42,459 nucleotides of DNA from a virus. Shown piece by piece: positions 1 to 42,459 of the stretch (position 1 is its first letter; each line of letters opens with the position of its first letter). The notes under the pieces are model-generated. The model was not told the DNA's origin and did not search any database. It saw only the letters and a program-made list of their open reading frames with translations. A program made the translations under genes and the position numbers. Location: positions 1-42,459 of IMG/VR virus record IMGVR_UViG_3300042549_009826. One strand, 5' to 3'.

Positions 1-3000
1 CACCCCAGACAAAATATCTTCGATTATTTTTTGCTCTTCTTTTGTGGCCGCAAAACTCCGTTTCATTTTTTCTTGAATTTTAGAAATTTCTTCGTCTGTC
101 ATGTTGTTGTCAGGGTCATCTGGCGGTGGTGGCGGCGGTGGTGCTCCTGCGCCGGAGGAAGCAATCGCAGGGCCTTCGTCTACATACTCAGTAACGGGTA
201 AGTACTTAAGTTCTCTTGGTTTTTTTGCAAATTCTTCCGGCGTGGTTGAGTTTGTAATATCTAGAGAATTAAACGGAACCCTCACCTCTTCGATATCACT
301 CGGCTCTATTCCGCCCATAATCAGGGCGTCCCTATTTCCCCATGCTCCGCTTATCCGTGGACGAGTTTGACCGTTATCTTTTCTGTAGGCATTGAAATCA
401 TTTTTAAATTTTCCATAGAGAAGTTCGATGGAATTTGATTCACGTTCGTCAAATCTTCCGTTAGGGTCAATGAGTGCGCGACCTATTTCGTCAGAATCTG
501 TTGAGTTTGCCAGGACAGGAAATATGTGATTATCAAGGGCGTCACCGTTGCCGTAAGCTGTCCTTTGGCCGGTTTCTGGTTTTAGAATTATTTCAGCATC
601 ACCAAAAATAGAATTGAAACCATTGTTGCGATTTTCGTTACTTGACTTAAAAAGGTCAAACTTATAACGTGGAGAATTGACATCAACTTTATTAGAAAAC
701 TCCCTAAATGAAGCCTCTTGTTCAGCGAAGTCGCCATCGGAATGCACCATGTATCCAGTTATTGGGCGTTCTGCGTCGGGAAGGTCTGGAGAAATTCCAA
801 TGTCTGCTTCGTAGGCTTTTACTCTCTCTGACAGACGTCGCGGTTTGCCTGAATCGTCTCTTCGTAGCCCATTTTCCATTAAGCTCGAAAGTTCTGCAGT
901 GTTTACGTTTAGACGTGGTCTCTGGTCGATGCCAGCATGAAATTCAACTGCTGCCTGACGAAGGTCTGCCAGAATCTCGCGGTCTTCGGTATTGCGCATG
1001 TAGTTAGCAAATTCTGGGTCAAGTCCATTCATTGCAGACATGTATTTTGCGTCGCCATCGCCAGACTCTATGAATCCTTTGATGTCTTTGATTATTTCTT
1101 GTCTTTTCGCAATTCGTGATGGTTCGCTTTGCTCGAGAGTTTCCGGTCTCCATAATTTACTGTTTGGTACCGAGCTATAGAACTCACGAGACTGTCTTCT
1201 GCCAAACTGTGGAGCAGAGCGCAAAGCAGGTGATGACGACATCTTTCCCGACACTCCATCACCTAAGTACTTTGCAAGCTCGGACTCCCATTCTTTTACA
1301 TCTGAGTCAAAATCGTCTTGTGTTTTTTTGACGTACGCACTTCGCTTGGCTCTATCCAGAGCGTCTTTTGACCAATTCTTTTCAATTGCACCATCAATCA
1401 AAAGACGCATTGATTCCGCTGTTGCTTCAGCGTCTTTGTCTGCTCTATGATGCTCTTTGCCAAGAGGGACCCCGAGGTATCTTGTTATGTCCGCAAGTCC
1501 ATTGGATGGTGATTTTGTTCCATCTTTATTTGTCTTATGTGGTCCATCCGGATTTTCATCTGTGTACCTTGGGAGTGTCATGCCGGCCATATCTTTGAGG
1601 TCAATCCAGCCCCTTGCTTGCCATTCAATTCCCGCTTCACGGAGAGTGTCTTCAAGTACGTTCTTGTCGTATGCGGCGTTTTGAACACCCATAATTGCAT
1701 TTGGTCCAGCAAATTCAACAAGTTTTTTGTGCCCAGACTCCAAAGACTCAGCCCCCTGTAGGTATTGGTCAGTGAGGGGGTTTCCGTCTGCGTCGCGCAA
1801 GTTGTCTTTAGACCATTGCTGCAGAGGCTTTCCCGGATTGACAAATGTGTTGAATCTGTCTATTACTTGTCCGTTTTTTACTTTTATTGCGCCTATTTCT
1901 ACCGGATTTCCGTTTTCCGTAGCGCGACCATATTTGTCGAATACTAAACCAGTTGTTTCATAATCAAGAAAGACTATTTCCTGGTCATTATATCTCTGTT
2001 TAAATTCTTCCCAAGAATTAACTCCAGCAAAAATATTTTCTGTTTCACCGAGCATTGGACCGTAGGTTGGCGTCCGTGGGTACTGAGGCACACCGTCTTT
2101 GTTTTTCTTGATTCTGCTCTGTCCTGCTTGTGGGGTCGAGCCGCTTCTCATAAAGCCGGTGATTGGGGCTGGTTTCGCATCGCTCCAGAAGTTTGAATCA
2201 CCAAGTCTTTGGCGATGGTTTTTGCTCATTCCGGCCACCCAACTAGGCGGAAGCGTCACTTCAGCGCTACCACCACTTCCAGCCTGGCGAATCAAATACT
2301 GCTCGACCTGTCCGCTTGGGATGTTTGCGTGCAATCCCGATTGGGTTCTCAGCTGCCTGGCTATTTTGCCGACTGCTAAATCCTGTGCGTCAGTTGAAGA
2401 CTCTGCTGATTCTGCTTTAAAAATCTTTGTTGCACCCATTTCGTTTAGCTGCTGACGAACAGCCTCTTCTGTTGCTTCTTTGTCTGGTGTACCAGTGAGT
2501 CTTCGGAAGCTTCCTGATTTGAGCTTTATCCCCTCACCAGGTTTTGGTGTAAGAACAGTATCAAGCGTATATAGATTGTCGAGTGAATCTGGATTGTCTC
2601 TTAGCACCTGAGACAGTGGCGCTATTAAGATAGTCGTATCTTTTTCTGAGCGCTGCCTAAATATATGTCCACCAACAAGGTGATTTAATGCGAAGTGAAT
2701 CGTGTGGCGAGGAACCCTTACCTTCTTTCCGGATTCAGTTGTTTCCTCAAAGTTAGAACGAGGAGAGATGCTTATGTCTCCATTTTCATCAATTTCTGGC
2801 TCGTAACTTGTTTCATGTACAACATACAAGTCATCTAGGCTCAAATCCTCAAGACCAGCTCGGGTTATTGTTCTTTCCTGGTATTCATCAAGTTCGATGG
2901 GTTCATACAATTTTCCTTCTGCTTCAGAGACTCGCTTGCTTCCTTTTTCCGCTAAACCATCGAATTCCTTTGCTGCCTCCGTGTCACCGCGTGATGCTCG

Positions 3001-5688
3001 ATACAGAAGGGCGTCGACATCATTCGAATCCATGTCTCCTTTGCCTAGATGGGCATTGAGCCACTTCTCTGAATATTCGCGACCTTCCTTACTGGTTCTG
3101 GATTTTCCGGTTATCTCAAATGGGTTTTTAGGAATAATTTTTATTGATGAGTCATCGATTGATATTGCGTCGGGATTATCAAATACTATTTTTTCGCCGT
3201 TTATTTCGTGGACCTTGATGTCGACATCACCAGACCTGCTGCCATCGAAACGATTCCTAACACCCGTGACCGTTGTTGGCACCAGCGGGGACATCCTTCC
3301 AACGATTGGTGTAGATGATTGCTGAGTTCCCAATGCTGATTGCAGCATTCCCGGCAGCGATTGACGCTCTTCGGTGAATGGCCTGTTTGTGTTTATTGAA
3401 CTTATCGTGTCTTGATTTTTCCAGTCACGAGAAGAAGTGGTTCTCTGCTGTAATGAGGATGACCTCATTGCTCCAGTAATAGCCGAGGAACTCCTATTTC
3501 TATTGCTTCGTGGATAGTTTTGGTCTACAGCTCTTCTGACGGCCTGTGTTTTAAGTGTTGGCCTTTGTTGTGGCAATCCAGAACCAGCCATGCGACCACT
3601 AATATTCCATGCGTTTCCAGGAACACTAAAAACATTCTGTCCAATGTCGTCCATCTGGGAACGGTATTGTGCCTGCGTCCGTGTGGCTCCCTGGGCTGAA
3701 GCCATTGTTCGCGCGAACTCATCAACCGTGGATGGGATTCCTGTTTGCCCACCTGTTAGTACCGGGTCTCCAAACAATCTTCGGGATGCGAAGAACTCTG
3801 CGCGGGCTTCTATGTTTGATGTTGCCGCATAAACACCACCAGAAAACTGTCTCATCAACTCCTGGTCGTCAGCATCATCGGTGATGTTGTTTTCAATTGC
3901 CTCAGCTAGCGCATTATGAAAATTGTTTAAATCGGTCTCCAGGTCTTGCCTTGTGTACCCGGTCGAACCTCCCCAACTTCCAGAGCGAATATATTGCCTT
4001 CTGCTTAGATTGTTTGCTGAGTCGATTAACAGCTGAATACTTCTGTTTCCTGTTGGATTCGCAGCTTGCCTAAAGTCAATCATCCATGCATTGACTTGTT
4101 TCTGTCTTTGCCACTGGGGACCACCCTGCTGTGGTTTTACGAGTGTTTGTGCAAGCGGATATCTCTGAAGATTTTGCGTTTGGAATCCAAGTGTCTCCAT
4201 AACACTCGAGAAGTGCGCAACGTGGCCCCACTCATGGTTGGCCAAATAGTGCATGTCACCCTCAACAGAATCAGCGACTCCATTTGCTCGACCATTTCTG
4301 TCAAAGCCCGAGCGATTTACCTGTGACCACATTTCCCATGGATTCATAACAAGGGAGAACTGAAGTCCACCCTGTTCTGCGGTTCTTCCCTGAGCCGCGT
4401 TTGATGCTGCTTGGCTAATTCTTCTTCCTCCCGTTGAAGGCGAGGGAGCAAATGCATCAAATCTAACTTCGAACGCTGACCCCATTTCCGTATCTATCGC
4501 GAAAGAGGTAACCCATTTTGCCTGCTCTGGATTTGCAATTGCATTTTCCATCCAGGAGTACCAGTATTGAATCAAAGATGCCTTCAGTTTTGACCTTTCC
4601 ATCCTGCTCAAGCTCATTGGAATTGCTTGGTCAAACATTTCTTCTATTTCTGCTTGTGGAACGTTTGGAAATAGTTCGGCCATTGCGGAAACGAATTGAG
4701 CCTTTTGGCTTATGTCGCCGATTGGTCTACCGGCCGGGAAGTTCTGACTCGGTGGGAGTCTTAGTCCGTCTGGTCGGTTTGGGTTATTAAATCTATCCCT
4801 TGTGGAGCGAGCAAGTTCGGTGGCTCTTCTGCCTCTCCAGACTTGTTCTTTTAATCCAAGCTGCCACACATTGTTGCCGACGCCCTTCGGTGCTCCACGC
4901 TGCTTGCCTCCAGTTCTCGCTGAAGGGTTTGGTATGAGACCAAACCTCGTAGCCCTCATGGCTCCCGAGACTGTATCGCTAACCATTTGTGGAGTGGGCG
5001 CAATTCTGCCACCGTACCCCATTGCTTCTTGAACTCTTTCAAAACCAAGTTCTCTAATTTGTTCAGCGTTTGCTCTAGCTGCATCGAATCCACTAGCAAC
5101 TCTTCCGCCAACCTGGGTTGACATCTGGGTTGCGCCAGCTGTTGCTCTACGCACTGCACGAGCTCCACTTTGTGCGGCAGTTCTTGGTGACGGTATGAAG
5201 CAGTTAGAGCCAGTTATGTCTGTAAATTGGTTTGCAGCTGGTGTTCCCGGAGGGCAGCGAAGCTTGTTTTTATCGTCAACCCATAAGCCTCTTGTTTTGG
5301 CTGCTCTTCGCAGTAGCGAGTCAAGGCTGTCCTTTAGTTTCCTTCCAAGGACCTTGTACTCGATGTCATTCAGTTCACCCGATTTAAATTTCGTCGGAGA
5401 GGAATGTTTGTGTGTTGACCTAAAAAATGTTGAATCTGTATCCAGCATATTTGGGTTGAAAGTGCAAAAATGCATTCTCTTGCCTGGTGGAACAAGCGGT
5501 ATTACGTCCCCCGGCTCCCATGTCTTTATGTATTCTTCATACGGGTTTGAATATTTTACTGGAGGCTTATTTACTTCTGGTTTTTCGGCCTTGGTCTCTA
5601 TTTTGGGAATGAAACCTATTTCTAATTCGCCATTCTTGGACAGGTTGTTTATCCTGCGTTCTGCGAAATTGGAATATGAATTAGCCAC
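1..5688 (-). CDS. Giant virion-type protein with metallopeptidase and DEDDh exonuclease motifs (C-terminus outside window)
   Basis: The frame is open for 1896 codons from a GTG start at 5688 to the left edge, so the protein is longer than seen. The start is set by AGGAG six bases upstream. In order: C145 and C163 in an RCPPGTP...SNC motif; a zinc-metallopeptidase motif HEWGH (residues 485-489, 4222-4236) with a candidate third ligand E627 or E631 in an EARAEFFAS motif; a long Gln/Ser/Arg-rich and mixed region; a DEDDh exonuclease domain at about 1240-1425 (D1242-Y-E1244, D1341 in NAAYDKN, H1414 and D1419 in HRADKDA); then unassigned sequence and a proline run near residue 1850. It is the last visible gene of the head operon, which suggests an internal or injected virion protein. 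Motifs are direct observation; enzymatic activity and virion location are inference. Confidence 0.85.
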   Translation of the reverse strand, partial: MANSYSNFAERRINNLSKNGELEIGFIPKIETKAEKPEVNKPPVKYSNPYEEYIKTWEPGDVIPLVPPGKRMHFCTFNPNMLDTDSTFFRSTHKHSSPTKFKSGELNDIEYKVLGRKLKDSLDSLLRRAAKTRGLWVDDKNKLRCPPGTPAANQFTDITGSNCFIPSPRTAAQSGARAVRRATAGATQMSTQVGGRVASGFDAARANAEQIRELGFERVQEAMGYGGRIAPTPQMVSDTVSGAMRATRFGLIPNPSARTGGKQRGAPKGVGNNVWQLGLKEQVWRGRRATELARSTRDRFNNPNRPDGLRLPPSQNFPAGRPIGDISQKAQFVSAMAELFPNVPQAEIEEMFDQAIPMSLSRMERSKLKASLIQYWYSWMENAIANPEQAKWVTSFAIDTEMGSAFEVRFDAFAPSPSTGGRRISQAASNAAQGRTAEQGGLQFSLVMNPWEMWSQVNRSGFDRNGRANGVADSVEGDMHYLANHEWGHVAHFSSVMETLGFQTQNLQRYPLAQTLVKPQQGGPQWQRQKQVNAWMIDFRQAANPTGNRSIQLLIDSANNLSRRQYIRSGSWGGSTGYTRQDLETDLNNFHNALAEAIENNITDDADDQELMRQFSGGVYAATSNIEARAEFFASRRLFGDPVLTGGQTGIPSTVDEFARTMASAQGATRTQAQYRSQMDDIGQNVFSVPGNAWNISGRMAGSGLPQQRPTLKTQAVRRAVDQNYPRSNRNRSSSAITGAMRSSSLQQRTTSSRDWKNQDTISSINTNRPFTEERQSLPGMLQSALGTQQSSTPIVGRMSPLVPTTVTGVRNRFDGSRSGDVDIKVHEINGEKIVFDNPDAISIDDSSIKIIPKNPFEITGKSRTSKEGREYSEKWLNAHLGKGDMDSNDVDALLYRASRGDTEAAKEFDGLAEKGSKRVSEAEGKLYEPIELDEYQERTITRAGLEDLSLDDLYVVHETSYEPEIDENGDISISPRSNFEETTESGKKVRVPRHTIHFALNHLVGGHIFRQRSEKDTTILIAPLSQVLRDNPDSLDNLYTLDTVLTPKPGEGIKLKSGSFRRLTGTPDKEATEEAVRQQLNEMGATKIFKAESAESSTDAQDLAVGKIARQLRTQSGLHANIPSGQVEQYLIRQAGSGGSAEVTLPPSWVAGMSKNHRQRLGDSNFWSDAKPAPITGFMRSGSTPQAGQSRIKKNKDGVPQYPRTPTYGPMLGETENIFAGVNSWEEFKQRYNDQEIVFLDYETTGLVFDKYGRATENGNPVEIGAIKVKNGQVIDRFNTFVNPGKPLQQWSKDNLRDADGNPLTDQYLQGAESLESGHKKLVEFAGPNAIMGVQNAAYDKNVLEDTLREAGIEWQARGWIDLKDMAGMTLPRYTDENPDGPHKTNKDGTKSPSNGLADITRYLGVPLGKEHHRADKDAEATAESMRLLIDGAIEKNWSKDALDRAKRSAYVKKTQDDFDSDVKEWESELAKYLGDGVSGKMSSSPALRSAPQFGRRQSREFYSSVPNSKLWRPETLEQSEPSRIAKRQEIIKDIKGFIESGDGDAKYMSAMNGLDPEFANYMRNTEDREILADLRQAAVEFHAGIDQRPRLNVNTAELSSLMENGLRRDDSGKPRRLSERVKAYEADIGISPDLPDAERPITGYMVHSDGDFAEQEASFREFSNKVDVNSPRYKFDLFKSSNENRNNGFNSIFGDAEIILKPETGQRTAYGNGDALDNHIFPVLANSTDSDEIGRALIDPNGRFDERESNSIELLYGKFKNDFNAYRKDNGQTRPRISGAWGNRDALIMGGIEPSDIEEVRVPFNSLDITNSTTPEEFAKKPRELKYLPVTEYVDEGPAIASSGAGAPPPPPPPDDPDNNMTDEEISKIQEKMKRSFAATKEEQKIIEDILSGV

Positions 5689-5758
5689 TTGTTGCTCCTA
5701 GGCGGCAAACAGATACCGCAATCACCTAACGAAGTTATGGAACAACAACCATATTAGC

Positions 5759-7264
5759 CTATTCAGGTTTTGGTTCGTTGATTTCCTCTTCGATGGAAAG
5801 CATTTCGAATTCCATCAAGTTTGACAAGAAATCCGTCACTTCTGACTTCTCTTCAGCAGCGTAGTCCTTTTTGGCTTTGTCCATATCTTCCTTGGAGACC
5901 CAGCTCAAAGGAATCATTTCTTCCATGCCAAGGTCAACAGCTCTCTTCATGATATGAGCTTTTGCTGCTGTCTTGTCTTTTGCGCGACCGTAAGCCTGGA
6001 TTGCATTCTTCAAGTCTGCTTCATCCTTGATTGGGAATGAACCATCTGCAAGTGCCTGCCCGGCTTGAGCCATTGATGTGCGCGAATCTTCCGAGTAGGC
6101 ACGCTTCAGCGCAATTTCCGCCGCTTCGGCTTCAATCTCTGAAGCTTCTTCCTGCGTATACTCATCGTATCCAAGCACTTCACCATCGAGCCCAACAAAC
6201 ACGTCATACGACTTGCCATTGAGGCCCTCGATTTCTACTGCGTAAACATCAAATCCCTCAAAAACATCTGGTTCAACAGCAATGATGTCACCTTCAACCG
6301 ATTTAACAGCAATATCTGCTGCTTCACCAAAGCTAATCATCACCTTGTTTTGCAGCGCAGACTTAACCTGCACGACATCCTGAGTGAGCATGTGCCAGCC
6401 CATGACTTCGCCGGTTGAACCATCGAAGAACACCTCGACTGGCTTTCCGTCTTTTCTCTCAACATCAACTATAAACAGGTCTGCTTCATCTGAATATCCA
6501 GAATCGAGAACCTTGCCTCTAAACATGTCTTCTGCCATGCCTTCAATTTCAATCAGGGCTGGCATTCCCTTTTCGGAAACACAACCGCCTGGGCAGCTAT
6601 CGCAAACATTTGCGCCGCCTGGGTAGACCTTGCGGTCGAATCCACAAACGAATGCGTTGTCGTCAAAATCTGCTGACTTGTACCCCATTGTTCCGAGTCT
6701 GCGTCTGCGCATCTTTTTGCGAACTGAAGATTCATCTGAGTACATGCCATCCATGTCTTTTTCGTCTTCGTCTAGTTCTACTTCAGCGTCTGGCCCCATC
6801 ATCATGGCGCCTTTCTTTTTCTTCTTTGGCGCAGAACGACGGACGAACATTTCGTCTACTGATTCATCATCATACATTTTGCCGTCAAGGTCTTCCATGT
6901 CTTCGTCTTCTTCGTCGTCATCTGCGGCCATGTCTTCGTCGTCTTCGTCGTCCATGTCCTCTTCATCCATGTCCTCTTCGTCATCAACGAGCTCCATGTC
7001 TTCCATGTCGTCATCTTTTTCTTCATCTTCCATGGACATTTCTTCATCCAGGTCAGAATCCATTGCGGCCATGTTTAGCATGTTTTTCTTGGCGGCCTTA
7101 ACGTCAACATCTTCTTTCTTCTTTACAGAGACAGCCATTGCTCCGCACTTTCCACAAACTTTTGCGCCTGGCGTGTATCCACACTCATCCGAGCCGAGGC
7201 CTTTGGCGCAACTAACAACTTCGCCGTCAGCATTCAACTTTACGACTGCTGCTTTTTCGCTCAT
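5759..7264 (-). CDS. Acidic Cys-containing protein with PepSY-like repeats, head operon
   Basis: The protein has 501 residues. I chose the ATG at 7264, not an upstream in-frame codon, because AAGGAGC lies just before it and it overlaps the TGA of the preceding gene (ATGA). The N-terminus has four spaced cysteines (C19, C28, C37, C40), resembling a zinc ribbon. Next is a strongly acidic, Met/Asp/Glu-rich low-complexity stretch (about 6850-7080). A second Cys cluster (VCGFD...NVCDSCPGGC) follows, then two PepSY-like beta repeats (GFDVYAVEIEG, KSYDVFVGLDGEVLGYDEY). The C-terminal segment (DGSFPIKDEADLKNAIQAYG) is of a kind I recall at the ends of actinophage head-associated proteins. It may be a scaffold, decoration or internal head protein. 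It does not read as a major capsid protein. No function is assigned. Confidence 0.85.
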   Translation of the reverse strand: MSEKAAVVKLNADGEVVSCAKGLGSDECGYTPGAKVCGKCGAMAVSVKKKEDVDVKAAKKNMLNMAAMDSDLDEEMSMEDEEKDDDMEDMELVDDEEDMDEEDMDDEDDEDMAADDDEEDEDMEDLDGKMYDDESVDEMFVRRSAPKKKKKGAMMMGPDAEVELDEDEKDMDGMYSDESSVRKKMRRRRLGTMGYKSADFDDNAFVCGFDRKVYPGGANVCDSCPGGCVSEKGMPALIEIEGMAEDMFRGKVLDSGYSDEADLFIVDVERKDGKPVEVFFDGSTGEVMGWHMLTQDVVQVKSALQNKVMISFGEAADIAVKSVEGDIIAVEPDVFEGFDVYAVEIEGLNGKSYDVFVGLDGEVLGYDEYTQEEASEIEAEAAEIALKRAYSEDSRTSMAQAGQALADGSFPIKDEADLKNAIQAYGRAKDKTAAKAHIMKRAVDLGMEEMIPLSWVSKEDMDKAKKDYAAEEKSEVTDFLSNLMEFEMLSIEEEINEPKPE

Positions 7265-7632
7265 GCTTGGTGCTCCTTGTACTGCATTGAATTGGAAATA
7301 CAACCTTGTACGTTACTACAGCCAGCGCATGGATTCATGCGCTTTTCTCCGGTAACCATGCAGTTGTATTTACTTAAAATCCGTTGATTATGTATAGGTT
7401 TAGCATAACCCATAGAAGAGGATTCACGGCTGACGTTTGGTCTCCGCTTGCTAACAGTGAAGCGCGATGACTTCTTTTTTGCCGTTCGAGGAGCAATCGA
7501 ATTTTCCTGTTTTTTGCTAAGTTCCAAAAAGTCGTCGATTGCATCATTATATTTATTGACAGACTTCATGTCGTGATTCACTATGGCGCTGTCGCGCAAT
7601 CGAGCAAGGTGACTTAAAAAATCTGAAGCCAT
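7261..7632 (-). CDS. Small basic hypothetical protein with C-terminal Cys cluster
   Basis: The protein has 123 residues and is not recognised. The first 45 residues look helical (MASDFLSHLARLRDSA...). The middle is Lys/Arg/Ser-rich. The C-terminus carries cysteines in the pattern C-x11-C-x2-C-x5-C (NCMVTG...NPCAGCSNVQGC), which could bind zinc. Its stop codon overlaps the ATG of the next gene and its start is three bases past the stop of the protease gene, so it is translated within the head operon. The position between the protease and an acidic head protein suggests a morphogenesis role, but nothing in the sequence proves it. Confidence 0.75.
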   Translation of the reverse strand: MASDFLSHLARLRDSAIVNHDMKSVNKYNDAIDDFLELSKKQENSIAPRTAKKKSSRFTVSKRRPNVSRESSSMGYAKPIHNQRILSKYNCMVTGEKRMNPCAGCSNVQGCISNSMQYKEHQA

Positions 7633-7635
7633 GAA

Positions 7636-10251
7636 TTATCTCTTCGAGAAAATTCTGTCCATTTCGATGTCTTCAATATTGCTATCCACATACGACGCAT
7701 ATATCGCGCGAGAAATAGCCTCAATCGAGTCGTCATTCAATTCATGCGCTCCGAATACGTTAATTCCATTTTCGGCACGAGAAATACGCACGCCGTGGTA
7801 TTCGGCAACAGTGTCAACCGCTTGTTTTACTTGCGATACGAATTGGGGCTCAACCTTGATAAGTACCGAGTCGTCAACCGTGCTTTGCAGGGCAGTTTTA
7901 ACGGATATGTCGTTACCTTCAGACACCGAAACATAGACAGAGGAAAGAGACTTTCTTCTGCCTCTCATTTGATTTGCTGCTTGAGTCATTCTTTCTGCAG
8001 CGAGCTCTCTTCTGATGGCCCTGCGAACGCCAGCAGGCGTCATACTGTTTTGCTCTGCAATCATGGATATGGCTCGTTCTTTAGCCCTCTCCGGCACACC
8101 AGAAGGCATGCTCGGGTCGTCCTGCATGTCTCTTAGTTGTTGCAGGATTGATGAACGTTTCTGTTTTGCGGCCCTCATTTTTTGCATATGGCGCTGTTCG
8201 GCTCGACGAACGTCAATTCTTTCAACACCGTATTTTTTTGCTACATCCTCAAGGGAGGCTCCAGCCATTCTTTCCTTGTAAATAGCGGAATCCAGTTTTC
8301 CGGCCCTCAGGGCAGAAGCTCCTCTTGTGCGACCCGTAATGGTTGCGGGAATTCCGGGTCTTTCCGGAACTCTCTGTGGGACCGACGGAGCGGGAGCTGG
8401 TGCGGGAGCCGGCTGTGGTGCTGGTGCCGGCCGAGGGATTTCGTTTGGCTTAGGGATTCTAAGTGGTTTTTCTTCTCGTTCTGGAATTTCTTGAGGAACG
8501 GTTCGTGGTGGCATCATCTTTGGTGCCTTTGGCTTCTTGTATGGAACATTGTCCCTGCCATCGCGCCCAGTTCTGAATCCGTCACCATCTCCATCGAACT
8601 CTGATGGATTAACCATTCTTCTTGCCGAACGACCAACACCACGAGCGCTGCGCGCGGCTCTTGCAATGGCCTTTTGTTCAACGTTCTCAATTGCTGTTAT
8701 CACAGCATCTCGCGCGTCTTTTTCATACCAATCGATGTTTGGAACAACAAATCCATCGGCGAGTAGCTCAATGTCAAAACCGTGATACTCGGAAACGTTG
8801 TTCGCTACTTCGTACATCTCCATGTTTTCTGTCTTGATGAAAAGATGGACACCCGGGTTGTCGTTCTTGAACTCTTCCCAACTTGAAAATGGGTCAGACT
8901 TTCCACCGCACGCTCCGCCACATCCGCACCCTCCCGGCTTTGGCGCGGCGAGCATGTTCGGGCTTTTTGGTATTGGTGCTCCGGATGTTTCTCCGTTTGA
9001 ATCAACTGGAAGATAAATCGTTTCGACTCTAACCTTTTGGGCTGGGCCAAACATAAAATCTGACTCATTTTGTGTGTGGTACGCAGCGCGCATTGTCTCA
9101 ACCATTCCGTCTTTCATGAGGTCAAACACGACGTTGTTGCTGTCTGCTTCGCGGACAGCGACTTCACCACCAAAGTGAGTTGAAATTGCCTTTGCGATTG
9201 AACCCATTCTTCCCATTGTTGGATTTTCGGATGGGTTCGCGATGGAATAGATTGAAATATTTTTTTCTTCAATCTCAACCTCACTCGACTTCTTCTTTGA
9301 ATTCTCATAACGCTCAAGCATGCGACGTCCTTTCGCTGCGAGTTTTGCTGCATCAGAAGTATCCTGTGGCACCGGCTCACCCCATGCGGCTGCAGAAAGC
9401 GCAAGGCGTGTTGGGCGACCCTTTTCATCCTTCATTGGTCCAGATGGATTAGTGAAGAAGCGAGTTAGGAAAGAACCTTTTCTGCGCATTTTTTCTGGCG
9501 TATTTGCTGCTCCCTTAACTCCTGGCTTCAGATTTGCCCCTTCCGTGCGCTTGAAGTGTGCGCGACCAGCAGCAGTAAGGCCGCCCTTTGGGTCCCTGAG
9601 CTTTTCTCCTTTTTCCTCAATGGGAACACAGTTTGGAACCATATTTCCATTCTTGCCCCTCTTCATCCCAACTTGCTTGTAGCCATCCCAACAAGGTCCG
9701 CCCTTGACTTCTTCGTTTTGCTTATCTGACTTGATTGAAATTGTTCCTGTGAGCTGATTTGCTCCATGCAATACAGGGCTGACTTCGTATAGTTCAACTT
9801 CTTTGAGCATGTTGGCTTGCTTTGTTGTGTCGAATACTGCGTCCAAAGTCTTGTAGCCAATTGACCACTCTTGCTCTTCACCAAAAAATTTTACGTTTGC
9901 AAATGCTTCGCGACCACGCTCTGAAGCAAGGTTGAACTGTACTTTGGCAAACAAACCACCAATACCATTGGCTTTCATCTTCGCTGGAAGACGTGGGTCG
10001 TTTGGTCCAACTTCGTAAATTTCAAGAACTTTTCCAATTGGTTCGTTCCAGTTGTGGCCCCATACAACGCGAGGCTTGCGTCGTCCAAGAGAGCCATTGA
10101 AGCAACCAGGTAGGCATATGTCCCCTACGCTGTCCTTATTGCCAATGCCCGCAACAAAACACTCAACTATTCCCTTTGATTCAATCGTGTTGATTTGCCC
10201 AGGAATCGCTTTGTATTGAGTTTCAGTAAAGTCATTGGCAATATTGCTCAT
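7636..10251 (-). CDS. HK97-type prohead protease fused to a long multidomain tail
   Basis: The protein has 871 residues from the ATG at 10251, preceded by GGAAAG; a TTG 30 bases upstream is less likely. Residues 10-175 are an S78 (HK97 gp4-like) prohead protease: VVWGHNW with H66, EQEWSIGYKT with S130, and E153 or E156 in ELYEVSPV as the third catalytic residue. Most such proteases have about 200 residues, so most of this protein is extra. After it come a PNCVP motif, a block starting KGGLTAAGRAHF and containing MRRKGSFLTRFF (I believe the DUF6321 family; number from memory), a Cys-rich GGCGCGGACGG, a Ca-binding-like FDGDGDGF, a Pro/Ala linker, a helical basic segment and a C-terminal alpha/beta unit. 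The family cleaves scaffold and capsid precursors during head maturation. The tail may itself be a fused scaffold. Confidence 0.9.
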   Translation of the reverse strand: MSNIANDFTETQYKAIPGQINTIESKGIVECFVAGIGNKDSVGDICLPGCFNGSLGRRKPRVVWGHNWNEPIGKVLEIYEVGPNDPRLPAKMKANGIGGLFAKVQFNLASERGREAFANVKFFGEEQEWSIGYKTLDAVFDTTKQANMLKEVELYEVSPVLHGANQLTGTISIKSDKQNEEVKGGPCWDGYKQVGMKRGKNGNMVPNCVPIEEKGEKLRDPKGGLTAAGRAHFKRTEGANLKPGVKGAANTPEKMRRKGSFLTRFFTNPSGPMKDEKGRPTRLALSAAAWGEPVPQDTSDAAKLAAKGRRMLERYENSKKKSSEVEIEEKNISIYSIANPSENPTMGRMGSIAKAISTHFGGEVAVREADSNNVVFDLMKDGMVETMRAAYHTQNESDFMFGPAQKVRVETIYLPVDSNGETSGAPIPKSPNMLAAPKPGGCGCGGACGGKSDPFSSWEEFKNDNPGVHLFIKTENMEMYEVANNVSEYHGFDIELLADGFVVPNIDWYEKDARDAVITAIENVEQKAIARAARSARGVGRSARRMVNPSEFDGDGDGFRTGRDGRDNVPYKKPKAPKMMPPRTVPQEIPEREEKPLRIPKPNEIPRPAPAPQPAPAPAPAPSVPQRVPERPGIPATITGRTRGASALRAGKLDSAIYKERMAGASLEDVAKKYGVERIDVRRAEQRHMQKMRAAKQKRSSILQQLRDMQDDPSMPSGVPERAKERAISMIAEQNSMTPAGVRRAIRRELAAERMTQAANQMRGRRKSLSSVYVSVSEGNDISVKTALQSTVDDSVLIKVEPQFVSQVKQAVDTVAEYHGVRISRAENGINVFGAHELNDDSIEAISRAIYASYVDSNIEDIEMDRIFSKR

Positions 10252-10335
10252 GTTGTGGCGCTTTCCATAGTGTTTATCCAATGATAAACAATTATGAGAC
10301 AGTTCTGGCGAAACTATTCTCGAGTTTTAGTAAAG

Positions 10336-12624
10336 TCAGATTGAGAACGACAGTCTGCACCTGCAGTTAATTGTTAGGTGCGGCGGAGCCAGTGGGTCTC
10401 CTGGGAATCTAATGTCCTTGCCTGAAACACTAAACGCCGAATCAATCGATGTTGTATTTCCGTCGAGCAATCTATGTTCCGGCCTGACCTGAGCATCCTT
10501 ATTTGCAATCCAGGTCTTCGTCGATGCGCCTATCCCTTTGGCAGCATGATAAACGCCAGAGTTATAGGCAGTTTGGGACTCATGTTCCGCGATTATCCTG
10601 CGGCGCTTCGAAAGCAGGTTCATGAATATTGCGAGCAAGGCTGCTTTCAACATTCCAACCCTATCCTCGTCATCTGCAAGAGCAAGAGCGATAAGAATTG
10701 CTGAAGCTATTTCATCTTTGGTTGTTGAATTTATTTTCTTCATTCGCTCCATCTGCGATTCGATATCTTGTTGCATTTCTTCTGAGTTTTCGTCCGCGGG
10801 CATTCCTGCTTGTTCGCTCACCAATCGCGTGGCATCAGCAGAAATACCTGCGATAACTGGCTTTACATCTTCTTCAAGCTGCTTATTCCAGACCTGCTCA
10901 TCAAAGATGTTTTCTACAGTCAAGGTGCCAGAGGTGATTAGTTTTTTTGATTTTGCTCCAGAAGCTTTTTCCATCACGACACGCTGCTGTCGCTCCATGA
11001 ATCTTTCAACATTTCTATCAAGAATTTCAACCCATCGGTCCGCGTTTTCAACGGCTTTTTGCTCCCACTCAGAAAGTTCTTTATTGGCAGACTTGAACTG
11101 CATTCCGTTATCAAACGCTGATAGTGCGGTCGGCGAAGCCATCACTGGTTGCTGCTGCCCCTGTCCTTCTGCGGCAAGCGCTTCAGTCATGGTGCTCGGT
11201 TTTTCATTAAAATTAACTAATTGAGCAGGTATCTCACCTGGCGCAGCCGGCTGTTCTGGTTGCCCTGTGGGTTCTTGTCCGGGTGCTGGTGGTTGTCCAT
11301 CTGGAACCATTCCTGCCGCCGCAACACCGGGCATTCCCGGCTGCGCGCCACCCGCAGCCGCCATTTGTGCTGCCTGTTGTGTTGAATCAAACTTCTTATC
11401 GGTGTATCCAATCGGCGTGAGGTTTGGATTGGCAAGCATTGCTTGCATTAGGTCGGAATCAATTTTCTTTCGACCCGTTTCTCTTCTGTATTCATTTCCA
11501 CTAATGAGACCGTTCTGAAATTCATCAAGCAAATAACGTTCTCTTTCTTGCTTGTAAAGAACAAGAATTGGAACTTCCGAAGTGTCAAAGTCAATGTAGT
11601 ACTCATCATCTAGCTCATCTAGGCCGCGCCCAATCAGCTCCATGTGCGGCAGCATTGTTTCATTCCAAAACACTCGATGCTCTTCTGCGGCATTACTGAA
11701 GGTTCTTCCTGATGCATTGCCGATGACTGACTCTGGAACTCCGAAGGAAGCAAGAATTTCTTCTTTGGTGATTTGTCGCATCTGGATGTAGTTGGCGTCA
11801 CGAGGATTTGAGCCAGTATCCACATAGTCGACACCTTCGTCTGATGAGACGACAGTCACTGCACCGGCGCGATTTATATTTCCACGGAAACGACTACGCA
11901 ATTCATCTTTGTCGTCGTCATCTATTTCCCCTCGCACAACAAGCAAACCACCCGGCCTGCCGTCGTTGAGCAGGAAATTCCTGTTATAAATTTTTGAAAG
12001 ATTTTCTATTTCAATAGCGACACCAGCTGATTCAAGTGGAGTCAGTGACAGATATGGGTCTAGGGGGTGAGGCTTGCGAATCCATATGACATCTTGCGGT
12101 TTTAGAATTGCTTTAGTGCCGTTCCGCATGTCCACTTCAAAACCTGCAATGAAATTTTTTGCATCTGGAATTGGGGATGTGTGTTGCGGTGGAAGAAGGT
12201 GTAGCGCTATGACTCCACCATTTCTCCCTCTAACCTTCTCAATAAATGCACCCCTGGTTGACATGAGTAGCTGAGAAGAAAGCCTGTATCTGAATACAAA
12301 AGAGTTTTCGCCAATATTTGCTTTAGTGTTTAGCAAATTGAGAATTTTATGGTCTCTGTTATTTGTTACAATTTTTCCGTCTGGAGAATTGTCTTCGCGG
12401 AGTATTGCTGGAAGTCTTGCTTGGTTCCCTGCTATTGCGTCAATACACCTATTAACCCATGTGACCTTCTGCATTCCCTCTCTGTATGCACGTTCGATAT
12501 CCCAAGAGTCCCTATAGGGTTTACCTTGAAGACCGGTGTTGTATGCAACTGGGGCGCCAGGTCCAATAGCGGACTTTTGCCCTGACGATGAAGCAGATTT
12601 GTTATTGGTTGAGTTCCAAGCCAT
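10336..12624 (-). CDS. Portal protein fused to MuF-type head morphogenesis domain
   Basis: The protein has 762 residues. Residues 1-400 match the HK97-family portal: WVNRCIDAIAG near the start, LHLLPPQHTSPI, PQDVIWIRKPHPLDPY, a SLTPLESAGVAIEIEN helix, RPGGLLVVRGEID, and ITKEEILASFGVPESVIGN. Residues 400-490 are a Pro/Ala/Gln-rich linker. A helical segment follows. Residues 701-762 show a Mu gpF-like C-terminal motif (TKTWIANKDAQVRPEHRLLDG ... FPGDP ... NCRCRL). The portal forms the dodecameric DNA gate at one head vertex; MuF proteins are minor head proteins often encoded separately just after the portal. Here both are in one reading frame. No clear ribosome binding site precedes the start, which lies 9 bases after the stop of the small membrane protein gene, so coupled translation is likely. 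Confidence 0.95.
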   Translation of the reverse strand: MAWNSTNNKSASSSGQKSAIGPGAPVAYNTGLQGKPYRDSWDIERAYREGMQKVTWVNRCIDAIAGNQARLPAILREDNSPDGKIVTNNRDHKILNLLNTKANIGENSFVFRYRLSSQLLMSTRGAFIEKVRGRNGGVIALHLLPPQHTSPIPDAKNFIAGFEVDMRNGTKAILKPQDVIWIRKPHPLDPYLSLTPLESAGVAIEIENLSKIYNRNFLLNDGRPGGLLVVRGEIDDDDKDELRSRFRGNINRAGAVTVVSSDEGVDYVDTGSNPRDANYIQMRQITKEEILASFGVPESVIGNASGRTFSNAAEEHRVFWNETMLPHMELIGRGLDELDDEYYIDFDTSEVPILVLYKQERERYLLDEFQNGLISGNEYRRETGRKKIDSDLMQAMLANPNLTPIGYTDKKFDSTQQAAQMAAAGGAQPGMPGVAAAGMVPDGQPPAPGQEPTGQPEQPAAPGEIPAQLVNFNEKPSTMTEALAAEGQGQQQPVMASPTALSAFDNGMQFKSANKELSEWEQKAVENADRWVEILDRNVERFMERQQRVVMEKASGAKSKKLITSGTLTVENIFDEQVWNKQLEEDVKPVIAGISADATRLVSEQAGMPADENSEEMQQDIESQMERMKKINSTTKDEIASAILIALALADDEDRVGMLKAALLAIFMNLLSKRRRIIAEHESQTAYNSGVYHAAKGIGASTKTWIANKDAQVRPEHRLLDGNTTSIDSAFSVSGKDIRFPGDPLAPPHLTINCRCRLSFSI

Positions 12625-12633
12625 GTTTTATGA

Positions 12634-12798
12634 TTAATCCAGTCCGAGCAGCAGGCCAACAGCCCCACAGCACACGCCAGCCACTAAGAATCCGACCGGA
12701 ATGCTAAAAATAAACGCACCTGTTGTAGTCATAATTATAAATGACCCCATAAGGAGATTGGCAGCTCTTGCCCTAGTAAACCATTGTACTATTTTCAT
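12634..12798 (-). CDS. 54-residue membrane protein, first gene of head operon
   Basis: A short frame with a very good ribosome binding site (GAGGAG, two bases before the ATG at 12798). The protein starts MKIVQWFTRARAANLL, a positively charged N-terminus, followed by a hydrophobic segment (FIIMTTTGAFIFSI) and a second one (VGFLVAGVCCGAVGLLLG) separated by a proline-containing turn. It probably forms a two-helix hairpin in the inner membrane with the charged end in the cytoplasm. Its function is unknown. A small hairpin membrane protein could be a holin-like or superinfection-exclusion protein, but the position upstream of the portal rather than in a lysis cassette leaves this open. Confidence 0.7.
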   Translation of the reverse strand: MKIVQWFTRARAANLLMGSFIIMTTTGAFIFSIPVGFLVAGVCCGAVGLLLGLD

Positions 12799-12877
12799 GT
12801 CTCCTCATCAAAAACAGAACATTGCATAATTTAATACTAGTATGGTTTATCATTCTCGGCAGAGAGCAGGCTTATAA
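12799..12877. promoter_or_regulatory. Divergent intergenic region between head operon and terminase operon
   Basis: These 79 bases separate the leftward head operon from the rightward terminase gene, so promoters for both directions are expected here. The stretch is AT-rich and contains the perfect 10-base palindrome ATACTAGTAT (12834-12843), a plausible operator half-way between the genes. A TTGCAT element lies upstream of TTTATC on the plus strand with 18 bases between, a weak sigma-70-like pair. Assignment rests on gene arrangement more than on motif quality. Confidence 0.4.
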
Positions 12878-14182
12878 ATGACGAATTGGGACAAAGTTCT
12901 CGAATATCTAAAACCGAAGGAACCGCTTTATTGTCCTGAGGCGCCATCCATAACTCAGAAAGTATTTTTGCGTTCTTACTCTATAGAGGCATTATTCGGT
13001 GGGGCTGCTGGCGGAGGCAAGAGTTCAGCCCTACTTATGTCGGCCATGCAATACGTTGACATCCCTGGGTATTCAGCGATTCTCTTTAGAAAGACTTACG
13101 CAGACCTCGCGCTCCCTGGCGCCCTAATGGACCGATTCCGCTCATGGATTTCAAATTATGACGAAGTCCATTGGAATGGCAGCACCTATGTAGCCACCTT
13201 TCCGTCTGGGGCTCGAATATCATTCGGGTATCTGAACAACACCAATGACTACCTTCGATATAAAGGTTCGGAATTTCAATTTATTGGAATGGATGAGGTG
13301 ACCGAAATCAGGGAATCTGATTATCGATACCTGTTCTCTCGCTTGCGCCGACCAGCAACAGGCGAGCTTTCCAAGGTTCCGCTGAGGATGAGGGCGGCTT
13401 CAAACCCAGCACCCAACTGGGTCAGACAAAGATTCATCGTGGAGGGAGCGGATTCTGGGAGGATTTTCGTTCCGTCGATGCTTACTGACAACCCCGGAAT
13501 CGATGCTGACTCATATCGTCAGGCCCTGTCCGCCCTGGACCCGATTGAGCGCAGAAGGCTCGAGATGGGCGACTGGTGGGCTACTACTTTAGGAACTCTT
13601 TTTGATAGAACTAATTTTGTTGTTATTGATTCCTCTGAAGTTCCACAGGTGTTGTCATCTGCACGTGCCGTGAGATTCTGGGACTTGGCGGCCACCGAGC
13701 CATCGTCTAGCAATCCGAACCCCGACTACACCGTTGGAACACTGATGCTTTTCGACCAGGGCATTGCCTATGTTCTGGATGTGCGCAGACAGAGAGTTAA
13801 AAACGAAAAAGTAGAACAGCTAATTGCGCAAACAGCTTATGAAGATGGTCACTCTGTTGCAATCAGGATGGAGCAAGAACCGGGTTCGTCTGGAAAGGCT
13901 CTAGTTGACCAATATGCCCGATATGTCGTTCCTGGGTATGATTTTCAAGGAATACGCTCCACTGGAGACAAGCTAACCCGTTCCCGACCCTTTTCCGCAG
14001 CGGTTGCAAATGGCAATGTCCGTGTCGTGCGAGGCTCATGGCTAACCGACTGGTTCGACGAATTTTCATCCTTCCCTGAGGCCTGTGACCACGACGACCA
14101 GGTGGACTCGGCGGTTGGAGCTTTTTCATTTTTAGCTGGCTTGGGGTTGCCGCAGCGGCGTCCGGTGTCTATAATCATCTGA
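12878..14182 (+). CDS. terL: Terminase large subunit
   Basis: The protein has 434 residues, a normal length for the family. The N-terminal ATPase has Walker A GGAAGGGKS (residues 41-49), an adenine-side motif LFRKTYADL and Walker B FIGMDE with D139 and E140. ASNPAPNW (about 174-181) fits the coupling motif. The C-terminal RNase H-fold nuclease shows D269 in RFWDLAAT, a likely second acid at E333 (RMEQEPGSSGK) and D410 in HDDQVDSAVGAF. The enzyme cuts concatemeric DNA and pumps it through the portal using ATP. No small terminase subunit is recognisable next to it. It stands at the head of the plus-strand operon, divergent from the portal, which is less common than the usual terS-terL-portal order. 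Confidence 0.97.
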   Translation: MTNWDKVLEYLKPKEPLYCPEAPSITQKVFLRSYSIEALFGGAAGGGKSSALLMSAMQYVDIPGYSAILFRKTYADLALPGALMDRFRSWISNYDEVHWNGSTYVATFPSGARISFGYLNNTNDYLRYKGSEFQFIGMDEVTEIRESDYRYLFSRLRRPATGELSKVPLRMRAASNPAPNWVRQRFIVEGADSGRIFVPSMLTDNPGIDADSYRQALSALDPIERRRLEMGDWWATTLGTLFDRTNFVVIDSSEVPQVLSSARAVRFWDLAATEPSSSNPNPDYTVGTLMLFDQGIAYVLDVRRQRVKNEKVEQLIAQTAYEDGHSVAIRMEQEPGSSGKALVDQYARYVVPGYDFQGIRSTGDKLTRSRPFSAAVANGNVRVVRGSWLTDWFDEFSSFPEACDHDDQVDSAVGAFSFLAGLGLPQRRPVSIII

Positions 14183-14211
14183 CAAAGTATCAACTAGAGC
14201 AAGGGGTATAT

Positions 14212-14730
14212 ATGAGTAACGAAAACATCACTACGTCCGAGTTTAAAGAACTTGTCGCAAAAATGACAGGGGACTTCATGACTTTGGATAAATTGTTCAA
14301 GGAAATGTGTTTGAGCGATGAACCGCTTTCCGAAGTCGCTGATGCAATGGTGAGCGTTCATGCTCTTAAGGCAGAAATGTCAGTTATGTACGACTCGGTT
14401 TGTCATTCCATGATTGGCAAAATGGCCAACGTCCCAGAAGTGTCATCTAGCGACGGAAGTTTAATCGAGAAAAAGGGTGGTTCTGACAGGAAGAAGTGGG
14501 ACCACGAAGGCCTTGCAAAGAATGTTGCTAGTCGAATCAATGACATGGCGGTTGACCTTGATACTGGAGAGGTAATCATGACCCCACAGGACATGATGGT
14601 AAAAATGCTCGACTTTGCAGCAGTTTCATACTGGCGAATAAAAGAACTTGCCAAAATTGGAGTATCTGCAGATAGCTTTTGTGAAGTGAGCGAATCCAAA
14701 ACAAGCATTATCGTACGAAAGGCTAAATAA
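14212..14730 (+). CDS. Hypothetical protein preceding the Rad52-like gene
   Basis: The protein has 172 residues, with AAGGGG before the ATG. It is not recognised. It is mostly helical and acidic in the first half, with a central Lys-rich turn (EKKGGSDRKKW) and a C-terminal helix (MLDFAAVSYWRIKELAKIGV) followed by a short beta strand (SIIVRKAK). It lies one base before the annealing-protein gene, and small partners of this sort often accompany phage single-strand annealing proteins. A role as an accessory to recombination or replication is inferred from position only. Confidence 0.8.
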   Translation: MSNENITTSEFKELVAKMTGDFMTLDKLFKEMCLSDEPLSEVADAMVSVHALKAEMSVMYDSVCHSMIGKMANVPEVSSSDGSLIEKKGGSDRKKWDHEGLAKNVASRINDMAVDLDTGEVIMTPQDMMVKMLDFAAVSYWRIKELAKIGVSADSFCEVSESKTSIIVRKAK

Positions 14731-14731
14731 A

Positions 14732-15403
14732 ATGTCAGACATATACCAACAACTATCAGAGTCGTTCCCACCAGAGATGGTGCGTTCAGTTAATAAAAGT
14801 GGAACGAATCTTCTATACATCCCAGTTACCGAAGTAACCAACCGTCTCAATAAGGTTCTCGGTGTTGGGAAGTGGTCGCGCAAGGTAATCAAGTGTGAAC
14901 GCGACGCAATTGATACTGACTGGATTATGGCTCATGTCCGCATTACTTGGCTTGCAACGGATGAGCACCCAGCCGTATCTCGCGATGGAATTGATGCAGC
15001 AAAGATTATGCGCACCAAGCAAGGTCAGATTGTCGACCTTGGCGATGCGTACAAGAGCGCAGAGTCAAACGCGTTCAAGAAAGCAGCCCAAAGCCTTGGT
15101 GTCGGTTTGTACTTATCTCGTACTGACGACGCAATCGAAATCGAACAGGTAATGGAGGCCGAGATGGTTACTGCCTCGGAGCCACCCTCGCCATCAAAGA
15201 TGACCTGGGAAAGCTTCATGTCTGTAAGTAAGGGTTTGAGCAAAGACCAAAAGGAACAGTTGCGTTCTGCGTGGACACAGTGGAGCGACGGCAAGCCAAC
15301 ACCCACAAAAGACACCGTTACCGAAGAACAGGCAAATTTTCTCCTTACAGAAGCAACTCGTTTAACATTTGGTGGGACAATCATAGAAGCGCCTGCCAAG
15401 TGA
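14732..15403 (+). CDS. Rad52-like single-strand annealing protein
   Basis: The protein has 223 residues. The N-terminal 140 residues fit the Rad52/Rad22-type annealing fold: IPVTEVTNRLNKVLGVGKWSRKV, then the family signature GDAYKSAESNAFKKAAQSLG followed by VGLYL. The C-terminal third (from about 150) is Ser/Pro/Lys-rich and probably disordered or protein-binding. Proteins of this family coat single-stranded DNA and anneal complementary strands during phage recombination-dependent replication. The next gene is a RecB/Cas4-like nuclease, and a Redbeta/Redalpha-like exonuclease plus annealer pair is a reasonable reading. The next gene's GTG start overlaps this stop codon. Confidence 0.88.
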   Translation: MSDIYQQLSESFPPEMVRSVNKSGTNLLYIPVTEVTNRLNKVLGVGKWSRKVIKCERDAIDTDWIMAHVRITWLATDEHPAVSRDGIDAAKIMRTKQGQIVDLGDAYKSAESNAFKKAAQSLGVGLYLSRTDDAIEIEQVMEAEMVTASEPPSPSKMTWESFMSVSKGLSKDQKEQLRSAWTQWSDGKPTPTKDTVTEEQANFLLTEATRLTFGGTIIEAPAK

Positions 15404-16185
15404 GCGATGTAAAACCAGAGCTTCCAGCACACCTTTCAGCTTCGTCAATTCAAACGTACATTCAGTGTCCGCTGAAGTTTAAGCTGTCTCGTGTCGACAA
15501 AATTCAAGAGCCGCCAACGATGCAGACATTGTTGGGAAATTTCGTACACGATGTGCTGGAGCATTTCTACGCCGCCTATCAGCCGGAAGAGAGGACTGTT
15601 GTGTCTGCTCGACACGCATGTACTCACGTATGGTCCAGTGGCGGTTGGGCAGACAGGGTTGCCCCTTATCTGAAGAGAACGCCAATCAACGATTTTCGAT
15701 GGAGCGCATGGTGGTGCGTGGAGAACATTTTCCTTCTTGAAAACCCGTCTCTGGTTCAGCCTTCTGGTATTGAATACGAAGTCCTTGGCGAGATAGATGG
15801 CGTTCTTATTAAGGGATTCATCGACAGGTGGACGGAAATCGATGGGGTTGTGACAATCACGGACTACAAAACGGGGAAAACCCCAGCACCCAAGTACATG
15901 GCGGATAAATGGTTTCAGCTCAGCCTGTACGCGATTCTTCTTGCCGAACTAGAGAATAAGAAATCATTCAATCTGGAGCTTTTATACCTAAAAGATGGTG
16001 TTGCGAAAAAACATTTGCCAACGGCAGATGATTTTGTAAGCACAAGAAATACAATAACAACAACAAAGAAGGAGATAGTAAATTCATATGACAATTCAAC
16101 ATGGACAGCAATTCCATCAAACCTCTGCAATTGGTGCCACTTCAAAACAAATCTCTGTACATATTGGAACCCAAAAGATGAATGA
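15400..16185 (+). CDS. RecB/Cas4-like PD-(D/E)XK nuclease with probable Fe-S cluster
   Basis: The protein has 261 residues from the GTG at 15400, which forms a GTGA overlap with the previous stop. The longer frame upstream overlaps the annealing protein and is unlikely to be used. The nuclease core has H50 (GNFVHDVLEHF), D142 (GFIDRW), D155 and K157 (ITDYKTGK) and Q173 (FQLSLYA). C23 near the N-terminus and C243, C246 and C253 near the C-terminus have the one-plus-three arrangement that holds a [4Fe-4S] cluster in AddB and Cas4 proteins. The likely role is 5'-end resection feeding the Rad52-like annealer. Confidence 0.9.
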   Translation: MSDVKPELPAHLSASSIQTYIQCPLKFKLSRVDKIQEPPTMQTLLGNFVHDVLEHFYAAYQPEERTVVSARHACTHVWSSGGWADRVAPYLKRTPINDFRWSAWWCVENIFLLENPSLVQPSGIEYEVLGEIDGVLIKGFIDRWTEIDGVVTITDYKTGKTPAPKYMADKWFQLSLYAILLAELENKKSFNLELLYLKDGVAKKHLPTADDFVSTRNTITTTKKEIVNSYDNSTWTAIPSNLCNWCHFKTNLCTYWNPKDE

Positions 16186-16663
16186 TGATATGTTTGCTCG
16201 CCTTGTTGCAGAGGATGTTAAAAACCGAGTATCAGACACACAGAGCGAATACATTCATTTGCCCCAAAATCGCGAGCGTTGGAAGCGAGCCCTTCTCGCG
16301 CTGGTGCGGAACCTTGATGAGCAAATTGCTGACATCAAAGACGATAAAGAACTTGATTCCCAGAGATACGCGGATTTGGGTTCCGACGGCACGGTACTGC
16401 TAGCCGAAGCAATGCAATCTTACGACGGCAGGCTAGCAAAAATTGAACGCTTCAGGTTCTTTGTTAACAAGCGTCTCGATTACGTTGTCTCCTTGGGCGA
16501 AGACGAGGGCGCACTCTCTCGTGCCAATTTCCTTGAGTCAGCAATCTTGAAGCACAAGTCACTAATGGATGAGTTCGACATGGAGCCAACCGACATCGAT
16601 GTCGCCCTGTGGGCATCGTTAGAAAATAAATGGCAGTTCGACGATGTAACATCTCCTGAGTGA
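16178..16663 (+). CDS. Hypothetical helical protein in recombination operon
   Basis: The protein has 161 residues from the ATG at 16178, which overlaps the nuclease stop by eight bases; an in-frame start 90 bases further upstream would overlap the nuclease deeply and lacks support. It is not recognised. It is rich in charged helices (RWKRALLALVRNLDEQIADIKDD, FRFFVNKRLDYVVSL) and shows no cysteine or obvious catalytic motif. The co-oriented overlaps on both sides suggest it acts with the nuclease or HNH gene, but no function can be stated. Confidence 0.75.
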   Translation: MNDDMFARLVAEDVKNRVSDTQSEYIHLPQNRERWKRALLALVRNLDEQIADIKDDKELDSQRYADLGSDGTVLLAEAMQSYDGRLAKIERFRFFVNKRLDYVVSLGEDEGALSRANFLESAILKHKSLMDEFDMEPTDIDVALWASLENKWQFDDVTSPE

Positions 16664-16962
16664 AATATCGTTCAAAAAAGAAACAAGAAGAGTATTTGCT
16701 GAGGCGCCCGCTCGTAGAAAAACTTTTGTCAAAAAAACCATTTTGCGAAGCGTGTCCTGTATTTGCTGAACATGACGAGAAGTTGACATATGTTCGTAAC
16801 AGAAGTTGCGACATTCACGAAATAATTAGACGCTCTCAGGGTGGGTCGATACTCGATGAGGAAAATCTTCTTGCGGTATGCAGGCCATGTCACAATCGAA
16901 TTGGAAACTATCCGCAGCTTGCTTTTGATTTAGGTTTAGCCAAGCACGGCTGGGAACGTTAA
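16660..16962 (+). CDS. HNH endonuclease
   Basis: The protein has 100 residues. The GTG at 16660 overlaps the previous TGA. The HNH fold is clear: zinc ligands C29/C32 (CEAC) and C74/C77 (CRPCH), the catalytic H53 in DIHEIIRRSQGG, and N69 in the ENLLAVC strand. Small HNH proteins act in phages as terminase-associated nicking nucleases or as homing or recombination nucleases. It lies 2.5 kb from terL, the last gene of a run that starts with terL, so either use is possible. It is complete and has no intron-like flanks. Confidence 0.9.
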   Translation: MKYRSKKKQEEYLLRRPLVEKLLSKKPFCEACPVFAEHDEKLTYVRNRSCDIHEIIRRSQGGSILDEENLLAVCRPCHNRIGNYPQLAFDLGLAKHGWER

Positions 16963-17040
16963 AACATTACTTGCGTTTACAACACGAAAGACATTTCAGT
17001 TGTAGAATTAATATCCTTAGGACCGTTATAGGCGCGAGGG

Positions 17041-17090
17041 CCGGGGGCACAGGGCAACGTGCAGCCCCCGGTTCTTGCGTCTCTTTTTTT
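17041..17090 (+). terminator. Hairpin terminator candidate after HNH gene
   Basis: CCGGGGGC (17041-17048) pairs perfectly with GCCCCCGG (17064-17071) over a 15-base loop. A run of seven T lies at 17084-17090. The T run starts 12 bases after the stem rather than directly after it, so it is not a textbook intrinsic terminator, but the position downstream of the terminase-recombination operon fits. Confidence 0.55.
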
Positions 17091-17243
17091 ATGTGCGCGC
17101 CAACATCTCTTTACCTGAGCTAATAATTTTGTAATGGTACTCTAAGGTCTTACAGCCGTTTCTGAGAAAAGAAAGGCAGGTGGTCCAAGGTCTAGTGGTG
17201 AATAACTACGCAAAGTAGACATGGACGTCTGTCTGTGTTAATT

Positions 17244-17278
17244 CCCGTCGGGATTACACCCGGCGGGTCTTTGTTTGT
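17244..17278 (+). terminator. Hairpin terminator candidate before RuvC gene
   Basis: CCCGTCGGG (17244-17252) pairs with CCCGGCGGG (17259-17267) through nine pairs, one of them G-U, closing the six-base loop ATTACA. TCTTTGTTTGT follows directly. The strong stem plus T-rich tail fits an intrinsic terminator. Because the RuvC gene begins only about 20 bases later, it might act as an attenuator or end a small RNA rather than an mRNA. Confidence 0.6.
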
Positions 17279-17299
17279 GGGGTAGAGTTTTGCGTGCCC

Positions 17300-17824
17300 A
17301 TGAACATCCTAGGTCTCGACCTATCACTTACATCCACTGGGTATTGCCATGCTGGAGAAGCTGGTTATCTTTCTTTTGATTTATCTGGAGCTGAAAGATT
17401 GAGGAAAATAGCCAGCGAAATTGGCAATATTGCGGTTTCCAACAAAATACAATTGGTAGCCATAGAGGGTTATTCTTTTGCATCAAGAAATTCTCAGGCT
17501 CACTCAATTGGGGAGCTTGGCGGTGTTGTCAGGGTTGCCTTGCTAAATCTTGATATTCCATACATAATCGTGCCTCCTACTTGTCGAGCAAAATTTGCCA
17601 CAGGCAAAGGGAACGCTGGCAAGTCAGAAGTCATATCTGCAATATCAGCTATTACGGGAATAGTTTGGAAAGGGGGGCATGCTGATGATATGTGCGATGC
17701 GTGGGTTCTTGAAGAAATGGTTTTGGCAAAAATTGGAAATGCAAAATATAAGTGGTCAAACATTTCTCTCTCGGCGCTAGAGAAGATAGACTGGTCCCCA
17801 CTCGAAGGGATAGAAAATGAATAG
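17300..17824 (+). CDS. RuvC-like Holliday junction resolvase
   Basis: The protein has 174 residues from the ATG at 17300; a GTG six bases earlier is in frame and also possible. The fold is RNase H-like, with acidic residues at the places expected for RuvC: D7 in ILGLDLSLTSTG, E56 in LVAIEGYSF, and D129/D130 with D133 in GGHADDMCDAWVL. The length is typical. RuvC cuts four-way junctions symmetrically. In phages it resolves branched replication and recombination intermediates so that terminase can package the DNA. It partners functionally with the upstream annealing protein and nuclease. Confidence 0.9.
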   Translation: MNILGLDLSLTSTGYCHAGEAGYLSFDLSGAERLRKIASEIGNIAVSNKIQLVAIEGYSFASRNSQAHSIGELGGVVRVALLNLDIPYIIVPPTCRAKFATGKGNAGKSEVISAISAITGIVWKGGHADDMCDAWVLEEMVLAKIGNAKYKWSNISLSALEKIDWSPLEGIENE

Positions 17825-18167
17825 AAGTCAACCAATCAGCCAGGTGGACATTGAACGAGAAATGATGAGACTGCTCGACCTGCTCGAAAAAGAAACTGAA
17901 AACTTTGAAATACTCGCCGTGGACGCTGCAAAAAAAGACGCCAGGTACAAGGCGGAATGGGCAAAAGAATATCTAGGAGCTGCTGGCAAGGGGCACAGAA
18001 CAATCACCGACAGAGAGCAATGGTCTCATTACAAGATGGAACAAATGAAAGAGGATTACGAAATCGCGGAAGCACTAGTTAGGGCAAAGCGAGAAAAACT
18101 TCTTTCACTCAGGACGAGTATTGATGCCTTGCGAACCCTCAACGCCAATGTCCGCGCCCAGGTTTAG
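17817..18167 (+). CDS. Helical coiled-coil-like hypothetical protein
   Basis: The protein has 116 residues; its start overlaps the RuvC stop by eight bases. It is not recognised. It is nearly all helix and highly charged (EREMMRLLDLLEKETENFEIL and KMEQMKEDYEIAEALVRAKREKLL), which fits a coiled coil. Small helical proteins in this place are common in phage replication clusters. It may assist the resolvase or the ParB-like protein, but this is positional inference. Confidence 0.8.
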   Translation: MNRSQPISQVDIEREMMRLLDLLEKETENFEILAVDAAKKDARYKAEWAKEYLGAAGKGHRTITDREQWSHYKMEQMKEDYEIAEALVRAKREKLLSLRTSIDALRTLNANVRAQV

Positions 18168-18169
18168 AA

Positions 18170-18724
18170 GTGAATAACACAGAAACATCTTTAATTAATC
18201 CTTCTTTGCTGAAGCCGGCTACATGGAGGGCAAATTATATTCTCAAGCCTGACCTTAAAGTGCTTATTTCTTCAATCGAAAAATACGGACTTTTAAGCCC
18301 AATCATTGTGCAGAAAAAATCAAACGTGATAATTGATGGCCATCAAAGAGTGATTGCAATATCTCAATCCAAGGCGCTAGCCAAGCGGTACTCAAAATCA
18401 ATCACCTGCGTCGAATTGGACGTATCAGATTTGGACGCGATGATTCTTCACGTCCAAATAAATCGAGGTCGCGGTTCGGTTGTTGCAAAACGGATGTCCG
18501 ACATTGTCAAGAAGATACATCAAAGTAGAGTTTATTCGATGGATGAACTAGACGAGATTTTCAATATGACCGTTCAGGAATCCGACATGATGCTCGACGG
18601 TTCACTGGTTAAAATGCGCAAGGTTAAAGAGCACGTCTACTCGAGTGCGTGGGTTCCAATCGAAGCACCTGCAAAATCATCTGACAAAATCGTGTTAGAG
18701 AAGCCACCAAATCAGGACCGTTGA
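18170..18724 (+). CDS. ParB/sulfiredoxin-like domain protein
   Basis: The protein has 184 residues with a GTG start. Residues 8-75 fit the ParB N-terminal/sulfiredoxin fold: a NPSLLKPATW strand, KVLISSIEKYGLLSPIIV, and the phosphate-binding loop IIDGHQR (D56-G-H-Q-R60). The C-terminal half is helical but lacks an obvious ParB helix-turn-helix. No ParA is seen. Stand-alone ParB-like domains in phages may bind nucleotide or act as nucleases or regulators. The gene is followed at once by a promoter-like sequence, so this may be the last gene of the early or middle block. Confidence 0.85.
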   Translation: MNNTETSLINPSLLKPATWRANYILKPDLKVLISSIEKYGLLSPIIVQKKSNVIIDGHQRVIAISQSKALAKRYSKSITCVELDVSDLDAMILHVQINRGRGSVVAKRMSDIVKKIHQSRVYSMDELDEIFNMTVQESDMMLDGSLVKMRKVKEHVYSSAWVPIEAPAKSSDKIVLEKPPNQDR

Positions 18725-18749
18725 CACACCTAGAATCCAATGGTGTAAA
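18721..18749 (+). promoter_or_regulatory. Sigma-70-like promoter for the tail operon
   Basis: A perfect -35 box TTGACA (18721-18726) is followed after exactly 17 bases by TGTAAA (18744-18749), four of six bases of the -10 consensus. The -35 box overlaps the stop codon of the ParB-like gene. Transcription would start near 18756, with AAGAGG before the ATG at 18777. This is the best promoter match I noticed in the window, and it precedes the whole structural run. It implies that host RNA polymerase transcribes the tail genes. Confidence 0.65.
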
Positions 18750-18776
18750 CTTTAGTCAAACGCTGAAGAGGTAGCC

Positions 18777-18992
18777 ATGGAACAGAACACCGTCAGAGAT
18801 AGAGAAATCGGTGCATTGACAAGAAGAAATCCGATAACCGGAGGTAATCGTCCTGCATGGTGGCGTCGGGCCACAGCCTACGGCTTGAATCGTCTTGCTG
18901 ACGCCGTGTCTGGTCAAAGAACAACGCAGTCCGGCACCGGTCGAGCGCTTTTGAGGGAAAGACGAAGGCTGAATCTGGCAAGAGCTACGTGA
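18777..18992 (+). CDS. Small arginine-rich hypothetical protein
   Basis: The protein has 71 residues. The start is supported by AAGAGG seven bases upstream and by the promoter directly before it. It is strongly basic (many Arg; WWRRATAYGLNRLADAV, GRALLRERRRLNLARAT) and not recognised. It could be a nucleic-acid-binding protein or a small head-tail joining protein. It is the first gene of the tail operon, and the next gene starts seven bases on. Confidence 0.7.
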   Translation: MEQNTVRDREIGALTRRNPITGGNRPAWWRRATAYGLNRLADAVSGQRTTQSGTGRALLRERRRLNLARAT

Positions 18993-18999
18993 GGTCTTA

Positions 19000-19854
19000 A
19001 TGCTTGTTACGGCTTCTGATTTAGCAATCTATATGGACGTTAAGTTCAGTTTGCGGCAACTTGATGCTGCTGAATTTGTGCTGAATGGTCTCCAGAGTGA
19101 GCTTGAGGCTTTTTTGCGTAGGCCGGTAGAAGTTGCCGAGCATACGGAGCAACATGTAATACCAAGTTATTTTCAAGGAGTTCCAGCCACTTCTTTTTTC
19201 TACGACCAATCGCTGGACACTACGGATAGTGGATTGAACTATATTCAGCCTTCGATTGTTCTTAGCTTAAGAAACACACCTGTCGTAACCGTAAAAAGTG
19301 TTTCGATTGGAAATCTTTCACAAGTGCCAATATTCATGGCCGAAGCAAAGATGCGTACAGCGACAATAACCGGTGCATCACAGTCTGGAACGGTGGTCAC
19401 ATTTAGCGCTGCAAATACTTTCACGAAGGGTCAGAGAGTTGTTGTTACAGGAGTAACTCCAAACTCATACAATAAATCTTCATTTGAAATTACCGCAGTA
19501 ACAAGTACAACTTTTTCTGTTGGCGGTTATCAGAGCGGGTTGTCCGCTTATGTATCTGGCGGAACCGTAACTGCAACCGGAAACGACTACACAGTTCATA
19601 GATACGGAATTGAGTTGTACAGAGGTTTTCCTAACGACGTTGTTGAAATTGTCTACACCGGCGGCCTTGATGGTGAAGCGATTCAGATGTTTAAACTATT
19701 TATTCTTCGTGCTGCCACAAGAGAAATGCAAAATATGCACGATGACGTTGTTGGAGTTAAAGACTTAACGACAAGAAATGTTGCCCCTCTTGAAACTGGT
19801 TTTTCAGAGAGAGAACTTCTTGCTCTACGTAGGTGGAGAAGGCGACGCATTTAA
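19000..19854 (+). CDS. Head-tail connector (adaptor) protein with inserted beta domain
   Basis: The protein has 284 residues. The N-terminal helices (LAIYMDVKFSLRQLDAAEFVLNG...LEAFLRRPVE) and the C-terminal helices (EAIQMFKLFILRAATREMQNM) are those of a gp6/gp15-like adaptor that sits below the portal. Between them, residues 119-194 form a compact Ser/Thr/Val-rich beta unit (VTFSAANTFTKGQRVVVTGV ... TSTTFSVGG) of a kind seen in tail-fibre and surface proteins. Connector adaptors of this family are usually shorter, so this looks like a domain insertion, perhaps exposed on the neck. Family call from pattern, moderate confidence. Confidence 0.75.
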   Translation: MLVTASDLAIYMDVKFSLRQLDAAEFVLNGLQSELEAFLRRPVEVAEHTEQHVIPSYFQGVPATSFFYDQSLDTTDSGLNYIQPSIVLSLRNTPVVTVKSVSIGNLSQVPIFMAEAKMRTATITGASQSGTVVTFSAANTFTKGQRVVVTGVTPNSYNKSSFEITAVTSTTFSVGGYQSGLSAYVSGGTVTATGNDYTVHRYGIELYRGFPNDVVEIVYTGGLDGEAIQMFKLFILRAATREMQNMHDDVVGVKDLTTRNVAPLETGFSERELLALRRWRRRRI

Positions 19855-20315
19855 TGGACATTGAAATAGGCGTAAGTACCAGGGGAATGGGGTCCGCCAT
19901 TGCCAGGCTTGGGGCCATGTATTCTCGCGCTCAAGTGCTCACTCCGGTGTTGATAAAAGCAAAACAAGAAGTGCGTATGGCAAATGCTGCAAACTTTACA
20001 AGTAATGGTCTCCTGGTTGGCGGGTGGAGACCGCTTGATGCTCAATATGCATCGTGGAAGATGACTCGATTCCCCGGTATGCCACCGATGATAAGGACTG
20101 GAAAATTATTCGCATCTCTTTCTGGTGCCAACGGCTCGATTGACACAATGACGAATACATCTTTTTCTACTGGAACGTCTGTGGAATATGCAAAGTTTCA
20201 TCAGTATGGAACTACAAAAATGCCAAAAAGAAAAATTGTATTTGAGCCACCGCTGTTTGCCAAAAAGCTCGGCGGCGATACTGTTTCATACATTGCAAAC
20301 GGCGAGGTGTTCTGA
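19854..20315 (+). CDS. Phage virion morphogenesis / tail completion protein (gpG/gpS-like)
   Basis: The protein has 153 residues from the ATG at 19854, which overlaps the previous TAA (TAATG) with GGAGAAGG upstream. GWRPLDAQYASWKMTRFPGM, RTGKLFASL and VEYAKFHQYGTTKMPKR match the pattern of Mu gpG / P2 gpS tail-completion proteins, which finish the head-proximal tail end. The length is typical. It sits between the connector and another neck gene, as expected. Confidence 0.85.
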   Translation: MDIEIGVSTRGMGSAIARLGAMYSRAQVLTPVLIKAKQEVRMANAANFTSNGLLVGGWRPLDAQYASWKMTRFPGMPPMIRTGKLFASLSGANGSIDTMTNTSFSTGTSVEYAKFHQYGTTKMPKRKIVFEPPLFAKKLGGDTVSYIANGEVF

Positions 20316-20950
20316 TGCCAGCAGAATTAATGTACGGAGCTCAATTTGCAAAGTCATTCGTAAACGACTATTTAACCGACGACATTCCGCGCAGATTAAT
20401 TAGATATAGAAATGGTTGGAATCTATCCGAGGATGAACTTCCAGACCCGGCAGAGTATCTAACATATGAGCCAGTTGCTCTCGACTCTTGGCCAACGATA
20501 ATTACTGTTGCCATATCTACGCGCTCGTTTAATCGCGTCGGGTATGGTATAGGGGCTGACCCGGTATATAAAGTGAATTACTCAATGAGAACATATATTT
20601 GGGTAAGAACCGATGGCTCAAAAGAAACCACCGAGATGCGAGACAGACTCACCACCGTCGTCCGCTCTGCTCTTTTGGATTACCCATGTCTGCAGCGGGA
20701 GGGCGCAGAGAGGGAGGCTCGCATAGAGGAAACTACCGTGGTTGAAGAGTTCTCCGACCTTACGATGTTGAAGGGCGACCGAGTTCTTGCTGGAGCCTAC
20801 ATAGGGTATGACTTATCTATTGACGAAGTTATAGCTCGCGACAATATTGCTGATGAGGTTATTGAATTCGGCTTAACTGTTGGTCAAAACCCACTAACTG
20901 CACTTATTTCTAATTTTACAAACGCGGCAAGCATTTCAATAGGCGAGTAA
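20315..20950 (+). CDS. Probable neck or tail terminator protein
   Basis: The protein has 211 residues; its ATG overlaps the previous TGA (TGATG). It is not securely recognised. The core is alternating alpha/beta (DSWPTIITVAISTRSF, YSMRTYIWVRTDGSKETTEMRDRL), like tail terminator or neck proteins that cap the tail tube before head joining. Position between gpG/gpS and the sheath supports this. The C-terminal part (IEFGLTVGQNPLTALISNFT) may be an extension. Confidence 0.7.
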   Translation: MPAELMYGAQFAKSFVNDYLTDDIPRRLIRYRNGWNLSEDELPDPAEYLTYEPVALDSWPTIITVAISTRSFNRVGYGIGADPVYKVNYSMRTYIWVRTDGSKETTEMRDRLTTVVRSALLDYPCLQREGAEREARIEETTVVEEFSDLTMLKGDRVLAGAYIGYDLSIDEVIARDNIADEVIEFGLTVGQNPLTALISNFTNAASISIGE

Positions 20951-20954
20951 AATC

Positions 20955-21317
20955 ATGAGTGGTGAAATCGACTTTGTTGGTCTTGGGGAAAAAATAAACG
21001 AAATACCTGTTGAATATGCAGGATTTATGCAAATTCAAAACCTTTCCCCAAAAATGCTCAAAGTAACCAACGACGCCTATTTGCTAAGCCGGGCGTCTGC
21101 TTTGGTGAAAGCCGACAACGAAAAAGTATTAATTTTAATTGACAAAGGTTTGGTTCTCCTGGTTGAAACCCCAGCTGCAAAAGCAGTAAAACATGTCGAG
21201 AAACCAAAATCTCGCAAAAAAGTCAAAAAAGAAATAGAAGCGCACCAAGACCACGTACTTGAAAACTTAAGTCATCTTTTTGAGGGTCCAGACAAAAACG
21301 TACGCCAAACACCTTGA
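20955..21317 (+). CDS. Hypothetical protein upstream of tail sheath
   Basis: The protein has 120 residues and is not recognised. It begins with a beta-rich section (EYAGFMQIQNLSPKMLKVTN, KVLILIDKGLVLLVETP) and then has a Lys-rich tail (KHVEKPKSRKKVKKEIEAH). It could be a small neck or tail-assembly protein. It is co-oriented with its neighbours and separated by four bases from the upstream gene. Confidence 0.7.
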   Translation: MSGEIDFVGLGEKINEIPVEYAGFMQIQNLSPKMLKVTNDAYLLSRASALVKADNEKVLILIDKGLVLLVETPAAKAVKHVEKPKSRKKVKKEIEAHQDHVLENLSHLFEGPDKNVRQTP

Positions 21318-21326
21318 GTAACCACC

Positions 21327-21380
21327 TATAATTTCAGTAGTCTCATACGAAATAGTTCCTGAAAGAAATGGGACGGAGGA
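21327..21380 (+). promoter_or_regulatory. Possible -10 box and strong ribosome binding site before tail sheath gene
   Basis: TATAAT (21327-21332) is a perfect -10 hexamer in the only sizeable gap of this part of the operon, but no -35 match lies 16-18 bases before it. GGAGGAAAA directly before the ATG at 21384 is a near-perfect Shine-Dalgarno site, in keeping with the very high copy number of sheath protein. The promoter is doubtful; the ribosome binding site is firm. Confidence 0.4.
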
Positions 21381-21383
21381 AAA

Positions 21384-22841
21384 ATGCCAGGTATAGTTGT
21401 TACAACGGCGGTCCGCACTGGTCCAACCAATACGCAAACCGCGCCAACAGCGACGTTGTTTGTTGCTGGAGTAACGGAGAGGGGGCCAGATGGCACCTCG
21501 CACCTCGTTACCAGCCTTTCGGATTTCGAAGATATTTTTGGCGGGTACACATCATCCGGTTACACACACCAGACGATTGAAACATTTTTCGAAGAAGGCG
21601 GCGCACGTGCTTATGTTTCGCGCGTCGTTGATGAATCGGCCAATGAGGCAAGCCTTGCTCTTGCCGATTCCTCTGCTGCAACATGCATAAACCTTCTTGC
21701 CTCCGGAACTGGCACTTGGGCTAACAGCGGTGGATTGACTGCTCAGGTTGAGCAACCAACTGCGAGCGTGAATTTCAGAATTAAAGTTCGCGTTAACGGA
21801 ACCCTGGTTTACACGACAGAAAATCACACAAGCCCAGCAAATGCTGTTAATGAAATCAATAACAGCGCAACAGCTGCCCTGTACTTAACGGCCACGACTG
21901 GTGCATCAACGAATATTCCTGCTGTTGTTGCCGCAACAAACTTTACTGGTGGCACAAATGGAAGCTCGTTAGTTGCAGCAGACCTAGAAGATGCGTTGGA
22001 CACATTCACCAACAATCTTGGACCAGGTGCAGTTGCTGCTCCGGGCTTCTACGCAGAGGCAATGAGAGATTTGGTATTTGCTCACGCAGCTTCCAATAAC
22101 AGAATCGCTTTGACATCATTCGATGAGGGCACGTCTGTTGCTACAGCAATCTCCGAGGCTGCAAATCACACTGGCGACGATAATGCGCCATATGGTGCGT
22201 TTTTCTACCCATGGGTAAAGATTCCAAACGGAACACTCACAATGATGGTTCCACCAGAAGGTTATGTTGCTGCCAAGAGAGCACGCGTACATAATCTTTA
22301 CGGTCCGTGGAACCCTTATGCAGGTGAAAGAACAGAAGCTACATTTGTGACTGGCCTTGAGACATCGCTCTCAAAGACAGATTCAGACAACCTTGATGAG
22401 AACTTTATCAACGCGATTAAAATCATCAATGGCAGTGCGAGAATCTACGGAGCTCGTTCCGCCTCTGACGACACAGCAAACTTTAGATTCATCATCTCTC
22501 GCGAGGTTCTGAATCAGATTGTCTATGAGGCAGAGAGCGCACTTGAGGCTCTCCTCTTCTTGCCAATCGACGGAAGACAGTCGACATTCTCACGAGTTCG
22601 CGCAACACTGACAGCCATCATGGAAAGAATCCGTTTGGCTGGCGGTCTGTACGAGGCGTTTGATGCAAACGGTAAGCAGCTTGACCCTGGCTACACAGTT
22701 CAGGTGAACAATGCAAACAACCCGCTTACTCAGTTGGCAACTGGCGTAATCAAGGCCAAGGTTGGCGCTCGAGTTTCTTCAATCGGTGACACGATTGAGG
22801 TCGAGATTACAAAGTCAAACCTGACTTCAACATTGGTCTAA
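21384..22841 (+). CDS. Contractile tail sheath protein
   Basis: The protein has 485 residues. The N-terminus (APTATLFVAGVTERGPDG, SDFEDIFGGY, ETFFEEGGARAYVSRV) is characteristic of sheath subunits, and the C-terminal domain (RVRATLTAIMERIRLAGGLYEAF and SSIGDTIEVEITKS) supplies the strands that link neighbouring subunits. The middle residues (about 110-215) form a variable beta domain that would face outward. Sheath subunits surround the tube and contract to drive it into the cell envelope. The tube gene follows, as in other myoviruses. Confidence 0.95.
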   Translation: MPGIVVTTAVRTGPTNTQTAPTATLFVAGVTERGPDGTSHLVTSLSDFEDIFGGYTSSGYTHQTIETFFEEGGARAYVSRVVDESANEASLALADSSAATCINLLASGTGTWANSGGLTAQVEQPTASVNFRIKVRVNGTLVYTTENHTSPANAVNEINNSATAALYLTATTGASTNIPAVVAATNFTGGTNGSSLVAADLEDALDTFTNNLGPGAVAAPGFYAEAMRDLVFAHAASNNRIALTSFDEGTSVATAISEAANHTGDDNAPYGAFFYPWVKIPNGTLTMMVPPEGYVAAKRARVHNLYGPWNPYAGERTEATFVTGLETSLSKTDSDNLDENFINAIKIINGSARIYGARSASDDTANFRFIISREVLNQIVYEAESALEALLFLPIDGRQSTFSRVRATLTAIMERIRLAGGLYEAFDANGKQLDPGYTVQVNNANNPLTQLATGVIKAKVGARVSSIGDTIEVEITKSNLTSTLV

Positions 22842-22869
22842 GAAAATAAAGTAAAGACACGGAGGAATT

Positions 22870-23319
22870 ATGGCAATTTCCACAAAATTGGCACAGCGAC
22901 AAATCATCGCAGAAATCACGCCAGTTAGCGGCGCGGTTACTGGGCCGACCCTTTCTGGGTATTTCGCTCAGGTGTCCGGTGGAGAAATCACAGCCGCTGT
23001 AGAAAAAATTTACATCGGTGGGCAGGCTTTCCCGGAAGTTCTTTGCGCCCCATCAGAAGTAGGCGACGTCACGCTAACCAAGCATTATGATGCCGACATG
23101 CGTGTCCTAATCAACCAGGTTCGTCCTGTTGTTGGTCGTGCTTACTATGACATCAAGATTTACGACACTGACTGCGACCTGAAGAATCTTCAGTCGGAGC
23201 GTGTTTATGCAGGTGCCTTGCTTGTTGGTCTATCGGAGCCAGAAGGCGATGCCTCATCTGGTGCACCAGCGACGATTGCTCTTACGTTTGCAATCTCCGG
23301 TGTTCCCGCTCAGGCATAA
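22870..23319 (+). CDS. Tail tube protein
   Basis: The protein has 149 residues with GGAGGAATT before the ATG. It is beta-rich (SGYFAQVSGGEITAAVEKIY, DVTLTKHYDADMRVLINQV, PATIALTFAISGV), fitting the two-sheet fold of contractile-phage tube proteins of about 150 residues. Placement directly after the sheath is canonical. It polymerises into the inner tube whose length is set by the tape measure. Confidence 0.9.
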   Translation: MAISTKLAQRQIIAEITPVSGAVTGPTLSGYFAQVSGGEITAAVEKIYIGGQAFPEVLCAPSEVGDVTLTKHYDADMRVLINQVRPVVGRAYYDIKIYDTDCDLKNLQSERVYAGALLVGLSEPEGDASSGAPATIALTFAISGVPAQA

Positions 23320-23332
23320 TCAAAATATCCAA

Positions 23333-23368
23333 TTGACATCCACTACTGGCCTAGTGCTAGTGCTAGTG
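23333..23368 (+). promoter_or_regulatory. TTGACA element with three tandem CTAGTG repeats
   Basis: Between the tube and chaperone genes there is TTGACA (23333-23338) and, from 23351 to 23368, three exact tandem copies of CTAGTG. A weak -10 (GCTAGT) falls at 17-base spacing inside the repeats. The element could be a promoter or a protein-binding repeat, or a recent slippage product. No ribosome binding site is obvious for the following gene. Confidence 0.3.
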
Positions 23369-23376
23369 TTTGCCAC

Positions 23377-23898
23377 ATGACAAACTCATTTTACTCAGAA
23401 GACTCAAATTCCTCTTTAGATTCTGGCGTGTCTGGTGAAGATTCAGACAACGTTCTGGAGCAACTCACAGCCGTGATTAGCAAGAAGGTTTCGCGACCTG
23501 ATGTATTCATCAATGTCCCAGAGCGACCAGGCGTAACTCTGCTCATCAGCCCAAACATCACGCAGCAGCAAGTTAAAGCATGGCAAAAGAATGCTGGTTC
23601 TGATTCAAAGACTGGTCTTGACGCAACAAGATTTGCATGTCAAGTCATTGGTCACACCACAAGAGGAATTTACTTCAACAGTGAAGAGGTTCTAGAGAAT
23701 GGGAAATCTCTTGGATTTGCTTCTCCGGCAATTCTTAAAATGACCGGTGCAGCGCGAGCACTACCGGATGCAGTTCAGAAGTTTTTTGGACTTGACCCAC
23801 ACGTAGAGGCAGCAGCGTTAACAATTATTGATGCAGCGGGCTTCGGTGATACGGTTGAACAGCAAGAAAACCCTACGAATCCGTCCTCAACGAATTAA
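23377..23898 (+). CDS. Tail assembly chaperone, short form
   Basis: The protein has 173 residues and ends at TAA 23896-23898. It has an acidic Ser-rich N-terminus (SSLDSGVSGEDSDN) followed by a beta/alpha region (PDVFINVPERPGVTLLIS, QVKAWQKNAG). Position between tube and tape measure is that of the lambda gpG / T4-like chaperones that wrap the tape measure during tail assembly. The slippery sequence near the 3' end, with an overlapping -1 frame, supports the assignment. Confidence 0.85.
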   Translation: MTNSFYSEDSNSSLDSGVSGEDSDNVLEQLTAVISKKVSRPDVFINVPERPGVTLLISPNITQQQVKAWQKNAGSDSKTGLDATRFACQVIGHTTRGIYFNSEEVLENGKSLGFASPAILKMTGAARALPDAVQKFFGLDPHVEAAALTIIDAAGFGDTVEQQENPTNPSSTN

Positions 23899-24065
23899 CC
23901 GACGATAGTCGAATAGTTACAGCCGCCCGACTAGGGGAGGTGTTTGGGACGGACCCAATAAGAATTCTAGATTGCTCATTCGAAGAATGGATAATACGCC
24001 TTGCGTGTGCTAAAGTTATTGAGGCAGACCGTGAGGCAGCTGAGCGTAAGTCTCAGGGGTATTAG
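23377..24065 (+). CDS. Tail assembly chaperone, -1 frameshift fusion (G-T type)
   Basis: Read in frame 0 to 23874, then in frame -1 from 23874 to the TAG at 24063-24065. The first 166 codons are shared with the short form and 63 residues are added, giving 229. The extra part (KPYESVLNELTDD, RLGEVFGTDPIRIL, EWIIRLACAKVIEADREAAERK) is well-behaved helical protein sequence without its own start or ribosome binding site. Frameshifted long forms are the rule for this gene pair in long-tailed phages, where a minor amount of long form binds the tape measure. Confidence 0.82.
23868..23933 (+). promoter_or_regulatory. -1 programmed frameshift site and downstream hairpin
   Basis: A_AAC_CCT (23868-23874) has the canonical X_XXY_YYZ form in the frame of the chaperone gene: AAC and CCT re-pair as AAA and CCC. 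Downstream, TAGTCG (23906-23911) can pair with CGACTA (23928-23933) over a 16-base loop. The hairpin begins 31 bases after the heptamer, farther than the usual 5-9, so its role as stimulator is uncertain. Confidence 0.8.
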
Positions 24066-24094
24066 CGAATGAGATTTATTACCTAGGTAGGGTC

Positions 24095-27000
24095 ATGGCT
24101 GACGAAATCGTAAATTTAAATGTTGACGTTGACGTCAAAGGTGATAATAAGCTACTTACTACCGCGGCAAAACTTACGGCCCTCGATGCTGCATCAAAAC
24201 GCTTAGAGAACAGAACCAATCGACTTACTGGTGCTATGGGCAGGCTGAACCTGCAGATGACGACCACAAGCAAAGGCGTCACAAAGTTTTCCAAGCAGCT
24301 GAATCTCGTCGAAAAAATTGGTGCCAAATTTTTGAAAATGGCCCGCCTACTCATGTTTAGCGTCATAGCCTTGGGAATTGAATTCGGTATTTCAGCCCTT
24401 GCGTTGGCAAGCGTTAACGCTGCTTTTGCTGTTGGGAAAATTGTTGCGCAGGCATATAACTATTTAATGCAAGCCCTGGCTGGGACCGTTGCTGCGGTTG
24501 GAGTTGCGGCGATTGGTGCAGCTGCAGCGTTTAAGGAATTCCAAGCAGCCCAGTATGCATTTAGATACAAAGATTCAAAAGAGCTCGGCTCCGCTCTTGA
24601 CCAGTCTGGCTCTGGGCTAAGAAGTTTATACAAGGATGCCACGTTGGCCTCAATGGGTGTGCAAGCACTTGCTGGTGCTTTTGCTGCTGTGAATAAGCAT
24701 TCCGCTTTCACTCCGGCCTCTAAGGCGGCCCTAAAAGCCATGGCTGACTTTGTGCAATCAAGCGGCGACCCCCAAAATGCTCTACAGGCGGCTGGTTCTT
24801 TGGTGGGAATATTGCAAAAAGAAAAGAAGTTTACTGCCGAAGCTCTTCAAGCAGTAAAAGCAATTAGTCCGGAGTTTGAAAAAGCATTTAAAAAAGGAAA
24901 TTACAAGGACTACAGAAAGTTCTTGGAAGACCTTCAAAGCGGGAAGCTAGCCCTAGACGCTGGAGTCTCTGGGCAATCTGGGACTATGGCTCGGACCTTG
25001 GTTGGTCAATTCAGAACTTATCTGAGTTCGGCGTTGGTAGAAATGTCTGATGTTGGTGTTCGTGTACTCGAGCCAATCAAGAAGGCAATGTCTGACATTT
25101 ACTTCGGCCTAGAACGAACATTTAGAAGAATTTCTGGGGACCTCGTCACATTTGGACAGGGTCCGTTTTTGTCCTCGTTGGTGAAGTTCACAGAGAAACT
25201 AGAAGATTTTACTGTCGTTTTGTTTAGAAAATTTCTTCCTGCGACAGAGGGTTTTTGGAGAAGAACAACCGATTTTTTTAAGGGCTTTGCAATTTATTTT
25301 AGAGAAGTTCGTGACGCCTTGGACCCCCTGCGCGAGGGTGGCTCCATAGTGATTAAGACTTTCGGAAAACCGATTGTTGAAATATTTAAGCAAATTGGGC
25401 TTGGCGTACAAGCGCTTGCTGCACAAGCGGTTAAATATGAACCGTTATTCCTTGCATTTGGTGACTCAATGAAGAGCGTAGTTGTCGGATTTTTCGAAAT
25501 TATGCGAGCACTTCGAGAGGTGTTCGCCAGAGCGCTACCGATAATAAACCCGGTCGTCGCTGCGCTCGGCAAGCTCATGTCAACTCTTGCAACCATCATT
25601 AATACGCTTAGCGGCAAGACTGGAAGCGGTGGCTCTTCGGCAATTGTTGCGCTACTGGGAATGTTTGCATTTAAAGGACGTCGTGCAGCAAGGTTTCAGC
25701 GCAGCAGGGGCATGGGTGATGAATTTGGCAACGTGGGTCTTTCTTCGAAGCAAGCAATCTACTCTGGCCATAAATTCTCAACAATGGGAACGAATGTTGG
25801 TGGAGGTGGGGCCGCCAATCAAGGCCAGCTCGGCTCGATAGCTGGAGCGATGTCTAGCGCCGGACAGGCAGCAGGGACAGCAGCAAGTGCTGCTATAGCG
25901 CCAGGGGCAAGCGCGTTGACTGCCGCCGGCGCATCTCTTCAGGGTGCTGCGGCTGCCATTACCGGCGCGGCAATGGGAGGAACCCTCCGTGGTGGAATGG
26001 GTGGTGGGGCGGTTGACAGAGCAACCGGAAGATACACAAGATTGCCGGCGAGAAAACCAGGACAATCAAATGCAGACTACCAGCGCGATGTCAATGCATT
26101 CGTCACGAGGAATCGAGGTGTAACCGACTTACCCCTAGAGCAAAGAGGGTATAAGGCTCCGAGTTTAGGCATGAATCGGTCAGCAAAAGACCTTCTCGGC
26201 CGCAAAGACCAAGATTCTACAAACATTTTTGGTAGACGACGTGGCGTCACACCAGACTATGAAAACATAGGTCAGAGAATGATGACGCGTGAGCAATACC
26301 AGGCTTCCGAGCGTATGAGGAGGATGAAGCTTAGGCCGAATGCCCCACAGGGACCGCATAGTAATCTGATGGACAATTCTGCGTTTAGGTACAGAACAGA
26401 CCAGTCCCTCCAGGCGTCTGGGTTTTTTCCTGGCAGGCCGATTCGACAAGGCATTAGGGGGCGTCTTGCGGCAATCCCTAGCCGCATTGATGCACTGCCC
26501 GGCGTAGTTGAACTTGAGAAAAAATTGCTTGGTAGAGCAAAAAGCTATGGCAGTTTTTTGCTCAACGGCACCCCAACTGTTTCTGGCGCGATGGGCGGGA
26601 TGGGTGGCATAACCGGACAACAGGCTGCCGGAACCGGAACAAACAATTACAACAACACCGCCAGAAGAGGTGGTCTTCGTGGTTTTGCTGGAAGAACACT
26701 GCTTGGCCAGTCTTATAACGAAGGTGGCTATAGAGGATTCAGGGATACAATCAGAAACCAAAGCGGAATGGGGCAGTTGGGACCCGGTAATGGCTTATTG
26801 GGTAGAGCCTACAATTCCGCAAAGGGTGGGAACTTTGGTCAGGGATACAGAAACGCAAGATTGAATTTTAATGAAGCCAAGAAGGCTGGACAAATTCCTG
26901 CAAACGCAAAGTTCAGCAGGCTTCAAGGGATGAAAGCTGGTGCAAAGTATAGCTTGAGCGGCGCAGGCATGATTGCTGGCATGGGGGCCAGCGCGTTGGC

Positions 27001-29041
27001 TAGCAGATATGGCACAGAAGAAGCACAGGGCGGAATGCAAATGGGCGCGTCTCTGATGGCCATTAACCCAATGCTTGGTCTTGCGGTAGGTGCTGGTTTG
27101 ACAGCGTTTTCATCCAAGACCAAAAAAGGTGGGGCGATTGCTGGTGCAGTCAGTGGTGCAGCAGTCGGCGCAATGATTGCTGGTCCACTTGGAGCAGCAG
27201 TTGGTGGCGTGCTTGGTGCTGGTCTCGGCTTCCTGGCAGCAAAACGCAACCAAAAGAAGATGGCAGAAGGGGCAATGGGCAAGGTGGGTCTTGCTCAGAT
27301 ATCCGGAATAGCTGCGGCGGCGGCAAAAGGTGGTCAAGCAGGAAGCACTACCGAGGCTCGCGCCGTACTTGCGGCATCTCGAAACATGACTCGCGATTTT
27401 ACGAAGGCCGAAACAAAGGAAGATAGAAAAAAGGTTTTGCAACCTTTCATTGACGCTGGAGTGATTGGCGGGAATGAACTCAGCCTTGCGCTTGGAGACA
27501 ATGCTGAAGACGCCCAAAAAGCTCTTGCAAAAACATCCAAAAACATGGACCAGGCATTGACTCCGGCTTTTAATCAATTTGATTCAATCATGAATTCCCT
27601 GAAACAAACAACAGGAATGACTTCCGAGGAAATATATAAACTCGCCATGGAGCGCAATGTAGACCTCTACAGCACCACTCTTAAACTTACCGATGCAACC
27701 AAAGCTCTCGGCGTCGGGATGACCAAGACTTCAAAACAATTCTCGGATGCTCTTAGGGATGTGCAAATTAGAGCCATGGACGTGTTTAAGAGATTCTCCG
27801 AAAACAAAGCCATGAAAGACGCCCTTCAGGCTTCTGGGGATAACTTGACTGGTGGAGATACATCAACGGAAGCATTCCTCGATTACTACACAAAATATCT
27901 CGATTATTCAAACTACATCTCCCCGGACTCACCCCTTCTCAATTCGATAGCTCAAGCCCAAGCCTTTGGCACTGGTGCGAATGTGGGCGCAGGTTCCGCG
28001 TTTGGTCCAGGAGGTCCTCTTTCGGGCGTCGTTATGGGGGACGAAGCTAAGGGGCTCATCGGTCAGGCGCAAAAACAGACTGCTTCAGGCTCAGCAACTG
28101 AAATGACAAAACAACTTCTGGCTATGGCCGGAGAAGCCGGTTTTGTCTTTGAGGATGGAGAAAAAGCATTTAGCGGAGCACAAACACAAATAAACGCCCT
28201 GATAACAAAGGCAATGGGTGGCGATGAGGCCGCAACCGCTCAGATAAGAGACCTTGAAGGAATGCTTTCTAGGGGTGTCGCGTTTCAAGGCAAAGGACAA
28301 GATGCCATAGCTTCAATTATTGGTTCAAAACTTTTAGGTAGTGGGGCTCTGGGAAATAATCTGTTTGGAACAAAATTAAAGCCCGAGATGTCAGGAGAAC
28401 TAGACCCATACAAAGATATTCTGACCGCAGAAGCCGCATTGATGAGAGAGGAGTTCACGAACGCTGTTCGCCAAGAATTCTTTGAATCAACAGACACACC
28501 TAAGTGGTGGAATGATGCACCAAGCTGGTGGACTAATGGATTTGAGGTTCAACTCAAAAACGGCGTAATTGACAAACTTGTCCCAATGGGTGACACCGAT
28601 ACGCCCAAGGTTTTAGGTAAGACAATGGGCAAGCATGGCATGTTTGATGGCGCTGTTCCCGGTAAGCGCACGGTAACAAGTTCACTAAGGAACTTTGCAC
28701 TTGGTTCAAATAATTCAGACCACGCAACCGGACATGCTTACGACCTGGTTGGTGACAACCTTGGCAAATATTCATCACTAGTCAATGCATCTGGCGGGTT
28801 TGCTGAATTCCACGGAACTGGTGGTGCGCGCCACTTGCACGTAGTTCCCCCTGTTGGTCCAATGGGAGATACCTCCACGAGTATCCTTGCGAAGATGACG
28901 GGCTCAATCCCATCTGGAGGCTCTAGTGGCGGGGACACTTTTAACATCACGGTCAATGAATCGTCAACACCTCAGGTTACGGCGCGTGCAGTTGCTAACG
29001 AAATTCTTCAGATTCAAAGAAATGTGAAACAGAGAATATAA
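24095..29041 (+). CDS. Tape measure protein with C-terminal M15-type peptidase domain
   Basis: The protein has 1648 residues, the longest complete protein here. The N-terminal 80 residues are helical and charged; residues 85-155 hold hydrophobic, Ala-rich segments. The middle is Gly/Arg/Gln-rich low-complexity sequence, and a glycine zipper near 1010-1050 (GAIAGAVSGAAVGAMIAG) looks membrane-active. Residues about 1510-1600 match a VanY/M15-type peptidase: SDHATGHAYDL with H1543 and D1550 as metal ligands, and HLHV with H1580/H1582. The last 40 residues are a helix. Tape measures set tail length and are ejected first; the peptidase would open peptidoglycan at entry. The start overlaps no upstream gene. 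Confidence 0.93.
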   Translation: MADEIVNLNVDVDVKGDNKLLTTAAKLTALDAASKRLENRTNRLTGAMGRLNLQMTTTSKGVTKFSKQLNLVEKIGAKFLKMARLLMFSVIALGIEFGISALALASVNAAFAVGKIVAQAYNYLMQALAGTVAAVGVAAIGAAAAFKEFQAAQYAFRYKDSKELGSALDQSGSGLRSLYKDATLASMGVQALAGAFAAVNKHSAFTPASKAALKAMADFVQSSGDPQNALQAAGSLVGILQKEKKFTAEALQAVKAISPEFEKAFKKGNYKDYRKFLEDLQSGKLALDAGVSGQSGTMARTLVGQFRTYLSSALVEMSDVGVRVLEPIKKAMSDIYFGLERTFRRISGDLVTFGQGPFLSSLVKFTEKLEDFTVVLFRKFLPATEGFWRRTTDFFKGFAIYFREVRDALDPLREGGSIVIKTFGKPIVEIFKQIGLGVQALAAQAVKYEPLFLAFGDSMKSVVVGFFEIMRALREVFARALPIINPVVAALGKLMSTLATIINTLSGKTGSGGSSAIVALLGMFAFKGRRAARFQRSRGMGDEFGNVGLSSKQAIYSGHKFSTMGTNVGGGGAANQGQLGSIAGAMSSAGQAAGTAASAAIAPGASALTAAGASLQGAAAAITGAAMGGTLRGGMGGGAVDRATGRYTRLPARKPGQSNADYQRDVNAFVTRNRGVTDLPLEQRGYKAPSLGMNRSAKDLLGRKDQDSTNIFGRRRGVTPDYENIGQRMMTREQYQASERMRRMKLRPNAPQGPHSNLMDNSAFRYRTDQSLQASGFFPGRPIRQGIRGRLAAIPSRIDALPGVVELEKKLLGRAKSYGSFLLNGTPTVSGAMGGMGGITGQQAAGTGTNNYNNTARRGGLRGFAGRTLLGQSYNEGGYRGFRDTIRNQSGMGQLGPGNGLLGRAYNSAKGGNFGQGYRNARLNFNEAKKAGQIPANAKFSRLQGMKAGAKYSLSGAGMIAGMGASALASRYGTEEAQGGMQMGASLMAINPMLGLAVGAGLTAFSSKTKKGGAIAGAVSGAAVGAMIAGPLGAAVGGVLGAGLGFLAAKRNQKKMAEGAMGKVGLAQISGIAAAAAKGGQAGSTTEARAVLAASRNMTRDFTKAETKEDRKKVLQPFIDAGVIGGNELSLALGDNAEDAQKALAKTSKNMDQALTPAFNQFDSIMNSLKQTTGMTSEEIYKLAMERNVDLYSTTLKLTDATKALGVGMTKTSKQFSDALRDVQIRAMDVFKRFSENKAMKDALQASGDNLTGGDTSTEAFLDYYTKYLDYSNYISPDSPLLNSIAQAQAFGTGANVGAGSAFGPGGPLSGVVMGDEAKGLIGQAQKQTASGSATEMTKQLLAMAGEAGFVFEDGEKAFSGAQTQINALITKAMGGDEAATAQIRDLEGMLSRGVAFQGKGQDAIASIIGSKLLGSGALGNNLFGTKLKPEMSGELDPYKDILTAEAALMREEFTNAVRQEFFESTDTPKWWNDAPSWWTNGFEVQLKNGVIDKLVPMGDTDTPKVLGKTMGKHGMFDGAVPGKRTVTSSLRNFALGSNNSDHATGHAYDLVGDNLGKYSSLVNASGGFAEFHGTGGARHLHVVPPVGPMGDTSTSILAKMTGSIPSGGSSGGDTFNITVNESSTPQVTARAVANEILQIQRNVKQRI

Positions 29042-29790
29042 TGGCAATTTCAATAATCGGCAAACAAATACCGAGTCAAATTTCGGGCAAGTTTCAGTTT
29101 CAAAAATCAGCTACTGTTCTGCGTAATACCTCCGACATTAGGGAAATGCGCCAAGTTGCAGGCCCTGAACTTGCTTATGAATTCTATTTTCCTCCGACGA
29201 CTTTTAGCCACAGTGGATACGGGCCAACATTCAACGAAATCAATCGCCCCTATTCGACGCCGATTGTGGATATAACAAGCGGCAAGGCGGAGCGGTGTTC
29301 TTTCGAGTTCCTTGTTGCGCCACCAAAAAGAATTAACACCCTTACAGGGGAAGACGGTAAGCCTTCTTCGCAGACTTATCAAGACTTCTATGAATCAATC
29401 GATGACCAGCTTAGGTTTATTCAATCAATTGCAGATTTTGCTATTCCAGTTGAGTTCATAAATGTTCATCCAGCTCTCGCTATTCCCAAATGGTACATAG
29501 ACGAGTGCACGATAAATCATGGTAGGCAGAACCTTCAAGCAAACACCACGAGCGCTACGGTCAGCTTATCGCTTATCGAGTTTATACCACGTAGGAAAAC
29601 GATGATTCTATTGCCGCGTTTTAAGCATGGGAAATTTGTGCCTGCAAACAAAAAATCAACCGGCAATGATGAGAATGGTGGGGCGGACCACATCAAGGCG
29701 CTTACAGCAAAGCTAAATGCAGCTAGAGCTGCTGGTAATGTCAAGGCCATAGAGTATTACGCATTAGAGCTTGCCGAAGCTTCAAAGTAG
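29041..29790 (+). CDS. Baseplate-associated protein, hub or tube-baseplate adaptor
   Basis: The protein has 249 residues; ATG overlaps the tape measure stop (TAATG). It is not firmly recognised. It is beta-rich (LAYEFYFPPTTFSHSG, ERCSFEFLVAPPKR, SATVSLSLIEFIP), and the order tape measure, this gene, hub resembles the place of LysM-type hub adaptor proteins of other contractile phages and of XkdP-like genes, although I see no LysM repeat. The last 40 residues are Ala-rich helix (LTAKLNAARAAGNVKAIEYYA). Confidence 0.7.
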   Translation: MAISIIGKQIPSQISGKFQFQKSATVLRNTSDIREMRQVAGPELAYEFYFPPTTFSHSGYGPTFNEINRPYSTPIVDITSGKAERCSFEFLVAPPKRINTLTGEDGKPSSQTYQDFYESIDDQLRFIQSIADFAIPVEFINVHPALAIPKWYIDECTINHGRQNLQANTTSATVSLSLIEFIPRRKTMILLPRFKHGKFVPANKKSTGNDENGGADHIKALTAKLNAARAAGNVKAIEYYALELAEASK

Positions 29791-29812
29791 TAATAATAGA
29801 AACGCAGAAATT

Positions 29813-31204
29813 ATGTCATTACAAAAACGGCCAGAATATCCATCCATGCAGTCTTTGAGCATGTCCGAGGCCGATGTGTTTGAATATGGCAACATAAATT
29901 TAAATCTTCGACCTATTGTTAAGTTGAAAAATGGTCAAATCGCCACACTTGTCTCAATAACAATTCAGGACACAATTTCTGGAAAACTATGTTTTTCTTT
30001 AATACCAACGATTAGCGATGACGGCGTGGTTGTGCCGGAAAAAGAAGCAAGATTAATTTATAACAAAAGTGGAAGGCATCTCGGCAAATTTGCCACTCTG
30101 AGAATTGCCAATACTTATGCCAAGGCCCTGTCTGCACAAGAAAATAAACGTTACAAAGAACAAATAAAGAATAATCCTGATTACCTAGTTGGCGAAAAGA
30201 CCTGGTATCCAATTGACCAGATTATTGAGCCGTCGAATAGAAACCTTGGCGGGATTTTGCAAATAACAGACCTTTTTGGTGCTGCTACTGAAGATTTTAA
30301 AAATAATCTTGTATCGGTTTCGGTTAATTATTCCATGGACCTAAACCCTGAAATATCTATTGAAATAGTTGATGAAGATTACAAAATGTTCGATTCAAAT
30401 TATTTCATTATTAGACGAGATGTTACATACAGGGGAAGAAGATACGAGATAGCCGATGTTTCGGCCAAGCCAGGACCGGGAGGTTCGCCCACCGTAGTAA
30501 TCAAAGCTCGCAACAAGGCTCTTCAACAGATGAGACGCGATAAGTTTCCGAATTCGGTTACTGGTGGCTCTGGTTACGAGTATGCCGGAAACGCGGCCAA
30601 GAAGTTCGGCCTGGAGTTTGTCGGGCAAAAATCAGCTAAAACAAAGTCAACTTTTAAAGCTCGAACCGGTGACGGTGAAGAGTCGGTCTGGGACGTCCTC
30701 ACCAGGACTGCTGGAGACAATCAGTTTGTCGTGTTTGAGGTTGATGGCGTTTTGGTCTACGCATCGCAAGAATGGTTGATGTGGAAATTTGGCAGTTCTA
30801 GCTGGACCAGTCCGGCAAATGGTGTTCGTAAATTTGTTCCATTGCTTTTCTATCCGAACAGAGACCCAAAAGATTTATTTGCAAATGCAATGCTCGGAGA
30901 CTCTAGTGAATTATTTCAACTAGAAACTTGGCATGATTTCAATTCATCAGATAACGAACCGCTTGCCGCAACCGGAAGCTGCAGCGTTCTAATGCCACAG
31001 GGTGGAGCTTTAAGACCAGGACATACTGCTGTTTGTGGACCCTTGCCTAATTATTTTTTTGGGGGCTACCTAATAACGGAGGTTAGTTTTAGTGAGGGTT
31101 CTCCAGAATCTGCTCGAATATCATTTCGTACTCCGGAAGAACCCAAAGACCAAAAAGGCAAACCAATCAAGCCTAGGGTCGGCTCGAGCCCTGGTATCTT
31201 TTAG
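29813..31204 (+). CDS. Baseplate hub protein (gp27/gpD/XkdQ-like)
   Basis: The protein has 463 residues from the ATG at 29813; an in-frame TTG at 29771, inside the previous gene, would add 14 residues. The middle (NPEISIEIVDEDYKMFDSNYFI, YRGRRYEIADVSAKPGPGG) and the later section (ESVWDVLTRTAGDNQFVVFEVDG) fit hub proteins of the XkdQ/gpD group, which have two barrel-like domains forming the ring at the tail tip. The final section (GHTAVCGPLPNYFFGGYLITEVSF) is typical of the C-terminal barrel. The spike-type gene follows. Confidence 0.75.
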   Translation: MSLQKRPEYPSMQSLSMSEADVFEYGNINLNLRPIVKLKNGQIATLVSITIQDTISGKLCFSLIPTISDDGVVVPEKEARLIYNKSGRHLGKFATLRIANTYAKALSAQENKRYKEQIKNNPDYLVGEKTWYPIDQIIEPSNRNLGGILQITDLFGAATEDFKNNLVSVSVNYSMDLNPEISIEIVDEDYKMFDSNYFIIRRDVTYRGRRYEIADVSAKPGPGGSPTVVIKARNKALQQMRRDKFPNSVTGGSGYEYAGNAAKKFGLEFVGQKSAKTKSTFKARTGDGEESVWDVLTRTAGDNQFVVFEVDGVLVYASQEWLMWKFGSSSWTSPANGVRKFVPLLFYPNRDPKDLFANAMLGDSSELFQLETWHDFNSSDNEPLAATGSCSVLMPQGGALRPGHTAVCGPLPNYFFGGYLITEVSFSEGSPESARISFRTPEEPKDQKGKPIKPRVGSSPGIF

Positions 31205-31206
31205 CC

Positions 31207-31584
31207 ATGCTTTACGACCCAACCTCAAGGTTTTCTAATTCAAAAAAAGCCTCTTCTCGAAAACCCGTGCCAGGTGGACTGTACCTGGGCACGGTTGTTA
31301 GGGCTGGGGCTCAGGGCGTTTTTGTAAGTATCCCTAAAGTCGCAGCTCAAACGGTATTTGGCCCGTGCACTGTGTTTTCTGCGTATCCAATTGCTGGGCA
31401 AAAAGTGTTATGTGGATTCCTTGACAACAGATTTGAAGAAGTCGTCATTCTTGGAAGGGAAACTACTAGTAAAATTATTAAGGAGGTCGACACGCCAATG
31501 GCATCTAGCGACGCAGCAAATAAAAGCTATGTTGACCTAGTGATACAAAATCTTAAAAACTACGTCGACCAGAATTTTGACTGA
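31207..31584 (+). CDS. Small baseplate protein, OB-fold spike-like with fibre-type C-terminus
   Basis: The protein has 125 residues. Residues 20-85 (PGGLYLGTVVRAGAQGVFVSIP ... GQKVLCGFLDNRFEEVVILG) read as a small beta-barrel like the gp5/gpV OB domain that seats the central spike on the hub. The C-terminus (MASSDAANKSYVD) is a motif common in tail fibre trimerisation regions. No lysozyme domain is present. It lies two bases after the hub gene. Confidence 0.7.
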   Translation: MLYDPTSRFSNSKKASSRKPVPGGLYLGTVVRAGAQGVFVSIPKVAAQTVFGPCTVFSAYPIAGQKVLCGFLDNRFEEVVILGRETTSKIIKEVDTPMASSDAANKSYVDLVIQNLKNYVDQNFD

Positions 31585-31587
31585 TTT

Positions 31588-31887
31588 ATGGACACATTAA
31601 AACTACCAATGACATTTGAGCGAGGCACGGCTGCGACCCTGTCTGAAGGAACGCGTCCTTACTATTCGCAGATAATTGCTCTTGCTTGCAGAATTGAGCG
31701 TGGGGAATTGCCGCTTGAGAGAACCTACGGAACGAAAGACCCAACTTTTGCACAGCTCAGAGAATCAGAAATAAGGTACACGATTAGTCAATTTTGGCCA
31801 GAAATACAGCTTACCCTTATTGCTAGGGATAAACCGAAAAATACTGGCGAGCAAAGAATCCTCATCGACTTTGTGGTAGGTAACTAA
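31588..31887 (+). CDS. Baseplate wedge protein, gp25-like
   Basis: The protein has 99 residues, typical for T4 gp25 / P2 gpW-type wedge proteins. Alternating charge and the end (PEIQLTLIARDKPKNTGEQRILIDFVV) fit the beta-hairpin end of that fold. It lies between the spike-type gene and the baseplate J gene, the order found in many contractile phages. It joins the wedge to the sheath and triggers sheath contraction. Confidence 0.8.
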   Translation: MDTLKLPMTFERGTAATLSEGTRPYYSQIIALACRIERGELPLERTYGTKDPTFAQLRESEIRYTISQFWPEIQLTLIARDKPKNTGEQRILIDFVVGN

Positions 31888-31888
31888 T

Positions 31889-33379
31889 ATGCCATCACCA
31901 GATTTTTCAGACTACATCGACCTCACGATTAACGACAAACAGCCCGGTGACATATATGACGAGGCTGTTGATTATGCGCGCCTTGCAATGCCTGAATTTT
32001 CGCCAAGACCAGGGACAATCGAAGATGCCATACTTCAGGCGGGTGCCTATATAGGTTCGTTGAATCTTGGAAACATAAATCGTCTGCCTGATGGAATTAT
32101 GGAGGGCGTTCTTAGGTACCTGGACATTTTGCGCAAAGAAGCAACTTTTGGCTCTGTCGGGCTGGAATTTACCTTGTCTGAAGCTGGTGGTATTGTTCCA
32201 GCCGAAACGTTGGCGGTATATGAAATAGTTAGTGGTGACGATGTTATTCAGTATCCATTTTCAACCGATAGCACCGTAGTTGCTAATTCAGCCTCTACAA
32301 CGGTGACCGTCAACGCAACGTCGCTGACTGCTGGAGTCCTGCCGACAATTGCTTCTGGGACACAGCTTGTCCTGGCTCAACCAAGTGCAGCAATCCTGGA
32401 TGTTCACACCAGTGGCAATGTTTCGCAGGGCTCGCTAGCCGAGACAACAACTGAGTATTTCAGTAGGGGAACGTCTCACTTGGAAAGCCTTAGCTCAGTG
32501 CTTGCAACTGGTTCCCAAGTAGAAAAATACATTCTTACCAACTTTGTTGATGTGTATAGATGCAAGGTCTATGACGTCTCGAAAGCCGTTAATTTCTCTG
32601 CTTCCGCGGGATTTTTAAATGGTTTCAACAGCGAATCTGATGTGGCCACCGTTTCAACCAGTGCTGATTTCATTGACCTGTGCAATGACTTTAATACCGA
32701 CCTTTTTATGGTGTTGGCGCCCGACTACTACGGGGACACCACGTATCAATCAATAATTAAAACAGGTGTTTATCAGGGTGCATCTTCTGGTAGCTCAAGT
32801 GTTGAGTTCACGAATATAAATACTGCGGCAAGCGGCGTCGCTGGACCAATATCGGTTGTTTCAATGAACTCAATCGAACATGCCTTCGAAGGTGACTCCC
32901 CGGGATACTTCGTGATATATGCGTGCGACTCTGGGGGCTCACCATTAACATCCACCCTAAAAGCAGAGATTGTTGAAGCGGTAGCCGAGCGCATACCTGC
33001 GGGTCTAGAATTTTCGCTCCTCGACGCCTACCCGTTTGACATAGCGGTGACAGCGACAATTTCTATCAATCCAGAGTTTGGAGCCAACTCCGTTGCAACT
33101 GCCGTAGCGTCAGAAATAGAAACATTGCTTTCTCTCGCAGAATGGCCAAACTGGAATACCACAGTAAGAATATTTGACATTGTTGTGGCTGCTAGCAAAG
33201 TTGCCGGCGTTGATTATGTTTACAGTGTTGGAACCAGTGTTCCAACTTATCCTGCGGCGGAGTATCCAGGAAATGAGCTTCTGGGAACAGAAGTTAATCT
33301 TGCTGGAAGCATAATTGGCTATGAGATTGGGTATTACGGCGTACTCCCTCGAGCCACGGTAGAAGTGGTAGTGCTCTAA
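31889..33379 (+). CDS. Baseplate J-like protein (gp6 family)
   Basis: The protein has 496 residues. The start (MPSPDFSDYIDLTINDKQPGD) and the helical INRLPDGIMEGVLRYLDILR, then the GLEFTLSEAGGIVPAET strand, are the known layout of baseplate J proteins. The middle (SLAETTTEYFSRGTSHLESLS; CKVYDVSKAVNF) and the late section (LTSTLKAEIVEAVAERIPAG, then DIAVTATISINP) match the core. It forms the iris ring of the baseplate with the next gene product. Confidence 0.88.
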   Translation: MPSPDFSDYIDLTINDKQPGDIYDEAVDYARLAMPEFSPRPGTIEDAILQAGAYIGSLNLGNINRLPDGIMEGVLRYLDILRKEATFGSVGLEFTLSEAGGIVPAETLAVYEIVSGDDVIQYPFSTDSTVVANSASTTVTVNATSLTAGVLPTIASGTQLVLAQPSAAILDVHTSGNVSQGSLAETTTEYFSRGTSHLESLSSVLATGSQVEKYILTNFVDVYRCKVYDVSKAVNFSASAGFLNGFNSESDVATVSTSADFIDLCNDFNTDLFMVLAPDYYGDTTYQSIIKTGVYQGASSGSSSVEFTNINTAASGVAGPISVVSMNSIEHAFEGDSPGYFVIYACDSGGSPLTSTLKAEIVEAVAERIPAGLEFSLLDAYPFDIAVTATISINPEFGANSVATAVASEIETLLSLAEWPNWNTTVRIFDIVVAASKVAGVDYVYSVGTSVPTYPAAEYPGNELLGTEVNLAGSIIGYEIGYYGVLPRATVEVVVL

Positions 33380-34624
33380 ATGGTTGGAGTTCGTAACCGA
33401 CTTACCAATTCCCTGGCAAAACTCCAAAATATTTATGATGAAGATTTTTGGAGTGTTTCAAATCTCGAAATTGGGCAAGGCGGTTCGTCTGAATTGTTTG
33501 ATGGCTTTTCCGAATTCAAACAAATATCGCTAAAAGTTTCAGCCGGCAATCAATCTGGAACACTCTTCCACGAAGACATTCAACTCGAAGTGGGAGATTT
33601 TAATCAGGATATTGTTTTTTTGTTTGCTGTAAAAATGCCATCTGGGGGACTGGTTACTTGCAGTATTTCCGACGTTGACCTAGTTAGTGGAACAACAACA
33701 ACAACAGCATTGAATTTGAGTCAATCGGATGCGGTAATTAATGCTCCAGGAATACTCTCACCACAATGGAACATCTTTAGAAGCAACATGTTCCAACTTG
33801 AAAGCAACCAACAACTCCCCGCAATAAATATTGATATAATATTTGAGCCGAACAACCCTGACGAAACATTTTATTTTACAACCCCAGCGGTTTACCCCGC
33901 CTACGAATTTTCTTCGGCGAACGAGTCAGTAGCTTTAGTTGCTTCTTTCTTGCCGGACGTTATGTTTCAAGCAGATTTGGATGCAGAAACAACTCCAGAC
34001 AGGGCAATGTTGCGACTAATAGACATAGCAACCTTGGGTCTTGGGGAATCATTGGAGTTAACACGTGAATTTGCGTATGTCGATACAGAAGAGGGATTTT
34101 CTTTTTCTGACTCGCTGACAAAAAGCACCCTTGTGGATTCTTCGGTCGCGGAACTCGAAACATTGATTTGGCTATGCAAATTTAGCGGAACACAGCCGAT
34201 AACCAGATTTGATTTTTCTCCAGAGATAGTTTCCGATGCATTTATTCTGGGGAGTAGCGACTTGAATTCAGAAGACCAATTACGTTTAACCAGTTTTACC
34301 GAGCTTAATCCGCCACTTCTCGACATCGATGCTCAAGAGACGTTGCTCAGATGGCAGCTCGAAACTGGATACTACGGAAAGAATGCGGGAACTCTAAATG
34401 CATTAACTGAAGCGGCCAAACTTCAGTTAATCAACACCAAGACGGTATATGTCACATATGACTACGACACTGCGCCTTATGAAATAAATATACAAACAAA
34501 ATGGTCCGAGACCATTGGGGCCATCGGTCCTGAGGTGATTGGGCAATCTTCGGTAATAATTCTTGAATCTATCGAACCCGCAAGACCACTTGGCACGAAA
34601 ATAACCCATGAGTACGTGGAGTAG
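33380..34624 (+). CDS. Baseplate/tail protein I-like
   Basis: The protein has 414 residues; the start directly follows the previous stop (TAAATG). The N-terminal half is beta-rich, possibly carbohydrate-binding-like (SLKVSAGNQSGTLFHEDIQLE). The C-terminal half (PDRAMLRLIDIATLGLGESLELTREF, ELETLIWLCKFSGTQ, ETLLRWQLETGYYGKNAGTL) fits the tail protein I / gpI family that partners baseplate J in the wedge. The extra N-terminal domain is an addition to a family that is usually near 200 residues. Confidence 0.75.
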   Translation: MVGVRNRLTNSLAKLQNIYDEDFWSVSNLEIGQGGSSELFDGFSEFKQISLKVSAGNQSGTLFHEDIQLEVGDFNQDIVFLFAVKMPSGGLVTCSISDVDLVSGTTTTTALNLSQSDAVINAPGILSPQWNIFRSNMFQLESNQQLPAINIDIIFEPNNPDETFYFTTPAVYPAYEFSSANESVALVASFLPDVMFQADLDAETTPDRAMLRLIDIATLGLGESLELTREFAYVDTEEGFSFSDSLTKSTLVDSSVAELETLIWLCKFSGTQPITRFDFSPEIVSDAFILGSSDLNSEDQLRLTSFTELNPPLLDIDAQETLLRWQLETGYYGKNAGTLNALTEAAKLQLINTKTVYVTYDYDTAPYEINIQTKWSETIGAIGPEVIGQSSVIILESIEPARPLGTKITHEYVE

Positions 34625-34626
34625 AC

Positions 34627-34875
34627 ATGCAGGAAGATGAAGACCAGACACTGCAAAACTTGTTTAATTCGATTATGAAAAATATTATGCCGTCAAGACT
34701 TGTCACTAATTTTATTATCGTTGCCGAGGTCGCAGACGAAGAGACAAGCGAGCTTTCAGTTTCTGTTTCAGAGGGTCTTTCTCCGTGGGCTGCAGATGGA
34801 ATGCTAAGGTATGCACAACAAATGATGATGGCCGGAGACTTTAACCGCTCAGAAGACGAAGATTTGGAAAATTAG
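34627..34875 (+). CDS. Small acidic hypothetical protein
   Basis: The protein has 82 residues, two bases after the preceding stop. It is acidic at both ends (MQEDEDQTLQN; RSEDEDLEN) with an alpha/beta core (VTNFIIVAEVADEETSELSVSV). It is not recognised. It may be a small fibre or baseplate partner or a chaperone for the fibre. The 54 bases after it are AT-rich and contain no clear promoter. Confidence 0.7.
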   Translation: MQEDEDQTLQNLFNSIMKNIMPSRLVTNFIIVAEVADEETSELSVSVSEGLSPWAADGMLRYAQQMMMAGDFNRSEDEDLEN

Positions 34876-34929
34876 TAAAGGCGTTATATGAAGTACAATA
34901 TTAAATCAACGATATTTGGCAGGTGATTT

Positions 34930-35991
34930 ATGGCTATTCAACAATTTACAGCTGGACAGACGTTGACGGCCGGCGCAATGAATGCGCTGCAGGCAAGCGA
35001 TTTTAACTATACGAGAAAAATAGTTACCGCGGCGACATACACGGCCGTTCTTGAAGACCGTGGTCAGCTTCTTGAGTTCCAAAATGCTGGTGGAACGACC
35101 GTAACGATACCGACCAACTCATCCGTTGCCTTCAGTCTTGGCGATGTGCTTGAGATAATTAGCAGTTCTTCTGCAACGGTGCAGATTTTTGGTGACACTG
35201 GAGTGACAATCGAAGCAACTGGAGGAATAACCTCTTTGACTTCTGCATGGCAAAAAGCACAGTTGGTTAAGCGCGAAACAAACAACTGGGTTTTAACTGG
35301 AATTACTTCTGTGGCAATTCTTGATTCAACGATTACCAATGCTGACGTTGCAAACAATGCAGCGATAGCATTAAGTAAGATTGCTTCCGGAACCGCAGCA
35401 CAGGTTGTAATAGCCAACAGTTCTGGAACCCCTACCTATACAACAATTTCTGGAGATGTGACAATCGACTCTTCTGGCGTCGTTGAGATTGGGCCAGGTA
35501 AAATAGTCGACGCAGATATAAATGCATCTGCAGCGATTGACAAGACCAAGATTTCTGGAACAGCAATTACTGCTGGAGATAGCGGAACTGTTACATCAAC
35601 AATGATTGCTAATCAAACCATTGTCGATGCAGACATCAGCACAACCGCTGCAATTGGCTTAGGTAAATTGGCTGATGCGACTATTGACATCAAAACAGGA
35701 AACTACACACTTCAACTCACAGACAAGAACAAGTTCATTAAAATGAACATAACAAGCACCGCAAATACTGTTACCGTTCCTCTTGACTCAACAGTTACCT
35801 TCCCTGAAGGCGCACAGATTCATATTATTCAATACGGAACAGGCAAGACGCAAATTGTTGGTGCCTCGGGGTCAGTAATACTTTATTCAACTCCTGGCGC
35901 CTACTTACGTGCACAATATTCATCGGCAACTTTGCTGAAGTGCGCCGCGGCGAACACCTGGATGTTGATGGGTGACTTGAGTGCTTCATGA
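34930..35991 (+). CDS. Tail fibre protein with internal repeats
   Basis: The protein has 353 residues. It begins with TAGQTLTAGAMNALQ, like many fibre N-termini. Two barrel-like blocks resemble each other (TAATYTAVLEDRGQLLEFQNAG near 33; NYTLQLTDKNKFIKMNITST near 258), each followed by a VTIPTNSSV/VTVPLDSTV strand. Between them are three copies of a 17-residue motif (TITNADVANNAAIALSKI; IVDADINASAAIDKTKI; IVDADISTTAAIGLGKL), typical of trimeric fibre shafts. The product probably forms the receptor-binding fibre or its shaft. Its stop overlaps the next start (ATGA). Confidence 0.82.
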   Translation: MAIQQFTAGQTLTAGAMNALQASDFNYTRKIVTAATYTAVLEDRGQLLEFQNAGGTTVTIPTNSSVAFSLGDVLEIISSSSATVQIFGDTGVTIEATGGITSLTSAWQKAQLVKRETNNWVLTGITSVAILDSTITNADVANNAAIALSKIASGTAAQVVIANSSGTPTYTTISGDVTIDSSGVVEIGPGKIVDADINASAAIDKTKISGTAITAGDSGTVTSTMIANQTIVDADISTTAAIGLGKLADATIDIKTGNYTLQLTDKNKFIKMNITSTANTVTVPLDSTVTFPEGAQIHIIQYGTGKTQIVGASGSVILYSTPGAYLRAQYSSATLLKCAAANTWMLMGDLSAS

Positions 35992-36689
35992 TACCGGGAA
36001 ATACTTCTAGTCAGGGAAAGTTCTCTGATGCGCCGACATCTGTTTCGGCTAGTGCGGGCAACGGTCAAGCAACTGTTTCTTTTACTCTTCCAGCATACGA
36101 CGGTAAAGGTGTTGCAACCTATGTGGCAACTTCATCCCCCGGAGGTTTTACGGGAAGTGGTTCTAGTTCGCCCATAACGGTGACTGGTTTAAGCAATGGA
36201 ACTGCTTACACATTTACGGTCACCACGGTTACTGGATACGGGGTGAGCGCTGTATCAACTGCATCCAACTCGGCCACACCGGCGGCGCCAGCTCCTTCTT
36301 TCCCGCCAGCGCCTTCCTTCCCGCCAGCAAGCTGTCCACCCCCTGGGTATCCAACCGGAGACCCGCCATCCAGCAACTGCTCGAGGAGTTGCGGCGGTAA
36401 CGCCGGGTGTGTTGACGGCGATGGCTGCGGATATACTTGCTCCGGCGAGACTTCATATGAATACTGGTGTCAAGGTTGTCCGGGTTATGAGGGTGGGTAT
36501 TACGGAGCGCTTAGAAATGGTTGCTGTGGCTATGTGGCACCAACCCCCAGTTTTCCAACCCCCAGTTTTCCAACGCCCAGTTTTCCAACGCCCAGTTTTC
36601 CACCGACCGGCAACTGTGCCTCCTGTGGCGGTGGCAGCGGTTCAGGATGCATTGACATCAAGGGAAATGGCGAGGAAGGATGCCTATAA
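35988..36689 (+). CDS. FnIII, proline-rich and Cys-rich fibre-tip candidate
   Basis: The protein has 233 residues. Residues 14-95 form one fibronectin type III domain (VSASAGNGQATVSFTLPAY, GLSNGTAYTFTVTTV). Then come two APSFPP units, a Cys-rich block (14 cysteines between about 113 and 233, with Gly and Tyr between) and (TPSFP)4 at 186-205. The Cys-rich parts would need disulfide bonds, so the protein is probably exposed outside the cell in the virion. No signal peptide is seen, as expected for a virion part. The ATGA overlap with the fibre gene suggests coupled synthesis and a common structure. Receptor binding is inferred. Confidence 0.78.
   Translation: MIPGNTSSQGKFSDAPTSVSASAGNGQATVSFTLPAYDGKGVATYVATSSPGGFTGSGSSSPITVTGLSNGTAYTFTVTTVTGYGVSAVSTASNSATPAAPAPSFPPAPSFPPASCPPPGYPTGDPPSSNCSRSCGGNAGCVDGDGCGYTCSGETSYEYWCQGCPGYEGGYYGALRNGCCGYVAPTPSFPTPSFPTPSFPTPSFPPTGNCASCGGGSGSGCIDIKGNGEEGCL
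36543..36602 (+). repeat. Four 15-base tandem repeats coding TPSFP
   Basis: Four contiguous 15-base units with the consensus ACSCCCAGTTTTCCA, in frame, encode Thr-Pro-Ser-Phe-Pro each time. Copies 1 and 2 are identical to each other, and so are copies 3 and 4; the two pairs differ in one silent base (ACC versus ACG). This near-identity points to recent expansion. Two related APSFPP units lie upstream near 36291-36323. Confidence 0.9.
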
Positions 36690-36746
36690 TGTGGTCGGTG
36701 AATAAAAATATACGACACAAAAAAGATGGGAGCGAATGATTGACTT

Positions 36747-37214
36747 ATGATTAAAAAAAATGCATCATGGCAAGATTTGCTGCCAACTATAGAAAGAACA
36801 GAGGAAAGTTTTTTCACTACATGGTCTTTCTTTGAAGCAAAATTTGGGGAATTTGGCACCCCAGGCTTCTCTAAACAAATACTTCCAGCAAGATTCCCCA
36901 ATATTTTCGGTCACAATAATGAAATAAATGTAGAAACCTTCCTGTATCGAGGAGAAGATGGACAACTTCTTTGTGTAGTAGCTAGATACTATAACGAAGA
37001 ACAAAATATATATAAACCCTTTATTTTTGATGTTCACCCAGACCACCAACGACAAGGAATAGGAACAAAAGTTGCTGACTACATTCTTGAAAACGAAGAA
37101 ACAGAAGACTTTGACTACAAAAAATCATGGTCAGACACTACTGTGACACTGGCAAGCGCTAATTTTGCGAATAAATATGTTAAAAAATTCAACGAACCAG
37201 GAGCAGTGACATAA
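36747..37214 (+). CDS. GNAT-family N-acetyltransferase
   Basis: The protein has 155 residues, normal for the family. Motif A is clear: FIFDVHPDHQRQGIGTKV, with Q101-R-Q-G-I-G106 forming the acetyl-CoA pyrophosphate loop. A preceding strand (LLCVVARYY) and a late strand (TVTLASAN) complete the fold. The substrate cannot be read. The stop overlaps the ATG of the zinc-ribbon gene (TAATG), so it belongs to the accessory operon. It might acetylate a protein, an amine or a sugar intermediate. Confidence 0.85.
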   Translation: MIKKNASWQDLLPTIERTEESFFTTWSFFEAKFGEFGTPGFSKQILPARFPNIFGHNNEINVETFLYRGEDGQLLCVVARYYNEEQNIYKPFIFDVHPDHQRQGIGTKVADYILENEETEDFDYKKSWSDTTVTLASANFANKYVKKFNEPGAVT

Positions 37215-37459
37215 TGACCGCCTACGAGGAATTCAAAAAAAGAAGACAAATGCAATTACAAAATGGGGCAAAGGTATTGCCAACCGACTTGTTGGATAAG
37301 TCAAATTACACAACAGACGAAATTGCCAGTACTAGAATGCAGATTTGCGAAGCGTGCCCAAAATTAATTAAGTTGACAAAACAATGCAAAGAGTGTGGCT
37401 GCTTCATGTCATTAAAGACAAAACTCAATACTGCAGTTTGCCCACTAAACAAGTGGTGA
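37214..37459 (+). CDS. Small zinc-ribbon protein
   Basis: The protein has 81 residues. After a helical start there are five cysteines in the pattern IC-x2-C ... QC-x2-C-x-C ... C (ICEACPKLI, QCKECGCFM, AVCPLNKW), a structural zinc ribbon. Similar small proteins occur in marine and freshwater phage genomes beside 2-oxoglutarate oxygenases, which is the situation here. Function is unknown; a protein-protein adaptor for the neighbouring oxygenases is conceivable. Confidence 0.8.
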   Translation: MTAYEEFKKRRQMQLQNGAKVLPTDLLDKSNYTTDEIASTRMQICEACPKLIKLTKQCKECGCFMSLKTKLNTAVCPLNKW

Positions 37460-37480
37460 TAGTGGAATGCGGTTCCATAC

Positions 37481-37996
37481 ATGCTTTTACACATCGACTC
37501 TTTTCTAACTGAAGACGAAAGACTTGAGTTGCTCTGCACCGCATATTCTGCGAGTAGCAGTGATTGGTCAATACAAAATGGTGGTGGGGAATATTGGGTT
37601 GGCAATAGATTCCCATTTCAATCACCAATATTTGATTTGTTAAATGAGCGAATTAAATTATATTTTGATGATTATGATTTTATAAGCCCATTTTGTGGAA
37701 TACAAAGAATCTCCCAGGGTGGTGGAATGGGAGAACACACTGACAACTATCAGAAGACATGCAGATTCGGATGCGTTGTATATCTGAATGATAACTTTGA
37801 GGGTGGGGACCTCGTGTACCCGCGTCTTAACACTGTTTGGCGACCATCTGCATCACAATTGGTTGTTCATGCCGGTGATGAGCCACACCTGGTCAGCACT
37901 GTTTCTAGTGGAACTAGGTATATGTTGACATGTTTTGTTTATGGCAGCGAAACAAAAAACCCATCAGTTAATTATGAATTACAGCACCAGAATTGA
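37481..37996 (+). CDS. 2-oxoglutarate/Fe(II) oxygenase 1
   Basis: The protein has 171 residues, prolyl-4-hydroxylase-like. H86 and D88 in GEHTDNY and H136 in DEPHLVS form the iron triad; R146 in GTRYMLTCF would bind the 2-oxoglutarate carboxylate. The strand VVYLNDNFEGGDL is a marker shared with the four genes that follow. The enzyme class couples oxidative decarboxylation of 2-oxoglutarate to hydroxylation of a substrate. All catalytic residues are present, so activity is likely; the substrate is unknown. Confidence 0.9.
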   Translation: MLLHIDSFLTEDERLELLCTAYSASSSDWSIQNGGGEYWVGNRFPFQSPIFDLLNERIKLYFDDYDFISPFCGIQRISQGGGMGEHTDNYQKTCRFGCVVYLNDNFEGGDLVYPRLNTVWRPSASQLVVHAGDEPHLVSTVSSGTRYMLTCFVYGSETKNPSVNYELQHQN

Positions 37997-38567
37997 GCTA
38001 ACCCCCTCTGGGTATTGGGGTGATTCTGTGGACAATATACACATTTTTGAAAATTTACTACCGACCGATGAGCTCGCAGAATTGCTTCGCTATGCAAAGT
38101 GTAATGACGATTGGTCTGCCGTATACGGCCATCATCAATGGTCCGACAGGGTACATAGAGATTTTACTGAGCCTATAGCGAAGAACATTTACGAAAATCT
38201 ATATATCAAAACGAAAAACATACTTCAAACTACGTTTGACATTTTGGCCGACTCAACTGGAGCTCAGCTAAATAGATGGCAAGTTGGTGATGAGCAAGCA
38301 CCACATGCCGATAAACAGGAACTTGATGGAAGCAAAAACTGTTGTCCAACATACGACCTATCGTCAGTATTTTATCTCAATAATGATTTCAAAGGAGGAG
38401 AAATATTTTTCCCGATTCAATCATTCACAGCAAAACCAGTCAGAAACATGCTGATAATTTTCCCCGGCGACATAAACTTTATCCATGGAGTCAATACGGT
38501 TACCGATGGGATAAGATACACAGTGTCCACGTTCTGGACAGTGACAGGAATTCGGAGTGTTTTGTGA
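37974..38567 (+). CDS. 2-oxoglutarate/Fe(II) oxygenase 2
   Basis: The protein has 197 residues from the ATG at 37974, overlapping oxygenase 1 by 23 bases; an upstream in-frame ATG at 37935 is possible but overlaps further. H111 and D113 (APHADKQ), H171 (FIHGVN) and R181 (GIRYTVSTFW) complete the active site, and VFYLNNDFKGGEI is the family strand. A two-Cys insert (KNCCPTYD) lies before that strand. Probably active. Confidence 0.88.
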   Translation: MNYSTRIELTPSGYWGDSVDNIHIFENLLPTDELAELLRYAKCNDDWSAVYGHHQWSDRVHRDFTEPIAKNIYENLYIKTKNILQTTFDILADSTGAQLNRWQVGDEQAPHADKQELDGSKNCCPTYDLSSVFYLNNDFKGGEIFFPIQSFTAKPVRNMLIIFPGDINFIHGVNTVTDGIRYTVSTFWTVTGIRSVL

Positions 38568-39385
38568 ATCAAGAAGAGCTTTATCCAAAAATAGTTGTCT
38601 TCCGTGACACAATTGGGGACTCGAAAAATTTTGAATCGCTATTAGCGGACGGTTCCCCGCATGTTCACCCCTGGACCGATTGGTACAATCTCGGCAAAGA
38701 AACCCACTTTATCGGATATCCAAATTTCTTTTCTACATCATTTCCAACAAAACACGAATGGGAATCAAATTATTCAATAATATCAAATAACCCAGTAGCA
38801 ATGGAAACTGCATCAATTTTTTATGAAACTACTAATCAGTATGTATCCAAATATGGAATTGAAATTCCCAATTGGTCGCACTATGGCCCATTCTTGCTGA
38901 CTCATTCTGCAAAACCAATAGACGGAACGCTTGCTATGCAGTATCACACGGATTTCAAAATGGCCGAAACACACAACCCAGGTTATAAATTTTGGATAAC
39001 CTGCCTACTTTATGTAAATGATGATTACCAGGGTGGAGAAATAGCTTTTAAGGTATTCGCAGATGAAAATAACATTTCTGAAAATGACCCATTTGTCCAT
39101 TTTAAATACAAACCTCGGGCAGGCGATATGCTGATTCTCCCGGCACATCACCCGTATTACCACGGTGTATGCAAAACACTCTCTAGCCGTAAGTTATTCA
39201 TACGCATGTTCTGGGGATACGAGTATGACGGTAGCGATAGTTGGAAAGCAAACGAAACCAAATACGGCAAAGATATTTGGGGCGAAATGGAGAAGGACAG
39301 GCTTGCTCGCGAATTCAAAGAATCAAAATGGATGATGGGCGCAGTTGAAGAAACTGGAAATTTAATCCCGAACTGGAATATGTGA
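38564..39385 (+). CDS. 2-oxoglutarate/Fe(II) oxygenase 3
   Basis: The protein has 273 residues, the longest of the group, with a GTG start that overlaps the previous TGA. H128 and D130 (MQYHTDFKM), H200 (YYHGV) and R209 (SSRKLFIRMFW) mark the active site; LLYVNDDYQGGEI is the shared strand. The C-terminal 55 residues (KANETKYGKDIWGEMEKDRLA...) are an extra helical tail absent from the others, perhaps for partner binding. Confidence 0.88.
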   Translation: MNQEELYPKIVVFRDTIGDSKNFESLLADGSPHVHPWTDWYNLGKETHFIGYPNFFSTSFPTKHEWESNYSIISNNPVAMETASIFYETTNQYVSKYGIEIPNWSHYGPFLLTHSAKPIDGTLAMQYHTDFKMAETHNPGYKFWITCLLYVNDDYQGGEIAFKVFADENNISENDPFVHFKYKPRAGDMLILPAHHPYYHGVCKTLSSRKLFIRMFWGYEYDGSDSWKANETKYGKDIWGEMEKDRLAREFKESKWMMGAVEETGNLIPNWNM

Positions 39386-40029
39386 TGGACTTTGTTAACC
39401 TAGGACCACCAGAACTGGGGATAAGAATTTATAAATCCACACTCGGCCCAGACTCATCAGAACTACTAAATCAGTGCCTTACCGATGAGCAGTCGTGCAA
39501 TAAATGGTCGCTTGCGCTTGTTGGATACGAGCAGGTACCAGACGAAAGTTACAGAAATTGTCAAGATTTTAAAATGGGAACAAATGAAATCCCATATGTG
39601 CAGGACAAAATTGTCTCAGTTTATGAAGAAACAATTAGTCAAGTTAGAGGTTGCGTTGAAGATTATTCTCGGTCATACGGCATAAGTATGAATTATATGG
39701 AAGCAGTAAATTTTGTAAAATACAAACAGGGAACTCATTTTTCTTACCACTCAGACCATGCGCATCATTATGTGTGCACCATCTCAACAATCGCTTATTA
39801 CAACGATAATTACGAAGGTGGAGAATTATCTTTCGATAAGTTGAACCTCAAACTCAAGCCAACCGCTGGGGATGTTATTGTTTTCCCGTCAACATTTATT
39901 TATTCCCACGCAAGCCTGCCAGTGATTACGGGAACCAAGTATGCTGCGGTAACCATGTTTGATTACAATAATGAATACAGCAGCTTTAGGAGAAGTCTCC
40001 TAAAGGGTCAAATAATTAATCGGGGTTAA
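39385..40029 (+). CDS. 2-oxoglutarate/Fe(II) oxygenase 4 (Lys in place of Arg)
   Basis: The protein has 214 residues from the ATG at 39385 (TGATG overlap); a GTG three bases earlier is also in frame. H122 and D124 (FSYHSDHAHH) and H175 (YSHASLPV) are present. The residue expected to bind 2-oxoglutarate is K185 (GTKYAAVTMF), not Arg. In collagen prolyl 4-hydroxylase a lysine fills this role, so activity is still plausible. IAYYNDNYEGGEL is the shared strand. Confidence 0.87.
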   Translation: MDFVNLGPPELGIRIYKSTLGPDSSELLNQCLTDEQSCNKWSLALVGYEQVPDESYRNCQDFKMGTNEIPYVQDKIVSVYEETISQVRGCVEDYSRSYGISMNYMEAVNFVKYKQGTHFSYHSDHAHHYVCTISTIAYYNDNYEGGELSFDKLNLKLKPTAGDVIVFPSTFIYSHASLPVITGTKYAAVTMFDYNNEYSSFRRSLLKGQIINRG

Positions 40030-40036
40030 CAATAAA

Positions 40037-40645
40037 ATGAAAACAATTGCACAAAAAGAAGATTTTCTGAGCCCTGATGAGTGCGACCTATTAATTTTGA
40101 TGGCCGAATGCCAAAATGATTGGGACAATTATCCTGGTTCATTTCTTGATGAAAGAATTATAGATTTTTTTACCACGCTTCAACATCGCCGCTGTTCTTC
40201 CGTTCAATCACATAGACTATGTTTGCAGATTTTTCGTAAAATGCAGGATTATGTTTCTAAATTTATTGGCCATGATGTAAATGTAGAATTCATGGCGATT
40301 CTGCGTATTGAACCAGGAGCTCAACAGCCTATGTTTAAATATTTCGCAACAGAAATTGGCCGAGTTGCAGAAAGCGTAGTTTTTTTGAATGACGATTTTG
40401 ATGGTGGTGAGGCCTTGTATCCAGATTTTGGAAAAATTGTAACGCCCAAAACCGGCTCAATTTATGTGGCTAAAACGGAAAACGAGCATTCACATGGCGT
40501 GAGTCCTGTTTCTGGCTCAACACGTTATTCAATTATCTCCGGATGGACAAATAAGCCATTAACCGGAGAACTAGACGAGAGGCTTAAAAAATTGGAGGAT
40601 TATGTTATTGAATTTGGTCAAGAAGAGGCCCCAGTAGTCGGCTGA
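40037..40645 (+). CDS. 2-oxoglutarate oxygenase-fold protein 5, metal site degenerate
   Basis: The protein has 202 residues. Fold markers remain: VVFLNDDFDGGEALYP, H153 (HSHGVSP) and R163 (STRYSIISGW). The place of the HxD pair, after IEPGAQQP, reads M99-F-K101, so two of three iron ligands are missing. The sequence is otherwise intact with no stop or frameshift, which argues for a maintained non-catalytic role such as a partner or substrate-binding subunit rather than decay. The C-terminal 30 residues are a charged helix (GELDERLKKLEDYV). Confidence 0.85.
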   Translation: MKTIAQKEDFLSPDECDLLILMAECQNDWDNYPGSFLDERIIDFFTTLQHRRCSSVQSHRLCLQIFRKMQDYVSKFIGHDVNVEFMAILRIEPGAQQPMFKYFATEIGRVAESVVFLNDDFDGGEALYPDFGKIVTPKTGSIYVAKTENEHSHGVSPVSGSTRYSIISGWTNKPLTGELDERLKKLEDYVIEFGQEEAPVVG

Positions 40646-40743
40646 ATTTATCAATTCTGGGGGCTTGCCTGTCTGCGTTTGTTTCTGCAGAGTGTGGCAT
40701 TGTTTTTTTCTTAGATGTAATGTTTTAAACCGAATGCCAGCCA

Positions 40744-40769
40744 TCACCCCAAAGGGTGAGAAGTTTTTT
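40744..40769 (+). terminator. Intrinsic terminator after oxygenase cluster
   Basis: TCACCC (40744-40749) pairs with GGGTGA (40754-40759) over the loop CAAA; GAAG and six T (40764-40769) follow. It lies about 100 bases after the last oxygenase and before the convergent glycosyltransferase, where a terminator is expected. The rest of the 163-base gap holds no convincing gene. Confidence 0.7.
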
Positions 40770-40808
40770 GAAATAAGCGTCGTAGCGCAGTGCCACGGTT
40801 TTTGGCCC

Positions 40809-41921
40809 CTAAACCTTCATGTCCATAATTTCACGAAATACAGAAAGCCATTTATTGCTCATTGAAGTCATTGAGTATTTATCTTTAACAATGCCGTAGT
40901 TATTTTGTGCTTCTTCAAAGCGCAATTTGTATTCCTGAAGTTCATCAAGATGTTTAATCCATTCTTCTGCTGTAGTTGCGATTCGTCCCACTCCGTTTTT
41001 TGCAAGCAACCTGTATTCCGGTAGGTCAGAAGCAACAAAAGGGATACCCGCTGCAGCGTATTCAAGACCCTTTAGATACGACTTGGCGTGATTGAATGGT
41101 AGGTCATTCAGTGGGACGATTCCGATGTCTATCTTTTGCAACATTTGTGGAAGATTGGTTATTGGTTGCATTGGCTCAAGACACACAATACTTGGGTCAA
41201 CCTGCATCAATTCTGCTACGCTGTGCGCGTTCTGGATGTGCCCTGCATGATGGAATGTGAGATGCCGCGACTTTAGGTAGTCATTCATGAATGGCGCCAA
41301 TTGCTCAAGGTCATTTGCTCTCCACGGTGTGGCACCGCACCACCCGATGACTGGGAGTTTGGGCTGCATTTTCCGCTGCGGCCAGCGAGCAATATCGATT
41401 GAATTCCTGACCATAAAGACGGGCTTTGATGGGTACCGCGCTGAATACTGGTCATATAGAAATTGGGTTGAGCAAATAATGGCATGAGCCATGTCGATTA
41501 TTTCAAAATAAATATCTCGGTTATTGTCGGGGTTTTTTTCGGGGTCAGTCGTCTGTTTTGCCCTATTTGTATCAGGAAGGTCGTCAAACCAGTCATCAAT
41601 GTCAACAACTATTTTTTTACCAGCCCGCATTTCTGCTTCGACAATTTCTTTTGTTTTACGGTTCATGACAACTTTTAAAACGATGATGTCATGTCCAGAA
41701 ATCATTCCCTGTTGCTTGTAAAACGGTGGGGTTAGATATATGGCAAGACGGCCCTGTTCGGTAGAAGAAGCCATTCCGACATGCGCAGAGTAACCAGCGG
41801 AATTGAGGATTGATGCCGGTACTGCACAGCGGTACCACGTGCACCCGTTTGGGATATTGACCTCATTGACACGAGACCAGTCCTGGGAGACAAAACCGAC
41901 TGAAAACTTGGACGCGCCCAT
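40809..41921 (-). CDS. GT-B glycosyltransferase (GT4-like)
   Basis: The protein has 370 residues, a normal length. The C-terminal half carries the nucleotide-sugar signature DIGIVPLNDLPFNHAK followed by SYLKGLEYAAAGIPFVAS (K284, E287 region). PVIGWCGATPWRANDLEQL near 190 starts the second Rossmann domain. The N-terminal part has VVDIDDWFDDLP (about 105-116), seen in glycosyltransferases of this type. No membrane segment is visible, so it acts in the cytoplasm. It is convergent to the oxygenase cluster and divergent from the sulfotransferase, so it forms its own unit. Acceptor unknown: virion glycoprotein, host glycan or DNA base. Confidence 0.88.
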   Translation of the reverse strand: MGASKFSVGFVSQDWSRVNEVNIPNGCTWYRCAVPASILNSAGYSAHVGMASSTEQGRLAIYLTPPFYKQQGMISGHDIIVLKVVMNRKTKEIVEAEMRAGKKIVVDIDDWFDDLPDTNRAKQTTDPEKNPDNNRDIYFEIIDMAHAIICSTQFLYDQYSARYPSKPVFMVRNSIDIARWPQRKMQPKLPVIGWCGATPWRANDLEQLAPFMNDYLKSRHLTFHHAGHIQNAHSVAELMQVDPSIVCLEPMQPITNLPQMLQKIDIGIVPLNDLPFNHAKSYLKGLEYAAAGIPFVASDLPEYRLLAKNGVGRIATTAEEWIKHLDELQEYKLRFEEAQNNYGIVKDKYSMTSMSNKWLSVFREIMDMKV

Positions 41922-41948
41922 AAGCGTAATGCGACTATACTACCAGGC

Positions 41949-42459
41949 ATGGAAATAATCGTATCTGGAAGCACACCAAATCCCATCCAAAAACAAAATA
42001 CAGCCGGAAAACGGTATGCATTTCTATCTGGATTGCCACGCTCTGGAAGCACCCTACTAGGGTCGCTCCTTAATCAAAACCCAGAGGTTCACTCTGGTCC
42101 TAATTCACCCATTTGCGGAATGATGTGGCACTTGGAACAAAGCATCATTGTCAGCGAGCCGTGGACCGCGTATCCGAAACCAGATGTCCTGCCAGGCGTG
42201 GTGCGAGGTGTGCTTGAAGCATTCTACGCAGACACCGACTGCAAACTCGTCATAGACAAAAATCGTGAATGGGCAATGCCTCAGAACTTTGAACTCCTTC
42301 AGAGGAACATGCCATACGAGCCACGAATCATCGTGACGGTTAGGTCAATAGTCGAGATACTTGCATCCTTCATTAATCTTGTCCATGAGAATGAGGGCAG
42401 AGTTTCTTTTATTGACAAAGAAATTGAAGCGCACAAAAGCGCTCATTTCTACAAGCACC
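41949..42459 (+). CDS. Sulfotransferase family protein (truncated by window end)
   Basis: 170 codons are visible from the ATG at 41949 to the right edge, with no stop. AFLSGLPRSGSTLLGSLLNQNP (residues 24-45) is the PAPS 5'-phosphosulfate-binding loop, and IIVTVRSIVEILASF (127-141) carries the R132 and S140 that contact the 3'-phosphate. The enzyme transfers sulfate from PAPS to a hydroxyl or amine. It starts 27 bases from the divergent glycosyltransferase, so the two may share a regulatory gap; a glycan sulfation pair is a reasonable inference. Confidence 0.9.
   Translation, partial: MEIIVSGSTPNPIQKQNTAGKRYAFLSGLPRSGSTLLGSLLNQNPEVHSGPNSPICGMMWHLEQSIIVSEPWTAYPKPDVLPGVVRGVLEAFYADTDCKLVIDKNREWAMPQNFELLQRNMPYEPRIIVTVRSIVEILASFINLVHENEGRVSFIDKEIEAHKSAHFYKH

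Follow-up and report, generated by a model that had tools for sequence, protein, structure and literature searches.

Predicted prolyl hydroxylase genes adjoining the gene of a putative proline-rich tail tip in a virus fragment and its relatives

Introduction

The chlorovirus PBCV-1 encodes a prolyl hydroxylase, vCPH (PDB 5c5t), which is the best fold match of OX4, one of the oxygenases described here, and is also among the best fold matches of a polyP-type relative. PBCV-1 is, however, a virus of algae, whereas the genes examined here belong to a tailed phage, are clustered, adjoin the gene of a predicted tail tip with proline repeats and show an enzyme type matching the repeat type. According to excerpts of the published account (PMC7019647), hydroxyproline was not detected in PBCV-1 virions and the role of vCPH is not established. 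The missing hydroxyproline counts against the reading, developed below, that the phage tip is hydroxylated.

Hydroxyproline-rich proteins of plants and algae and their prolyl 4-hydroxylases (P4H; algal enzyme with (Ser-Pro)5, PDB 3gze) share with this locus the proline-rich repeats and the enzyme fold, but they are eukaryotic, whereas the counterpart here is a predicted phage protein. In plants, proline hydroxylation comes before glycosylation (excerpt of PMC8724618), and the two acceptors described for polypeptide GlcNAc-transferases of the GT60 group are threonine in T. cruzi and hydroxyproline for the Skp1 enzyme of Dictyostelium (excerpts of PMC9472816 and PMC8724618).

2OG-Fe(II) oxygenases are described as widespread in marine phages (PMC12774648, in part), with up to 24 in one cyanophage, their functions not specifically investigated according to an excerpt of PMC9602691; viral use of prolyl 4-hydroxylase is termed cryptic in a passage of PMC9301287. 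The marine cyanophage enzymes (phrog_61) belong to the same superfamily as those of the window, and S-H9-1 and ACG-2014h have two of these genes directly behind tail-fibre genes. However, the neighbouring gp12-like fibres carry no proline repeat, the cyanophage genes nearest OX4 among the top matches listed are only 28-30% identical to it and are located further on rather than beside the fibre, and one such gene of syn9 lies among replication genes, between uvsX and a gp41-like helicase gene. Mycobacteriophages offer another likeness, as the Maravista announcement, in the part available, presents a phage proposed to modify a protein of its own virion; there, sugar transfer to a capsid protein is suggested, as opposed to prolyl hydroxylation of a tip repeat here. 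Among the matches listed in a search of the open-access literature, and in the excerpts consulted, none links a phage oxygenase to a proline-rich tip.

Organisation of the locus

The window, i.e. the whole stretch of DNA that was analysed, is a 42.5-kb virus fragment (IMGVR_UViG_3300042549_009826, 42,459 nt). The genes considered here are the following:

34930..35991, + strand: FIB, fibre-like protein (ORF; homologs immediately 5' of many tips)
35988..36689, + strand: tip protein with fn3 (Pfam, 2.4e-6), two proline-rich repeats and Cys-rich segments
36747..37214, + strand: GNAT-like acetyltransferase (PF13508, 24.4 bits, slightly below the cut-off of 27)
37214..37459, + strand: DUF6171 zinc-ribbon-like protein (phrog_13558; Pfam 31.0 bits, cut-off 27)
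37481..37996, + strand: OX1, 2OG-Fe(II) oxygenase (PF13640; HxD...H...R intact)
37974..38567, + strand: OX2, 2OG-Fe(II) oxygenase (PF13640; HxD...H...R intact; start inferred)
38564..39385, + strand: OX3, 2OG-Fe(II) oxygenase, GTG start (PF13640; HxD...H...K intact)
39382..40029, + strand: OX4, 2OG-Fe(II) oxygenase (PF13640; HxD...H...K intact; modelled)
40037..40645, + strand: OX5, 2OG-Fe(II) oxygenase by profile (PF13640; HxD lost, F..Y)
40809..41921, - strand: glycosyltransferase (GT; PF13692 by Pfam, phrog_7162)
41949..42459, + strand: sulfotransferase (ST; PF13469 by Pfam), truncated by the window end

The FIB and tip genes overlap by 4 bases. OX2, whose ORF is open from TTG 37935, may well start at ATG 37974. 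All the gene families named in the first-pass annotation were confirmed by Pfam, with the corrections that OX5 lacks HxD, that the ST gene is cut and that the GT gene lies on the opposite strand, so that the region is not one operon. The truncated ST scores 31.8 bits for PF13469 and a complete one in the related locus L006 (relatives carry L numbers) 46.5 bits, both over the cut-off; in a near-identical contig (16468 of 16472 compared bases the same), the protein is whole, with 293 aa.

The tip translation reads, after fn3, as a proline-rich and Cys-rich tail. Tandem Repeats Finder detected a first proline-rich repeat of the PAPSFP type (36286..36328, + strand, period 18, 2.4 copies) and a second one, TPSFP (36540..36602, + strand, period 15, 4.2 copies, 97% matches). 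Such repeats are a feature of hydroxyproline-rich glycoproteins, and both are presumed to be the hydroxylation target. Viral contigs hold 243 relatives of the tip, the best 80 of which were kept. Tips that have the fn3 start in common carry swappable ends. The tip had no match at 1e-3 in the phage collection, where OX1 found 9 distant records. Relatives in genome contigs number 129, similar mainly in the fn3 part, and profiles detected no oxygenase in the 77 of these loci that were fetched. The window has no tRNA and no Rfam match, and neither these searches nor the tip relatives in genome contigs pointed to a host.

Active sites, folds and phylogeny of the oxygenases

All five oxygenases score above the PF13640 cut-off (>27 bits). 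The ligand columns of OX1-OX4 read HDHR or HDHK, i.e. the iron ligands and the R/K for 2-oxoglutarate are kept. In OX5, F and Y replace the H and D of HxD, leaving it without the iron-binding motif; judging from this substitution, it is probably inactive and counts as a relative rather than an active enzyme. Among the 557 oxygenases having all four columns, 552 keep HxD/E, H and R/K.

OX4 and the polyP-type enzyme of L033 were compared with solved structures by sequence and by fold. With sequence profiles, the first PDB match was the prolyl 4-hydroxylase of B. anthracis. The predicted models (pLDDT 87 for OX4 and 92 for the relative) have as best structural matches the PBCV-1 enzyme, the algal P4H and human P3H1, and OX4 is closest to prolyl 4-hydroxylases. 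Most of the closest structures are those of protein prolyl hydroxylases, although the matches also include the lysyl hydroxylase LH3 and some uncharacterised oxygenases. Both enzymes thus fall nearest the P4H/PHD/P3H prolyl hydroxylase group, with a corresponding predicted activity. In a FastTree phylogeny with long branches, OX4 falls in a starred clade whose 42 oxygenases stem mostly from loci with xFPP tips, and OX1 forms a long branch beside the oxygenases of the polyP type, where node support is weak; the placement of OX1 and OX5 is not firm.

Oxygenases and proline-rich tips

A tip end was called proline-rich when it contained at least 10 Pro in 30 aa. Loci found through the fn3 tip formed 191 clusters, of which 148 extend 3 kb or more beyond the tip gene. 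Within these 3 kb downstream, an oxygenase is present in 51/55 clusters with proline-rich ends vs 3/93 with other ends. Co-occurrence of repeat protein and oxygenases in relatives, suggested as a check when the window was first annotated, is borne out. In these fn3-keyed loci, 152/178 oxygenases are on the strand of the tip; in the 19 loci that reach 5 kb to either side, 49 oxygenases lie downstream and 2 upstream. A second sampling, keyed on the upstream fibre and blind to tip and oxygenase, with contigs partly shared with the fn3-keyed set, gave 26/27 proline-rich vs 3/12 other loci with oxygenase, two of the latter three having xFPP repeats narrowly below the threshold. Further fibre-keyed sampling, near-copies included, gave 21/21 vs 0/4 when the 3 kb following the fibre gene were counted; at 5 kb, the difference in the former of these two fibre-keyed sets is not significant (22/23 vs 6/8, p 0.16).

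The reverse association was examined from loci anchored on OX4 (L224-L303), which were excluded from the fn3-keyed, fibre-keyed, FIB-lineage, motif-matching and PF11397 counts. Of the 58 such loci spanning 8 kb or more, 44 contain a gene with at least 10 Pro in 30 aa; when the span is 15 kb or more, 22 of 24 do (not deduplicated). Among 96 control fn3 loci of at least 8 kb without proline tip, 7 hold a proline-rich gene (four being near-copies) and 4 an oxygenase. Counting any proline-rich ORF was uninformative (48/58 OX4-anchored vs 34/44 Gly-tip loci), because the reverse complement of glycine repeats reads as proline. An enrichment of downstream gene families ranked the oxygenase cluster first (40/42 proline-tip loci vs 5/39 others); this figure was set aside since single linkage had drawn in DUF6065, 178 of the 219 members being oxygenases. 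In hand-picked whole contigs, PF13640 occurs in 6/6 proline-tip records, one of which (L290) was fetched through an oxygenase, and in 0/7 records whose tips are of the Gly, Thr-run or mixed Gly/Pro kind. In a 160-kb relative, the 5 PF13640 matches found all sit in one cluster, that behind the tip.

Proline-tip and Gly-tip phages also differ in lineage: DUF6171 relatives, probably a marker of phage group, lie near 47/92 proline tips and 4/6 Thr tips vs 0/77 Gly tips. Tree-based sign tests provide 2 to 5 supported independent contrasts, a number that cannot reach significance; nearly all contrasts in which both traits differ go in the same direction. One such pair (support 81) joins L170, with a Gly tip and no oxygenase, to L048, with a proline tip and an oxygenase.

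Exceptions occur in both directions. Proline tips without oxygenase within 3 kb are those of L018, L030 and two in L201, and L399 has none within 6.2 kb. Conversely, L164, L190 and L169 have oxygenases behind tips without proline enrichment, and in L298 and L242 oxygenases occur although no gene is proline-rich. The first-pass annotation had counted against its own proposal any regular occurrence of oxygenase clusters in phages lacking a proline-rich protein; such phages form a minority of those examined (S-H9-1, ACG-2014h, syn9, L298 and L242). The most oxygenases seen are the 11 that L217 carries within 9 kb, which seems to exceed the apparent need of one repeat.

Repeat motif and enzyme subfamily

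The oxygenase subfamily tracks the repeat motif more closely than it tracks the fn3 scaffold. In partial Mantel tests over 88 tips with fn3 similarity controlled, the best shared oxygenase gave r = 0.447 and the first oxygenase r = 0.184, with 0/2000 permutations as high in either case. The motif class was predicted with a balanced accuracy of 0.78 from the nearest first oxygenase, 0.45 from the nearest fn3 and 0.33 after shuffling. Two clear co-swaps were seen: L016, whose motif is PVTPP, shares its fn3 with L011 (PSFPP) but its oxygenase type with the PVTPP loci L039/L057, and L337 (PTPT) shares its fn3 with L326 (PSFPP) but has a first oxygenase nearest that of L196 (PTPT).

A candidate tail-tip hydroxylation system

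We consider it probable (about three chances in four) that the oxygenases jointly serve as protein prolyl hydroxylases for a single purpose, the modification of the phage's own tail-tip protein. Co-occurrence, motif matching and the nearest folds together make the predicted hydroxylation of the proline repeat well supported, in agreement with the first-pass annotation, which had proposed a hydroxylated proline-rich tip. The tip protein would be made late in infection along with OX1-OX4 and would consist of an fn3 foot on the fibre, a proline-rich arm and a Cys-rich end. With O2 and 2-oxoglutarate, OX1-OX4 would hydroxylate the repeat prolines before or during assembly, giving a stiffer, chemically altered arm bearing the receptor-binding end; sugars could attach to the repeat hydroxyls. 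Tip module and enzyme would be swapped jointly between phages and, therefore, each repeat type would keep its matching enzyme.

It is unlikely that the oxygenases instead target a protein of the host, elongation factor Tu for example, or deplete 2-oxoglutarate to steer host metabolism, the region behind the tip merely collecting cargo. The nearest folds include EF-Tu-binding bacterial prolyl hydroxylases, the DNA downstream of proline tips does carry other cargo (desaturase, glutathione peroxidase, DUF6065), and 2-oxoglutarate control is a repeated prediction for cyanophage oxygenases (excerpts of PMC9602691 and PMC10611076), but neither target accounts for oxygenase presence tracking the proline content of the tip, or for subfamily tracking the motif of the repeat irrespective of the fn3 scaffold. 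Modification of the repeat at Phe, Tyr, Ser, Thr or His, or by another oxidation, with proline as a scaffold only, appears distinctly improbable: aromatic-free polyP, PVTPP or PTPT tips have an oxygenase too, proline is the residue common to the repeats, and most of the closest folds are those of prolyl hydroxylases. What speaks for it is that most multi-oxygenase loci carry aromatic xFPP repeats and that the eight oxygenases of L242 lie behind a His/Ser/Phe repeat protein devoid of proline.

Very improbable, finally, is a role of the oxygenases, GT and ST in making or altering glycans of the surface, bases of the phage DNA or small molecules, with the proline-rich neighbour as a coincidence of lineage. 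GT, sulfotransferase and GT2 genes do follow the cluster, the two kinds of tip belong to phages of different lineage, and some oxygenases have weak scores for Tet_JBP, which we take to be a family of DNA-base oxygenases. Yet these scores are below the cut-off wherever listed, the GT and ST of the window do not track proline tips, and the link between oxygenase and tip persists inside the single lineage carrying the FIB gene (41/45 proline tips vs 3/16 others).

The dedicated hydroxylase reading names a concrete candidate substrate, the tail-tip repeat of the adjoining gene, for one large group of oxygenases and offers a rule, that repeat type predicts enzyme type. If it is true, these phages would need O2, Fe(II) and 2-oxoglutarate in the infected cell for their later attachment to hosts, and a choice of small prolyl hydroxylases of differing motif preference would become available.

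Other modifying genes near the tip

The glycosylation and sulfation of the tip by the GT and ST of the window, also part of the original proposal, found no support, since relatives of each lie within 5 kb of only 1/92 proline tips (GT, 1/14 and ST, 2/14 tips of class 'other'). GT relatives occur 5.9 to 8.4 kb behind five proline-tip loci (L054, L063, L064, L069 and L070) and at 2.7 kb behind L023-L027, loci without oxygenase.

A different line gives some support to a predicted glycosylation step in some relatives. PF11397 (polypeptide-GlcNAc-transferase-like), which we take to be CAZy family GT60, matches genes behind 4/4 long Thr runs, 9/92 proline tips and 0/77 Gly-rich tips (E 1e-53 to 4e-25). 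These positions match both of the acceptors in the excerpts cited above; the transferase activity in these relatives is a prediction. The ten scanned proteins of the window and the 160-kb relative (possibly incomplete, 0 matches) have no PF11397 match. It is an even bet that aquatic tailed phages possess exchangeable adhesin modules, each combining a low-complexity repeat with an enzyme that modifies it: prolyl hydroxylases of matching type for xFPP, polyP or TPP arms, GT60-like peptide GlcNAc-transferases for Thr runs and some (hydroxy)proline arms, and neither for Gly-rich tips, the result being extensin-like or mucin-like hydroxylated, glycosylated tail tips. To our knowledge, such hydroxylated and glycosylated surface repeats are known only from eukaryotes.

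Samples of 120 genes per side, from 289 genes behind proline tips and 256 behind Gly tips, were searched with Pfam. Among the 25 families listed (of 44 and 40), the proline side has many modifying enzymes and the Gly side lysis and structural families, a contrast that does not separate function from lineage. Relatives of the GNAT gene are found near 7/92 proline tips and 0/77 Gly tips.

Gene content and the modular tip protein

Behind its fibre-like gene, the 42.5-kb virus fragment carries a gene for an fn3-start protein (the tip protein) and five PF13640 2OG-Fe(II) oxygenase genes (OX1 to OX5):

34930-35991, + strand: fibre-like gene, overlapping the tip gene by 4 bases
35988-36689, + strand: tip protein, 233 aa, with an fn3 domain, two Pro-rich repeats (PAPSFP type and TPSFP x4) and Cys-rich segments
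3' of the tip gene, same strand: a GNAT-like gene, DUF6171, then OX1 to OX5 (OX5 at 40037-40645)
opposite strand to the tip and oxygenase genes: glycosyltransferase (GT, PF13692)
at the window end: sulfotransferase (ST, PF13469), incomplete

The five oxygenase genes announced by the first-pass annotation are present behind the repeat protein and on its strand, OX5 being devoid of the HxD motif. A 160-kb contig that shares 16468 of 16472 compared bases with the window carries a complete sulfotransferase, followed by a 226-aa ORF without Pfam match, DUF6065 and GT2; the five PF13640 matches found in it all lie within the oxygenase cluster.

Viral contigs contain 243 relatives of the tip, of which the best 80 were fetched, together with further ones from added searches. 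They have the fn3 start in common, and the sequence beyond it varies: xFPP repeats, polyproline, PVTPP, PTPT, threonine runs or glycine-rich domains (PF21722 in locus L084). Because the gene stands behind the fibre gene and its end is so variable, we infer that the protein is located at the tail tip. Some Pro-rich tips also carry a Hint/intein-like C-terminal domain (L070 2058-2957, L201 2819-3736), with matches to PF14890 and PF13403 that fall under the curated cut-offs, hinting that such tips might undergo self-cleavage or ligation.

Association of oxygenases with proline-rich tips

Our main reading, to which we give roughly three chances in four, is that the oxygenases would be prolyl hydroxylases dedicated to the phage's own tip. 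Oxygenases were detected with a profile built from OX1-OX5 and iterated on the tip-relative loci, and tips with at least 10 Pro in 30 aa were considered Pro-rich. Only loci fetched via the fn3 tip were counted, after clustering at 90% identity. Of these, 51/55 Pro-rich tips versus 3/93 others are followed by an oxygenase within 3 kb, so that the co-occurrence of repeat protein and oxygenases, which the first-pass annotation had proposed to look for in relatives, is indeed found. The contrast stays strong across the thresholds and distances tried (45/57 versus 0/117 at 1 kb; 35/36 versus 1/42 at 9 kb; 46/49 versus 8/99 at 3 kb with a 12-Pro limit). Within 5 kb, 152 of the 178 oxygenases are on the same strand as the tip, and the 19 loci with 5 kb on each side harbour 49 oxygenases downstream and 2 upstream.

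Loci were also chosen through the fibre gene, blind to tip and oxygenase, on contigs partly common with the previous sample. In a first sample (25 of 30 loci tabulated, near-copies counted), an oxygenase is found within 3 kb of the fibre end for 21/21 Pro-rich next genes versus 0/4 others. In a second one, where the 3 kb are counted from the next gene, the figures are 26/27 versus 3/12; these three positives correspond to xFPP repeats with 9 Pro (L347, L380) and a Thr run (L413). At 5 kb, the contrast in this second sample is not significant (22/23 versus 6/8), three of the six non-Pro positives being genes other than fn3 tips. In whole records of hand-picked contigs, PF13640 is present in 6/6 with Pro tips, of which L290 had been obtained via an oxygenase, and in 0/7 contigs, 30 to 97 kb long, whose tips are Gly-rich, Thr-run or mixed Gly/Pro.

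Lineage and exceptions

Since tips of the Pro and Gly kinds frequently come from distinct phage groups, the count was restricted to loci sharing the upstream fibre gene. Among these, an oxygenase is found at up to 3 kb from 41/45 Pro tips versus 3/16 other tips, two of the three positives (L164, L190) being Thr-run tips that retain a few prolines. A tree of fibre plus fn3 gives 4 supported independent contrasts (mean 3.0 as expected, 0.1 opposite), which agree with the link and are not significant; the fn3-only tree is weaker. DUF6065 genes (L187 5517-6239 and relatives) occur within 5 kb of 44/92 Pro tips versus 1/77 Gly tips, a bias that lineage may explain.

Exceptions exist on both sides. 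Within 3 kb, four Pro tips have no oxygenase behind them; the distance is 3.3 to 5.5 kb for L018 and both tips of L201, and as much as 9.1 kb for L030. No oxygenase was found in the 6.2 kb available for the Pro tip of L399, nor in L027, where PPPPP follows a Gly run (9 Pro), or in L041, a T-run tip. Conversely, L169 combines a Gly-rich tip with one oxygenase, L298 shows four oxygenases but, over 18 kb, not a single Pro-rich gene, and L242 carries eight, again without a Pro-rich gene. In L242, a 93-aa His/Ser/Phe repeat protein (6701-6982) directly precedes the oxygenase run and is a possible non-proline target. Of the OX4-anchored loci spanning 8 kb or more, 10/58 are devoid of any ORF bearing a Pro-rich stretch; among six of these ten that were inspected, four offer less than 1.4 kb ahead of the first oxygenase. 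In the cyanophages S-H9-1 and ACG-2014h, a pair of oxygenase genes follows gp12-like fibres that contain no Pro repeat, and syn9 carries a single one within its replication genes. The first-pass annotation regarded oxygenase clusters regularly present in phages lacking any proline-rich protein as contrary to its proposal; oxygenases without a Pro-rich gene or Pro repeat beside them were found in a minority of cases (L298, L242, S-H9-1, ACG-2014h, syn9). The claim is therefore limited to the tip-linked group and does not extend to all phage oxygenases.

Repeat motif and oxygenase type

A simple rule, which mislabels a few mixed repeats (e.g. L017, L044, L345), was applied to 88 distinct Pro tips having an oxygenase no more than 4 kb away and assigned them to xFPP (67), polyP (12) or TPP/VPP (9). 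Once fn3 similarity is removed, motif class correlates with oxygenase type, with a partial Mantel r of 0.447 for the best pair, which the higher oxygenase number at xFPP loci may inflate, and of 0.184 for the first oxygenase, which is free of this bias; 0/2000 permutations are as high in either case. Assigning the motif class from the nearest first oxygenase reaches a balanced accuracy of 0.78 (correct for xFPP 64/67, polyP 10/12 and TPP/VPP 5/9), versus 0.45 for fn3 and 0.33 for shuffled labels.

Two clear co-swaps are also observed. L016 has the fn3 of L011 but the PVTPP repeat and oxygenase type of L039 and L057, with which it forms a starred group in the oxygenase tree; L337 has the fn3 of L326 but a PTPT repeat, the closest match to its first oxygenase being that of L196. 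In the same tree, polyP tips of differing fn3 type have their first or sole oxygenases grouped in a single 14-member clade that includes those of two xFPP tips (L007, L020). The PVTPP-type oxygenases are 442-466 aa long (L016 12087-13478, L039 4988-6313, L057 11010-12407), their Pfam-matched domain being C-terminal and their N-terminal parts having no Pfam match above the curated cut-off.

Enzyme resemblance and novelty

OX1-OX4 possess the HxD, H and R or K residues. OX5 keeps the distal H and R but not HxD, a signature found in 2/589 aligned sequences, itself included. Catalytic residues are kept in 552/557 oxygenases having all four columns aligned. Against PDB sequences, the OX4-group and polyP-type profiles both have the Bacillus anthracis prolyl 4-hydroxylase (P4H) as top match, followed by prolyl 3-hydroxylase 1, the PBCV-1 enzyme, an algal P4H and the lysyl hydroxylase LH3. 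The OX4 model (pLDDT 87.3) and that of L033, a polyP-type enzyme (92.3), have as best fold matches PBCV-1 vCPH, algal P4H, also in complex with (Ser-Pro)5, Pseudomonas P4H, PHD2 and human P3H1; a few other oxygenases rank in between.

Phage oxygenases are already known as auxiliary genes. Passages of one survey call viral use of prolyl 4-hydroxylase "cryptic" and mention collagen in tail fibres (PMC9301287), EGLN3-like folds are described as widespread in marine phages (PMC12774648), and for a cyanophage with 24 such genes the discussion turns on host metabolism and on levels of 2-oxoglutarate (PMC9602691). For the chlorovirus enzyme, the text concerned calls the role unknown and hydroxyproline not detected in virions (PMC7019647). 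No link between phage oxygenases and a proline-rich tip was found in the open-access papers searched. Virus-encoded modification of a virus's own virion protein is known, and the putative motif-matched prolyl hydroxylases would be a further form of it.

Glycosylation and sulfation

The glycosylation and sulfation that the first-pass annotation proposed for the window's GT and ST are not supported by co-occurrence, the two genes showing no coupling to Pro tips: relatives of each occur within 5 kb of 1/92 Pro tips, and also by tips of the class "other". Farther away, at 5.9 to 8.4 kb, relatives of the GT are found behind five Pro-tip loci; at 2.7 kb they also follow the tips of L023-L027, which lack oxygenases.

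Other relatives carry a PF11397 gene between tip and oxygenases or adjoining them, its identity being checked by Pfam for eight proteins besides the first one. Counting distinct tips, PF11397 lies within 4 kb behind 4/4 long threonine runs (at least 18 T in 30), 9/92 Pro, 1/14 other and 0/77 Gly tips; none is found behind two further Thr-binned tips whose T count is only 10, nor, as far as seen, in the window's phage (window proteins and 160-kb relative). The genes directly behind long-Thr-run tips are:

L041 8683-9654: PF11397 gene
L164 11078-12001: PF11397 gene
L190 2881-3834: PF11397 gene
L334 9715-10632: PF11397 gene

These peptide GlcNAc-transferase-like genes suggest that some phage tips may undergo mucin-like O-glycosylation. 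Enzymes of this group are described as forming GlcNAc-Thr in mucin-like proteins of T. cruzi, and a related enzyme as starting a glycan on hydroxyproline of Dictyostelium Skp1 (PMC9472816, PMC8724618).
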